This document shows positions 1-64,000 of a stretch of DNA of 64,000 bases, in pieces; position 1 is the stretch's first letter; every line of letters begins with the position of its first letter. Under the pieces are notes generated by a model, which saw nothing but the letters and a program-made list of their open reading frames with translations, ran no database searches and had not been told where the DNA came from. The position numbers were made by a program, and so were the translations under genes. Source of the DNA: Kiritimatiellia bacterium (GTDB lineage: Bacteria > Verrucomicrobiota > Kiritimatiellia > UBA8416 > JADHWI01); assembly GCA_016783565.1 (NCBI GenBank), contig JADHWI010000001.1:44978-108977 (forward strand), in the 5' to 3' direction.

Positions 1-510
1 ACGGAACTGCGCGCGCGTGCGCGCCGCATGAAGAAGAAGAATGACGTTCAGCTTATTGTTATCGACTACCTCCAACTGCTCCATTCGCGCGAATACGCAC
101 GACAGGGCCGACAGATTGAGACCTCGCATATCTCTGGAAACATCAAAGCCATGGCTAAAGAACTGAAGATTCCTATTCTGGTGCTCAGTCAGCTTAGCCG
201 TGCCCCGGAACAACGCGACAAGAGCGGAAAACCCAAACTCTCAGACCTGCGTGATTCCGGAGCAATCGAACAAGATGCCGATGTAGTCTGCATGTTGCGT
301 AGACCCTGCAAATATCCAGACGACGAAGAATCAGAGGATGAGACCCTGGCTATTATTGATGTCGCCAAACAACGAAACGGGCCAACCGGAGAAGTCCGGC
401 TGAATTTTGAAGATACCCTGACACGATTCCGTGATCGAGAGCACGGGGTGGATGGCTCCGACGAGATGGCTGACTTTGTTCCTGCAGACGAGGAGATGGA
501 CCCCGCATGA
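1..510 (+). CDS. dnaB: Replicative DNA helicase DnaB, C-terminal part (5' end outside window)
   Basis: Frame open from base 1 (TELRARARRMKKKNDVQLIVIDYLQLL); LIVIDYLQLL, LSQLSRAPEQR, DLRDSGAIEQDADVV and AKQRNGPTG motifs of the DnaB RecA-like domain. Confidence 0.95.
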   Translation, partial: TELRARARRMKKKNDVQLIVIDYLQLLHSREYARQGRQIETSHISGNIKAMAKELKIPILVLSQLSRAPEQRDKSGKPKLSDLRDSGAIEQDADVVCMLRRPCKYPDDEESEDETLAIIDVAKQRNGPTGEVRLNFEDTLTRFRDREHGVDGSDEMADFVPADEEMDPA

Positions 511-2849
511 AGCAATACACCCTCACCCTCTTTCTAGTCCTTCTAAGTGCAACGTGCATTCCCCTGCAAAGCCGTGCGGCTTCACGAACGGTACGCGAAA
601 TCCGCTTTGTCAATCATGCTCAGGGCACCCTTAACACCAGTGTCATCAATGCACACACCAAGGCTCGTACGGGAGAAGAACTCGGACGCAATACCATTGC
701 TCATGATGTCCGCGCCTTGCTGGATACAGGACTGTTTTCCGACGTCAAAGTCTCTATCATCCCTCACGACGATGGCGTCATACTGGTCTACGGGTTTGTC
801 AACCGCTGGACGCTTATGGAGCCTATCGAAGTCAAAGGCCAGGACCGTTTGCGTGCCCGACGCATTCGCAACCTGGTTAACCTGTCACCGGGTGATCTTG
901 TTGACGATCAGGTTCTCGGAGCACATACCCGTGCTCTCGTCGATGAATATGCTCGTTACCACTACAACCACGCCAAGATCTCCTGGACCATTCATCCCGT
1001 AAACAAGGATCTGTCCCAAGCACGCGTGAGGCTGACCATTAACGAAGGCCGCAAAGAAAAGGTGCGAAAATTCGGCATTCAGGGCAATCAGAGCATCAAA
1101 CGTCGCGACCTTCTTGACACCGTACACTACCCCAACTGGTGGAATCCATTCCGATTCTTCAAGAGCCTTGATTACGAGGCTGACGATCTAACCACATACC
1201 GGGTGGCTATGCAGGATGCCTATCGGGATCGCGGTTATCTGGATACACACATCGCACCACTTCAGGTCACCCGCATCCCGGGCAAGAAACCCGTGATTCA
1301 GGTAAAGGTGCAGGAAGGCGAACCCTATTATGTGGGGAAGGTCACCATCAGCGGCATCACGCTGTTTCCGCAACCAGACGTGGCACGAGCGGCTGCACGC
1401 GTCATAAAACCGGGCAACGTGGCATCCATGCGAGCAATTGGCCATGCTGCATCCGCCATTCGCGATTATTACGAGTCAAAAGGCTACCTGCGCACTCGCG
1501 TTGCACACACCTTGACTCCGCATGAGGACAACCATACAACGGACATTCATTTCACGGTGAAAGAGGGTGTGCTGACTCATCTTCGCAACATACTGATTCA
1601 GGGAAACGATCGTACGCGCGATAAAGTACTGCGCCGCGAGCTGCTCGCTTATCCCGGGGAAATCTATGACGGTGTCAAAGTGCGGCGAAGCGAGAATCGG
1701 CTGCGTAACCTCGGCTTCTTCTCTCGGGTGGATGCGCTGCCCCTGGACACCGCATGGGAGAACCAGAAGGATTTGCTTATTGATGTGGAAGAGAAACCAA
1801 CCGGCCAGTTCATGGTCGGTGCCGGCTTTTCAAGCATCGACAAAGCCATCGGGTTCCTTGAAGTTTCGCAGGGGAATTTTGATCTCAAAAACTGGCCCCG
1901 CTTTACAGGCGGAGGCCAGAAGCTCCGACTGCGCGGTGAACTCGGAAAAAGACGGACCGAATTTGATATCTCATTTGTTGAGCCCTGGTTCCTGGACCGA
2001 AAACTGGCACTCGGGTTCGACCTGTACCGCAGTGAAGTCGACTACGATGAATATGATCTCAAGCGCACAGGCTTCTCCCCTTCCCTGGCCAAATCACTGC
2101 CGGGACGCAACCGCATCGAACTGCGCTACCGCATCGAAACCCGGGAAGTGACAGACACCTCCGACACCAATCAATATGTCGTAGTGGAAAGCGAAGAGCC
2201 CTACAGCTTTAACCGCGTTGAGGACACCATGCAAAGTTCATTCCGGCTGACGTTTTTGCACGACACCCGGAATCGCTCCTTTGTTCCCACACGTGGAACA
2301 CGCGCCTCCGTCTTCTATGAGATGGCCGGTGGGCTTTTTGGCGGGGATGCCGAACTCTACCGAATCGGAACACGTTGGAACCAATTTTTCTCGCCCTGGT
2401 TGAGCCATGTCATCTCTCTCCGTTTCCGGTACGAAGTCGTGGAAGAGTATGGCGATTCATATGATTTGAGCATTTCGGATCGGCTTTTTCTTGGCGGCGG
2501 TCGCAGCTTGCGTGGCTTTGAATACCGAGACGTGGGGCCCAAGGCCGTTCCTGTAGGTTCCAGCGCCACCACCGATTATCGTCCAGTGGGAGGAAAGAGC
2601 CTCGCATTTGCCAGTGCAGAGTATACGATACCCATCGTTAAAGGTATCCGTCTCGCAGGCTTCGTGGACGCAGGCAATGTCTGGACAGATGCCTATGAAA
2701 TACAACCAGATGACATTGCATCAACTGCGGGCATTGGGTTTCGTTTCGACCTGCCGGGATTCCCCATTCGCATTGACCGTGCCTGGGTTATTGACTCGGA
2801 TGACGAACTGACCGAGGAAGATCCCTGGGTATTCTGGATCGGATATTAA
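507..2849 (+). CDS. bamA: Outer membrane protein assembly factor BamA (POTRA repeats + beta-barrel)
   Basis: 780 aa; signal peptide, repeated POTRA-like segments, C-terminal barrel with GGGRSLRGFEYRDVGP motif; overlaps dnaB stop by 4 bp. Confidence 0.95.
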   Translation: MKQYTLTLFLVLLSATCIPLQSRAASRTVREIRFVNHAQGTLNTSVINAHTKARTGEELGRNTIAHDVRALLDTGLFSDVKVSIIPHDDGVILVYGFVNRWTLMEPIEVKGQDRLRARRIRNLVNLSPGDLVDDQVLGAHTRALVDEYARYHYNHAKISWTIHPVNKDLSQARVRLTINEGRKEKVRKFGIQGNQSIKRRDLLDTVHYPNWWNPFRFFKSLDYEADDLTTYRVAMQDAYRDRGYLDTHIAPLQVTRIPGKKPVIQVKVQEGEPYYVGKVTISGITLFPQPDVARAAARVIKPGNVASMRAIGHAASAIRDYYESKGYLRTRVAHTLTPHEDNHTTDIHFTVKEGVLTHLRNILIQGNDRTRDKVLRRELLAYPGEIYDGVKVRRSENRLRNLGFFSRVDALPLDTAWENQKDLLIDVEEKPTGQFMVGAGFSSIDKAIGFLEVSQGNFDLKNWPRFTGGGQKLRLRGELGKRRTEFDISFVEPWFLDRKLALGFDLYRSEVDYDEYDLKRTGFSPSLAKSLPGRNRIELRYRIETREVTDTSDTNQYVVVESEEPYSFNRVEDTMQSSFRLTFLHDTRNRSFVPTRGTRASVFYEMAGGLFGGDAELYRIGTRWNQFFSPWLSHVISLRFRYEVVEEYGDSYDLSISDRLFLGGGRSLRGFEYRDVGPKAVPVGSSATTDYRPVGGKSLAFASAEYTIPIVKGIRLAGFVDAGNVWTDAYEIQPDDIASTAGIGFRFDLPGFPIRIDRAWVIDSDDELTEEDPWVFWIGY

Positions 2850-2866
2850 CCAAAAGGAAAAAAACA

Positions 2867-3448
2867 ATGAACATGCGTAAACTGATTATCTTGAGTTTTC
2901 TGGCAGCACTGCTGACTCCACTTTCACACAGCTTGGCGGAGAATACCAAAATTGGCGTTGTCGATATGGCTAAAATCTTCAACACCCATCCTGACACACG
3001 TACCGCCGAAGAGGCGATCGAGCAGAAAGTGAAAGAATTTGAGCAAGAACGCAAAACCCTTCTCGAGAAATTTCAATCCGAGAAAGAGGCATACGATGCG
3101 GCTCGTAAAGATGCTCAGAACAAAGCCTGGAGTCAAAGTGTTCGCACCGAAAAAGAAACTCTTGTTGCAGCCAAACGAGAAGTACTGCGCGATCTGGAGC
3201 AACAAATGCGAGAGACATTTGAATTCCGACAAAAACAGGTATCTGATCAGCGCCTTCGCTCCCGCCAACGAATTATAGAAAAGATCAAGACGCTCATTTC
3301 CGCATACGCCGCTAAAGAAGGCTACACGATGATTCTCGACTTCAGCGAGACCGGCGCATCCGGGTTGACCTCCGTCGTATACCATGATGGGGCTAACAAT
3401 ATTACCGATGCCATCCTGATGCTCACGCGGACGAACGAAGAGGAGTAA
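2867..3448 (+). CDS. OmpH/Skp family periplasmic chaperone
   Basis: Signal peptide, KIGVVDMAKIFNTHPDT start, long coiled coil, located between bamA and lpxD. Confidence 0.88.
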   Translation: MNMRKLIILSFLAALLTPLSHSLAENTKIGVVDMAKIFNTHPDTRTAEEAIEQKVKEFEQERKTLLEKFQSEKEAYDAARKDAQNKAWSQSVRTEKETLVAAKREVLRDLEQQMRETFEFRQKQVSDQRLRSRQRIIEKIKTLISAYAAKEGYTMILDFSETGASGLTSVVYHDGANNITDAILMLTRTNEEE

Positions 3449-3455
3449 GTCGATC

Positions 3456-4505
3456 ATGGATCTCAAAACCATTGCTGAAGAAATAGGCGGTCAAATTGAA
3501 GGCGGTCAGAACCTGGAAATCCTTGGATTGTCATCACTTGATGATGCCAAAGAAGGGGATCTATCATTCCTCATCAGCACAAAATATACAGATGCCGTGG
3601 CCTCCACGCACGCCTCAGCCGTCCTTGTGAATCAAGAATGGGAAGGCGAGTGCTCGGCAATCCTTGTTCGTGTGGACAATCCTAATGCGGCCTTCACAAA
3701 AGCCGCGCTACTCCTGAGCCCGCCACCCCCTCACTATACACAAGGCATACATGACACGGCCGTTGTTGCGGACGACGCAAAACTGGCGTCGGACGTCAGC
3801 GTGGGACCCCTTTGCGTCATTGAAAGTGGTGCATCCATTGCATCCGGAACAGTTCTTGTTGCCTCATGCTACATCGGTCACGGCTGTCACATCGGAGAAA
3901 ATTGTCTGTTCTATCCGCACGTCACATTGCGGGAACGCACCATTGTGGGCGACCGGGCGATCATTCACAGCGGCGCACAACTGGGTAGCGATGGCTTCGG
4001 TTATACACCCGTTGACGGGACGTGGGTCAAAGTGCCGCAAGTCGGTTACGTAGAACTGGGCGACGATGTTGAAATCGGTGCGAATACAACGATCGACCGC
4101 GCCCGTTTTGGCCGTACTATTATCGAAGACGGCGTCAAACTCGACAACCTGGTACAAGTGGCACATAACGTGCGAATCGGTGCACACACAGCGCTTGCAT
4201 CACAGGTCGGCATTGCGGGAAGTTGCAACATAGGATCAGGCGTACAAATGGCCGGACAAGTCGGCATCGCAGGACATCTGAACGTGGGCGATAATACCCT
4301 TGTCGGCGGTCAGGCGGGCATCACAAAGAATATCCCCCCCGACAGTTTCGTTGTTGGATATCCTGCCCGCCCATTCAGAGAGGCACGACGTATAGATGCG
4401 CTGGTCCACCGACTTCCGAAACTCAAGGCACGAATTGATGCATTGGAAAAAAACATGCAAACGCTGATCACAAACGAAACAAACAAGGATGAGACGTCAG
4501 CATGA
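3456..4505 (+). CDS. lpxD: UDP-3-O-acylglucosamine N-acyltransferase LpxD
   Basis: Left-handed beta-helix hexapeptide repeats; GSDGFGY motif; synteny bamA-skp-lpxD. Confidence 0.94.
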   Translation: MDLKTIAEEIGGQIEGGQNLEILGLSSLDDAKEGDLSFLISTKYTDAVASTHASAVLVNQEWEGECSAILVRVDNPNAAFTKAALLLSPPPPHYTQGIHDTAVVADDAKLASDVSVGPLCVIESGASIASGTVLVASCYIGHGCHIGENCLFYPHVTLRERTIVGDRAIIHSGAQLGSDGFGYTPVDGTWVKVPQVGYVELGDDVEIGANTTIDRARFGRTIIEDGVKLDNLVQVAHNVRIGAHTALASQVGIAGSCNIGSGVQMAGQVGIAGHLNVGDNTLVGGQAGITKNIPPDSFVVGYPARPFREARRIDALVHRLPKLKARIDALEKNMQTLITNETNKDETSA

Positions 4506-5473
4506 AGGTGTTCGTTACAGGCGGAGCAGGCTACATCGGCAGCGTCACCACAGAACTCTTACTGAACAAAGGGCACGACGTCGTGGTATTCGACAGCCTG
4601 GAACGTGGTCACCGGTCAGCCATTGATGATCGCGCCACGTTTGAGCAGGGAAACCTCCGCGACAAAGAAGCCATCTGTACCGTCATGCAACAGACCAAAC
4701 CCGATGCTGTCCTGCATTTCGCAGCCTACGCATTGGTTGGGGAATCGATGGAAGATCCCGGCATGTATTACCGCAACAATGTCATCGGAGGCATCAACCT
4801 TGCGGATGCAATGCAAAAGGCAGAAATCAACAAGATCGTCTTTTCCTCAACCTGCGCAACCTATGGCCAGCCTGATCGTGTGCCCATCACGGAAGACACG
4901 CTTCAGCGCCCGGAAAATCCCTATGGCGAGTCGAAATTGGCTTTTGAAAAAGCGCTTCGTTGGTACCAGGATATCCATGGCATCCAATCCGTCTTTCTGC
5001 GCTATTTCAACGCCTGCGGCGCCACGGAGAAATTCGGAGAAGACCACGCACCTGAAACACACCTGATCCCGCTCATTCTACAGGTTGCCCTTGGACAACG
5101 TGAACACATTTCGATCTTCGGCGAAGACTATGAGACCCCTGACGGAACCTGCCTGCGCGACTACATCCATATTGTCGATCTGGCACAGGCACACATCCTG
5201 GCCTTGACGGGCGATCATTCCGGTCCATTCAACCTTGGGACAGGAACAGGATACTCCGTCAAAGAGGTCATTGATATGGCCCGCGAAGTGACCGGCCATG
5301 AAATCCCGGCCGTCATTGCCCCCCGCCGCCCCGGCGATCCTCCTCGACTTGTTGCAGGCAACGAAAAAGCAAAAACTATTCTCGGATGGAAACCGAAGCT
5401 TGATGACTTGCGAAAGATCATCGAAAGTGCATGGCAATGGCACCAGGAACACCCGAATGGGTATGAAGACTAA
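4502..5473 (+). CDS. galE: UDP-glucose 4-epimerase
   Basis: GGAGYIGS NAD-binding motif, SSTCATYG, YGESK, LRYFNACGA. Confidence 0.95.
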   Translation: MKVFVTGGAGYIGSVTTELLLNKGHDVVVFDSLERGHRSAIDDRATFEQGNLRDKEAICTVMQQTKPDAVLHFAAYALVGESMEDPGMYYRNNVIGGINLADAMQKAEINKIVFSSTCATYGQPDRVPITEDTLQRPENPYGESKLAFEKALRWYQDIHGIQSVFLRYFNACGATEKFGEDHAPETHLIPLILQVALGQREHISIFGEDYETPDGTCLRDYIHIVDLAQAHILALTGDHSGPFNLGTGTGYSVKEVIDMAREVTGHEIPAVIAPRRPGDPPRLVAGNEKAKTILGWKPKLDDLRKIIESAWQWHQEHPNGYED

Positions 5474-5508
5474 ACCCACGGCAACCCACTGCCGAACAAA
5501 ATTAAGAG

Positions 5509-6060
5509 ATGGCAGTGCCTACAGTACGTGAAGATAATGAACCGAAAGATTTACTCGCTGCAGAAGTGGGATCTCTGCTGCGGAAGCAAAAGCTGAAGCT
5601 GGCAACCGCAGAATCGTGTACGGCGGGGCTGATCGCTCACCGCATTGCCCGCATTAGCGGCAGCTCGGACTATCTTCTGGGTGGGATCATTGCCTATGCC
5701 AATGCGATCAAAGTTCGCCTGCTTGCGGTTCAGGCTACTGACATCGAGGTACAAGGGGCCGTCAGCGAGACCGTGGCAAGGCAAATGGCCTTGGGTGCTT
5801 GCACCGCAACTGATGCCGACGTCGCAGTTGCCATCTCAGGGATTATGGGCCCCACGGGTGGGTCAAAGGAGAAACCGGTAGGGTTAGCCTATATCAGCGT
5901 GGCAACACCGGAACAATGTAATGTCAAACAGATACAAAACAGTGGGACAAGAGAAGAGTTGCAGTGGGTAAGTAGCGACGCTGCACTTGTGTTCCTACGA
6001 GACATCTTAACTAAACGAGGAGATGAAAATGGCGAAAGAACCAGAAAAAGAATATCCTAA
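5509..6060 (+). CDS. pncC: CinA C-terminal-like nicotinamide-nucleotide amidase (PncC)
   Basis: [38 protein letters not shown] motifs. Confidence 0.92.
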
Positions 6061-7039
6061 AGAACTCAACGCCGTGCTGGCTCAAATCAAGAAAGAATTT
6101 GGCGAAGGCGCCATCATGCGCATGGGTGACGCATCGGCCTTGGACAAAATCCCCTGCATTTCCACTGGCTCTTTCTCTCTGGATATGGCATTGGGCACCG
6201 GGGGGCTCCCGCGTGGCCGCGTTGTGGAAATCTTTGGACCGGAATCCTCAGGAAAAACAACCCTGACGCTTCATCTGATCGCCAACGCACAGAAATCCGG
6301 GGGACTGGCTGCATTTGTGGATGCCGAACATGCCATGGACCCGGGATATGCCAGCAAGATTGGCGTCAACCTTGATGACCTTCTGGTCTCTCAGCCCGGT
6401 TCGGGAGAAGAAGCATTAACAATCACCGAAACACTCGTCCGTAGCGCGGCTCTGGATATCGTGGTCGTAGACTCTGTGGCAGCCCTGACACCGCGCGCAG
6501 AACTGGACGGTAACATGGGCGATGCCCACGTTGGTTTGCAGGCACGCCTGATGTCTCAAGCAATGCGAAAATTGACAAGTGCCATTGCGCAGTCCAAAAC
6601 CCTATGCATTTTCACTAACCAGATCCGCGAGAAAATCGGCGTCATGTTCGGTAATCCCGAGACAACACCAGGCGGCAGAGCACTGAAGTTCTACTCCTCC
6701 GTCCGTCTCGATATTCGCCGCATCGGTGCCATCAAGGACAGCGCAGGCAATGTGACCGGAAACCGCACGCGTGTTAAAGTGGTCAAAAACAAAGTAGCGC
6801 CCCCGTTCACGCAGGCTGAATTTGACATTCTCTATGCCCAGGGAATCACTTGGGAAGGTTCAGTGCTGGATTCAGCCATGAAATTCAACCTTATTGAGAA
6901 GCGCGGCTCTTGGCTGGCCTATGACGGCGAACAACTCGGGCAGGGACAGCAGGCCGCACGAATGCATCTGGAGGAGAACCCCGAGCTTACAGAGAAGCTG
7001 ATCGCTGCAGTCAAAGCAAAAATGGCAGAACAGAAATAG
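6029..7039 (+). CDS. recA: Recombinase RecA
   Basis: [13 protein letters not shown] Walker A, canonical RecA over full length; start at 6029 preferred because of the GAGGAG ribosome-binding site. Confidence 0.98.
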
Positions 7040-7095
7040 GGGTTTGCAGGCCCACTGCCCTACCCAACTTACAGAAACAACAAGGAATGTGACAC

Positions 7096-8889
7096 ATGAC
7101 CGCTGACGAACTCCGCAGTATGTACCTGGGATTCTTCAAAGAAAAGGGGCACTCCGTTATCTCGGGTGCCTCATTGATCCCGGAAAATGACCCGACGGTT
7201 CTCTTTACCACCGCCGGCATGCACCCACTCGTGCCATACCTTCTGGGAGAAACCCATCCTGCCGGAACACGCCTGTGCGACTGCCAGAAATGCATCCGAA
7301 CCGGAGACATTGATTCCGTCGGCGACAGTACACACCTCACCTTCTTTGAGATGCTCGGCAATTGGTCTCTAGGCGACTACTTCAAAGAAGAAGCGATCAC
7401 ATGGTCCTATGAGTTCCTGACATCTCAGCAATACCTTGGGTTTGACGCCGGAAAACTTTTCATTTCCGTCTTCGAAGGCAATGAGACGGTCCCTATGGAC
7501 GAAGAATCTATTGGCATATGGCAGAAACTGGGTATCCCGCGGGAACACATCGTAGCACTCCCCATGGAAGACAACTGGTGGGGGCCTGCCGGAGAAACAG
7601 GTCCCTGTGGCCCGGATACGGAAATGTTCATCGACACCGGCAAGACAGCCTGCGGACCGGATTGCCGCCCGGGTTGCTCCTGCGGTAAGTTCTTCGAGAT
7701 CTGGAACGATGTATTCATGCAGTACCGCAAGACTGCCGAGGGAACATACGAGCCGTTGAGCCAGCAGAACGTGGACACCGGCATGGGCGTGGAACGCACC
7801 ATCGCCATGCTACAGGGCAAACCATCCGTGTTCGGAACTGAACTGTTCACCCCCATCACCAACGCCATCAGCGATGGCTGTGGCCGCCACATGGATCAGG
7901 ATGATGCAACCGGTCATGCGTTCCGCGTTGTGGCCGACCATATTCGTAGCTCCGTGTTTGTGCTCGGTGATCCCAGGGGCGTCGTACCGTCCAATCTCGG
8001 TCAAGGATACGTACTGCGCCGCTTGATCCGCCGCGCCGTACGTTACGCACTGCAACTGGGATTGGAAACCGGATTCTCAAAAAATATTGCCGAAACAATC
8101 GTAGACACCTACAAGCATGCCTACCCGGAGCTGGAAACAAACCGGGACCGGATTCTGGGAGAATTGATAGCCGAAGAAAAGCGATTTGAAAAGACGCTCA
8201 ACCGCGGCACGCTCGAATTAGACAAAGTGCTTGAGAATATGCTCAAGCACAACCAGACTATGGTCTCCGGCCGCGTGGCGTTCCGGCTGTTCGACACCTA
8301 CGGATTCCCGCTCGAATTCACAGAGGAGATTTGCTCAGAACGCGGATTGAGCGTAGACCGCAAAGGGTTCGACAAGGCTTTTGCCAAACATCGCGAACTA
8401 TCCAAAAAGGGCGCAGACAAAGCATTCAAGGGCGGCCTGCAGGATCACTCCGAGGCCACAACACGCCTGCATTCAGCCACGCACTTGTTGCACAAGGCTC
8501 TGCGCATGGTTCTGGGAGATCACGTGGAGCAAAAGGGATCCAACATTACCGCCGATCGGCTGCGTTTTGATTTCTCGCACCCTGCCAGGATGACAGACGA
8601 AGAGAAGCAACGCGTGGAAGATATCGTCAACGAAACGATTCAAAAAGATCTTCCGGTCTCGATGCAGGTTATGACTGTGGGAGAGGCACGTACCAACGGT
8701 GCCATGGCCCTGTTCTCAGACAAATATGACGAACAGGTCAAAGTCTATACCATTGGCGACTTCTCAATGGAAGTCTGCGGGGGGCCCCATGTCGAACGCA
8801 CCGGCGAATTAGGACGATTCCGCATTAAGAAAGAAGGGTCTTCGAGTGCCGGAGTGCGGCGTATCCGCGCTGTACTCGAAACTCCCTGA
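7096..8889 (+). CDS. alaS: Alanine--tRNA ligase, compact form (597 aa)
   Basis: HTFFEML-type class II motif (LTFFEMLGNWSLGDYFK), HSATHLLH and CGGPHV metal-site motifs; stops directly after the editing core. Confidence 0.93.
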   Translation: MTADELRSMYLGFFKEKGHSVISGASLIPENDPTVLFTTAGMHPLVPYLLGETHPAGTRLCDCQKCIRTGDIDSVGDSTHLTFFEMLGNWSLGDYFKEEAITWSYEFLTSQQYLGFDAGKLFISVFEGNETVPMDEESIGIWQKLGIPREHIVALPMEDNWWGPAGETGPCGPDTEMFIDTGKTACGPDCRPGCSCGKFFEIWNDVFMQYRKTAEGTYEPLSQQNVDTGMGVERTIAMLQGKPSVFGTELFTPITNAISDGCGRHMDQDDATGHAFRVVADHIRSSVFVLGDPRGVVPSNLGQGYVLRRLIRRAVRYALQLGLETGFSKNIAETIVDTYKHAYPELETNRDRILGELIAEEKRFEKTLNRGTLELDKVLENMLKHNQTMVSGRVAFRLFDTYGFPLEFTEEICSERGLSVDRKGFDKAFAKHRELSKKGADKAFKGGLQDHSEATTRLHSATHLLHKALRMVLGDHVEQKGSNITADRLRFDFSHPARMTDEEKQRVEDIVNETIQKDLPVSMQVMTVGEARTNGAMALFSDKYDEQVKVYTIGDFSMEVCGGPHVERTGELGRFRIKKEGSSSAGVRRIRAVLETP

Positions 8890-8918
8890 CGTAACCCTAT
8901 GAGGAGGAGGGTGCGAAG

Positions 8919-9308
8919 ATGACACCCACATTGGAAGCACGATGTCCCGCTTGTGGAGAACAAACGTTTATTCGGCGCGAACCCATCTACGACGGATTTC
9001 AGAAAGTGGGCGATAAGCGCTTTTGTTCGGACTGTGGATACGAATTTGAAGAGGAAGAAACGCCGCAGTCACCCAAAGCAAATCCGCTGAAAGACATCTT
9101 TGGAGATGATACAGACAACGATGACCCGGACATCTTCTCAGATACAGAACGGCAGCGATGCTGCCGCTACTGCAAACACTACATTGTCAATCCATTCACA
9201 CAGAGGTGCGGTTTGCACGAGCGCGACGTTGACGCCACCGACCTCTGCAAAGACTTTGAACGCCCTCCCCCGGAAGAGGAAAAAGCAAAGGCTCCCCCTG
9301 CATCCTGA
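8919..9308 (+). CDS. Small zinc-ribbon protein of unknown function
   Basis: CPACG...CSDCG ribbon and a second cluster CCRYCKHY...RCGLH...DLC; AGGAGG upstream. Confidence 0.75.
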   Translation: MTPTLEARCPACGEQTFIRREPIYDGFQKVGDKRFCSDCGYEFEEEETPQSPKANPLKDIFGDDTDNDDPDIFSDTERQRCCRYCKHYIVNPFTQRCGLHERDVDATDLCKDFERPPPEEEKAKAPPAS

Positions 9309-9458
9309 GCTTTATATTCTGTCTCACAACGGTGTAACAGAATGACTCACCAGTGCGACAGCATGTGCCGTTTGAATCAACGTTCAAGCTTCTTTATATG
9401 TGCTTTCGCGAATGGAACGAGACCTGCTAATATATTTTCAAACGATAGTTGCATAAAA

Positions 9459-9464
9459 TATAAT
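9459..9464 (+). promoter_or_regulatory. Possible -10 box upstream of htrA
   Basis: Exact TATAAT in an AT-rich leader; weak -35 (TTTCAA) 17 bp upstream. Confidence 0.35.
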
Positions 9465-9493
9465 AAAATACGAAAAACTGCAGGAGGTATTGA

Positions 9494-10957
9494 ATGAGCC
9501 ATCACCATAAGAACATTGCTGTCTGGTCAAGCATGCTGATTCTGACGGTTTCCATGGGCTTCATGAGCCAGGAAACACGTGCCGAGGAAAATCATGTACA
9601 GATTCTGAAGGAGACAGGATCCGCATTTACAACGATCGCGAAGAAAGCAATCGCCGCGGTCGTTTTTATCGAAGTAGAAAAGGACGTTGCCAGCGGCATG
9701 TCAGGGCATCACGGTACCTACAACAACCCGTTTGAATTCTTCGGGGAGGAGTTCTTTGAGCGCTACTTTGGACAACCCCACCCGCCCCGCCAACCCCGCC
9801 ACTACCGGCAGATGGGCCAAGGCTCCGGGTTCCTCATCAGTAAAGACGGTGACATACTCACCAACAACCATGTTGTCGGCGATGCCGACCGTATTACCGT
9901 CACCCTGCACGACGGTCGCAAGTTCCAGGCAGAAAAGGTCGGATCAGATGCCAAGTCCGAGGTGGCCGTCATCCGAATCAAAGGTGACGACTTCCCCTTC
10001 CTCACACTGGGTGACTCCGATGTGCTTGAGATTGGCGAATGGGTTATCGCTGTCGGCAATCCCTTCGGACTCACAGAAACCGTCACAGCCGGCATCGTCA
10101 GCGCCAAAGGCCGAAGCAATATCGGGATTGCTGACTACGAGAATTTCATACAAACCGATGCCGCCATCAACCCGGGGAACTCCGGAGGCCCGCTCCTGAA
10201 CATCCGCGGCGAAGTCATCGGTGTCAACACAGCCATATACAGCCAAAGCGGCGGATACATGGGCATCGGTTTTGCCATTCCCATCAACATGGCTCGATCC
10301 ATCAAAGATCAGCTTCTGACTAACGGAAAAGTGGTTCGTGGATATTTGGGCGTTTATATCCAAACCGTGGATAAAGACATGGCGAGTTCTTTCGGACTGG
10401 ACGCGGCCGAGGGCATTCTGATTTCCCAGGTCATGGAAGACAGTGCAGCCGAGAAGTCCGGTCTGAAGGAAGGCGATATCATCACACACGTGGATGGCAA
10501 AAAAGTTAAAGAAACCGGCACGTTCCGCAACAGCATTGCAGCCTTGTCACCAGGCACTGAAGTTAAGCTAACCCTCTTCCGGGACAGAAAGAAAAAAACG
10601 ATCAAAGCAGTCACAGGAGAACTTCCGGGAGAAGAACCGGAAGCAACCGAAACCGCAGCAGATACAACGGAAAAGATAGGACTTTCCGTGACGGAACTCA
10701 CCCCCGAGATCGCACGACAACTGCGTCTTGATCAAGAAACCAAAGGCGTACTCATCACTGAGGTCAAACTGGGAGGGGCGGCATGGAACGCGGGCCTACG
10801 ACAGGGCATGTTGGTGACCAGCGTCAACCGACAGAACATCGACACCCTGGAATCCTTCAACCAGGCACTGGCCGATGCCAGCGATGCTGAGGTCATTCTA
10901 CTGAAGATAACCGATGGCCGCGGCAGCCGCTACGTCACCGTGCGCGTTACGGAATAA
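9494..10957 (+). CDS. htrA: Do/DegP-family periplasmic serine protease with two PDZ domains
   Basis: Signal peptide, GSGFLISKDGDILTNNHVV, GNSGGPLLN catalytic serine, PDZ repeats. Confidence 0.95.
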   Translation: MSHHHKNIAVWSSMLILTVSMGFMSQETRAEENHVQILKETGSAFTTIAKKAIAAVVFIEVEKDVASGMSGHHGTYNNPFEFFGEEFFERYFGQPHPPRQPRHYRQMGQGSGFLISKDGDILTNNHVVGDADRITVTLHDGRKFQAEKVGSDAKSEVAVIRIKGDDFPFLTLGDSDVLEIGEWVIAVGNPFGLTETVTAGIVSAKGRSNIGIADYENFIQTDAAINPGNSGGPLLNIRGEVIGVNTAIYSQSGGYMGIGFAIPINMARSIKDQLLTNGKVVRGYLGVYIQTVDKDMASSFGLDAAEGILISQVMEDSAAEKSGLKEGDIITHVDGKKVKETGTFRNSIAALSPGTEVKLTLFRDRKKKTIKAVTGELPGEEPEATETAADTTEKIGLSVTELTPEIARQLRLDQETKGVLITEVKLGGAAWNAGLRQGMLVTSVNRQNIDTLESFNQALADASDAEVILLKITDGRGSRYVTVRVTE

Positions 10958-10969
10958 AGGGTTCTGACC

Positions 10970-11662
10970 ATGTTTATGTACTTTGACTACATGTTGTTCA
11001 TGCTGCCGGCTATGCTGCTGGCGGGACTGGCGACGCTCTTCACAAAGACGACGTTCAACCGCTACAGTCGTGTAGCGTCGCGACGCGGCATGAGTGGAGC
11101 CCAAGCCGCTCAAGCACTGATGAACTCGCAGGGCATTCACGACGTCACGATCGAGCCGGTACGGGGCTTTCTCTCAGATCATTATGATCCGAGAAGCCGG
11201 ACGCTTCGTTTATCTCCGGATGTCTACCAATCCCGATCGTTATCGGCTATCGGCGTAGCCTGCCACGAGGCCGGTCATGCGTTACAACACGCATCACGCT
11301 ATGCACCCCTCATGCTGCGATCCAGCCTTGTCCCCATGACGCAAGTCGGAACCAACCTGTCATATTTCCTGTTCATGGGCGGGCTATTCCTTCGCATTGC
11401 GCCATTGATGAAGATTGGGGCGCTCTTGTTCGGATTAGCCGTACTCTTCTCACTCGTCACCTTACCCGTCGAGTGGGATGCATCCGCGCGAGCCAAGCGA
11501 CTGATGGTTTCCTGCGGAATCGTCAGTGAGCAAGAGAGCAGCTCCGCCGGCCGTGTACTCAACGCGGCATTCATGACATACGTCGCCGCCGCCGTCACAT
11601 CACTGATGACACTTCTATACTACCTGCTGCGATCCGGCCTGCTTGGCGGCAGCGACGATTAA
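10970..11662 (+). CDS. Membrane zinc metallopeptidase (YugP-like)
   Basis: HEAGHALQH motif, four hydrophobic segments. Confidence 0.9.
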   Translation: MFMYFDYMLFMLPAMLLAGLATLFTKTTFNRYSRVASRRGMSGAQAAQALMNSQGIHDVTIEPVRGFLSDHYDPRSRTLRLSPDVYQSRSLSAIGVACHEAGHALQHASRYAPLMLRSSLVPMTQVGTNLSYFLFMGGLFLRIAPLMKIGALLFGLAVLFSLVTLPVEWDASARAKRLMVSCGIVSEQESSSAGRVLNAAFMTYVAAAVTSLMTLLYYLLRSGLLGGSDD

Positions 11663-11740
11663 CGTGTCCACTCACAATGGCCCGCAAAGAAGCTTGCGTT
11701 TTCAAGACCAATATCCTATACATGCCCCCCTCATTTTTGT

Positions 11741-11816
11741 GGGGCGGTAGCTCAGTTGGTAGAGCACCACGTTCGCAACGTGGGGGTCGGCGGTTCGAAC
11801 CCGCTCCGCTCCACCA
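11741..11816 (+). tRNA. tRNA-Ala (anticodon CGC)
   Basis: Cloverleaf GGGGCGG...CCGCTCC acceptor, anticodon loop TTCGCAA, GGTTCGAAC T-arm, encoded CCA. Confidence 0.95.
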
Positions 11817-11996
11817 GCCTACGCTCGCAGCGCAGCAAGAGCGGAGGCTGCCACGCCGTAGCTGCCAAGAGCAGAAAGCGATCGACACGAAGGCGGGCTC
11901 TCATGCAACCTTCATCTTTAATTTTGACAGTCTACGTCTCCACAATTAGTCTCGCAACCAGACACAGGTAACTCAATTTCAATAAAGTGAGCCAGA

Positions 11997-12479
11997 ATGA
12001 ATCGGTGGTTACTCTCTAGTCTGACACTTTTACTCTTGGTCCCTTTGGGGATATCCGCGGAAGAGAATGTTTCTCTTGTCGAAAGATTGATATCCGCAAA
12101 TTCAGGAATTCATACGCTGCATTGCGATGCCCCCTGGTCTTTCAATCGGTCGCAGCTCAGGCAAACCAAGAGAACCCAGCACTTTCAGTCCGAGGAAATC
12201 CGCACCACGGCCTCGTATGCCTGCGGCCTCTGGCTGACATTCTACCAGCAACACTTGTCCGCCATCATGCGCTCAAAGTGCGCCATGGTCCCCTCCTGCT
12301 CGACTTACAGCCGGCAAGCCGTCAGGAAGCACGGAGTCCTTATCGGTATTGTGATGTCAGCGGACCGGCTGTTGCACGAAGGTAACGAATTTCAGACGTC
12401 CGAGGCCGTCAGGAAGGGGCCTCGTATAGTCTTCCTGGATGCGCTTGAACACAACGACTTCTGGTGGACCAAGAAATGA
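11997..12479 (+). CDS. Exported YidD-like protein (membrane protein insertion efficiency factor family) with N-terminal extension
   Basis: Signal peptide; YQQHLS...KCAMVPSCSTYSRQAVRKHGVLIGIVMSADRLL matches the YidD signature. Confidence 0.78.
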   Translation: MNRWLLSSLTLLLLVPLGISAEENVSLVERLISANSGIHTLHCDAPWSFNRSQLRQTKRTQHFQSEEIRTTASYACGLWLTFYQQHLSAIMRSKCAMVPSCSTYSRQAVRKHGVLIGIVMSADRLLHEGNEFQTSEAVRKGPRIVFLDALEHNDFWWTKK

Positions 12480-13372
12480 AAATCTCCCGTTTGCTAGGAT
12501 TCTGCGTGCTTCTGTCTCTGGCCGTGCCAGCCTTTGCTGCACAGTCCGGGCCACCCGCATCGGCCTTTGCAGACGAGTTGTTCCTGCAAGGGGACTACTT
12601 TCGGGCGATCACGGAGTACAAACGCGTAGTGTTTGAAGACCCGTCAAATATGGATGCCGCGCTACGCTGCGCGGAGTCCTACCTACTGGCCGGACATTTT
12701 GAGGAAGCCGAGCGGGCATACAGGGAACTCTCCATTCATGCCGTCGATACCGCAGTCATCACCACGGCGCTGCGTAAGCTCGCGGAAGCGCTCAAGAAAC
12801 AGGGAAGCTATGCCGATGCCGCCCAAACGCTTTTGGAATGTCTCGAGAGGGTTGACGCCGACCAACGGGACGCAGTTCAAGCTGAACTCTTCTGGTGCCG
12901 ACTGTACGCCGAAGATCTCCCGGCCGCGCAAGCATCCGTACGCGCGATAAACGATGAGCACCTCCAGTCTCGCCTGTCCCGCGCGGAATCCACTGCGTCT
13001 GAATTTCAACGCAAGAGTCCGACGACTGCCGGTTGTCTCTCGGCCGTCATTCCCGGCTCTGGACAGCTATACGTCGGGCGCAAAAGGGACGCTTTGATCT
13101 CCTTCACGGTTAATGCCGCTTTCATATGGGCCGCAATCGAAGCATACGACGAAGATCTGGACTTCACGGGCACCGCATTCGCCATTGTCGAACTGTCCTG
13201 GTATGCCGGCAATATTTACAGCGCCGTGAACGGCGCTCACAAACACAATCGTTTCGTGCGAGAGCGAGAGATCCGTTCGCTGGAGTCAGAATTCGGCGAC
13301 ATTGTCAGTCAAAAAGACACGGAGCTCCGGTCGCCTATTGTTCCGCTCGTCGCGTTGAGCTTCCGCTTCTGA
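12476..13372 (+). CDS. TPR-like exported protein with C-terminal PGSGQLY membrane domain
   Basis: Signal peptide, TPR-like helices, SAVIPGSGQLYVGRKRDALISF; overlaps the YidD-like gene. Confidence 0.7.
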   Translation: MKISRLLGFCVLLSLAVPAFAAQSGPPASAFADELFLQGDYFRAITEYKRVVFEDPSNMDAALRCAESYLLAGHFEEAERAYRELSIHAVDTAVITTALRKLAEALKKQGSYADAAQTLLECLERVDADQRDAVQAELFWCRLYAEDLPAAQASVRAINDEHLQSRLSRAESTASEFQRKSPTTAGCLSAVIPGSGQLYVGRKRDALISFTVNAAFIWAAIEAYDEDLDFTGTAFAIVELSWYAGNIYSAVNGAHKHNRFVREREIRSLESEFGDIVSQKDTELRSPIVPLVALSFRF

Positions 13373-13583
13373 GGCCCATCCGCCTCATGACACAAAACGG
13401 TCATACCAAGGTGCCGCACCCAACATTGCGCTCGGTTCATAGGGGAGACTGATCTGCGCCTTTCGCGCGGGGCCGCGACAAGAATCCGGGGGCAACAGGG
13501 AAGAAAACATGCGCTCCGGAAGCATATGCTAACGCCGGATTCTTGTCGCATTGCACTGGCTACCACCCAAGACTGCAAAGATC

Positions 13584-13617
13584 AAAAAAAGAGCGGCTGC
13601 CCAAGAGGCAGCCGCTC
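13584..13617 (-). terminator. Rho-independent terminator
   Basis: On the minus strand: GAGCGGCTGCC-TCTTG-GGCAGCCGCTC followed by TTTTTTT; perfect 11-bp stem just downstream of the 13641-13922 gene. Confidence 0.9.
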
Positions 13618-13640
13618 ACTTCTAACCACTGTCGATCGGT

Positions 13641-13922
13641 TTACCGGGGCGCCGACCAGAAATCAATTCTGAGCGCATCGCGTTCGGCGTTGCCGTTAAC
13701 GGCGTCCATCATGGAAGTGACCTGAACACAAGGACAGATCCAACCCGCGATACATTCCACGAATGGAAAACTACCTTTCCATCCGCCGTTGTACCACTCA
13801 CCGCAACCGGGCAGCACCACGGAAAGCAAACCGGCCGCAGCCGGATCGGCGGCCGTGGCCGTTCCCTCCACAATCCCCAGAGCCATGATCGCTATCACCA
13901 CAATTAACAGAACCTTTTTCAT
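13641..13922 (-). CDS. Small exported/membrane protein with PGCGEWY motif
   Basis: Signal peptide, LLSVVLPGCGEWYNGGWKGSFPF; followed by a terminator. Confidence 0.65.
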   Translation of the reverse strand: MKKVLLIVVIAIMALGIVEGTATAADPAAAGLLSVVLPGCGEWYNGGWKGSFPFVECIAGWICPCVQVTSMMDAVNGNAERDALRIDFWSAPR

Positions 13923-14038
13923 CTACAACTCCTTCCTCTAGTGTTGCTATATCGCTGTGTAACCCATTGGCTCGATTCTACTATCAACCATGCACGCGCA
14001 CAAGAAACATTCTGACAAAAAGAAAAAAATGGACGTTA

Positions 14039-14821
14039 TCAGTTCCCCCTTAGAATCTCGGTATTTTCCGGCAAAGAGAGGTGGAACACCTCGTCCACGC
14101 GCGGGACTTTCCGCTGAATCCCAGAGAACGCAATCCGGCTGTCAACCATGGTTCCCGCTGCCCGGTGCATAGTCTTAACGCGACGGGGAAACCACACATT
14201 CCCCTCGACCTGAACGAACTCGGTCGACCGGGTCTGGAGCATAAGTTTTCCGTCCTCATCGAAAATGGTGCTTGAGAGTATAACCTGCCGCTTCGGATCT
14301 ACAACGATCTCAAAGCGGGGGGGGGCTCCCATGATCGTGACCGTACCCTCCTTGTCCCGCGTCACCGACGTCACCTGCGGAATCATGCCGGAAAAGTCGC
14401 CCGCTCGCAGCCCCATCACAGCGACGCGAGAAAGAGCTTGCGATACCCGCACCACTCGCTCGCTTTCCGAGAGCTTGTTCAAAGCAGTGACCATGGCCTT
14501 CTTGGCCTCAGGAATATATTCCGTCATTGTGCCCTGGTTGATCACAACGATGCGACGCAGCGGGTCCGCATAGTCCACCCGGATGCGGTCGGGGTGCACA
14601 TACCGGAATGTCCACTCATCGGCAATCCGTTGTCCCTCCCCCGTCGATGTCCTTCGCGCCGTGTACATCAGGGATGGCAATGCGTCAACTCCCTGTACCG
14701 ACGCCAGAATGCGGTCCGCTTCTTCCTGCGGCTGCCCCGCCCATGCGGGCACCCCGAGAGCCATAAGCAAAATATAAATAACCATCCGACGCATTGTCAT
14801 GTCTCGAACCATAGCAGACAC
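14039..14821 (-). CDS. LolA-like outer-membrane lipoprotein-sorting family protein
   Basis: Signal peptide then TFRYVHPDRIRVDY...IVVDPKRQVI...PRRVKT; pattern of LolA-like folds. Confidence 0.65.
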   Translation of the reverse strand: MSAMVRDMTMRRMVIYILLMALGVPAWAGQPQEEADRILASVQGVDALPSLMYTARRTSTGEGQRIADEWTFRYVHPDRIRVDYADPLRRIVVINQGTMTEYIPEAKKAMVTALNKLSESERVVRVSQALSRVAVMGLRAGDFSGMIPQVTSVTRDKEGTVTIMGAPPRFEIVVDPKRQVILSSTIFDEDGKLMLQTRSTEFVQVEGNVWFPRRVKTMHRAAGTMVDSRIAFSGIQRKVPRVDEVFHLSLPENTEILRGN

Positions 14822-14908
14822 CCTTCCCTAAGCGCCAGAATAAGAATTATCAAATGCCTGCATCTCCGGGTTGCGCGCGGTACCTCGGCCAGGTCAACCT
14901 ACACAGCT

Positions 14909-15100
14909 ATGGCTTCAGATGACATTGCCATACCCGTGCGTACGTCGGAGTTGGCAAATGTTGCGGCTGTAAACCTGACAGCGTTGGAGTTATCCGTCAG
15001 CAAAGTGGCAACATTAACAGAGAACCTGCGCGGTGCGCTCGTAGAAACGGAGTACATCAGAGTAGTAAGCCGCGGCGACATGAACCGTATTCAGCTTTAA
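14909..15100 (+). pseudogene. Truncated FlgO/CsgG-like domain fragment
   Basis: VAAVNLTALELSVSKVATLTENLRGALVETEYIRVVSRGDMNRIQL resembles the N-terminal part of FlgO/CsgG-like domains, then a stop. Confidence 0.5.
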
Positions 15101-15180
15101 GCGATGCGACATGTTTGGGAAGCACAGTGCCACCCGGGGTGGCGAAATAGTGCGTGGGTGTAACGCTGTCGGCGTCATGA

Positions 15181-15302
15181 ATGTGGGTATGGGAGTATGT
15201 GGGTTTTCTAAACCAGTGAAAGTGGCGGAGGCAATTCTGTCCCGACCTCCATGGGGAAGTCGGGATGCCCTCTCACAACCTCACACACTCACATACCCAC
15301 AT
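15181..15302. repeat. Imperfect hairpin element with nested inner palindrome
   Basis: Arms ATGTGGGTATGGGAGTATGTGGG / CCTCACACACTCACATACCCACAT; inner TCCCGAC...GTCGGGA. Confidence 0.6.
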
Positions 15303-15490
15303 ACGTTTTGAGGTAAACAGGTTTTGTCACCACAATTTTGTGCTATTCTCATTGGTTGATATCGCAGTGCAGATGGCTCGTATTCTTAAAGAAATTATTG
15401 AGGGCGACACGGAAATCAGTCAGGATATCCATGCGATGCCGGTCCTGACTCTTCGATATTGTTTTTATAAGCCAACAAGCGCAAGAAGCC

Positions 15491-15721
15491 ATGGATAACG
15501 ATATAGGGAAACCAGATCCTGATGCGCTGCTGGAGCTGGCGACGTATCGCATGCCGTTCGGCAAGCACAAGGGCATGCGACTCGTGGATCTACCAGAACC
15601 CTACGTGGTCTGGTTTTCCCGGAAGGGGTTTCCAAAAGGTAAACTCGGTCGATTAATGCAAGAAGTGTATGAGATCAAGGTGAACGGCCTGGAATACTTG
15701 TTCGACCCCTGGCGCGACTGA
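15491..15721 (+). CDS. DUF3820 family protein
   Basis: MPFGKHKGMRLVDLPEPYVVWFSRKGFPKGKLGRLM motif. Confidence 0.85.
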   Translation: MDNDIGKPDPDALLELATYRMPFGKHKGMRLVDLPEPYVVWFSRKGFPKGKLGRLMQEVYEIKVNGLEYLFDPWRD

Positions 15722-15829
15722 CTGCCAGACACGCCATGGCCTTTACTCTCAGTTTTTAGTTAAAACCTGACTTTCCTTTGTGATAGCATCGTACCCGTGA
15801 CAATACCCAATACGGATATGGAGAATAAA

Positions 15830-16126
15830 ATGACCCAGACACCAAAGATTGAGATCTTCTTCTCGCAGATGTGTGGCCTATGCCATGAAGCTATGGACTT
15901 CTTTCGCTCAAGAGGATTATCCTTCGAAACCTATGAAGTCCATTGGAAAGGCGAAGACCTTCTTGATTCGGAAAATGCTCGAGAATTAAAAAAACGTGTG
16001 CCAAACGTAGAATTTGTCCCTCAAATCTTCATTGATGGGCACCATATCGAAGGCTATCGATCGCTTGAGGAACTGATCAAGACGGGCGAAATCGAATCGA
16101 TCCTATCTAATGGAGATATGGCATGA
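15830..16126 (+). CDS. Glutaredoxin-like thioredoxin-fold protein
   Basis: IEIFFSQMCGLCHEAMDFF and VPQIFIDGHHIEGYRSL; start chosen after the GGAGAATAAA ribosome-binding region. Confidence 0.8.
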   Translation: MTQTPKIEIFFSQMCGLCHEAMDFFRSRGLSFETYEVHWKGEDLLDSENARELKKRVPNVEFVPQIFIDGHHIEGYRSLEELIKTGEIESILSNGDMA

Positions 16127-17004
16127 ATGACAACTCTCACGCAGGCCTTGCAAAAAACCTCGAAGAAATTCTGGCGTCTCCTTCTTATCGAACGGCATAC
16201 GAAGATGTGGACCTTTTCAAACGCGATGAGCTCCGACACATCCGCCTTGAAGTGGAGTTGTTGAAACCCGAACTTGTGCAACAGGATGAAGACATCGTCT
16301 CAACCATTGTCGTTTTCGGCAGTGCCCGAACACCAGATCTCGCCGAAGCGCAAAAAGCACTCATGCACGCACAGCTCGTATTCGAGAAATCACCAGACGA
16401 TGAATCAGGAGCCGAGCTTCGCCGCGCAGAAAAGCGGATGGAACACGCAGGATATTACGAACAGGCACGCGAACTCGGACGTATTGTATCTTCAACATGT
16501 CAACTTGACGGACGCTGCGAATATGTAGTGGTTACCGGCGGAGGTCCGGGTATCATGGAAGCTGCTAATCGCGGTGCATACGAAGTTGGAGCCAAAAGTA
16601 TTGGCCTCAACATTACGCTGCCATTTGAACAAAAACCAAATCCGTATATCTCTCCGGAACTCTGTTTTCAGTTCAGATATTTCGCAGCACGCAAAATGCA
16701 CTTTTTAATGCGCGCCAAAGCACTGGTAGCATTCCCCGGTGGATTTGGAACCATGGATGAACTTTTTGAAGCACTGACTCTGATTCAGACACGCAAGATG
16801 AAACGCATTCCTGTCGTATTGGTGGGCAAAGCATTCTGGGATCGCATCATTAACTTTGACGCATTTGTAGAGGAAGGGGTCATCTCTCCCGAGGACCTGA
16901 AACTGTTCCACATCGTAGAAACCGCTCAGCACGTCTGGGATGTCATCGCCCAATACTACATGGATGAAATCGAGCCGGAACATCCGCGAACCGTAGAATT
17001 CTAA
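16123..17004 (+). CDS. TIGR00730/LOG-family Rossmann-fold protein
   Basis: VVTGGGPGIMEAANRGA and FPGGFGTMDELFEALTLIQT motifs. Confidence 0.9.
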   Translation: MNDNSHAGLAKNLEEILASPSYRTAYEDVDLFKRDELRHIRLEVELLKPELVQQDEDIVSTIVVFGSARTPDLAEAQKALMHAQLVFEKSPDDESGAELRRAEKRMEHAGYYEQARELGRIVSSTCQLDGRCEYVVVTGGGPGIMEAANRGAYEVGAKSIGLNITLPFEQKPNPYISPELCFQFRYFAARKMHFLMRAKALVAFPGGFGTMDELFEALTLIQTRKMKRIPVVLVGKAFWDRIINFDAFVEEGVISPEDLKLFHIVETAQHVWDVIAQYYMDEIEPEHPRTVEF

Positions 17005-17030
17005 TCGCACAACGGCCCGGAACCCGCAGT

Positions 17031-18320
17031 CTACCCTGCGAGCACCTTGTTACTCGACATGGCCGCAAGCATACCTCGCACGGACTCTTCCAAATCCAAC
17101 GTGACGCGGCTCACCTCACTCCGCTTATCGGCGTGATATGCTTCAGCATGCGTCTTCAGGTCCACAGGGTCTCCCACACGAATGCACGCCTTACGTGGCC
17201 CCCACATACGCCGCTCCCCCAGCACCTCCATCTCAAGCAGACAGAGAACATCCATAATTCGCTCAACCGTCATGCGCTCCCGAATATAATCGGCATATAT
17301 TGCAATAAACTGTAACACGCGCCATAGATCATCATACAACCTGCCGGCTGTAGCACGTCTCTCCCGAACAAGCATATTCTCATAGGCCGTCGTGGCTCCG
17401 TCCTGCTGCACAATCCTGTCGACCGAATTGAATGCCCGGCGCACACGGTCCAGCAATGCCTCGCTCGGCAAGGGTTCAACCCCCAGTTGAATTTCAATGC
17501 GCGACACGACAAACTCTTTCATTGCTTGGATGCGTGTATTAAAGTCAGCCCCCTCCGGCGGCACTACACTATGTTTCTTTTCGTTTGCAATCAGGACTGC
17601 TTCGCTCACGCGCCGTATACGCTCAGGAATATCACCCGGTGCACGTTCTTTTCCCGCAAGCACCCGATCCTCCAGGCGAGTGAGCGAGGCATCAATCTCG
17701 GGCGTCATGTCTTTGAGGTACTGATATTTTATCGCGATGGGCACACAGTACAATGAGGCTGAAGCATCCTGCTTCGCCGAGTCTTCATACGCCTTGAAAG
17801 CCAATTGCGTGACCCCCTCCTGAAACGGGATCACGGTGTCGTTCTGCCAAACCGTCTGCCCTTCGGGAAAAATCACCAGCCAACGTTTACCCTCGGAAAG
17901 AATACGGCGTGTCATCTGAAAGGATGCGCGGTCCGCAGTGCCGCGAATGATCGAGTAAGCGCCCATTCGCTGCATCACCCATCCTGTCAGCCATGATGTC
18001 TCAAAAGCTTCCATGGCAGCCAGATAGTTAAAGTCCACGCCAAGCTGCCGGGACATCTGCATCACAAGCAAGGGTTCGTGTCCCCCCGAATGGCTTGGCA
18101 TCAATAAGCAACGGTTCCCCTGCAACGCCCGTAACCGGTTAAGCCCATCTCCCTGCACCTCAATCTCTGTTACTTTTAGCTGCGAGCGTATCCGAGCCGG
18201 CAACACCGTTGACCGACAAATGGCGCGTACCAAGCGGTTCTCTTTCGGGGGACGGAACGTAAAAGGCTTCGGACGACTGCGCGGATTTGCAGAAAGTATT
18301 TTGAAAACATCCATAATCAC
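17031..18320 (-). CDS. PlsC-like 1-acyl-glycerol-3-phosphate acyltransferase domain protein
   Basis: MPSHSGGHEPLL (H-x-x-x-x-E type) and FPEGQTVWQND motifs. Confidence 0.75.
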   Translation of the reverse strand: MIMDVFKILSANPRSRPKPFTFRPPKENRLVRAICRSTVLPARIRSQLKVTEIEVQGDGLNRLRALQGNRCLLMPSHSGGHEPLLVMQMSRQLGVDFNYLAAMEAFETSWLTGWVMQRMGAYSIIRGTADRASFQMTRRILSEGKRWLVIFPEGQTVWQNDTVIPFQEGVTQLAFKAYEDSAKQDASASLYCVPIAIKYQYLKDMTPEIDASLTRLEDRVLAGKERAPGDIPERIRRVSEAVLIANEKKHSVVPPEGADFNTRIQAMKEFVVSRIEIQLGVEPLPSEALLDRVRRAFNSVDRIVQQDGATTAYENMLVRERRATAGRLYDDLWRVLQFIAIYADYIRERMTVERIMDVLCLLEMEVLGERRMWGPRKACIRVGDPVDLKTHAEAYHADKRSEVSRVTLDLEESVRGMLAAMSSNKVLAG

Positions 18321-18413
18321 TCCTTCCTCAGAAAACGAATCGTACTGGCGACGCCCGCTTAATGCAAGTCAGCCGAGCCCTCATCATTTTGACTTAATTG
18401 ATGCGCAATAGAC

Positions 18414-20567
18414 TTGATGCTCCTTTCCTGCAACCGTAATCTATCGATCATGCCAACAAACAAACACTCTGCCATGCGATTCCGACAATTTGGTCGGACG
18501 TGCCAACTCCGCATAGAAAACGCACAGGATCTTCACCATGTTCTGAACCTGGATGATGCACTGTGGGTGGCTACCAGCGTACCTTCGCCGGCATTCGCCG
18601 ATACAGGCGATCTTGTCGCGGTCATGGATCGCGACGGTTCCGGACGGATTACCAGTGATGAATTGAGAGCGGCCATTGCATGGTTCCTCAATAGTGTAAA
18701 CAACCCTGAGGACGTCACAACCGGCGAGGAATGTTTAGCCCTTGAGAACATTAACCAGGACAGTCCCGATGGTTCTGCACTGCTCTCCTCTGCCGAATAC
18801 ATACTCAAAGCCCAGGGCAAAGCGGATGCAAAAAAGATCACCCTGCAAGAGGTCGCAGAGTTTTTGGACAAACTTACCGAACAACCATTAAATGGTGACG
18901 GAATTGTAGTGCCGGATGCAGCGAACAACGACGCATTGATCGTGTTCCTGAGAGATGCCGTTGCCTGTGTCAACGCCATGACGGATGCCAGCGGAAAACG
19001 AGGAGTCAACCGCAGCCAGTTGGACGAATTTAGATCAGCACTGGAAGATTACCGGAATTGGGAAAGTGAAACGGAAGCAAGCGATAACACCACATTGCTT
19101 CCCCTGGGCGACCAGACATTTTCCGCCTACACACTACTTCAGGAACATATGGACAAAGTCCAGGCGTTCTTCACATTCCATGAAGCACGTCATTTTGCGG
19201 ACGAAGTCACGCAGGTTCCCAAGAAAGAACCGGATGCTGACTTCAACATTAATGCCACTCGGGATGTCGTATCTCGATTGACCTATCAACCCATCGCCAA
19301 ACCCATTGAAGAAGACAGCCTTCCGCTGTCAGGCCACCTCGTGAACCCGCTGTACCGGGAATGGCTTGAGGCAGTACGCACTCGCATCGTCATCCCTCTG
19401 CTGGGCAGCGAAAAACGTCACATCACGCCATCTGATTGGAGTACGATTACAAACGCCTTTGCACCGGTGGCCACATACATCGATCTGAAAAAAGATGCCA
19501 AGGTGGGCGGTATCACCGCGGAAACGCGCAAACAGTATCTGGGAGGGGATCTCTTCCAACAGGCAGAAACTCTCGCACAACAAGACGCTGACGTGGCCGC
19601 CGTACGCATGGGGGCCCAAAGATTAAAGCAACTCCTGCTTTACCAAAAACACCTGTTGCGGGTTGCAAACAACTTCGTAAGCTTCTCCGAGCTATACACA
19701 CCTGAGCAAGCCGCCATTTTCGAAAAAGGTGCTGCCGTCATTGATGGACGCTGGTTTGGCCTGGCCCTGGAGGTGACCGATATGACCACGCACAGCGGCA
19801 CAGCCAAGGCCAGCGGAATCTTTACCTGCTACCTGGACGTCTCCAACCCGGACGGCACACGCAAAATGACCGTTGCCATCCCAGCCACATCGGGATCCAA
19901 AGGCAATCTGCGCGTAGGCAAACGTGGCATATTCTTCGATAATGCGAGGCAGGAATACGATGCAAAAATCGTCAAGATCATCGACAATCCGATCAGTTTT
20001 CGAGAGGCCCTGGCAGCACCTTTTGTTCGGTTGTGGAATTTTGTGCTAGGCAAGATTGAAGCCATCTCTGCGACCACAGAAAATGATCTTCAGAAACAAA
20101 CCGGGGCCCTGCTTGCGGCACCCCCTGCGGCGAAACAGACTCCGACGGGTTCCGGCGTTCCCGGCGGCCCGGCAGCACTACTTGTTGGCCTCAGCGTATC
20201 CGCTGCTGCGGTCGGATCTTCGCTGGCATTCATCGCCAAAACATTTGCAGCCATGTCCTGGTTCAAATTGCTCGGCGGGTTGAGCACCGCAGCACTGATC
20301 GTCATCATGCCTTCATCCCTGATCGCCTTCTTGAAACTCAGGCGGCAGGATCTTAGTTCACTGCTGGAGGGATGCGGCTGGGCCATCAACACCCGTATGC
20401 GGCTGAGCCGGGCGCAGCGCTATCAGTTCACACGTCGGCCGCACTATCCGACCCATGCCATCGGCCTTCCCGTTCGTCGAGGATTACTCTCATGCCTGGT
20501 GACCGCAGCCATCCTCACTGCCCTGGGTCTCATTTATCTGGGCATCACCGCATTACGATCAGGATAG
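18414..20567 (+). CDS. Large EF-hand-containing membrane protein
   Basis: DRDGSGRITSDEL EF-hand loop; C-terminal transmembrane segments; unknown family. Confidence 0.7.
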   Translation: MMLLSCNRNLSIMPTNKHSAMRFRQFGRTCQLRIENAQDLHHVLNLDDALWVATSVPSPAFADTGDLVAVMDRDGSGRITSDELRAAIAWFLNSVNNPEDVTTGEECLALENINQDSPDGSALLSSAEYILKAQGKADAKKITLQEVAEFLDKLTEQPLNGDGIVVPDAANNDALIVFLRDAVACVNAMTDASGKRGVNRSQLDEFRSALEDYRNWESETEASDNTTLLPLGDQTFSAYTLLQEHMDKVQAFFTFHEARHFADEVTQVPKKEPDADFNINATRDVVSRLTYQPIAKPIEEDSLPLSGHLVNPLYREWLEAVRTRIVIPLLGSEKRHITPSDWSTITNAFAPVATYIDLKKDAKVGGITAETRKQYLGGDLFQQAETLAQQDADVAAVRMGAQRLKQLLLYQKHLLRVANNFVSFSELYTPEQAAIFEKGAAVIDGRWFGLALEVTDMTTHSGTAKASGIFTCYLDVSNPDGTRKMTVAIPATSGSKGNLRVGKRGIFFDNARQEYDAKIVKIIDNPISFREALAAPFVRLWNFVLGKIEAISATTENDLQKQTGALLAAPPAAKQTPTGSGVPGGPAALLVGLSVSAAAVGSSLAFIAKTFAAMSWFKLLGGLSTAALIVIMPSSLIAFLKLRRQDLSSLLEGCGWAINTRMRLSRAQRYQFTRRPHYPTHAIGLPVRRGLLSCLVTAAILTALGLIYLGITALRSG

Positions 20568-21683
20568 CTCTCTCGGCTCAGGATAACGCAGATCAACACC
20601 GTTTTTATTTCGCAGCACTGTTGCGCAATCTGTCTGCGCAGTCACATAGGGCTGCTGCAACGGAATCTTGCAATCCGAACCAGGAAGATCCACGGCAAAA
20701 ACCGGCACAGCTAATCCACCAAGCCGACAGCGTAATGCAGCCACCAGGTCCATCCCCTTTGCCGTAGACACGCGAAAATGTTCAACCCCTTCAACCAGAT
20801 CACACTGGTGCAGGTAATACGGGCGCACTCGCATGGCCAAAAGACCTGAACACAGCGCGGCCAGCACGTCAACCGAATCATTGATGCCGCGCAAAAGTAC
20901 TGACTGATTTCCCATGGGGATACCAACATCTGCCAATTTCTCACATGCAACACGGGCTTCCGATGTGAGCTCGGCAGGATGATTAAAATGCGTATTGATA
21001 TACAAGGGGTGAAACCGACGCAACATGCTGCACAGGGCATCGGTGATCCGCATCGGCAACACCACCGGCACACGCGTGCCAATACGAACAATCCGCACTG
21101 AAGGCACCGTTCGAATTGCAGTCAAAACGGTTTCAATTACGAAATCATCCAAGGTCAACGGATCCCCTCCTGAGAGAATGACGTCATCCACCTCCGGATG
21201 TTCACGCAAATAATCACACACGCGCGTCAGATCCAACTCATACGGTCTTTCTTCCGACGTCTTGCGCTTACGCATGCAATAGCGACAATGCACAGCGCAA
21301 CGCGACGTTACAAGAATCAACGCACGATTACGGTACCGATGCACAAGCCCCGGCACAGGGGACTGCGGCTCCTCCCCCAACGGGTCCGCAGTCAGCCAGG
21401 ATGCCGGCGTAAGCTCTCTGGCATCCGGCACACACATTTTGAAAATCGGATCCTGCTCCAGCGGAGCCTTCATAAGCGAGGCATAGTATGGTGTGACCAG
21501 CATGCCGAACCGACGCCCGGCAACGTCACAATGGGATGACCACTGAATCGCATGCCCCGAACGTGCTTCCAGAGCTCCAGGAGAGTCCACAAGGTTTGCC
21601 ATCTGAACGCGCCAATCCGCAAAATCCTCTGCTACAGGCGGAATCGACGAAGATGAATCAACAGGGTTTTCTGATTGCGGCAT
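20559..21683 (-). CDS. KamA-family radical SAM protein (lysine 2,3-aminomutase / EF-P lysylation type)
   Basis: CAVHCRYCMRKRKT cluster motif (CxxxCxxC), SGGDPLTL. Confidence 0.9.
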   Translation of the reverse strand: MPQSENPVDSSSSIPPVAEDFADWRVQMANLVDSPGALEARSGHAIQWSSHCDVAGRRFGMLVTPYYASLMKAPLEQDPIFKMCVPDARELTPASWLTADPLGEEPQSPVPGLVHRYRNRALILVTSRCAVHCRYCMRKRKTSEERPYELDLTRVCDYLREHPEVDDVILSGGDPLTLDDFVIETVLTAIRTVPSVRIVRIGTRVPVVLPMRITDALCSMLRRFHPLYINTHFNHPAELTSEARVACEKLADVGIPMGNQSVLLRGINDSVDVLAALCSGLLAMRVRPYYLHQCDLVEGVEHFRVSTAKGMDLVAALRCRLGGLAVPVFAVDLPGSDCKIPLQQPYVTAQTDCATVLRNKNGVDLRYPEPRELS

Positions 21684-21708
21684 GCGCCAATCCCTCCCAG
21701 CCGGTCAG

Positions 21709-22656
21709 CTATTGATCTTTTCCTGCCGCGGTGGAATTGACACGCCAACGACGATGAGACCAGAGATATTGATCTGGGTGTTGCTTGATAAACTGCTCAA
21801 TCGCCTGGTTGATGGCCAGAAGGATAGCATGGACATCTGCCTCCCGATCCGACGATCGCTGATGACGAATGGGGGCACCCATCTTAATGGTATAACGCAT
21901 CTTGCCCTCGCGGATACAAACACCAGGGATAATGGGTGCGCCTGTCGCCAGATGCAACCGTGCAGGAGACGTCTCACTTGAGGCAGGCAACCCGAAAAAA
22001 TCAACCACCATTGCTTTCTTACGAGCATGCTGATCCGTCAGAATTGCAATGGATTCGCCACCTTTCAATGCCGCAACGAGAGGACTCCGACGGCCACCGC
22101 GTTTGGGTACGGTTCGCATATGGGCACGGTGCGTTCCCTCTGCCAGGAAACGATTCACATAGGGGTTGTTCATCTTCCTCGCCACAGAGAGAATAGGCTT
22201 CACCATACCCATCCGAGTTGCCGCAAGCTCCCAGTTTCCAAGATGAGCAGTTGCCAAAATCACACCCTGCTCCGGATCCGCCATGATATAACGCGTCTCA
22301 TCAGAGCTCATGGCCAACTGAAGGTACTCCGAGATTTCATGGCGACGGAAGAATCCACCGGCTTTCAGCGTCTCTGCGCCCATGGCCCCAAAATGCAAAA
22401 AAGAGGCATGGGCAATGCGGAGAGCTGCATGCCGGTCCGAAGTGATTCCAGCTCGCAGGATATTCTCAACAGCGGTTTTGCGCCGGAAACGCGCAAACAG
22501 AAACATGAGTCCTGCCACCCGACGCGCAAGAAAAACCGCAACAGACACAGGGATCATCCCGAAAAATGCAAATACGATACGCAGGGTTACATACTCCAAC
22601 CCATAACGGATTCTTCGACTCGCTTTCATCCGCTCTCCACAGCACCAGTCAGACAC
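21709..22656 (-). CDS. LpxL/HtrB-like lipid A acyltransferase
   Basis: ATAHLGNWELAATRM (HxxxxE-type) and KQHPDQYLWSHRRWR. Confidence 0.88.
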   Translation of the reverse strand: MSDWCCGERMKASRRIRYGLEYVTLRIVFAFFGMIPVSVAVFLARRVAGLMFLFARFRRKTAVENILRAGITSDRHAALRIAHASFLHFGAMGAETLKAGGFFRRHEISEYLQLAMSSDETRYIMADPEQGVILATAHLGNWELAATRMGMVKPILSVARKMNNPYVNRFLAEGTHRAHMRTVPKRGGRRSPLVAALKGGESIAILTDQHARKKAMVVDFFGLPASSETSPARLHLATGAPIIPGVCIREGKMRYTIKMGAPIRHQRSSDREADVHAILLAINQAIEQFIKQHPDQYLWSHRRWRVNSTAAGKDQ

Positions 22657-22683
22657 ACCTCAGGGCCCAACATGTAATCGTGA

Positions 22684-23775
22684 CTACTGGCCAAGGATGC
22701 GCCGTCCCTCGTCCAGGAAAATACCTTGCAGATTCATACGCAACGATTCGGGATTTGTGGCAAACCGCATCCCTTCTGTCTCCGTAATGGTCCCACTCTT
22801 AATGAGCTTGAAGATCGACTGATTGAACGTCTGCATGCCGTCGTCTTCACCGGTCTCAATAGCAGCACCCAGCATATCCAACTGGTTTTTTTGCAGGAGC
22901 TTTCGCACCGTTGGCGTATTGATCATAATCTCCACAGCAGGCACTGCGCTGTTGCGCGTGTCGCGCATCAATCGCTGACAGATCACACCATAAAGGTTGC
23001 CCGCCAACGCCATGCGAATCTGATCCTGTTCACGCGCCGGAAAAACATCCAACATACGCGGCACCGCAAGATCTGCTGAACCGGCATGCAACGTCGACAA
23101 CACAAGGTGCCCGGTTTCCGCAGCAAGTAACGCCGTGCGGATACTGGTGGAGTCGCGCATTTCACCAATGAGAATGACGTCCGGGTCTTGTCGCATCAAG
23201 TGCTTGAGCGCATTCGAAAAAGAAAGCGTATCGAGTCCTACTTCACGCTGCGTAATCACAGATTGATCATCGTCAAAGATATACTCGACAGGATCCTCCA
23301 CCGTTATGATACGCCGTTTCTGAGTGCGATTGATCTCACCAATAACTGCGGCCAATGTTGTAGATTTACCACTACCCGTCGTTCCGGTCACAAGGACAAT
23401 GCCACGCTCAACTTTAGAAAACTTGGAAACCTGAGGTGGAAGGCGAAGGTCACTGAACGTTGGGATAGCCGTCTTCACATGACGCATAGCCACCGTGGCC
23501 ACCCCTTGCGCCATAAAAATATTCACACGAAAACGCCCTGCACCCTGCTCGGTATGTGAGAAATCGGCCTCATGTGTTTCTTTGAATACCTCCGTCAAAT
23601 GCGAAGGAAGGATATTATCCACAATTTGCTGCATCTGACTCGCCGTCAGTTCGTCAAACCCACTTGATCCGAGCCTGCCATGCACCCGAAAAAATGGTTC
23701 CTGGTTCGATTTGAGGTGCACATCCGAAGCCCCTGCATCAACCGCATTCTTCAGCAAATCCGCAAGTATTGACAT
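22684..23775 (-). CDS. pilT: Type IV pilus retraction ATPase PilT
   Basis: VTGTTGSGKSTTLAAVIGEIN, VILIGEMRD, Asp and His boxes. Confidence 0.95.
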   Translation of the reverse strand: MSILADLLKNAVDAGASDVHLKSNQEPFFRVHGRLGSSGFDELTASQMQQIVDNILPSHLTEVFKETHEADFSHTEQGAGRFRVNIFMAQGVATVAMRHVKTAIPTFSDLRLPPQVSKFSKVERGIVLVTGTTGSGKSTTLAAVIGEINRTQKRRIITVEDPVEYIFDDDQSVITQREVGLDTLSFSNALKHLMRQDPDVILIGEMRDSTSIRTALLAAETGHLVLSTLHAGSADLAVPRMLDVFPAREQDQIRMALAGNLYGVICQRLMRDTRNSAVPAVEIMINTPTVRKLLQKNQLDMLGAAIETGEDDGMQTFNQSIFKLIKSGTITETEGMRFATNPESLRMNLQGIFLDEGRRILGQ

Positions 23776-23818
23776 TATCTCTCTCCTGCTTATGCTCCGT
23801 CTTACAACCGGAAGCTCC

Positions 23819-24916
23819 CTACTCTACCCGCAACACCATCACAACACCCGTCACGAGAAATACTGCATTCGCCATCCAGCCCCCCAGCCACGGCCAAACA
23901 AGCTGCCGCATACCGAGAAACGTTCCGATCTGAAACAAACTCCAATAACCAAAAAAACATCCAATCGTTGCCAGAATGCCCACGACAGGGCTCTTACGCC
24001 CCCCCTTCATTCCCGCTGGTATGGCAAAAAGCGTCACCACAAGACTTGCCCACGGAAGCGCAACCCGCTGATGTAACAACAGCAACTTCTGTGCCCTATC
24101 ACGTTTTGAAAGCTGCGGATGCCGTTTAAAGTATCTCAGGATAGCTCGAGTGGAAAGAAAATCCCAACTGATCAACTCATTCACGAAGTCAGATGGCCGT
24201 TCATCCAAAAACGATAATTGAACCAGATCACACCCCGGAGTGGCCACGGGCTGATCCCCCTGCGTCGGATTATCTTTTGTATCGTAATGCATAAATTCGG
24301 GATCTGAAAACCACCACTGCCCGTCCAACCAGCTCGCCTGCGGCGAATTGATCCGCAGCATACGGCTGCCATCCTCACGCTCGCAAGTCACCTGAACGTC
24401 GTGCAGCGTCTGCATCTCGTTCAAGTCCAATTTTCCAACCATCCATTGCCGTCGCCCATCCCCGTTGTAATGCGGCAGATTGAAATAGACACGCCCCTCC
24501 TCGCCTTTTCCTTTTGACGAGAATTCCGCCATCCACTGCGATGCGCGTGGTGCAACCGTCTCTTTGACCATCGTAGTGAACAGCGACATCGCCAACCCCA
24601 CGGCCAAAAACGGCACCATCAACCGATACACACCCACACCACCTGCGCGCATCGCAATCAACTCATTACGACGAGAGAATTGCCATATCGTATACAATGT
24701 TGCCAACAACAATGCAGCAGGCGACAGAATCTCAAGGCTGGGTGCCAGCAAAAATACATAATACATGAGCAAGGCAATCAACGTAGGCTTCTGGCTTAAA
24801 ATAGCGGAAAGGTGATCAAAAAGATCATAAATGACCAGAATCATCGCCATAGCGCCCAGACAATACAGCAGCATCAAAACATGCTCACGCAACAAATATT
24901 TCTGAATAAGTTTCAT
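23819..24916 (-). CDS. LptF/LptG family LPS export permease
   Basis: YLLREHVLMLLYCLG, SRRNELIAMRAGGVGVYRL; C-terminal three-TM block. Confidence 0.88.
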   Translation of the reverse strand: MKLIQKYLLREHVLMLLYCLGAMAMILVIYDLFDHLSAILSQKPTLIALLMYYVFLLAPSLEILSPAALLLATLYTIWQFSRRNELIAMRAGGVGVYRLMVPFLAVGLAMSLFTTMVKETVAPRASQWMAEFSSKGKGEEGRVYFNLPHYNGDGRRQWMVGKLDLNEMQTLHDVQVTCEREDGSRMLRINSPQASWLDGQWWFSDPEFMHYDTKDNPTQGDQPVATPGCDLVQLSFLDERPSDFVNELISWDFLSTRAILRYFKRHPQLSKRDRAQKLLLLHQRVALPWASLVVTLFAIPAGMKGGRKSPVVGILATIGCFFGYWSLFQIGTFLGMRQLVWPWLGGWMANAVFLVTGVVMVLRVE

Positions 24917-25059
24917 TTCTTCTTCTAGCTGCAGCAATTCCTTGTCACAAATACTCTCAAAATACAGATTTCGCACCAAAAATCGCACGAGAGACGTACA
25001 ATTTTGCCGCCATAAGGCTTGACAATCGCCGCCCCCTTCATTAAACCCATGCACCTGAA

Positions 25060-25076
25060 ATACTCTTGAAGAGTAT
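25060..25076. promoter_or_regulatory. 17-bp perfect palindrome in the lptF/gap divergent intergenic region
   Basis: ATACTCTT-G-AAGAGTAT. Confidence 0.45.
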
Positions 25077-25217
25077 CACTGACCGGAACGTTGTTTCCGA
25101 AAAGGGGTGAGAAAGTCAAGGTGTTTCCAGAACAGAGACATTTGGAAACGAATCGAGATAGAGAAAACGGCGCCAACATAATATCGGCGTCAGCAACATA
25201 AACCTTACAACACGTAA

Positions 25218-26237
<1,020 letters not shown>

Positions 26238-26269
26238 GTCTGAGACAGGCTTTAGCTGAAATAAATGCG

Positions 26270-26308
26270 AGGACACTGAGGTCATGAATCGCCTCAGTGT
26301 CCTTATTA
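26270..26308 (+). terminator. Hairpin between gap and pgk (terminator or attenuator-like)
   Basis: Perfect 12-bp stem AGGACACTGAGG / CCTCAGTGTCCT with short T-rich tail. Confidence 0.65.
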
Positions 26309-26351
26309 CATAATAAAGGTGGCGCATTACGCGCAGTAGGACAGCGGATTA

Positions 26352-27602
26352 ATGAACAAAAAAACGATCAAAGATATCAATTTCCAGGGGCAACGTACGC
26401 TTATGCGCGTGGATTTCAACGTTCCTCTCGACGGAACCACGGTCACCGATGACACACGTATCCGCGCCGCATTACCCTCAATCCAACATGTGCTGAACCA
26501 GGGCGGTTCCCTGGTGCTCATGAGCCACCTGGGCCGTCCCAAGGGGCAGGCAAAACCCGAATTCAGCCTGAAACCTGCCGCCGATCGTCTTTCTGAACTT
26601 CTTGGCAAACCCGTCACCTTTGCGCCTGATTGCGTAGGAGACGAGGTCCTCAGCATCGTCAATGCCATGCAGCCCGGCGACGTAACCGTTCTTGAAAACC
26701 TTCGATTCCATCCGGAAGAAGAAGGGAAAGTAAAGCTCGCCAATGACGCCGGGGATGATGAAAAAGCGGCCGCAAAAGCCGACATGAAGCAGAAACAGAC
26801 CGTTTTCGCCGCGCAACTTGCCGAACTGGGCGATGTGTATGTGTGCGATGCATTCGGAACCGCCCACCGAGCTCATGCCTCGATGGCTGTGGTCACAAAA
26901 CATTTCGACAACTGCGCTGCAGGATTCCTGCTGGAAAAAGAAATTCAGTACCTGGGTAATGCCGTGCAAACGCCCGAGCGGCCCTTCGTAGCAATCATCG
27001 GTGGTGCCAAAATCAGCGGTAAAATTGATGTTTTGATAAACTTGGCCGACAAAGTGGATTCCATCATTATAGGCGGTGGCATGGTCTACACATTTTACCG
27101 TGCCAAGGGCCTTCCGATCGGCAACTCACTGGTCGAAGAAGACAAGATCCCGCTGGCCGCCGAAACCCTGGCCAAACTGGAAACCAGTGGCGTCAAAGTG
27201 CTCCTGCCTGTTGACCACGTCATTGCCGATGCATTCAGCGCCGAAGCAAACATCTGCGTTGTGGGTGAAGATGGCATCAAAGACGGTTGGATGGCTCTTG
27301 ACATTGGCCCCGAATCCATCAAGCTCTTTGCAGCAGAGATTGCCAAAGCAAAAACGGTGGTGTGGAATGGCCCCATGGGCTGTTTCGAAATGGCTCCTTT
27401 TGCTGAAGGCACCATGTCTCTGGCCCGCGCGGTGGCAGACATCGACGGCGTCAGCATTATTGGAGGCGGTGACAGCGTCAGCGCCGTGAATAAAAGTGGC
27501 CTTGCCGATCGCATGGCCCATATTAGTACCGGTGGCGGTGCCAGCCTCGAGTTTCTCGAAGGCAAGATGCTTCCGGGGATTGCAGCCCTTTCAGATAAGT
27601 AA
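26352..27602 (+). CDS. pgk: Phosphoglycerate kinase
   Basis: [50 protein letters not shown]. Confidence 0.98.
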
Positions 27603-27604
27603 TA

Positions 27605-28396
27605 ATGACAACTCAAGGTGGAGGCCCTGTCGTGGTTCAGAAGTTCAGAAAAAAAATTATCGCCGGTAACTGGAAAATGAATAAATCAGTGGCCGAGGCA
27701 GAAGACCTCGCCTCGGGAATCCGACGCGCACTGGCGGAAGTCGCCGATGTGGACGTCGTGCTTTGCCCGCCATTCACAGCGACCAAGGTTGTGGGCGACA
27801 TCATTGCCGATACAGCAATCAAACTTGGCGCCCAAAACATGCATTGGGAAGGCTACGGAGCCTACACGGGGGAAGTCTGTGCGGCCATGCTCCGTGACCT
27901 CTACTGCCACTACGTCATTCTGGGCCACAGCGAGCGAAGAATGTACTTCCATGAAACCGATGAAGTCGTTAACCGCAAGATCAAAGCAGCACTGGAAGGC
28001 AACCTGATTCCTATCGTTTGCGTGGGAGAGACGCAGGAAGAACGCGAAGCGGAGCAAACAGAAGAAGTCGTTGGCCGCCAGCTTCGTAATGGACTGGTAG
28101 ACCTCTCAGGCGACCTCAAGAAACTTGTGATCGCCTACGAACCTGTATGGGCAATTGGAACGGGACTCACAGCCTCCCCTCAGCAAGCCCAGGATGTGCA
28201 TGCATTTATTCGCGGCGTACTTCAGGAAGTATTTGACGAGGACACCGCCCAGAGCATTCGCATACAGTACGGCGGTAGCATGAAACCGGCCAACGCGGTA
28301 GAGTTGCTTGCTCAACCGGACATTGATGGCGGCCTCATCGGCGGCGCAGCACTTGATGCGCGATCATTCACTGAGATCGTTCAGGCGGCTCAATAG
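27605..28396 (+). CDS. tpiA: Triosephosphate isomerase
   Basis: [28 protein letters not shown]. Confidence 0.98.
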
Positions 28397-28420
28397 AACA
28401 CTGAACAAGGAGCAAGAGAT

Positions 28421-28936
28421 ATGATGGCGGTTCTAAAGTTTTTTCTTATCATGGTGGAGGTGATTTCCGGCCTGCTTCTGATCGGTGCAGTACTGGTTCA
28501 GAAGACACGCAGCCAGGGCATGGGAATGGCATTTGGCTCTGGCATGGGAGAATCCCTGTTTGGCGCCGGTGTAGGCAACGTACTGACAAAGGCAACCGTC
28601 GTATTGGCCGTTGTATTTCTTGCCAACACGACATTGCTGGCACTCTTACAGTCCGGCAAGGCTGAGTCGTCCGTGACCGAGGGCATTGCTCCGGCACCAC
28701 CCACGCCAGTGGCACCCGCAACGTTGCCACAGCAGACCCCCACCGTAGGCACTGGCCCCACTGAAACATCCCAGGGGACAGACATCGCCCTGCCGGAGAC
28801 AACTCCCGCAGAAACCGCAGCCCCCGCCGTGGCAACACCCGCCCCCGAAGCAACCGGACCTGCGGAAACCCCGCAACCGGTCGCTCCTGCGGAAGCGGCA
28901 CCTGCAGCAACGCCCGAACCGGTCGTTGCTCCATAA
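28421..28936 (+). CDS. secG: Preprotein translocase subunit SecG with Ala/Pro-rich C-terminal tail
   Basis: VLVQKTRSQGMGMAFGSGMGESLFGAGVGNVLTKAT; gap-pgk-tpi-secG order. Confidence 0.92.
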   Translation: MMAVLKFFLIMVEVISGLLLIGAVLVQKTRSQGMGMAFGSGMGESLFGAGVGNVLTKATVVLAVVFLANTTLLALLQSGKAESSVTEGIAPAPPTPVAPATLPQQTPTVGTGPTETSQGTDIALPETTPAETAAPAVATPAPEATGPAETPQPVAPAEAAPAATPEPVVAP

Positions 28937-28963
28937 CCCCGGCAATAACAACACCCTGAATGA

Positions 28964-28994
28964 AAGCCGCGCCCATATGAGCGCGGCTTTTTTT
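28964..28994 (+). terminator. Rho-independent terminator after secG
   Basis: GCCGCGC-ccatatga-GCGCGGC followed by TTTTTTT. Confidence 0.9.
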
Positions 28995-29063
28995 CCGGCC
29001 AACCTGCACCCATCAAGCCCGCGTGGCGCTTTTCCCTTGTAAGAAGTCAATAAAACGATCACG

Positions 29064-29822
29064 TTGACACACATCATGAACGCCTTTAGTCATCGCAGCC
29101 TGTGGTTCCAGTTTATGCGCTCGCCACAGAGTAAACTTTTCATTGTCGGCTCCATCATGACAATCCTCTGGGTGGGCGCCGCCGCCTTGATGTGGCAACT
29201 GCAACACCCCCTGTGGGAAGAAGTCCTGACACTTGGATTCTCCCATATCCTGGTCGGGAAAGGCATGTCGGTAACCCAGGGGCATCTCTCGGGGATGCCG
29301 GATTGGCTCATCATCATACTTGCTACGTACTGCGACATACTATCCGTTCTTGTGACCTATCCGATCCTGATCTTTTCATATGAAAACTTCATTGAGCGGC
29401 ACTTCTTTCATCGGCAGATGCGTAACGTGTTCAAACATGCAGAAAAAGGCATGAATCGATTCGGCCGCTTTCGCATCGTTGGCGTGTTCGCATTTGTATG
29501 GGCACCGTTGTGGATGACCGGCATCATTGTGGGCGCCGTCCTGGGATACCTGATGGGGTTGCCCACATGGGTCATCATGAGCACCGTATCCATTGGTGCC
29601 GCAGCCTCTGTGGTATGCTGGGTCTTCTTCTCGGAGCGCCTTTTCACATACCTGGGATGGGTGAACCAGCAACTCCCGGGACGGGCACTTATAGGAATCA
29701 TTCTTATCGCCATAATGGTACAACTATTGATGCGTCGCTGGAAGGCTCGCAAAAAAGCCATGGCTTCCCTGCAGACACAACAACACATTGAAAGCATCCA
29801 CAAGGTCGATGCAGAAGATTAG
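29064..29822 (+). CDS. Putative small multi-drug export-like membrane protein
   Basis: Multiple TM helices; GVFAFVWAPLWMTGIIVGAVLGYLMGL pattern. Confidence 0.55.
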   Translation: MTHIMNAFSHRSLWFQFMRSPQSKLFIVGSIMTILWVGAAALMWQLQHPLWEEVLTLGFSHILVGKGMSVTQGHLSGMPDWLIIILATYCDILSVLVTYPILIFSYENFIERHFFHRQMRNVFKHAEKGMNRFGRFRIVGVFAFVWAPLWMTGIIVGAVLGYLMGLPTWVIMSTVSIGAAASVVCWVFFSERLFTYLGWVNQQLPGRALIGIILIAIMVQLLMRRWKARKKAMASLQTQQHIESIHKVDAED

Positions 29823-29960
29823 CAGCCTTCAGCCGCAGCACGTTCCATGTGTATTTCTATTTGCCTGGCCCGCGTGCGCCGATTAAGATGCTTCCCAACA
29901 TGCTGGCGGCGGGATACAAAAAGTTCCTGACCGTCAAAGACCATATGAAGGATAGCGGAC

Positions 29961-30962
29961 ATGACGCAGACACCAACAATAAACCTTGCCGGACGACATC
30001 TCCTGACACTGCACGATCTCAGCAATGCCGAGATGCAACGTATCATCGACCTGGCCGCTCAATTGAAACAAGAACGGCACTCCGGGCTTCGTGATTCGCG
30101 CCTGACCGGCCGTAACGTGGCAATCGTTTTCGAGAAATCCTCTACTCGTACGCGCTGCGCCATCGCGGTCGCCCTGTCCGACGAGGGTGGACAAAGCGAA
30201 TACCTGTCAGCTCAGGATATTCATCTGGGATACAAGGAATCCGTACCCGATACCGCGCGCGTTCTGGGGCGCATGTTTGATGGAATCATGTACCGCGGAT
30301 TCGCACAGGCAACCGTAGAGCAGCTGGCCGAATTCTCAGGTGTACCGGTATGGAACGCACTCACCGACGACTATCACCCCACCCAGGCTCTCGCAGATCT
30401 ACTCACCGTGCAGGAAACGTTTAAAGATTTAAAAGGGCTACGGCTTGCCTACGTTGGCGACGGTCGCAACAACGTGGCCAACTCACTGATGCTCGGTTGC
30501 GTCAAGGCGGGTATTCATTTTGTGAACTGCACCCCGACAGAACTCAAGCCCGCTCATACACTTGTGGAAGACGCTCGCGCCATCGCCGATCAAACCGGCA
30601 GTTCCGTCACCATCACCAGCGACCCTATGAAAGGTGTCAGGGGCGCAAATGTCGTGTATACCGACGTGTGGGTTTCCATGGGCGAAGAAGATGAGAAAGA
30701 TGCCCGCCTGAAGCTCCTGAGGCCTTACCAGGTCAACATGGACCTTATGCGTGCAACAGGGAATCTGGACAACAACCGTGTCATTTTTCTGCATTGCCTG
30801 CCGGCATTCCATGATACCAACACCAAAGTCACCGCCGAAAGCGGAGCTCTGGAAGTTACCAATGATGTCTTTGAGGCACCCTTTTCACGAGTATTTGACG
30901 AAGCAGAAAACCGAATGCACACCATAAAGGCTCTTCTGATTGCATATCTGACCGGGGTTTGA
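29961..30962 (+). CDS. argF: Ornithine carbamoyltransferase
   Basis: EKSSTRTR, HPTQALADLLT, FLHCLPAFHD. Confidence 0.95.
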   Translation: MTQTPTINLAGRHLLTLHDLSNAEMQRIIDLAAQLKQERHSGLRDSRLTGRNVAIVFEKSSTRTRCAIAVALSDEGGQSEYLSAQDIHLGYKESVPDTARVLGRMFDGIMYRGFAQATVEQLAEFSGVPVWNALTDDYHPTQALADLLTVQETFKDLKGLRLAYVGDGRNNVANSLMLGCVKAGIHFVNCTPTELKPAHTLVEDARAIADQTGSSVTITSDPMKGVRGANVVYTDVWVSMGEEDEKDARLKLLRPYQVNMDLMRATGNLDNNRVIFLHCLPAFHDTNTKVTAESGALEVTNDVFEAPFSRVFDEAENRMHTIKALLIAYLTGV

Positions 30963-31028
30963 GCCCTGTGATGATACCAACGACAGGGTAGCGAAGGCGA
31001 ACGTGCGGACGGGAAGGAGCGAAAGCAT

Positions 31029-32105
31029 ATGAAACGTTTAGAGCAAGTTGCATGGCAAGAATTTCAGGCCCTTTCGCTGGAAGAAAAGGCCCCTTACCTC
31101 TCAGATAAGAACAAGCCCCTTCACGCACTCATCGCGCAACAGTTCGACCGGGGCCAACTTGACAAACTCAACGAGTTGACCACCAAGATACGCCAACTCG
31201 CCAAAAGCAAAACCGGCAACGACTACCTTCAGAGCCTCTTGTCTCACAAGCGAGCCATGCTCTACTTCACTCAACCCAGCACACGCACCTTCCTTTCCTT
31301 CTGCTCCGCGTGTGAAATTCTTGGCATACGAATCGGAGAAGTCCGGAATACGGCCACTTCCAGCGAATTCAAAGGCGAATCTCAGGAAGATTCTGTACGT
31401 ACATTCAGTTCCTATTTCGATCTCATTATCATGCGCAGCCAAATGGGAGGTTTGGCCGAACGGATGGCCTGGGTGCTGTCAAACACCACCCGCCCGGTCC
31501 CCATCATCAACGCCGGATCCGGTAAAGACCAGCATCCAACTCAAGCGCTGCTGGACATTTACACTCTTCAACGCAGCTTTGAAAACCGCGGAGGAATTGA
31601 CCACAAGTCTATCGTGTTCGTCGGAGACTTGCGCCGCGGACGAACCGTCCGATCCCTCTCTGCATTGCTCACCCATTACACCGGAGTAAAACAGTATTTC
31701 GTGGCTCCCGATGCATTACAAATCTCAACCGATATCACTACAGAGTTGGACGCCGCAGGCGTTCAATGGGAGACCTCTCACTCCATGAGCGAACTCCTGC
31801 CTGAAGCTGACGCCCTCTACGTGACACGCGTACAGGATGAATGGGATGCCGAACAAGGCGAAAGCAGTCAAATCGATATTTCTGAGTATTGCTTTACGCG
31901 CGACCATCTGGACCTGCTGAAACCTGACGGAATCATCATGCATCCGTTCCCGCGCCGCACTGAGATTTCGCATGATGTCGACAGCGACCCGCGCGCCATG
32001 TACTGGCGCCAAATGCGCAACGGTATGTGGGTGAGGTCCGCACTCATTGCCTCACTGTTCGGACTCCGGGAGCAATTAATGAACTACCCCACGGAGTCTG
32101 CATGA
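31029..32105 (+). CDS. pyrB: Aspartate carbamoyltransferase-type enzyme (PyrB family) with ~70-aa N-terminal extension
   Basis: QPSTRTFLSF, HPTQALLDIYT, VGDLRRGRTVRSL, HPFPRRTEIS. Confidence 0.82.
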   Translation: MKRLEQVAWQEFQALSLEEKAPYLSDKNKPLHALIAQQFDRGQLDKLNELTTKIRQLAKSKTGNDYLQSLLSHKRAMLYFTQPSTRTFLSFCSACEILGIRIGEVRNTATSSEFKGESQEDSVRTFSSYFDLIIMRSQMGGLAERMAWVLSNTTRPVPIINAGSGKDQHPTQALLDIYTLQRSFENRGGIDHKSIVFVGDLRRGRTVRSLSALLTHYTGVKQYFVAPDALQISTDITTELDAAGVQWETSHSMSELLPEADALYVTRVQDEWDAEQGESSQIDISEYCFTRDHLDLLKPDGIIMHPFPRRTEISHDVDSDPRAMYWRQMRNGMWVRSALIASLFGLREQLMNYPTESA

Positions 32106-33652
32106 GGCGCACGTGCTGGATAACTCTGTTTTTGTTGCTGACAGGCACGGCATCAATCACCCTGGCTCTACACGATACAACAAAAAGTCCCGATGCCTCC
32201 GTAAACATGGGATGCATCCTATCCGAACGCACCTCAATCCACACCAACAATGAATGGAAGGCCCTGGGACCATTCATCGAGGCAATCCGCGACCCCATGG
32301 GGCGCACGTTCTCCGCACTACGCCCATTTTTCAGCAAGAGCGTTGACCCGAACCAACAACACGAACGCAGGGACTACCTATGGCCCCTGGCCAGCACGGG
32401 AAATTATGAGAATCGTTCAACATGGCGGGCACTACTGGTCTACGGACGCAACTGGAACACCGAAACAGACTCACGTTATCGCTGGATGCTCTTCCCCCTG
32501 GTTGCACACGGGCGAGACAGGAAGGGCGATCAGTTCTTTGCCTTGATGCCGTTCGGAGGAGAAGTGCGGGAAATGTTCTGGCGGGACACCATTCGGTTTG
32601 TACTTTTTCCTCTCTACATGTCGACCCAGGTAAACGAACAGGTTTCGCGATCCGTCCTTTGGCCCATTATCGCGTGGACACATGGAGACGGAACAAAGCG
32701 TTTTCGCGTATTTCCGTTCTATGGATATTCAAAAGAGAAAGACAAATGGACACGACGTTTCGTACTCTGGCCTTTTTGGAGCTCTGTCCGCTACGACTAT
32801 CCTGAGGAACAGGGCAAGGGCTTTGTGCTTTTTCCACTCTTCGGAAAAGTGAACACCAATCGACAGAAATCATACATGGTCATTCCTCCCTTTTTCCGGT
32901 CGACCAAAGGCGAGGATCATCGCGAGATCATGTCACCCTGGCCGTTTGTTCAATACAAGCACACACCAGACGCAAAGAAACTCTACCTCTGGCCACTGTG
33001 GGGCCACCACGCAACCGGATCTCTTGATTCCTCATTTGTGCTATGGCCTTTTATTCGTATGCAAGAACTCAGACGTTCCGCCGCCGCGCTCCGCAGCTTT
33101 TACCTTTTCCCCTTTATTACGCACCAGTCCGAGCACGTCCCCGATGCATCTACTCCCGACACTTCTGTCTCCCATGTAATAGACGAAACCCCATCCCCGC
33201 AACCAGACTCCACGCAAAAAACCACTGTTCGCAAACGATACCTCAAATTATGGCCACTCATGTCCTACCAGCGCGAAGACGATATATCACGTTTGCGCGT
33301 GCTCGAACTGTGGCCTTTCCGCAGGATGCGGGGTATAGAGCAAAACTGGTCTGCATTCTGGACCTTGTACGAACGCGAACGCGTAGGCTCCGAGGTCGAG
33401 ACCGAACTGCTGTGGGGACTATACCGACGGCAGAAAACAAAAAAGGGAAGTCACAACACCTCTTTGTTTCCATTGTTTGATCACATGGTCTGTCCTGACA
33501 AGGAGACAAAAAAATGGTCGCTGTTTAAAGGGTTGCTCAGAAAAGAGCAACAGGGATTGCACCGCCGCTGGACCGTGCTATACTTCCTTAAATTCGGCCA
33601 ATTGCCTCCGGCACCAGGTTCGGCGGCTGTAACCGACGGAGCTTCTGAATGA
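32102..33652 (+). CDS. Exported repeat protein with recurrent LWPF/FPLF motifs, unknown function
   Basis: Signal peptide; many segments LWPL, FPLV, FPLY, LWPI, FPFY, LWPF, FPLF, LWPL, LWPF; start at 32102 overlapping the pyrB stop. Confidence 0.8.
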   Translation: MRRTCWITLFLLLTGTASITLALHDTTKSPDASVNMGCILSERTSIHTNNEWKALGPFIEAIRDPMGRTFSALRPFFSKSVDPNQQHERRDYLWPLASTGNYENRSTWRALLVYGRNWNTETDSRYRWMLFPLVAHGRDRKGDQFFALMPFGGEVREMFWRDTIRFVLFPLYMSTQVNEQVSRSVLWPIIAWTHGDGTKRFRVFPFYGYSKEKDKWTRRFVLWPFWSSVRYDYPEEQGKGFVLFPLFGKVNTNRQKSYMVIPPFFRSTKGEDHREIMSPWPFVQYKHTPDAKKLYLWPLWGHHATGSLDSSFVLWPFIRMQELRRSAAALRSFYLFPFITHQSEHVPDASTPDTSVSHVIDETPSPQPDSTQKTTVRKRYLKLWPLMSYQREDDISRLRVLELWPFRRMRGIEQNWSAFWTLYERERVGSEVETELLWGLYRRQKTKKGSHNTSLFPLFDHMVCPDKETKKWSLFKGLLRKEQQGLHRRWTVLYFLKFGQLPPAPGSAAVTDGASE

Positions 33653-34461
33653 TCACACGCGAACCAGAGTTTTTTCCGCCTCCAAAAGGCATGCTGGGCA
33701 GAATCGGAAGGGGCGTTATTTTCAGCTGCCGCGAAGCCGGATTGGCAGGCATCATGCTGGTACAGGCAATACTTGCAACACGCTTCATGTTTACGCGACG
33801 CGCACGACGGGAAATCATCGATCAAATGTTCATGGCTGGCATTAAAAGCCTTAAGGTGATCACCGTTGTGGCCGTTTTTACAGGCATGATCCTTGCACTT
33901 CAAACGGGCATAGAGCTACGAAAATTCAACCAGGAAGTTAACATCGGAACGGCAGTCATGGTCTCCATGCTTCGGGAAATGGGACCGTTTATGACGGGAC
34001 TGATCCTCGCCGCCTGTGTAGGCTCAGCCATTGCGGCACAGATCGGAACCATGGTCGTCTCAGAAGAAGTTGCTGCACTTGAGATCATGTCGATTGACCC
34101 CGTGCGCTTCCTCGTCATGCCTCGCCTCGTAGCCATGACGATCATGACGCCGGCTCTGGCCTTCTACACCTGCATCCTTGGCGTGATCGGCGGTGGCATC
34201 GTAGGAGCCACTCAACTGGGGGTATCGTGGCAGGCCTATATAGACAACGCCACCCGTTTTGCAGACGTTAAGGATTTGTATGTCGGCATACTCAAAGGGG
34301 TGCTCTTTGGCATCATCATCACCACGGTCTCCTGTCACGAAGGCTTCGCCACCACCCAGGGTGCCGTGGGCGTGGGCCTGTCTACACGCCAGGCAGTTGT
34401 CACAAGTTTTCTATTGCTACTGATCGTGGGCTACATGGTAACCCGCCTGTTTTATGTATAG
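33649..34461 (+). CDS. mlaE: MlaE-family ABC transporter permease
   Basis: GMILALQTGIELRKF...REMGPFMTGLILAACVGSAIAAQIGTMVVSEEVAALEIM. Confidence 0.94.
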   Translation: MITREPEFFPPPKGMLGRIGRGVIFSCREAGLAGIMLVQAILATRFMFTRRARREIIDQMFMAGIKSLKVITVVAVFTGMILALQTGIELRKFNQEVNIGTAVMVSMLREMGPFMTGLILAACVGSAIAAQIGTMVVSEEVAALEIMSIDPVRFLVMPRLVAMTIMTPALAFYTCILGVIGGGIVGATQLGVSWQAYIDNATRFADVKDLYVGILKGVLFGIIITTVSCHEGFATTQGAVGVGLSTRQAVVTSFLLLLIVGYMVTRLFYV

Positions 34462-34467
34462 GATCAA

Positions 34468-35232
34468 ATGATGATTCGGTTTGAAAACGTATCCAAGACA
34501 CTCGGTGGTCGAAAGATTCTCGACGAGGTGTCTTTTGTGATTGAGCCCGGCGAAACATTCGTTATCTGCGGCCCGTCTGGCGTCGGCAAAAGCGTCACCC
34601 TCAAACACATGGTAAGATTACTGACCCCGGATGATGGCGATGTCTTCGTGGGCGACAACTGTATCAGTGACGCCGAAGGCCGCGAGCTGGAACGTACCCG
34701 GGAATGGTTTGGATACCTCTTTCAAGGCGGAGCACTGCTGGCATGGCTGAACGTATTCGAGAACGTTGCGCTTCCGCTACGAGAAAAGACCCCACTCGCG
34801 GATGCAGAGATTCGTAAACGCGTACAAACAACACTCGACCTCGTGGAAATGGGTGGAGATGGCGAAAAGATGCCATCAGAAATCTCCGGAGGCATGCGCA
34901 AGCGCGCGGGACTGGCACGCGCCATTATTCATGACCCCAAAATAGTGCTCTACGATGAACCCACTTCCGGGCTGGATCCCGTCACCTCTCGCACCATTGA
35001 TGCCCTTATTGAACGCCTTCAGAAAGAGAAGAACGTGACCAGCGTCGTCGTGACGCACGATTTACACAGTGCACTATCTATTGGCAACCGTATCGCAATG
35101 CTGAACAACGCACATATTGTGGAATTGGCCACACCAAAAGAATTCGTATCTTCAGATAACGCAGACGTTCAGAACTTCCTTGCCTCACAGTTCATCACGC
35201 GGGAAGGTTCTTGGGAAAGGAAACGCTCATGA
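34468..35232 (+). CDS. mlaF: MlaF-family ABC transporter ATPase
   Basis: GPSGVGKSVTLKHMVRL Walker A, EISGGMRKRAGLARAI signature, LYDEPTSGLDP. Confidence 0.95.
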   Translation: MMIRFENVSKTLGGRKILDEVSFVIEPGETFVICGPSGVGKSVTLKHMVRLLTPDDGDVFVGDNCISDAEGRELERTREWFGYLFQGGALLAWLNVFENVALPLREKTPLADAEIRKRVQTTLDLVEMGGDGEKMPSEISGGMRKRAGLARAIIHDPKIVLYDEPTSGLDPVTSRTIDALIERLQKEKNVTSVVVTHDLHSALSIGNRIAMLNNAHIVELATPKEFVSSDNADVQNFLASQFITREGSWERKRS

Positions 35233-36227
35233 GAGCAAAGTGCATCAACCGGGAATTAACAACAGAAGTCATCGTGGGCGCATTCATGATGACCGTTCTG
35301 CTTGGACTTGGATATTTCACCATCATCCTCTCACGGCAGGCATGGTTTATTGAACAGCAACCTCTGGATGTGCGATTTGCTCACGTCATGGGTTTGCGAG
35401 ATGGAGACAATGTGGTCTGCCGCGGCATGCCCATCGGCACCGTGGACAGATTGGAACTGCGACAGGACGGCGTCCATGTTTTGGCGAACCTGGAGTCCCC
35501 CGTTACTTTGCATGAAGATTACGTCATCACGGTTGTCACCACATCCATTCTTGGAGGTCGACACCTGGAAATCAATGAGGGCACTCACAGCCTGCCGATC
35601 GTCGAACGTGAATTCTACGATGGCACCCCACCCTACGATCTGATTGGCGACGCCGCTGCCGTGGTGAACGGACTGCGTAAAGGATTGGTCGAAGAAGGAA
35701 CCATTGAGAATTTTCGAAAGACCTCCGAACAACTTCGCGACATCACCACCCGCATCAACGAAGGAGAAGGCCTCTTGGGACGACTCGTTTCCAAGGATGA
35801 CACGCTATACAATGATATCGCCGCCTCGGCAAAAGCGCTTCGTGAAATTACGGGCAGACTGCAGGAAGGTAAAAGCACGATAGGTAAACTCTTATCGGAT
35901 GACGACAAGATCTACAAGGATCTCACCGCCACGGTTGCATCCCTGCGAGCGGTTGCAGAACGCCTGGAGTCCGGAAAAAGCACACTCGGAAAACTTATGA
36001 GTGATGATGCCGAAATTTACAAAGACTTGGCTGAGGCCACGGCTTCAGCCAAACGCATTGCCGAAAACCTTGAAAAAGGTGAAGGGCTGATAGGGAGAAT
36101 GTTGACGGATGACTCACTGTACGATGATGTATCCAGTACCGTCAAGGAGGCGCGAGACACCATGGAAGATATGCGTGAAGCATCTCCCGTTTCCACTTTC
36201 AGCAGTATATTCTTCGGAGCGTTCTAA
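35229..36227 (+). CDS. mlaD: MlaD-family (MCE domain) protein with C-terminal ~35-aa tandem repeats
   Basis: N-terminal TM, MCE domain, repeats GKSTIGKLLSDDDKIYKDLTATV / GKSTLGKLMSDDAEIYKDLAEAT. Confidence 0.9.
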   Translation: MRAKCINRELTTEVIVGAFMMTVLLGLGYFTIILSRQAWFIEQQPLDVRFAHVMGLRDGDNVVCRGMPIGTVDRLELRQDGVHVLANLESPVTLHEDYVITVVTTSILGGRHLEINEGTHSLPIVEREFYDGTPPYDLIGDAAAVVNGLRKGLVEEGTIENFRKTSEQLRDITTRINEGEGLLGRLVSKDDTLYNDIAASAKALREITGRLQEGKSTIGKLLSDDDKIYKDLTATVASLRAVAERLESGKSTLGKLMSDDAEIYKDLAEATASAKRIAENLEKGEGLIGRMLTDDSLYDDVSSTVKEARDTMEDMREASPVSTFSSIFFGAF

Positions 36228-36250
36228 CACACAACCAGGGGGACACCAGC

Positions 36251-37657
36251 ATGGACTTGAAACTCAGCTTCTACGGGGCCGCAGAAAACGTAACCGGTTC
36301 GCGATATCTACTGGAGGCCAATGGCATTCGCATCATGATCGACTGCGGCATGTATCAAGAACGCAAACTGCGTGACCGCAACTGGGATGCCTTTCAAGTA
36401 CCACCCGCCAGCATTGATGCCATCCTGCTAACGCACGGGCATCTTGATCACTGCGGACTCATACCCCGCTTGGTGAACCAGGGCTTCAACGGTCCAATTT
36501 ATTGTACCTCCCCCACAGCCGACATTGCCGCCATCGTCATGCAGGATTCAGCCAAGATTCAGGAAGAAGATGTCGCATATAAAAAGAAACGGCATGCAAG
36601 AGAAGGAAGACAAAGCCCCCATCCCCCGACTCCACTCTACACCATAGACGATGCAAATAACTCAATCCCCCTGTTTAAAGAAACACCCTATGAGAACACC
36701 GTGGAGCTGGCACCCGGCTTGACCGCAACCTTCCACAATGCCGGTCACATCCTGGGATCCTCTGCCGTACGTGTGGTTGCCTCGCAAAACGGTGAGAGCC
36801 GTTCCATTCTTTTCTCTGGCGACATAGGCCGATGGGATATCCCCATCATCTGTGACCCGACGCCCATCGAACAAGCGGATTATATCATTACAGAATCCAC
36901 CTACGGAGACCGTCTGCATGAAGACATCGCCTCCATCCCAAAGGAATTGGAGCGCGTCATCAATGAAACCCGCAAGAGAGGGGGCAAGATCATCATCCCT
37001 AGTTTTGCGGTCGAACGATCTCAGGAATTGCTGTACCATTTAAGTGAACTTGTGGCCTCAAAACGCATACCGAAACTCGCGGTCTTCCTGGATAGTCCTA
37101 TGGCCGTAAAAGTCACTGACGTATTTCTGAGGCATCCACATTTCTTTGATGACGAGACCATCGATTTGCTCCGCAACGGAAAACATCCGTGCGACTTCCC
37201 GGGGCTGACCATGAGCAAAACCGTTGATCAGTCCAAGGCCATCAATGAGATTCACGGCACCGTCATCGTGATTGCCGGCTCCGGCATGTGCACAGGTGGA
37301 CGCATCAAGCATCACCTCGTTGCCAACATCGAACGCGAGTCCTCTACAATCCTTTTCGTTGGCTACCAGGCCGTGGGGACGCTGGGGCGCATCATCCTCG
37401 ACGGGAAGAAACGAGTACGAATCCTCGGCGAGGAAAGAGACGTGAAAGCCAGCATTGAACGCATTCAGGGGTTCTCCGCCCATGCAGACCGCGATGAGAT
37501 CTTCCGATGGATGTCCTCAATAAAATCGGCACCGCGTCATGTCTTTGTGACGCACGGAGAAGCATCAAGCGCAGCCAGTTTTGCTTCCTGGCTTCACGAG
37601 AAAACAGACTGGGCTACCAGTGTGCCTAAATACGAGCAAACCGTGGTGCTGGACTAA
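36251..37657 (+). CDS. MBL-fold/beta-CASP RNA-processing metallo-hydrolase (COG1236-like)
   Basis: LTHGHLDHCGLIP, STYGDRLH, beta-CASP GSGMCTGGRIKHHL, FSAHADRDE. Confidence 0.92.
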   Translation: MDLKLSFYGAAENVTGSRYLLEANGIRIMIDCGMYQERKLRDRNWDAFQVPPASIDAILLTHGHLDHCGLIPRLVNQGFNGPIYCTSPTADIAAIVMQDSAKIQEEDVAYKKKRHAREGRQSPHPPTPLYTIDDANNSIPLFKETPYENTVELAPGLTATFHNAGHILGSSAVRVVASQNGESRSILFSGDIGRWDIPIICDPTPIEQADYIITESTYGDRLHEDIASIPKELERVINETRKRGGKIIIPSFAVERSQELLYHLSELVASKRIPKLAVFLDSPMAVKVTDVFLRHPHFFDDETIDLLRNGKHPCDFPGLTMSKTVDQSKAINEIHGTVIVIAGSGMCTGGRIKHHLVANIERESSTILFVGYQAVGTLGRIILDGKKRVRILGEERDVKASIERIQGFSAHADRDEIFRWMSSIKSAPRHVFVTHGEASSAASFASWLHEKTDWATSVPKYEQTVVLD

Positions 37658-37773
37658 CAACCCGATCACACAGCGTTAAATCAGTTTTTTCACGTTTTAC
37701 ACGAATATTGCCTTGCTAAAGCTTGCGTCCTGCCCCGCCGCAGGATATAGTGAAAAGCTACCACTATATATAA

Positions 37774-40245
<2,472 letters not shown>

Positions 40246-40252
40246 AAACACT

Positions 40253-42820
40253 ATGGATACACCTCTCGACAGCAACATAAAGCCCATCAACATCGAAGAG
40301 GAGATGAGCTCCTCGTATATCGATTATTCCATGAGTGTCATCGCCGGGCGCGCTTTGCCCGATGTCCGGGACGGCCTCAAACCGGTCCATCGGCGAGTTC
40401 TGTTCGCCATGCGCGAACTGGGCAACACCCACAACCGCGCCTACAAGAAGTCCGCACGCGTGGTCGGTGACGTCATCGGTAAGTATCACCCCCATGGTGA
40501 TACCGCGGTCTACGACACCATTGTACGCATGGCCCAGGACTTCTCGCTGCGCTACCCCCTCGTAGATGGCCAGGGTAACTTCGGTTCGCGCGATGGCGAC
40601 TCTGCCGCCGCCATGCGGTATACAGAGGTCCGCATGGACCGCCTGGCCGAGGAACTGCTTGCAGATATCGATAAGGACACGGTGGATTTCGGCCCCAACT
40701 ATGACGAATCGCTGGAACAGCCCCTTGTTCTGCCCGCCAAGCTCCCCAACCTCTTACTCAATGGTTCCACGGGCATCGCCGTGGGCATGGCCACGAACAT
40801 CCCTCCGCATAATCTAACCGAACTGGTTAATGGCATCGTGCACCTGATCGATACCCCCCAGGCTTCCGTCGATGATCTGATGGCTTTCGTCAAGGGCCCT
40901 GACTTCCCGACCGAGGGAATCATCTGCGGCATGCAACCCATCGACCAGATGTACAAAACCGGTCGCGGACAACTGCGCGTCCGTGGACGGGCAAGCATCG
41001 AAGAGGCCGATAACGGCAAAGCCACCATCATCATCACCGAATTGCCGTACATGGTGAACAAGGCAAAGTTCGTTGAAAATATTGCTCACTTGGTTCAGGA
41101 CAAGACCATCGAGGGCGTTTCCGCGCTGCGTGAAGAATCCAACAGCCGCGAACCCGTCCGAATCGTCATCGAACTCAAACGCGGCGTCATTGCCGATGTC
41201 ATCCTGAACAATCTGTACAAACACACACAGCTTCAGACGACGTTCGGCGCCAACATGCTTGCGATTGTCAACGGGCAACCCAAATTGATGAACCTGAAGG
41301 AATTCCTTTCAGAGTTTATCGGACACCGTTTCGACGTCGTCACACGGCGCACACAATTTGAACTACGCAAAGCCAAAGCTCGTGCACATATCCTCGAGGG
41401 CCTTCTGAAAGCACTCGACAACCTTGATGAAGTCGTCCGCACCATCCGCGAAGCCAGCAATCGCGACCAGGCCCATGCCAACCTGGTGGAACGCTTCGGG
41501 TTTTCCGACATTCAAACCAAGGCCATCCTCGAAATGCGCCTCTATCAGCTCACAGGTCTTGAGCGCGAGAAAGTGCAAGCTGAGTACGACGAAATCTGCA
41601 AAGTGATCGCCTATCTCGAAGACCTTCTGGCTAACGAAGAGAAGCTTTATGGCGTCATCAAGAATGAGCTCATTGAACTGAAGGAGCGCTACGGCGATGA
41701 GCGCCGCACAGAAATTACGATCGCCCAGGATGACATGGATATCGAAGATCTCATCGCCGATGAGTCCTGCGTCATCACCATCAGCTACGGCGGCTATATT
41801 AAACGCGTGCCGTTGCATACCTACAAAGAGCAACGACGGGGGGGCAAGGGTGTCGCCGGCATGGCGACCAAAGACGAGGACTCCGTCGAACACCTCTTCA
41901 TGGCCACGCTGCATGACCGCATTCTGTTCTTCACAGCCGGCGGCAGGGTATACTGGGAAAAAGTCTACAGAATTCCGGAAGCCAGCCGTCAGTCCCGTGG
42001 CAAGGCTATCGTGAACATGCTCAATCTGCGCGAAGATGAAAAGATCGCCGCGATGATTCGTGTCCGCGAACTTGATGATGACACCAACCTCATCATGGCA
42101 ACCGATCGAGGGGTCGTGAAACGAACCGCCCTCTCGGCGTACCGCAACATTCGCAAAGATGGCATCATCGCGATCAATATCGACGAAGATGATCAACTCA
42201 TTGAAGTGAAGCTCACAACGGGTAACGATCACATTATGCTCGCCACCCGGCACGGAAAAAGCATTCGATTCGAAGAGACACAATTGCGACGACAGGGACG
42301 CGTTACGCGTGGTGTCCGTGGTATTCGACTACGCAAGGACGACCACGTCAACAGCCTGGAAATCGTAAGCGACGACGCCACCTATCTCGTCTGCACAGAG
42401 AATGGATACGGGAAACGTACACCTTTTGAGGAGTATCGACTCCAGGGACGCGGCGGAAGCGGCATTATCGCAATACGTACGTCAGAGCGAAACGGCGAGG
42501 TCGTTGCCGCGCATGCCGTGCGCGAGGATGAATCCCTTATGCTGATCACAGCCCAGGGAAAGATGATCCGCATGAATATCGCCGACATAAGCGTGATTGG
42601 ACGAGCCACACAGGGTGTACGTCTTATCAATCTGGATAAAGATGATCGACTGGTATCCGCAACACGGGTAGATCAGACGGACGAAGAACCCGACCAGGAA
42701 AACGAGGGCGAAGAAGACAAAACCACAGAAGGTGCCGAACCGCCCGTCGATCCGGATATCCCTGCTGCTGTCACACCAGAAAATGAGCCCGAAAAAGACC
42801 CTGAATCCTCCGAAGCATAA
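40253..42820 (+). CDS. gyrA: DNA gyrase subunit A
   Basis: [45 protein letters not shown]; GyrA-box QRRGGKG; acidic C-terminal tail. Confidence 0.97.
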
Positions 42821-42860
42821 ATACCTCGCGATAAAAAAGCCTCCAGAACAGAGGTGCTGC

Positions 42861-43829
42861 ATGAAGAAGATACTCATCACGGGTGGCGCCGGTTTTATCG
42901 GTTCCCACCTGGCACGAAGAATGCTCAATCTCGGCCATGAAGTTACCGTGATGGACAACCTGTTCACCGGAAACAAATCCAACATCTATGATCTGGAAGT
43001 AAACCCGAGATTCACGTTTCTTCTACAGGATGTCACACAGCCCTTCTGGGGCCAGTTTGACGACATCTACAACCTGGCATGCCCCGCCTCCCCCATCCAC
43101 TATCAACGCAATCCGGTAGAAACGATCAAAACATCGCTACTCGGCATGATGAACGTACTGGAGCTTGCGCTAAAAACAAAAGCACGCGTCCTGCACACCT
43201 CGACATCCGAGATTTATGGCGATCCACTGGAGCATCCCCAGACAGAAACCTACTGGGGTAACGTGAACACCATTGGTCCTCGTAGTTGCTACGATGAAGG
43301 CAAACGTGCCGCCGAAACGCTCTGCGTGGATTATGCACGTGAATACGACGTAGATGTGCGCATGGTGCGTATTTTCAACACATATGGGCCCAACATGCAT
43401 CCGCGGGATGGACGCGTAATCAGCAATTTCATTATGCAGGCATTGCGCGCAGAAGATATCACGATCTACGGAACCGGCGACCAGACCCGCAGCTTCCAGT
43501 ATGTGGACGACCTCCTGGATGGTGTTTTACGGCTCATGGATCTGAATCGATCCGACCTCATTGATGCGTGCCGTAAACATGGTTTTGACATCCCGGTCAT
43601 GAACATCGGTAATCCTGCGGAATTCACAATACGCGAACTCGCAGAAAAGATCCTTGAACTGATCCCCGGCAGCGCAGGCAAACTGGTCTTTAAAGAGCTA
43701 CCGATGGACGACCCGCAGCGACGCCGACCGGACATCAGCCTTGCCCGGGAACTCCTCGACTGGCAGCCACATGTCCCGCTCAAAGATGGTCTGACAAAGA
43801 CAATCGATTATTTTCGCACAAAGTCTTGA
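42861..43829 (+). CDS. UDP-glucuronate decarboxylase-type NAD-dependent SDR
   Basis: [59 protein letters not shown]. Confidence 0.92.
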
Positions 43830-43855
43830 TGCTTGCGACTTACGAGAAAAGTCGC

Positions 43856-44392
43856 CTACAACCAGTCCGCTATCATTGAGCAAAGCGTCTTCATGTCTGC
43901 AACATGGTAATCAGCATGCGTAGCCTCATCCGATGAACGAACAAGAATGGTCCGGCACCCCGCGCCACTACCGGCTTCAACATCTGTCTCCTTATCACCG
44001 ATCATCCACGAGGCCCCCAGATCCAACCCATGCTCTTTCGCCGCCTGCAACAACAGTCCGGGAAGCGGTTTTCTACAGGTACAAGCGTCACGCTCATGTG
44101 GACACATGTAGATACCCAGCAAAGGAACACCGCGGCTGATCAATATGTCGGTGAGCCTGCGATGCATGTCATTTACCGTCTCAAGTGACAGTACCCCTAA
44201 CGCAACCCCGCGCTGATTCGTTATAATGGCCACCTCGTAGCCTCGTTCCAACGCCGTACGCGCGGCTTCCACAAATTCAGGCAACAGATGAAAATCCTCC
44301 CATCCCTCCACCCATCCGGGACCCGGCGACTGGTTGACAATACCATCCCGATCAAAAAACACGCATTTTCGGATTGTTTTCTCTTGTTTCAT
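43856..44392 (-). CDS. gmhB: D-glycero-beta-D-manno-heptose-1,7-bisphosphate 7-phosphatase (GmhB-like HAD)
   Basis: VFFDRDGIVNQSPG, TNQRGVALG, CPHERDACTCRKP zinc motif, MIGDKETDVEAG. Confidence 0.88.
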   Translation of the reverse strand: MKQEKTIRKCVFFDRDGIVNQSPGPGWVEGWEDFHLLPEFVEAARTALERGYEVAIITNQRGVALGVLSLETVNDMHRRLTDILISRGVPLLGIYMCPHERDACTCRKPLPGLLLQAAKEHGLDLGASWMIGDKETDVEAGSGAGCRTILVRSSDEATHADYHVADMKTLCSMIADWL

Positions 44393-45765
44393 CGCTTGCC
44401 ACCCTTCTCCGCAACCGTGACCGTCCCCGTCACAAAACACTGATGCTTCACAAAACCCAACGTTTTTACCACGGCACGCACCGAATGCCGGCCCGGACTC
44501 ATGGTTTCCGTATTTAACCAAAGTATGTCTTCTTCACCAACTTTCCTGCCATCAACAAAGTATTCACGCGCGATAAACCATTCACTGCCACGCCCTTCCA
44601 CCATCGCCTCAAGACGGACACGCCCATTCACCGGTTTAGCAGGAATTCCACGCAGCGTAACCGTTACATCCGATGCCGGCCACGGCCGACACAGCGGATC
44701 GCCCACAATCAACAACTGCAATGGGCACCGAACCGACTGGTAAAAACTCTCCAGCATACTGCACCCCGCAGCATAATGCGCATAAAAACGTGCATTCGGA
44801 AATTTCATCCACAGCGAAAGTGGCTCGGTTACAGTACCGCAGGAGGCCGTGGCACCCGCACGAATCCACTCCGTCAGCTTGGTTTGTGCAGCCGACTCAA
44901 ATACCGCGCCAAAACTTGTGAGATGCTCCGCCATAGCACCCGGGAGGTAGGGACCCAATGCGTCCGGCTTTAAAGAGGGCGTCCCCACGGACATCCCAAG
45001 CAGGGCCCGTCCTTTGGCCGGGTAGCTATGCTTGATCTCTGATGCCACACCATGTCGAGACAGTTCCTTTGCCGCAGGATGATACTGCCACTGCCGACAG
45101 CGGGAACGCACATCATCAAGTGCTACAAAAAAAACGGTTCCGGTGGGTGCCGTTCCATCTGCTGCCACACCACGGCGCAAACAAGACTCGACCTCCTCAA
45201 CAGTATTTCCCCTTTGTCCTGTGTAACCCAGCATCATATTCGGCAACGGCATTTCTGAACCCAAGAATTCACGCGAGACGTCAAGCGTCTGCGAGAAATG
45301 CGACACACCCCTGCTGCTGTTAGGACCCGAAAAGAGTGCCGAAGCATAAAGCCCCCCCTTAATGAGCGCCTGCCTCGGCACCACACCACGCATCAACGTG
45401 ATCCCCTGTAGCGACATCGGAGGAGTGGTCTTGATGCGGGTGGGGAAATCCGGAGCATACACCCATGCCAGAACGTGTCCAGCCAAACCACGCTCTCGGA
45501 CCACCGTTTTCACAGGGATCATAATTTTCTTACGAAAATCTACCGCTGAGATGTCGCCAGGGCTCTCCAACCAGCCCGTTTTAATCTTAACAACATTCTG
45601 CTCAGGGATCGACCGAAGTTTCTGATACAAGGCCGCAATACGCCGCGAATCCTCAGAATCCGCATTCACGACAAGCACCACTTCGTGCGGCCCAAGCCCC
45701 AGGGCGGCCAAACGGAATAACAAAATCAACCATACGCTCAATAAAACGCTTCGCATGCTGTTCAT
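44389..45765 (-). CDS. TIGR03790-like exported protein
   Basis: Signal peptide; VVNADSEDSRRIAALYQKLRSIPEQNVVKI characteristic N-terminus. Confidence 0.78.
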   Translation of the reverse strand: MNSMRSVLLSVWLILLFRLAALGLGPHEVVLVVNADSEDSRRIAALYQKLRSIPEQNVVKIKTGWLESPGDISAVDFRKKIMIPVKTVVRERGLAGHVLAWVYAPDFPTRIKTTPPMSLQGITLMRGVVPRQALIKGGLYASALFSGPNSSRGVSHFSQTLDVSREFLGSEMPLPNMMLGYTGQRGNTVEEVESCLRRGVAADGTAPTGTVFFVALDDVRSRCRQWQYHPAAKELSRHGVASEIKHSYPAKGRALLGMSVGTPSLKPDALGPYLPGAMAEHLTSFGAVFESAAQTKLTEWIRAGATASCGTVTEPLSLWMKFPNARFYAHYAAGCSMLESFYQSVRCPLQLLIVGDPLCRPWPASDVTVTLRGIPAKPVNGRVRLEAMVEGRGSEWFIAREYFVDGRKVGEEDILWLNTETMSPGRHSVRAVVKTLGFVKHQCFVTGTVTVAEKGGKR

Positions 45766-45886
45766 CATGCAAAACTGTACCCCCGCATGCAATCCGTAAG
45801 GTGGACCTCCAATTGACACAAACGGTCAAGCAGTCTATAGATTACAGGGCTTTTTTGATTCAGAACGTCATTCCCGGGAAACACGT

Positions 45887-46273
45887 ATGAAAGAAATTCT
45901 ATTGGTTGGAGTGGGCGGATGCATCGGCGCAATGTGCCGCTATAAACTGGGCGGGTGGATTTTGCACCACTGGGAACACGAACATTTTCCCCTTCCCACG
46001 TTACTCGTCAACCTGTCAGGGTGCCTGCTGATCGGACTCATAGGCGGCATAGCGGAACGTGCCCATGCCTTCTCACCCCACCTCAGGATTTTGCTGATCA
46101 CAGGGCTTCTGGGAGGCTTCACAACCTTCTCGGCATTTGGCTTTGAGACCATCTATCTCCTGCGACGCGGGGATCTGCCGGCAGCAGCACTGTACGTAGG
46201 ACTCAGCGTTCTGCTAGGAGTGATTGCGGTATGGACCGGCTTAAAGATTGCTTTCGTCTGCACCACGCACTGA
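45887..46273 (+). CDS. crcB: Fluoride efflux channel CrcB/FluC
   Basis: GGCIGAMCRYKLGGW, PTLLVNLSGCLLIGL, GLLGGFTTFSAFGFET. Confidence 0.95.
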   Translation: MKEILLVGVGGCIGAMCRYKLGGWILHHWEHEHFPLPTLLVNLSGCLLIGLIGGIAERAHAFSPHLRILLITGLLGGFTTFSAFGFETIYLLRRGDLPAAALYVGLSVLLGVIAVWTGLKIAFVCTTH

Positions 46274-46284
46274 TGACGAGTCCC

Positions 46285-46980
46285 TCAGTCAACAAAACGA
46301 TATTTGAGGATACACCAGAACGCACGGACACCATCGCGCCAGGTGATTTTCTTTCCTTCAGCGTAGCTGCGCCCATAATACGAAATAGGAACTTCGTAGA
46401 TCCGCCATTTTCCTCGTGAAACCTTGGCCGTGATTTCTACTTCAAACCCGAATCGAGGCTCCTTAATCACAATACCTTGAAGAACTTCACGACGAAACAT
46501 CTTGTAACAGACTTCCATGTCCGTGAGGTTAATATCGGTCATCATATTAGACAGTGTCGTGAGCAACCGATTCCCCAGGTAATGCCAGAAGAACACCACA
46601 CGGTGCGGTCCACCTCCCAAAAATCGCGATCCATAGACCACATCGGCATGTCCATCCATAATCGGACCAAGCAAAGCCAGGTAGTCCCCGGGATCGTACT
46701 CAAGATCGGCATCCTGAATCACCACCACGTCACCTGTCGCAGCCGCAAAACCGGTTTTCAGAGCCGCACCCTTGCCCCGATTCTTATCATGGTAACAGAC
46801 ATGCCAGTCAGGATGTGCCGCTTCCAGTTTGGCCAGAATATCTCGCGTACCGTCCGTGGAATAATCGTCCACAAGAATCAACTCGCGTTCCACAGGCAGT
46901 GAGACAGAACAGACCTTCTCAATGATCTGTTCAAGCGTACTAACTTCATTGAATATCGGAATCACAATAGACAGCTTCAT
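46285..46980 (-). CDS. Glycosyltransferase family 2 (dolichyl-phosphate mannosyltransferase-like)
   Basis: SIVIPIFNE, LVDDYSTDGTRDIL, IQDADLEYDPGDY. Confidence 0.92.
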   Translation of the reverse strand: MKLSIVIPIFNEVSTLEQIIEKVCSVSLPVERELILVDDYSTDGTRDILAKLEAAHPDWHVCYHDKNRGKGAALKTGFAAATGDVVVIQDADLEYDPGDYLALLGPIMDGHADVVYGSRFLGGGPHRVVFFWHYLGNRLLTTLSNMMTDINLTDMEVCYKMFRREVLQGIVIKEPRFGFEVEITAKVSRGKWRIYEVPISYYGRSYAEGKKITWRDGVRAFWCILKYRFVD

Positions 46981-47213
46981 AATCAGGTCATGTTACCGAA
47001 ACCGGATGCAACCGACAAGTCGGATTCAAAACTCATTCGTCCAAGAAAATAAAAAGCAATGTATCTATAATGCTTCTTTACAAGCACAGCATCACCCGCT
47101 AAATGTTCCCGTAGAAACTGAGGATTTAAGTGAACAAGAGCGTTCTCTAGCATCAATATTGTGAGCAGCAGAAAGGCTGTACACACACCAAGCATGGTAA
47201 AGGAGAAAATATC

Positions 47214-47600
47214 GTGACTCCGGAAGATCGCAAATACACGCGTACACATGAATGGATTAAGATTGAAGACGACATCGCCATTATCGGTATCACCGATCAT
47301 GCTCAAGAAGCCATGGGCGACATAACCTTTATTGACCTCCCCGAGATCGGTCACGTGCTGGAACAAGATGAGGATTGCGGTGTAGTAGAATCCGTAAAGG
47401 CAGCCAGTGACATACGAGCCCCTGTCGCAGGAGAAGTGGTAGCCGTCAACGAGATGTTGGATGCGCGCCCGGAAATCATCAACGAAGACTGCTATGAACA
47501 AGGCTGGATGTTCAAGGTCAAAGACTTCGATCCTGCAGAAATCGACGCTCTGTTTGCCGCACCCCGCTACGAGTCATTTGTCGATCACGAAAATCTCTAA
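47214..47600 (+). CDS. gcvH: Glycine cleavage system H protein
   Basis: GTG start; YTRTHEWIKIED, GVVESVKAASDIRAPVAGEV lipoyl-lysine site. Confidence 0.95.
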   Translation: MTPEDRKYTRTHEWIKIEDDIAIIGITDHAQEAMGDITFIDLPEIGHVLEQDEDCGVVESVKAASDIRAPVAGEVVAVNEMLDARPEIINEDCYEQGWMFKVKDFDPAEIDALFAAPRYESFVDHENL

Positions 47601-47743
47601 TCACACAAATGACACCAGGCAGGAACAACCAGCACACAACCTGTGCATCAATACGTTCATTGCCAATAGGCTTTTTGCGTGCACCCATCCCGAACATGGG
47701 CTAGGATTCCACACTTAACGTTGTCATCGAAGGCATCGGAGAA

Positions 47744-49126
47744 ATGAGGGTATTAGACGTGAAACATATTCTTTGTATTGGTGCAGGATACGTCGGGGGC
47801 CCGACAATGGCCATGATCGCCAACAAATGCCCTGATTACCAGGTGACCGTGGTCGACATCAACGCCGAACGCATTGCTGCGTGGAAGTCGGACAGCCTCC
47901 CTATCTTCGAACCCGGACTCGATAAATTGGTCGCCTCAACGCTTGGAAAAAACTTACATTTCTCCACAGATGTCAATGCCAACATCGCCAAAGCCGATAT
48001 CATTTTTGTCAGCGTCAACACCCCGACAAAGACCTTTGGCCGTGGCGCAGGAAAAGCCGCAGACCTTCAGTACTGGGAAAAAACCGCGCGTCAAATCCTG
48101 GCCCATGCCACGTCAGATACCATTGTCGTTGAGAAAAGCACCTTACCTGTACGTACCGCCGCCGCCATGGAGCGTATTCTCCACTCCGGCAAAAGTGAGA
48201 TCCACTTCGAGGTGCTTTCCAATCCAGAGTTCCTGGCTGAAGGAACTGCTGTTGAAGATCTTACAAACCCGGATCGCGTACTTGTAGGTGGTCCGGAAAC
48301 ACCGACAGGACAAAAGGCCTTAGATGCACTTGTCGAGATCTATGCCCATTGGGTTCCTCAAGATCGCATCTTGCGCACAAACGTGTGGTCAAGCGAACTG
48401 TCCAAGCTTGCTGCTAACGCCTTCCTGGCGCAGCGCGTCAGCTCCATCAACAGCTTGTCTGCCCTTTGCGAAGAAACCGAAGCGGACATTCGTGAAGTCA
48501 GCCGCGCGATCGGCTCCGACTCACGCATCGGACCCAAATTTCTCCATGCCAGCGTCGGATTTGGCGGCTCGTGTTTCAAGAAAGACATCCTCAACCTGGT
48601 TTATCTTTGCGAAAGCTACGGCCTGCATGATGTGGCCGCCTACTGGGAACAGGTCGTGAGAATGAATAATTATCAACAAAGCCGCTTCGTGGCCAAGATG
48701 ATCGCCAGCATGTTTAACACGGTCGCAGGAAAACGCATTCTCGTTCTCGGCTTTGCTTTCAAAGCCAACACGGGAGACACACGAGAGTCGCCAGCCATTC
48801 AAGTCTGCCGCGAATTGACCGCCGAGCGCGCAACCCTCGTGGTGAGTGACCCCAAAGCCATTCCGAATGCCAAGAACGATCTACCCGATCTTACGGACGT
48901 TACGTACGAAGAAGATCCATACAAGGCCGCCGAAGACTGCCATGCCGTCGCCGTAATGACCGAGTGGCCCTGCTATGAAAAGCTGGACTACCAGCGTATC
49001 TTCGACTCCATGAGCAAGCCTGCCTTTATCTTTGATGGCCGCGGCAGGCTGGATCACCAGGCCTTGTTCGAGATCGGATTCAACGTCTATCCCATCGGAC
49101 GCCCGCCCTTGTCACACCTGGACTAA
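47744..49126 (+). CDS. ugd: UDP-glucose 6-dehydrogenase
   Basis: IGAGYVGGPTMAMIA, STLPVRTA, SNPEFLAEGTAV, GFGGSCFKKDILNLVY. Confidence 0.95.
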   Translation: MRVLDVKHILCIGAGYVGGPTMAMIANKCPDYQVTVVDINAERIAAWKSDSLPIFEPGLDKLVASTLGKNLHFSTDVNANIAKADIIFVSVNTPTKTFGRGAGKAADLQYWEKTARQILAHATSDTIVVEKSTLPVRTAAAMERILHSGKSEIHFEVLSNPEFLAEGTAVEDLTNPDRVLVGGPETPTGQKALDALVEIYAHWVPQDRILRTNVWSSELSKLAANAFLAQRVSSINSLSALCEETEADIREVSRAIGSDSRIGPKFLHASVGFGGSCFKKDILNLVYLCESYGLHDVAAYWEQVVRMNNYQQSRFVAKMIASMFNTVAGKRILVLGFAFKANTGDTRESPAIQVCRELTAERATLVVSDPKAIPNAKNDLPDLTDVTYEEDPYKAAEDCHAVAVMTEWPCYEKLDYQRIFDSMSKPAFIFDGRGRLDHQALFEIGFNVYPIGRPPLSHLD

Positions 49127-49163
49127 CCCGGAATCAACAACACGCAACCGCATTAGATTCGCT

Positions 49164-49352
49164 AGTGTCCCATAAGAACGCCGGCGTTGGAGTGCGGGAG
49201 TACTGGAGTGTTGGGTTGCAGAGACTTACGCAAGTCGCTTGACTCGATGCGACAGAAGGCATTTGATGGGTTGCCTCTTTCTCCAATGGCCCAAAGGGCC
49301 TACCCCCATTACTCCAACTCTCCATCACTCCTCCATTCTATGGGATGACACT
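49164..49352. repeat. MITE-like element, copy A
   Basis: AGTGTCCCATA at the left and TATGGGATGACACT at the right form inverted ends; ~93% identical by eye to copy B at 63060-63252. Confidence 0.75.
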
Positions 49353-49604
49353 GATTGCATTTGATTATTCTCCGAAGCCACAATGACCTGAAGGGTCTGT
49401 CCCCATCACTCCCCATCACTCCTCGACCAAAAAAAGAACGATATACACAAGCATAATACCTATCGATACTAAGACTGACTTCAGATGCCAGATACGCAAA
49501 CTTCGTTCAGCATCGCTTTCCACCTTGCGCAAGCAGGCAGGCTACTGCTATTTTTGAGGTTTTCATTGAGCAGAATATGGCTCATAAAACCGAACAGGTT
49601 GATC

Positions 49605-51146
49605 ATGGAACACGATTGGATAGCTATTCTTGATTATGGTTCACAGGTCACGCAACTGATTGCGCGACGTATTCGTGAACAAAAGGTGTACTGCGAAATT
49701 ATTCGCTTCGATACGTCAGCCGAGGAATTGGCACGCCGTGCACCCAAAGGAATCATCCTCTCCGGTGGCCCCTGCAGCGCTCCCGACGACGACTCCCCGA
49801 AATGTGATCCCGCCATATTCGATCTCGGAATACCGATACTGGGAATCTGCTACGGCATGCAGCTAATCGCCCACTTGATGGATGGACGCGTCTTCTCCAG
49901 CAGCAAACGTGAATACGGCAAGGCCATGATTCATATCACTGGCAACTCCTTGCTCTTCAAAGGGCTGGAACCGGACCTGCAGGTCTGGATGAGCCATGGT
50001 GACAAAGTCGAGGCCCTACCCTCTGGTTTTGAAGCCGTCGCCGAATCAGAGAATTGCCCTTTCGCCGCCATGCAAAACACAGAAAAATCCATCTACGGCG
50101 TGCAATTTCACCCAGAAGTCGTCCACACACCGCAAGGTGCTGAAATGCTCTGGAACTTCGCATTCCATATCTGCAAGTGCGCCGGCGACTGGGAGATGGC
50201 CAAGTTTATTGAAGAAACGATCTCACGCGTGCGCAAGCAGGTCGGCGAAGATCACGTCATTCTGGGACTCAGCGGAGGCGTCGATTCCTCGGTCGTGGCA
50301 GCCCTTCTCCACAAGGCCATCGGACCTCAACTACATTGCGTCTTCGTGGATAATGGCCTGCTCCGCCATCGCGAAGTGAGTGATGTAGAAGATCTTTTCG
50401 GCAACGCATTCGGCATTGACCTGCACGTTGCCAAATCCGGAGACGTATTTCTAGATCAACTCAAGGACATAACCGACCCGGAAGAAAAGCGTAAGATTAT
50501 CGGAAGCACATTCATTGATATCTTCGCAGAAAAAGCTGAAGCACTTGGCCCCATTAGATTTCTCGCACAGGGCACGCTCTACCCCGATGTCATCGAGTCT
50601 GTCTCTCCCATCGGCGGCCCATCGGCCACCATCAAATCACACCACAATGTAGGCGGACTTCCTGAGCACCTGAACTTCGAATTAATCGAACCGCTGCGTG
50701 AACTGTTCAAAGATGAAGTTCGCGCCGTGGGCCGCGAGCTGGGACTGCCAAGCTACGTCGTTGACCGTCAGCCCTTCCCGGGACCCGGTCTGGCCGTACG
50801 CATCATCGGCGACATTACGGAAGAACGACTCGAGGTGTTGCGGCAAGCCGATCTTCGCGTGCGCGAAGAAATCATGAAGATGGAGAACCATCTCGATGTG
50901 TGGCAATATTTTGCGGTGCTGCTGCCCATTCAGTCAGTGGGCGTCATGGGCGATGACCGAACTTACGAAAACGTTATCGCCGTGCGCGCCGTACATAGTC
51001 GCGATGGCATGACCGCCGACTGGTACAAACTTCCCTACGACGTAATGGACAACATCTCCAACCGCATCATCAATGAGGTACGCGGTGTGAACCGTGTCGT
51101 CTATGACATCAGCTCCAAACCACCTGCCACCATTGAATGGGAATAG
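49605..51146 (+). CDS. guaA: GMP synthase (glutamine-hydrolysing)
   Basis: GICYGMQL glutaminase Cys, [27 protein letters not shown]; start at 49605 preferred. Confidence 0.97.
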
Positions 51147-51183
51147 GCATCTTTCGGCGGTACATCGAGAGAACCCGATCACC

Positions 51184-52749
51184 CTACCTGCGTACCGTCA
51201 AGCGCTTGAAGGCTTCCGGAAGGGCTGCAATCACATCCGTAGCCGTTAACGCGGATTCGCTCAAGCGTGTCGCCGCCAGATCCCCGGCCATCCCATGCAG
51301 GTAAACAGCCAATCGTGCCGCGTCAAGAGGTGCAAAGGACTGTGCAGCCAATCCGGTTAGAAATCCAGCCAACACATCCCCCATGCCACCGGTTGCCATG
51401 CCCGGATTGCCCGTCATGTTTACCCAAAGCTGCGCCTCATGCTCAGTTATCACCGTGCCGGCCCCCTTAAGCACAACCACCGCGCGCGTCGTTTCCGCCG
51501 CCTTGCGGGTCGCACCCAGTCGATCCTTCTGCACGGCTTCGATTGAACCATTGAACAGACGCCCCATCTCTCCGGGATGCGGAGTCAGAATTACCGGACA
51601 TCTGGCTCTCTTAATCAAAAACATGCGATTTGCACAAGCGTTGAGTGCATCGGCATCCAGCACCAGGGGCGAGCGACTCCCCGCCAGAACCCGCTCGGTG
51701 AGCGTCGTGGTCGCACGCGTCACACGCATACCGGGACCAATGAGGATACCATCGAAATCAGCGAGATTCCGTCCCCACTCCTCCACGCACTTTACACAGA
51801 GCGTGCCATCCTCCTCCTGCGCCGCTGCATGAACCATCGCCTCGGGAACAGCACCTGCCACAATGGATGCCACGGAAGCAGGCGTCAGCACCGATACCAA
51901 TCCCGCGCCGGATCGCAAGGCCGCCCTGGCGGCCATGACCATGGCCCCACTCATTCCCGGAGATCCGCCAATCAGCAAAACGTGCCCATAGCTCCCTTTG
52001 TGCGTATTGCGACAACGCTTAACAGGGAACCACTCCAGGTCCGCCGGTGTAATCAACTCGAGATTAGAATCAACCGAAGCCGAAAACGATGAAGGGATCC
52101 CGATATCCACCACTTCAACATCACCAACAAATTCGACAGCCGATGGCTGCACCAGCCCACGCTTGGGAAAGGCCATCGTAACCGTCAGATCGGCACGAAC
52201 CACACGCCCCTCGACCGCGCCATCGTTGGCACCCAGACCAGACGGAATATCAATAGCCACGACTAAGGCACGTTTTCCAAGAACGTTGATGGCGTCGATG
52301 GCCTCTATGGCCACGCCTCGGGCAGCGCCCTGAACTCCAGTACCCAGAACACCATCCACAATGACATCAAACTTTCCCGCCAACGAAACGCCAAGCTCAA
52401 GCCAACCGTCTTCCGGCACATCAGACCAACGCACCCCTTCACTCACCATCCGGTCAAAGTGCGTACGCGCATCACCAACCAGGGCCTCTCCCGGACCGGT
52501 TAGCAACACTTGCACCGCGTGCCCAGCATCCTTGAGATGCCGCGCCGCAACACATGCGTCCCCCCCGTTATTGCCCTTTCCCGCCACCAGCAATACAGAA
52601 AAACGCTCAACACCCACCCTGCGCATGCGGCGCAGCACAGCTTGAGCCAAACCCGCACCCGCACGCTCCATCAACACATCTCCGGAAACAAATTGCTCAA
52701 TCATACGCCGATCAAACTCGCGCATCTGTTCTGCGGTAATCACTTTCAT
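51184..52749 (-). CDS. nnrD: Bifunctional NAD(P)H-hydrate epimerase/dehydratase (NnrE-NnrD)
   Basis: AGKGNNGGDACVAARHL (NnrE) and NMTGNPGMATGGMGDVLAGFL (NnrD). Confidence 0.94.
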   Translation of the reverse strand: MKVITAEQMREFDRRMIEQFVSGDVLMERAGAGLAQAVLRRMRRVGVERFSVLLVAGKGNNGGDACVAARHLKDAGHAVQVLLTGPGEALVGDARTHFDRMVSEGVRWSDVPEDGWLELGVSLAGKFDVIVDGVLGTGVQGAARGVAIEAIDAINVLGKRALVVAIDIPSGLGANDGAVEGRVVRADLTVTMAFPKRGLVQPSAVEFVGDVEVVDIGIPSSFSASVDSNLELITPADLEWFPVKRCRNTHKGSYGHVLLIGGSPGMSGAMVMAARAALRSGAGLVSVLTPASVASIVAGAVPEAMVHAAAQEEDGTLCVKCVEEWGRNLADFDGILIGPGMRVTRATTTLTERVLAGSRSPLVLDADALNACANRMFLIKRARCPVILTPHPGEMGRLFNGSIEAVQKDRLGATRKAAETTRAVVVLKGAGTVITEHEAQLWVNMTGNPGMATGGMGDVLAGFLTGLAAQSFAPLDAARLAVYLHGMAGDLAATRLSESALTATDVIAALPEAFKRLTVRR

Positions 52750-52750
52750 G

Positions 52751-53158
52751 TCAACACGTCTCCGGCTTTGCAATGAGCAACGCATGCGCAATGGCATAAT
52801 TATGCGTATGCGAAAGACTGATCAACACAGTGGCGACGCCAAGCTGATCAGAAAGCGCCTGTGCCTTTCCCGTCAATCTCACGGAAGGGGCGCCCGTTTC
52901 AGGATTACGAATCACTTCAATATCGCACCATCCAATCTGCGGACCAACCCCCGTACCAAAGGCCTTGGACACGGCCTCCTTCACGGCAAAACGTCCCGCA
53001 TAATGATTGCTCGGAAACGCCTTGGCATCACAATAGGCCTGCTCAGCAGGAAGAAACACGCGATCTTTAAAACGTACGCCCCAACGCTGAAGGGTTTGCG
53101 CCATACGCTCGTTCTCCACCAGATCAATACCCGCACCAATCACGCAGCCCCGAATCAT
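52751..53158 (-). CDS. acpS: Holo-[acyl-carrier-protein] synthase
   Basis: GAGIDLVENERM and AGRFAVKEAVSKAFGTG. Confidence 0.95.
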   Translation of the reverse strand: MIRGCVIGAGIDLVENERMAQTLQRWGVRFKDRVFLPAEQAYCDAKAFPSNHYAGRFAVKEAVSKAFGTGVGPQIGWCDIEVIRNPETGAPSVRLTGKAQALSDQLGVATVLISLSHTHNYAIAHALLIAKPETC

Positions 53159-53901
53159 GACTGCCCCCCATTGTAAGCATTCATCGCCACTCGCATCTCC
53201 CTGACCGCATTCTCCAACCCAACAAAAACGGCATGCGCCACAATACTGTGCCCGATGTTCAAAACATCCAAATGGGGAATATCCAAAATGCCTGCAATAT
53301 TCTGCAAATTGATTCCATGTCCCGCGTTAACCTTTAAACCCAATTCCGAAGCAAAGCGCGCCCCGGCTATCAATCGGTCATGCTCCGCATCCATAACTGC
53401 TGCTACCATGGAATCACAGTAGGTTCCTGTATGCAGCTCAATATATTCAGCACCGCTATCCGCTGCCGCACGAATCTGCAATTCGTCAGGCTCAATAAAC
53501 AAACTCACAACAATACCTGCGGATTGCAGACGCTTCACCGTTTGCGAAATCGCCGCGGATTGCCCCGCCACATCAAGCCCACCTTCGGTAGTCAGTTCTT
53601 CGCGCTTCTCGGGCACCATGCAAACTTCATCTGGAAGCACGTCCACGGCAATATCCACAATTTCTTCAGCATTCGCCATTTCCAGGTTTAGAGGGACTCC
53701 AACGGATTTCCGCAACGTACGTACATCCGCATCCTGTATATGACGGCGATCCTCACGCAAATGGACCGTAATCCCCTCCGCCCCTGCCGACTCACATAAG
53801 TTCGCAGCTTTAACCATACTGGGATAGGTTGTCCCACGCGCCTGCCTCAGCGTCGCGACATGATCGATATTCACACCCAGTTTCAATTTTTGATTTGCCA
53901 T
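53155..53901 (-). CDS. pdxJ: Pyridoxine 5'-phosphate synthase
   Basis: LGVNIDHVATLRQARGT, HLREDRRHI, VNAGHGINLQN. Confidence 0.96.
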   Translation of the reverse strand: MANQKLKLGVNIDHVATLRQARGTTYPSMVKAANLCESAGAEGITVHLREDRRHIQDADVRTLRKSVGVPLNLEMANAEEIVDIAVDVLPDEVCMVPEKREELTTEGGLDVAGQSAAISQTVKRLQSAGIVVSLFIEPDELQIRAAADSGAEYIELHTGTYCDSMVAAVMDAEHDRLIAGARFASELGLKVNAGHGINLQNIAGILDIPHLDVLNIGHSIVAHAVFVGLENAVREMRVAMNAYNGGQS

Positions 53902-53998
53902 GGCAATTGTCTCCATATTGCGGACAAGTCTACCATGCGCTCAGTCCAGACCGCAAGCTACGGAAGAACACGATGGCAAAAAGGACTGAACATCTGAT

Positions 53999-55171
53999 TC
54001 AGCGGCTGACAAACCAACCCTGCGTCCGAAGACAAATACGCACCAGCATGAGCATGAGAGGCACTTCGATCAGCACGCCCACAACGGTGGCCAATGCGGC
54101 ACCCGAAGACAGCCCGAACAGCATCGTCGCTGTCGCAATAGCCACCTCGAAATGATTGGATGCTCCAATCATCGCTGAAGGCGCGGCGTCACGATATGGG
54201 AGCTTCATAAGCTTGGCGGCCACATAACCGATCACGAAAATCAGACAGGTTTGAATGAACAACGGAACCGCGATCCAAACGATGGTCATCGGGTTACTCA
54301 CAATCACCTCGCCCTTGAACGAGAACAACAAAACCAAAGTCAGGAGCAATGCGCTGATGGTCACAGGTGTCAACACATGCAGAAACTTCTCTTTGAACCA
54401 CGCTTCGCCCTTGTGCCCGATGATCCATCGACGCGAGAAATAGCCCGCCACAAGCGGCAATGCCACATAAATGCCAATAGAAAGCAGCAGCGCCTGCCAC
54501 GGAACCGGCAGTCGACCCACACCAAGCAGAAATCCGCCCAACACACCATAAAGCACCAGCATGGCCAGAGAATTGATTGCAACCATCACCAGGGTATGCC
54601 CGTCGTTTCCTTTCGCCAGGAAGCCCCACACCAGCACCATGGCCGTGCAGGGCGCAATCCCCAGTAGAATGCATCCGGCAAAATAGCTTCGCCACAGCGG
54701 CACTTGCAGCATCTTGATGCCATCCACCAGAACCACAACACCCGATCCATACGTCTCCCCCAGTCCCAGATCCAGGCCAAAAGGCATCTTAACCAGGTCA
54801 GTCGCCTCCGCACCAATGAAACCGCGAAACAGTACGCCCAGAAAAAGGTACGCGATTGCAAACATGGTGAACGGCTTGATCGCCCAGTTAATCACAAGGG
54901 TCAGGCCAACCGGCTTGGCGCTCTTACCCGCCTTCACCACTTCTGCAAAGTCGATTTTAACCATAATGGGGTACATCATAAAGAACAGGCAGATCGCAAT
55001 CGGAATCGACACCACGGGCGCACCATTAACGGAGATCGCCATGCCGTCCAGAAAACCCGCCAATCCTGGCGCGATCTTGCCCAGCAAAATCCCAATTCCA
55101 ATGCACAACCCAACCCATAGGGTCAGGTAACGCTCAAATACACTCATTGCCTTCTTTGTTTCCTGGCTCAT
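53999..55171 (-). CDS. acr3: ACR3-family arsenite efflux permease
   Basis: [41 protein letters not shown]. Confidence 0.94.
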
Positions 55172-55174
55172 GCT

Positions 55175-55627
55175 TCACGTCCTTTCATACCATTCACCCG
55201 GCAGCGTCTCTACAAACGCACGAATCTCATCCCGCACGCGACGATAGCCGTCCAGGGCCTCTTCTTCGTTACGAGCCTCTTTTGCAAGCCTCGGAGGATC
55301 ATCAAACCCCACATGCACCACGCGTGCATGCCCCCTGAAAATAGGGCAATGCTCATGCGCATGCCCACATACCGTCACCACAACATCAAAGTCCACATCT
55401 CCAAATTCTGCAACAAGCTGAGACTCCTGCCCTGAAATATCCACCCCGGCTTCCGCCATAACCTTCACCGCATTGGAATTCAAACCATGAGTCTCAATAC
55501 CCGCAGAATACACCTCTATACAGTCCGACTTCAGATGCCGCGTCCAACCCTCAGCCATCTGGCTGCGACACGAGTTACCCGTACACAGAAAAAGGACCTT
55601 CAACTTTTTTTCATGATCTTGCGACAT
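55175..55627 (-). CDS. arsC: Arsenate reductase, LMW-phosphatase type
   Basis: VLFLCTGNSCRSQMAEGW P-loop. Confidence 0.94.
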   Translation of the reverse strand: MSQDHEKKLKVLFLCTGNSCRSQMAEGWTRHLKSDCIEVYSAGIETHGLNSNAVKVMAEAGVDISGQESQLVAEFGDVDFDVVVTVCGHAHEHCPIFRGHARVVHVGFDDPPRLAKEARNEEEALDGYRRVRDEIRAFVETLPGEWYERT

Positions 55628-55968
55628 AACGCCTCCATATCGGTCCGACTCAGCTCCTCCAGCTTTTTCCGATCCATCACCACCCGCGACGCACTCTCAA
55701 GCGCAGACGAAATCCTCTGCACCAATTCTATCTGCAACGGGTACTTTTCAGCATCAACCAACCGATAGTAACTCCAACGTCCTTCTTTACGACTTTCAAC
55801 CAAGCGCGCAGCGCGCAGGAGCGAGAGATGCCTGGATACGGTAGATGGCGCAAGCTGCAGCAAAGCAATAAGCTGACAGACACACAACTCTCCATGCTGC
55901 AATGCCAGCACAATCCTCACTCGGTTCTCATCCCCCAGCGCCTTGAGTATATCCATCACATCCCGCAT
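55600..55968 (-). CDS. arsR: ArsR/SmtB family transcriptional regulator
   Basis: ELCVCQLIALLQLAPSTVSRHLSLLRAARLVESRKEGRWSYYRL. Confidence 0.94.
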   Translation of the reverse strand: MRDVMDILKALGDENRVRIVLALQHGELCVCQLIALLQLAPSTVSRHLSLLRAARLVESRKEGRWSYYRLVDAEKYPLQIELVQRISSALESASRVVMDRKKLEELSRTDMEALCRKIMKKS

Positions 55969-55980
55969 CTATCATCTCCT

Positions 55981-56004
55981 ATATTTCGCTATTTAACGAA
56001 ATAT
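55981..56004. promoter_or_regulatory. Candidate ArsR operator
   Basis: Perfect inverted repeat ATATTTCG-N8-CGAAATAT 12 bp upstream of the arsR start codon. Confidence 0.6.
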
Positions 56005-56309
56005 AAGATATCCACCCTTCCTAATGTATGCAAGCTCCCTGCTGCAAAATATTCATAACATAATTTCAACCAGACTGCATTCTTCCGTATGCAAACCCTG
56101 CAAGTGGTGCGTCCTACAGAACGCACCACCCCAGAGAAACCCAAATCAAACCCAAAAAAATAGAACTCGCAACCACTTCTCTTGCAACATATTACAGAAA
56201 ATAACGCATCCATAAGGAGGTTGGCACGCTTCCAGCGTATATAGACCGCAGCGCTGAGCTGTAGTCAATCCGGCCAGCAAATATTTCAATCACAATCTGA
56301 GGGATACGC

Positions 56310-57311
56310 ATGAGCACAGTAACAACAGATGTACTCTACGATAACTACATGCAGGACATTGTCCGCTATCCCAGAATCACCTCGGAACGGGAAGCCGAAC
56401 TCTCTGCCATCATCCGCCACGGCAATGATGAAGACGCAGCAGATGCAGCCGTCAACGAACTCGTGGAAGCAAACCTTCTTCTCGTCGTTCACTGCATGAA
56501 GGAATTTCTCAAATTTCTCGATTCTCCCGGCGCACGCCTGACACACATGGACCTTATCTCCGAAGGCAATATTGGACTCGTCAGGGCTGCACGCAATTAC
56601 AATGCAAACTGCACAAGCACCAGCATCACTTCAAACCATGCCCGCTTTAGCACATATGCCTGCAAGAGCATCAAGAACGCCATGCGACGCGCAATCAAGC
56701 TGTCGCGGTTCATCCACATTCCCGAACATCATTTCCGCTACTGGACCCGCATGCGCGAGCTTGAGGAAACCTACGGCGAAGAGCTGAGCGACAGCGTACT
56801 GCAGCGCAATCTCGAAGTCGGAAACGCCAAACTCCAGATGCTGAAGCAAAGCCAGGAAACAGGCACCTGCCTGCTGGAAGATCTGACAGCCAACGAGGAT
56901 AACGGCACCTGGAGCGATTTCATCGCTGACGAGCAGGCCTCAACCCCACTCGACGAAGTTGAAGGTCACGATTTGTATGATTTCCTGGACAGCGAACTGG
57001 CATACCTCCCCGAACGCACACAAGCCATGCTGCGGGCCACATTTCTATCCGAATCTCCCTGCACCTACGCTCAGCTCTCGCGCGAACACGGTGTCTCCAA
57101 GGAACGATGTCGGCAGGTTTGCGCCCAGGGTCTTGCCAAACTGCGTGAACGCATGGAACACAAACGCGCCAGCGTGACAGGCATCCTGCAACCTGTCGAA
57201 ACCACAATCCCCAGGATGCCTCCGATGCCGGACAATCTAGTGCGTCTCAAACAGATCCCAACCAAACTACACACAGCATCCACCGCAGTAGCCGAAGAAG
57301 ATGCCGCATAG
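56310..57311 (+). CDS. Sigma-70 family RNA polymerase sigma factor
   Basis: LTHMDLISEGNIGLVRAARNYN...FSTYACKSIKNAMRRAI (region 2) and YAQLSREHGVSKERCRQVCAQGLAKLRE (region 4.2). Confidence 0.9.
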   Translation: MSTVTTDVLYDNYMQDIVRYPRITSEREAELSAIIRHGNDEDAADAAVNELVEANLLLVVHCMKEFLKFLDSPGARLTHMDLISEGNIGLVRAARNYNANCTSTSITSNHARFSTYACKSIKNAMRRAIKLSRFIHIPEHHFRYWTRMRELEETYGEELSDSVLQRNLEVGNAKLQMLKQSQETGTCLLEDLTANEDNGTWSDFIADEQASTPLDEVEGHDLYDFLDSELAYLPERTQAMLRATFLSESPCTYAQLSREHGVSKERCRQVCAQGLAKLRERMEHKRASVTGILQPVETTIPRMPPMPDNLVRLKQIPTKLHTASTAVAEEDAA

Positions 57312-57349
57312 CAGGCCGTGACAGGCAGTACAGTTGCTACAGAAGTTGC

Positions 57350-57472
57350 ATTCCTGTAATAGTATCGCTCCGCCTGCCAGCCCTCGGGAAGGGAGCAGGC
57401 TGGTGAGCGACAGGGGCACAGGGGGCCATTCCTGTAGTAGTCGCTCCTTGAGCGACAGGGGCGCAGGGGGCC
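57350..57472. repeat. REP-like hairpin repeat, two adjacent copies
   Basis: ATTCCTGTARTAGT(AT)CGCTCC...GAGCGACAGGGGCRCAGGGGGCC twice; the second copy forms GTCGCTC-ctt-GAGCGAC. Confidence 0.65.
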
Positions 57473-57489
57473 GGAAGTCGCACGCCTGA

Positions 57490-58257
57490 TCAGCAATAAT
57501 GCGCGTTAAACGCCACACAATCCGCATAACGAATCTGCGTGCCGCCAAACAGATCCAGGGCACTCCCCACCGTCACATCCACACAACCGCCGCTCAAACG
57601 CTCCACAAGGGCCAAATCATCGATAGAGTTCACACCGCCTGCATACGTTACCGGCTTCTTCCCCCATGCGCCCAGATGACGAACCAGATCCTCGTCAATC
57701 CCGGCACATTGCCCCTCCACATCGGCGGCATGCACCAGGAACTCTGCACAGGATTGTGCCAGGCCATCCAACGTTTCGTGCGTCACATCCAGATCCGTCA
57801 AGGTCTGCCAGCGATCCATGGCCACCGTCCACCCCTGCTCCGTACGACGACAACTCAAATCAATAACCAGCCGTTCGGCTCCCACACAGCGAACCAGTGC
57901 ATCCAGCCGATCCTCCCGGAAGCGACCCGCATCAAACAAAGCCGACGTCACGATGACATGACTCGCACCAGCTTCAAGGTACCCGGCAGCATTCTCCCCC
58001 GTCACCCCACCCCCAAGCTGCAATCCCCCCGGATACGCACGCAACGCAGCCATGGCAGCCTCATCATTACCCAGACCCAGCTTAATCACATGCCCACCCT
58101 GCAGCCCGTCGCGACGATACAGCTCAGCATAGTAATCGGACGTGCGATCCGACTCAAAATTAACCTGCAAGCCCTGCTCATCATTCGTCAAGGATCCGCC
58201 GACAATCTGCTTCACCTTGCCCTTATGCAAATCAATACATGGTCGAAATAGCGTCAT
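57490..58257 (-). CDS. hisA: HisA isomerase, eukaryotic-like subtype
   Basis: FRPCIDLHKGKVKQIVGGSL...YAELYRRDGLQGGHVIKLG; pattern of eukaryote-type HisA. Confidence 0.85.
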   Translation of the reverse strand: MTLFRPCIDLHKGKVKQIVGGSLTNDEQGLQVNFESDRTSDYYAELYRRDGLQGGHVIKLGLGNDEAAMAALRAYPGGLQLGGGVTGENAAGYLEAGASHVIVTSALFDAGRFREDRLDALVRCVGAERLVIDLSCRRTEQGWTVAMDRWQTLTDLDVTHETLDGLAQSCAEFLVHAADVEGQCAGIDEDLVRHLGAWGKKPVTYAGGVNSIDDLALVERLSGGCVDVTVGSALDLFGGTQIRYADCVAFNAHYC

Positions 58258-58260
58258 AAC

Positions 58261-58370
58261 TCCCTAATCTCCAATCCCAAAATTCTCCCCATCCCCAAAT
58301 CCGCAATCCCAAATTCTCCCCAACCCCAATTCCCCAATCCGCAATCCCCAATTCTCCCCCCCCTCTACCC
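58261..58370. repeat. C-rich (minus strand G-rich) degenerate low-complexity repeat
   Basis: Recurring AATCCGCAATCCC(C)AAATTCTCCCC units between fabI and hisA. Confidence 0.7.
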
Positions 58371-59168
58371 ATCTCGTCGTTCAAAATCAAGCAACGATCC
58401 CCCGGCAATGCCAGCACCACCATCCACAACCAGTACCTGCCCCGTGATCTTCGCAGAACGAGGACCCAACAGAAACACCACCGCATCCGCCACCGCCTGC
58501 TTGTCCTCACGCGTATCCCACGGAAGCGGACTCGATTCATGCCACCATTTAGTCAACTGACCAAACCCTGGAATCTTACTGGACGCTTTGGTCGAGAGGG
58601 GTCCCGCCGATACAGCATTGCAGCGCACGCCATCCCGCCCGTGACGACGCGCCAACGCCCTCACCAACGCTTCGAGAGCCGCCTTCTGCACGCCCATCCA
58701 GTTATAGTGCGGATAAACATGCTGCGTATCGAAAGACAACGATACAAGAGCTCCACCATCCGGCATAACCGGCACCGCATACCGTGCCACGGTCGCTAAC
58801 GAGACACAACTGATATGATGCGAGAGCTTGATATCCTCCACCGCGTCAGTGTGAAACTCGTCTCCAAGACAAGTACGTGGATTCGCAAACGCAATCGAAT
58901 GCACCACACCGGCAACAGGACCGACATCATCGAACAACGCCTTGACCTCTTCGTCTTTGGTGATATCACAGAATCGAAATTCCAACTTCGCCTGCTCTTC
59001 AGCCGAAAGCCCCTTACTCGAGTCCAGGAAACGTCGTTTAAACACCTCGTTCTGAACCGTAAAAATCACATCGCCGCCCAACTCACGAATCGTGCTGCCA
59101 ATCGTATACGCCAACGAATCGGCATCCAACAATCCCATCACAACATAGCGTTTGCCCTGTTCTATCAT
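58365..59168 (-). CDS. fabI: Enoyl-[acyl-carrier-protein] reductase FabI
   Basis: GLLDADSLAYTIG, YPHYNWMGVQKAALEA (Y-x6-K), VRCNAVSAGPLSTKASSKIPGF. Confidence 0.9.
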   Translation of the reverse strand: MIEQGKRYVVMGLLDADSLAYTIGSTIRELGGDVIFTVQNEVFKRRFLDSSKGLSAEEQAKLEFRFCDITKDEEVKALFDDVGPVAGVVHSIAFANPRTCLGDEFHTDAVEDIKLSHHISCVSLATVARYAVPVMPDGGALVSLSFDTQHVYPHYNWMGVQKAALEALVRALARRHGRDGVRCNAVSAGPLSTKASSKIPGFGQLTKWWHESSPLPWDTREDKQAVADAVVFLLGPRSAKITGQVLVVDGGAGIAGGSLLDFERRDG

Positions 59169-59322
59169 GCATCACCTCCAACTCAGACACTCCCCTTCTC
59201 ACAAATGCCACCAAAAAAGTCACGGAAAAAGATTTAACCGCACACACAATGGAGGGCGAGGCTCCTGCCGAGCCACTCAATTCAATTGCCCCCCCCACCC
59301 TCTCTATGTTTCAATCTCCTCC

Positions 59323-59844
59323 ATGCAAAAGAAACAACTCCTCCTGCACATCTGTTGCGCGCCCTGCGCCACTCACGCCATAGAAGAAATGAAAGCAACC
59401 TACGACGTCACCGGCTTCTTCTCCAACTCCAATATTGCCCCCGAGGAGGAATACCACAAGCGCCTGGCGGAAGCACAGCGCGTGGCAGAAACCTGTGACA
59501 TACCGCTCGTGGAAGATACGTACGATCACGCCTCCTGGCTTGAGGCTATTCGCGGACTGGAGCTCGAACCCGAAAAGGGCGAACGCTGCAAAGTTTGCTT
59601 CCACTACAACCTGTCCCGCGCGGCAACCTACGCACGCGACAACCACTTCGACCTGTTCACCACCACGCTCACCATCAGCCCGCACAAACGCAGCCAGACA
59701 ATCTTTCAGCTCGGACGCGAACTGGGCCCCTTTCTTGAGGCGGACTTCAAGAAACGCGACGGTTTTAAAAAGAGCATCGAAAAAAGCACTGCCATGGGCC
59801 TGTACCGTCAGGACTACTGCGGCTGCGAATTCAGCAGGCGCTGA
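59323..59844 (+). CDS. queH: Epoxyqueuosine reductase QueH
   Basis: LLHICCAPCATHAIE, GERCKVCFHYNLSRAA, YRQDYCGC. Confidence 0.92.
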   Translation: MQKKQLLLHICCAPCATHAIEEMKATYDVTGFFSNSNIAPEEEYHKRLAEAQRVAETCDIPLVEDTYDHASWLEAIRGLELEPEKGERCKVCFHYNLSRAATYARDNHFDLFTTTLTISPHKRSQTIFQLGRELGPFLEADFKKRDGFKKSIEKSTAMGLYRQDYCGCEFSRR

Positions 59845-59845
59845 C

Positions 59846-60760
59846 ATGCATACAGATCCACACCCCTTCTACAACGGGCGTCGCTTCATGCAGGACCGCT
59901 ACGGCGCTCCCATCTACCGCGTTGCCATCGATCTCGGATTCGGTTGCCCCAACCGTGACGAAAACGGGGCCGGCGGCTGCACCTTCTGTCCCCCTGATGG
60001 ATCGCGCGCCGTCTTCAACAAATCCGCACGCATTGCCGACCAGGTTCGCGAAGGAGTCACCTTCGTTCGTCAGCGCTACGGCTCAGTCAAATTCATGGCC
60101 TATGTTCAAACCTTTACCGGAACCTTTGCACCCGCCGATCAACAAAAGGCCTGCTACGAAGAAATTCTCTCAGCGCACCACTTTGATGCGCTGACCATCG
60201 CCACCCGCCCCGACTGCATAGACCGCCCTACCCTGGATCTATTTGCCGAGCTACGCGAACGCATCGACCTATGGGTTGAGCTGGGCGTGCAGACATCGCA
60301 CAACACCACACTGCAACGCATCAACCGGGGTCACACATGGGCAGACTCCGTTCAGGCCATTACGCAGCTCAACAACATGGGCATCACCATAGCGCCACAC
60401 ATCATTATTGGTCTGCCGGGAGAAGAGCCCGAGCACTTCAGCCAGACCGCATCGCAACTTTCAGCCCTCCCCATTCAAGCGATCAAGATCCACAACCTGC
60501 ACATCATTCGCGGCACACAAATGGCGACTGAATACGCCGCCACGCCCTTCCCCGTCTACGACGAGCACGACTACGCCGAAGTGCTGATTGACACCCTGCG
60601 CCGACTGCGTCCCGACATCGGCATTCTACGCGTCAACACCGACACCCCGAAACAAGAGCTCATCGCCCCACGCTGGCACATGGTCAAAACCCAGTTCCTC
60701 AGCTATCTCGAAAAACAAATGCGAGCCACCAAAGTCCGCCAGGGCGACCTGTGCGGATAA
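59846..60760 (+). CDS. TIGR01212-like radical SAM protein
   Basis: DLGFGCPNRDENGAGGCTFC cluster, FMAYVQTFTGTFAP, ITIAPHIIIGLPGEE. Confidence 0.9.
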   Translation: MHTDPHPFYNGRRFMQDRYGAPIYRVAIDLGFGCPNRDENGAGGCTFCPPDGSRAVFNKSARIADQVREGVTFVRQRYGSVKFMAYVQTFTGTFAPADQQKACYEEILSAHHFDALTIATRPDCIDRPTLDLFAELRERIDLWVELGVQTSHNTTLQRINRGHTWADSVQAITQLNNMGITIAPHIIIGLPGEEPEHFSQTASQLSALPIQAIKIHNLHIIRGTQMATEYAATPFPVYDEHDYAEVLIDTLRRLRPDIGILRVNTDTPKQELIAPRWHMVKTQFLSYLEKQMRATKVRQGDLCG

Positions 60761-60829
60761 AAGTTATCCCATCCAACAGTTGACAAAACGTACAAAGAGC
60801 CGATATATTCGCGCCCGTTATCGAGATTG

Positions 60830-60904
60830 GCCCCCATCGTCTATCGGCTAGGACATCGGGTTCTCATCCCGGAAAGAGGGGTTCGACTCCCCTTGGGGGT
60901 GCCA
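60830..60904 (+). tRNA. tRNA-Glu (anticodon CTC)
   Basis: GCCCCCA...TGGGGGT acceptor, anticodon loop TTCTCAT, GGTTCGACT T-arm, encoded CCA. Confidence 0.94.
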
Positions 60905-60958
60905 GCCTTCGCCAACCGACGTCGCCAAGGCTATGTCGGTTAAAAGGCTTCGGCTGGC
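60901..60958 (+). repeat. Hairpin continuous with tRNA-Glu 3' end
   Basis: GCCAGCC(60901-60907)/GGCTGGC(60952-60958) and AACCGAC(60914-60920)/GTCGGTT(60935-60941). Confidence 0.8.
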
Positions 60959-61085
60959 TGTGGCCCGCTGTAGCTTTAGCGAAAGAGGGCTTTGGCCAGC
61001 TGGAGAATTGACGAAGGCTGCCCGCCGAAGCAAAGGGCGCCGAAGCTTTAGCGAAGGAGGCCCGCGTAGGAGGGCTTTTACACGC

Positions 61086-61340
61086 ATGAACGACAAACTC
61101 TACTACGTTTACCTCCTCAGAAGTATCAAGTTCCCTGACCAGAAATATGTGGGATTTAGCGAGGACGTTAATACTCGCTTCAAAGACCACAACAACGGAA
61201 AATCAATCCATACAGCCAAGTATCGTCCATGGAAACTTGTCACCTATCATGCGTTTGCAGATAAGAAACAGGCCAAAGAGTTCGAGCAATATCTGAAAAG
61301 CGGATCAGGACGAGCATTTGCAGCAAAGCGACTCTGGTAG
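61086..61340 (+). CDS. GIY-YIG nuclease superfamily protein
   Basis: YYVYLLRSIKFPDQKYVGFSEDVNTRFKDHNNGKS...EQYLKSGSGRAFAAKRLW. Confidence 0.88.
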   Translation: MNDKLYYVYLLRSIKFPDQKYVGFSEDVNTRFKDHNNGKSIHTAKYRPWKLVTYHAFADKKQAKEFEQYLKSGSGRAFAAKRLW

Positions 61341-61345
61341 GCCGC

Positions 61346-61426
61346 CGAGAAAAATACTTCAAAACTACAGCAGGCAAATCGGCAATCAAACGAATGCTCA
61401 AAGAAAGTCTGGAAGAAATAGGCTGA
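61346..61426 (+). pseudogene. Fragment resembling a second GIY-YIG-type C-terminus
   Basis: Different frame: REKYFKTTAGKSAIKRMLKESLEEIG then TGA. Confidence 0.5.
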
Positions 61427-61710
61427 TCTATTCCAAAGGCAGGGAACTGCGCCCTCTGCGGTAGCGTGCTTGGCGTCCACCACCGTGCCGGGGATCAACT
61501 GGGCGAAGCTAGTCGCGGCGGCAGCTATGACGGCTATCGCCTCGACATACTCACCAACACCACCATCGACGACGGACTGCCTTCAGTAACGGTGATAATG
61601 ATCAGATAGGGCAGAACATTATCGCTTGTTCGGACGTTCAGCCCAATGAAATCACGTGTGGCTTACCGCGCTATAGGAGCGGATGAATTTCTTTACGGTT
61701 TACTGTTTCT

Positions 61711-63033
61711 TCAGTCAGTACCAACCGTTAATCCTGACTGGTCCCCCAACTGTGAAGTTGCATATAAGGGAAGAAAAAACAGCTTCTGTTCAGGCAACTC
61801 TCTGTAGGGACCGCTCTGCAGAACCATCCCTTGAGGGCAAGCAGGATAATTTTTCAATAGCAAGTGTAGACTTCTCAATTTTCCCGCTGCTCCGGATTTG
61901 ACCTCAACAGGGTATATCAGGCCATCTTTAACTGCCAGATAATCAACCTCAGCGTTTGAACTTTTTTGTTCACGGGACCAATAATAGAGTTCGCGGCCAT
62001 GCCAGGCAATAAGCTCCTGAGCAACAAATTGCTCCGCAAGCTTTCCCCTATAAATAGCCAGAAGGTCACTAACTGCCATCTCGGTTTTTTTGTTCACTTC
62101 GCAAAGACGTTGCATCAAACCAATATCCAGCATGCATGTCTTAAACTTCTTTCCATTCAGATTGGCCGCAAGAGGAAGACCAGAAGGATTACTGGATGGC
62201 ACTTTATGAAGCACTCTCGCTTTTACAAGCTGATAATAGGCTTTGCGGTTGGTGACCCCTGAAAAATCACGACACAAACTTGCGTAGTTCACCTGTTCTC
62301 CAACGCCCAAAGTTGCTTTACGCAAAACCGCATCCAAACATGAAATATCGACTGACGGTTTGTATTTTGCAAAATCCTGACGATACGACTCCAGTATTTC
62401 GCCCTGAACTTGGAAAACCTCATTAAATGAATTGCTGTCTTTGTAGACAGATATACACTCCGGCATTCCCCCTACAAAAAAGAAATTCCTTAACTCTGAT
62501 AAAATCGCATCACTGCTTAACGTTGATACTACCTTTGGTGGTTTTAATAGTTCCTCAGCCATAACATCCTTACCCAGAGCCAGCAGATACTCATAGAATG
62601 TCATTGGATGCAGGTGAAGATACTGAACTCTCCCGACAGGTACAGATATGGATCCAAAGGCAAACTCCAAGAGAGAGCCAGCGGCAACTACATGTAAATC
62701 AGGCATCTGTTCATAAAAATAGCGTAAAGCCATTATCGCTCGGGGAGTTTGCTGTATTTCATCTATAAACAACAGCGTTTTCCCCGGTATTATCCGTCCT
62801 TTTTGAACTTCAAGTTCACGAACTATACTTTGCGGGTTTATATCCCCTTCGAACAAACGCCTTAACGATTGCTCTTTTTCGAGATCAACTTTGACTAGGT
62901 TCTCAAATTCTCCAGCCAATGTATTTTCGACCAGCCAGGATTTGCCTACCTGCCGCGCGCCACGAATAATTAAAGGTTTTCTCCGTGAAGATGCTTTCCA
63001 ATTGAGTAATTTCTCTTCTACCAAACGTTTCAT
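61711..63033 (-). CDS. AAA+ ATPase with DUF4143-like C-terminus
   Basis: IIRGARQVGKSWLVENTL Walker A, TLLFIDEIQQTPRAI, AEVDYLAVKDGLIYPVEVKSG; start at 63033 (GGAGGGATT upstream). Confidence 0.9.
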   Translation of the reverse strand: MKRLVEEKLLNWKASSRRKPLIIRGARQVGKSWLVENTLAGEFENLVKVDLEKEQSLRRLFEGDINPQSIVRELEVQKGRIIPGKTLLFIDEIQQTPRAIMALRYFYEQMPDLHVVAAGSLLEFAFGSISVPVGRVQYLHLHPMTFYEYLLALGKDVMAEELLKPPKVVSTLSSDAILSELRNFFFVGGMPECISVYKDSNSFNEVFQVQGEILESYRQDFAKYKPSVDISCLDAVLRKATLGVGEQVNYASLCRDFSGVTNRKAYYQLVKARVLHKVPSSNPSGLPLAANLNGKKFKTCMLDIGLMQRLCEVNKKTEMAVSDLLAIYRGKLAEQFVAQELIAWHGRELYYWSREQKSSNAEVDYLAVKDGLIYPVEVKSGAAGKLRSLHLLLKNYPACPQGMVLQSGPYRELPEQKLFFLPLYATSQLGDQSGLTVGTD

Positions 63034-63059
63034 AATCAATCCCTCCTTAAAATATAAAC

Positions 63060-63252
63060 ACTGGCATCCCATAGGGACGCCAGTGTTGGAGTGCGGGAGT
63101 ATTGGAGTGTTGGATTGCAGAGACTTACGCAAGTCGCTTGACTCGATGCGACAGAATGCATTTGATGGTTTGCCTCTATCTCCAATGGCCCAAAGGACCT
63201 ACCCCCATTACACCAACTCTCCATCACTCCTCCATTCCATGGGATGCTACTG
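63060..63252. mobile_element. MITE-like element, copy B, with target-site-duplication-like flanks
   Basis: Inverted ends CTGGCATCCCATAG / CCATGGGATGCTACTG; direct repeat AAATATAAAC at 63050-63059 and 63253-63262. Confidence 0.75.
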
Positions 63253-63340
63253 AAATATAAACTAACATTACTATATTGATTTACAAATACAACCCTTTTT
63301 ACACACCTTTCCTTTACAAATACAACCCTTTTTATCAGCC

Positions 63341-63784
63341 GAGGGCTTTATAGCCGCCATCACACAGCATATACCCGAGAAAGGGTTTCAAATGGTGAGG
63401 TACTATGGTTGGTACAGCAATAGAGCAAGAGGCGAGCGTGCAAAAAAGCAAGCGGAGGTTGCTGAACATGATACCCCCGCAGGCATTCAGGTAATTAACG
63501 TCTCAGACTACCAGCCCAGGCGACTGCCCTCTAAAAAGTGGCGGGAGCTTATAAAGCAGGTGTGGGAGGTCGATCCGTTTGACTGTCCAAGGTGCGGCTC
63601 AGAAATGAAGCTCATCGCACTGATTGATGATAATGAGGTTATTGAGAAGATACTGCGCCATCTCGACCTCTGGCCGCAGGAAGCGATCCCCGCACGTGCT
63701 CCACCCAAGACGGTTATGCATGAATATACACTTGAGCCATTCTTTGATGGCTACTCTTATTATGACGAGGCCGTCGCAGGATAA
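63341..63784 (+). pseudogene. C-terminal fragment of IS91-like (Y2-type) transposase
   Basis: EGFIAAITQHIPEKGFQMVRYYGWYSNRARGERAKK...CPRCGSEMKLIALIDDNEVIEKILRHLDLWP; N-terminal catalytic half absent. Confidence 0.78.
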
Positions 63785-63948
63785 CGGATGGGCTGCGCCT
63801 GCAAATGGCCTTGAGGTCGGCATTTCAAAGCAATTCTAGATTACAATCACTATCTCCGCTGGTAACCGTCCATTTCAGCATTGAAATCTGCCCACTGTGT
63901 GGCTAGTATCTGTACATCAAACAAGTTTAATTGTTAATTGAGGGCACA

Positions 63949-64000
63949 GTGAGTGATAAGCCTGAAAGCAAATTCTTATCAGTCGCCGCGGTTGCTGCTG
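63949..64000 (+). CDS. Start of a CDS running off the window (uncertain)
   Basis: GAGGGCACA followed by GTG AGT GAT AAG CCT..., open to the end. Confidence 0.35.
   Translation, partial: MSDKPESKFLSVAAVAA

Follow-up and report, generated by a model that had tools for sequence, protein, structure and literature searches.

A probable IS4Sa-related MITE in the leader of an ATPase gene of a Kiritimatiellia bacterium

Directly upstream of an ATPase gene, near the end of the 64,000-nucleotide stretch of Kiritimatiellia DNA analysed here (the window), lies a short non-coding segment with inverted ends, bracketed by a direct repeat. This arrangement raises the question of whether the segment belongs to the leader of the gene or was inserted there by transposition, and in the latter case by which transposase. 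We consider it very likely (probability about 0.94) that the segment is a non-autonomous MITE of an IS4-family, IS4Sa-like insertion sequence (IS), with ends recognised in trans by the transposase of the full-length IS. The relevant features are as follows.

49162..49353, + strand: second MITE copy in the window, more diverged
61711..63033, - strand: AAA_14/DUF4143 ATPase gene
63050..63058, no strand: left copy of the 9-bp target-site duplication, AAATATAAA
63059..63252, + strand: non-coding MITE copy of 194 bp, delimited by alignment with other copies
63059..63074, + strand: left terminal inverted repeat, CACTGGCATCCCATAG, 16 bp
63059..63085, no strand: palindromic left end, CACTGGCATCCCATAGGGACGCCAGTG
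63082..63117, + strand: left arm, an array of about four 8-bp words of the GGAGTRNT type
63117..63156, + strand: 40-bp core singled out by the earlier note
63210..63234, - strand: right arm, an inverted array of 8-bp words (ACTCC words)
63237..63252, - strand: right terminal inverted repeat, 16 bp, reading CAGTAGCATCCCATGG on the - strand
63253..63261, no strand: right copy of the 9-bp target-site duplication, AAATATAAA

An earlier note on this DNA, made from the sequence alone, had described a non-coding element of about 193 bp between 10-bp duplications. The element itself holds, and its exact borders, placed by alignment with other copies, give it a length of 194 bp. The flanking direct repeat is likewise exact, but it is 9 bp long; a 10-bp repeat occurs in no other copy and was rejected, the apparent tenth base being due to a chance match between the first base of the element, C, and the base that follows the right duplication. 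The inverted ends are 16-bp imperfect terminal inverted repeats, CACTGGCATCCCATAG and CAGTAGCATCCCATGG being identical at 13 of 16 positions. The inverted inner segments are real as well, as the RNA of both strands folds better than that of shuffled sequences (z of -3.8 and -4.2). Neither the element nor any other copy of it has the capacity to encode a transposase.

A search of the genome with the element gave 21 matches: about nine copies are full-length, several are truncated, and the remaining matches are isolated ends. The copies lie on different contigs at unrelated intergenic sites, and the neighbouring genes vary from one copy to another. The pattern of the ends has 17 genomic matches, and 12 places carry the palindromic left end, with no match in the reversed control for the former or in the control for the latter, and MITEs with the same palindromic end are also present in related genomes. 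The genome-wide search for the ends, which the earlier note had suggested, thereby revealed many dispersed copies.

Target-site duplications were assessed for every length from 5 to 13 bp in the flanks of 21 MITE copies from this and other Kiritimatiellia genomes. Exact repeats of 9 bp were found in nine copies and of 8 bp in one, with none of any other length, and none of 420 cross-paired flanks matched. Exact 9-bp duplications flank four copies in the genome of origin, including one split between contigs C42 and C72 for which comparison of the flanks gave the duplication ATTCGTTAA; a fifth copy has 8 bp. Age or rearrangement may account for the 12 of 21 copies that have no exact 9-bp duplication. 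The second copy in the window, which is older than the one at the ATPase gene, has no detectable target duplication in its flanks. Constant synteny without duplications, named by the earlier note as contrary evidence, was not seen; exact 9-bp duplications and differing neighbours were found instead. The duplicated sites of MITEs and IS elements, taken together, have an A+T content of 74%.

Two further types of occurrence were noted in the same genome. Four copies or fragments are clustered within 16 kb of contig C68 (G000:C68:4690-20188; L006, L008, L012 and L013), where they are flanked by a different word-array repeat (AACATCGAACATCGAAT) as well as by direct repeats about 70 bp long, and have no 9-bp duplications. 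At G000:C65:9503-9528 (L019) and G000:C38:59700-59726 (L021), the palindromic end stands alone over about 26 bp, with no other part of the element present; these occurrences are either remnants or minimal elements.

A full-length transposase gene between matching ends, for which the earlier note had also proposed to look, is present both in the genome of origin and in relatives. The IS found on contig C70 (G000:C70:8566-10045) is 1480 bp long, with ends CACTACCATCCCATAG and CACTAGCATCCCATAC that match the MITE ends at most positions, and it is flanked by a 9-bp duplication, TAACGCGAA. It is the sole full copy of an IS matching the MITE that was found in this genome and, judging by its sequence, it is apparently intact. 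Its 408-codon open frame encodes a DUF4372 domain and a DDE transposase, recognised by the NCBIfam model IS4_1 (NF033592) with 230 bits against a cut-off of 115. Four further full-length IS elements in relatives (L099, L100, L123 and L126) agree in ends and duplication, and exact 9-bp duplications flank all five full-length IS copies for which both flanks are available. One related genome (G071) contains two IS-sized elements between ends of the same type, with DUF4372 and DDE_Tnp_1 transposases and 9-bp duplications. The IS of this genome designated L100, with ends CACTGGCATCCCATAG and CACTGTCATCCCATAG, the first of them identical to the MITE end, co-occurs with MITEs having the same type of end.

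When the loci of 68 public relatives of this transposase were searched free of any prior end motif, ends of the form CAC[AT]GCCATCCCA[TC]AG accompanied by 9-bp duplications emerged in 9 of them; none of 68 shuffled loci gave such a result. Genomes with the transposase are richer in ends (Mann-Whitney p = 0.00025), in counts that include the ends of the IS itself and are uncorrected for phylogeny. Some genomes are rich in ends with the transposase undetected, e.g. G018 and G021, both of which are incomplete assemblies. Only the ends of about 16 bp are common to MITE and IS, and comparison of the MITE interior with the IS gave no internal sequence indicating derivation by deletion from the IS.

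The IS4 family is defined by the motifs D(60-110)D(100-150)E and Y(2)R(3)E(6)K and by duplications of about 10 bp, and its IS4Sa subgroup by ends of the form CA------T (C1, A2, T9), a length of 1150-1750 bp, direct repeats of 8-10 bp and the YREK motif (De Palmenaer 2008, PMC2266710). The C70 transposase displays D(67)D(104)E and Y(2)R(3)E(6)K (YKARWNIETFFKQIK) which, with the 9-bp duplication, accord with the family. The end CACTACCAT..., the length of 1480 bp and the duplication likewise fit IS4Sa, so that end signature, size, duplication length and YREK motif are all shared with the subgroup; the MITE itself differs in having no transposase. The partner may thus be called IS4Sa-like, a placement that follows from ends, size and duplication length rather than from a tree with reference elements.

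Shared ends, 9-bp duplications, dispersed copies and an IS in the same genome together make mobilisation in trans by an IS4Sa-like transposase the most likely origin of the element. The DUF4372/DDE transposase produced by the full-length IS would recognise the 16-bp ends of the MITE in trans, excise it and insert it into AT-rich DNA at a cut staggered by 9 bp, and repair of the gaps at the insertion site would then yield the 9-bp duplication. Such cut-and-paste chemistry is presumed here by analogy with that described for the IS4 family, and we infer that the C70 transposase probably mobilised this particular copy. Several features by which a MITE is recognised are present: the length falls within 50-1000 bp, no transposase is encoded, the inverted ends are bracketed by a target duplication, the copies are dispersed, and an autonomous IS has ends of the same kind. 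Dispersal, duplications and the matching full-length IS support the MITE interpretation of the earlier note, and most of the checks that it proposed turned out in its favour.

A different transposase, such as that of another IS4-family element in the same genome or of an IS now lost, might instead have moved the MITE. The other element, on contig C28 (G000:C28:2641-3705, L120), has CACTACTGTCCCAA as its ends and is apparently flanked by a 9-bp duplication, ATAAATATT, and only one full copy of the MITE-type IS was found, on C70. However, the C28 ends differ from those of the MITE (CACTGGCATCCCAT), whereas those on C70 agree with the MITE at most positions, and the presence in a relative of an IS with the exact MITE end CACTGGCATCCCATAG (L100) also argues against C28; we regard this alternative as improbable.

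Two other explanations dispense with transposition altogether, and both seem scarcely credible. The palindromic end, the strong fold and the palindromic ends standing alone at a few places (C65, C38) might recall a palindromic repeat of the REP/BIME type or a structured RNA with a regulatory role. RAYT-linked REPs, however, are short palindromes tagged GTAG/CGTC (PMC3733652), whereas 16-bp inverted ends, target duplications of 9 bp and a partner with a DDE transposase of the IS4 family are found here. Against an RNA, a search of the element against Rfam gave no match at E values up to 1, and the 40-bp core is not conserved in relatives having the same ends. The element might also belong natively to the AAA_14/DUF4143 ATPase gene as its regulatory leader, given its position directly upstream of the ribosome-binding site and its terminator-like hairpin; yet other copies adjoin unrelated genes, and homologues of the ATPase with 57-64% identity in four genomes (G016, G015, G027 and G022) lack the element. 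The REP or RNA explanation is already contradicted by the target duplications, and that of a native leader is contradicted as well.

Within the MITE, the 40-bp core was described by the earlier note as invariant, which does not hold beyond the window: it is identical in the two window copies, has substitutions in other copies of the genome, and is lacking in relatives whose elements have the same ends but different interiors. No match to the core turned up when public genomes, a set that possibly excludes the records of this genome, were searched for its pattern. The core was also considered as a conserved RNA and rejected, since it varies among copies and is missing in relatives.

The inner arms consist of arrays of 8-bp words, GGAGTRNT. 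Convergent arrays of this type without IS4-type ends were observed on many contigs of G036 (e.g. L023, L029, L037 and L226), a genome with 138 matches to the array against 0 for the reversed control and with the end motif absent. Further such arrays occur in G001 (L245, L254) and at G000:C2:2850-2879 (L228). Convergent arrays are often 60-200 bp apart, and some apparently lie within open reading frames (L037). It is tempting to speculate, although we find it rather doubtful, that the inner arms represent a separate class of dispersed repeats, spread in Kiritimatiellia without IS4-type ends and captured between such ends. If this were true, IS4 transposases would now be carrying a modular hairpin, made up of different words in different host lineages. 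How MITEs come by their interiors is a question on which both the arms and the palindromic end bear.

Bacterial MITEs in general (reviewed in PMC10969869) are likewise short, non-coding and intergenic, with inverted ends, target duplication, strong hairpins and a possible terminator effect; the present MITE differs in its asymmetry, a full palindrome being present at one end only. A precedent for repeats inside a MITE is the BrickBuilt element of Porphyromonas gingivalis (PMC4596501), which is also intergenic, contains tandem repeats between IS-like ends and has a similar copy number (19). BrickBuilt features 23-bp tandem units, IS5-type ends and short duplications of variable length, in contrast to the 8-bp words in inverted arms, the IS4-type ends and the 9-bp duplications of the present MITE. 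Among the papers listed by literature searches on MITEs of the IS4 type, on DUF4372 and on MITEs of Kiritimatiellae, none was found to describe this family. The family is new but ordinary in kind, its only unusual features being the palindromic end and the word-array arms. An anonymous repeat is now tied to a specific group of transposases (DUF4372, IS4Sa-like), and the end sequence together with the 9-bp target rule makes it easy to annotate repeats of this sort in Kiritimatiellia.

The location of the copy in the 5' leader of an AAA+ ATPase gene, as the earlier note had it, was borne out. The gene is of the AAA_14/DUF4143 type, and the insertion separates its ribosome-binding site from the upstream region, element and duplication starting 16 bp ahead of the ATG and immediately preceding the ribosome-binding site. 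Read on the - strand, the palindromic left end and the T-rich duplication resemble an intrinsic terminator hairpin directed towards the gene; judged by this sequence resemblance, transcription entering the gene could be attenuated there. A promoter scan gave one weak match, about as many as shuffled sequences give. When, in search of an empty site at the ATPase gene, the flanks of the insertion were joined and aligned with the leader of the homologue in G016, the score was 54, compared with a mean of 34.5 and a maximum of 57 for shuffles. The resemblance between the two leaders, which includes two direct repeats 33 bp apart in both, is thus only suggestive.

The repeats in question are two identical copies of 22 nt (TTTACAAATACAACCCTTTTTA) upstream of the ATPase gene, at 63280-63301 and 63313-63334, 33 bp apart, and the leader of the G016 homologue contains a similar pair (GGTTGT...) with the same spacing. 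This pair possibly represents a regulatory repeat now parted from the ATPase gene by the MITE. AAA_14/DUF4143-like ATPase genes also adjoin other copies of the ends, at L011 (G000:C51) and L116 (G031:C45), which may be due to chance, such genes being common. Directly upstream of the element, at 63392-63784 of the window, lies the remnant of the C-terminal part of an IS91-type transposase, recognised by a weak NCBIfam match.
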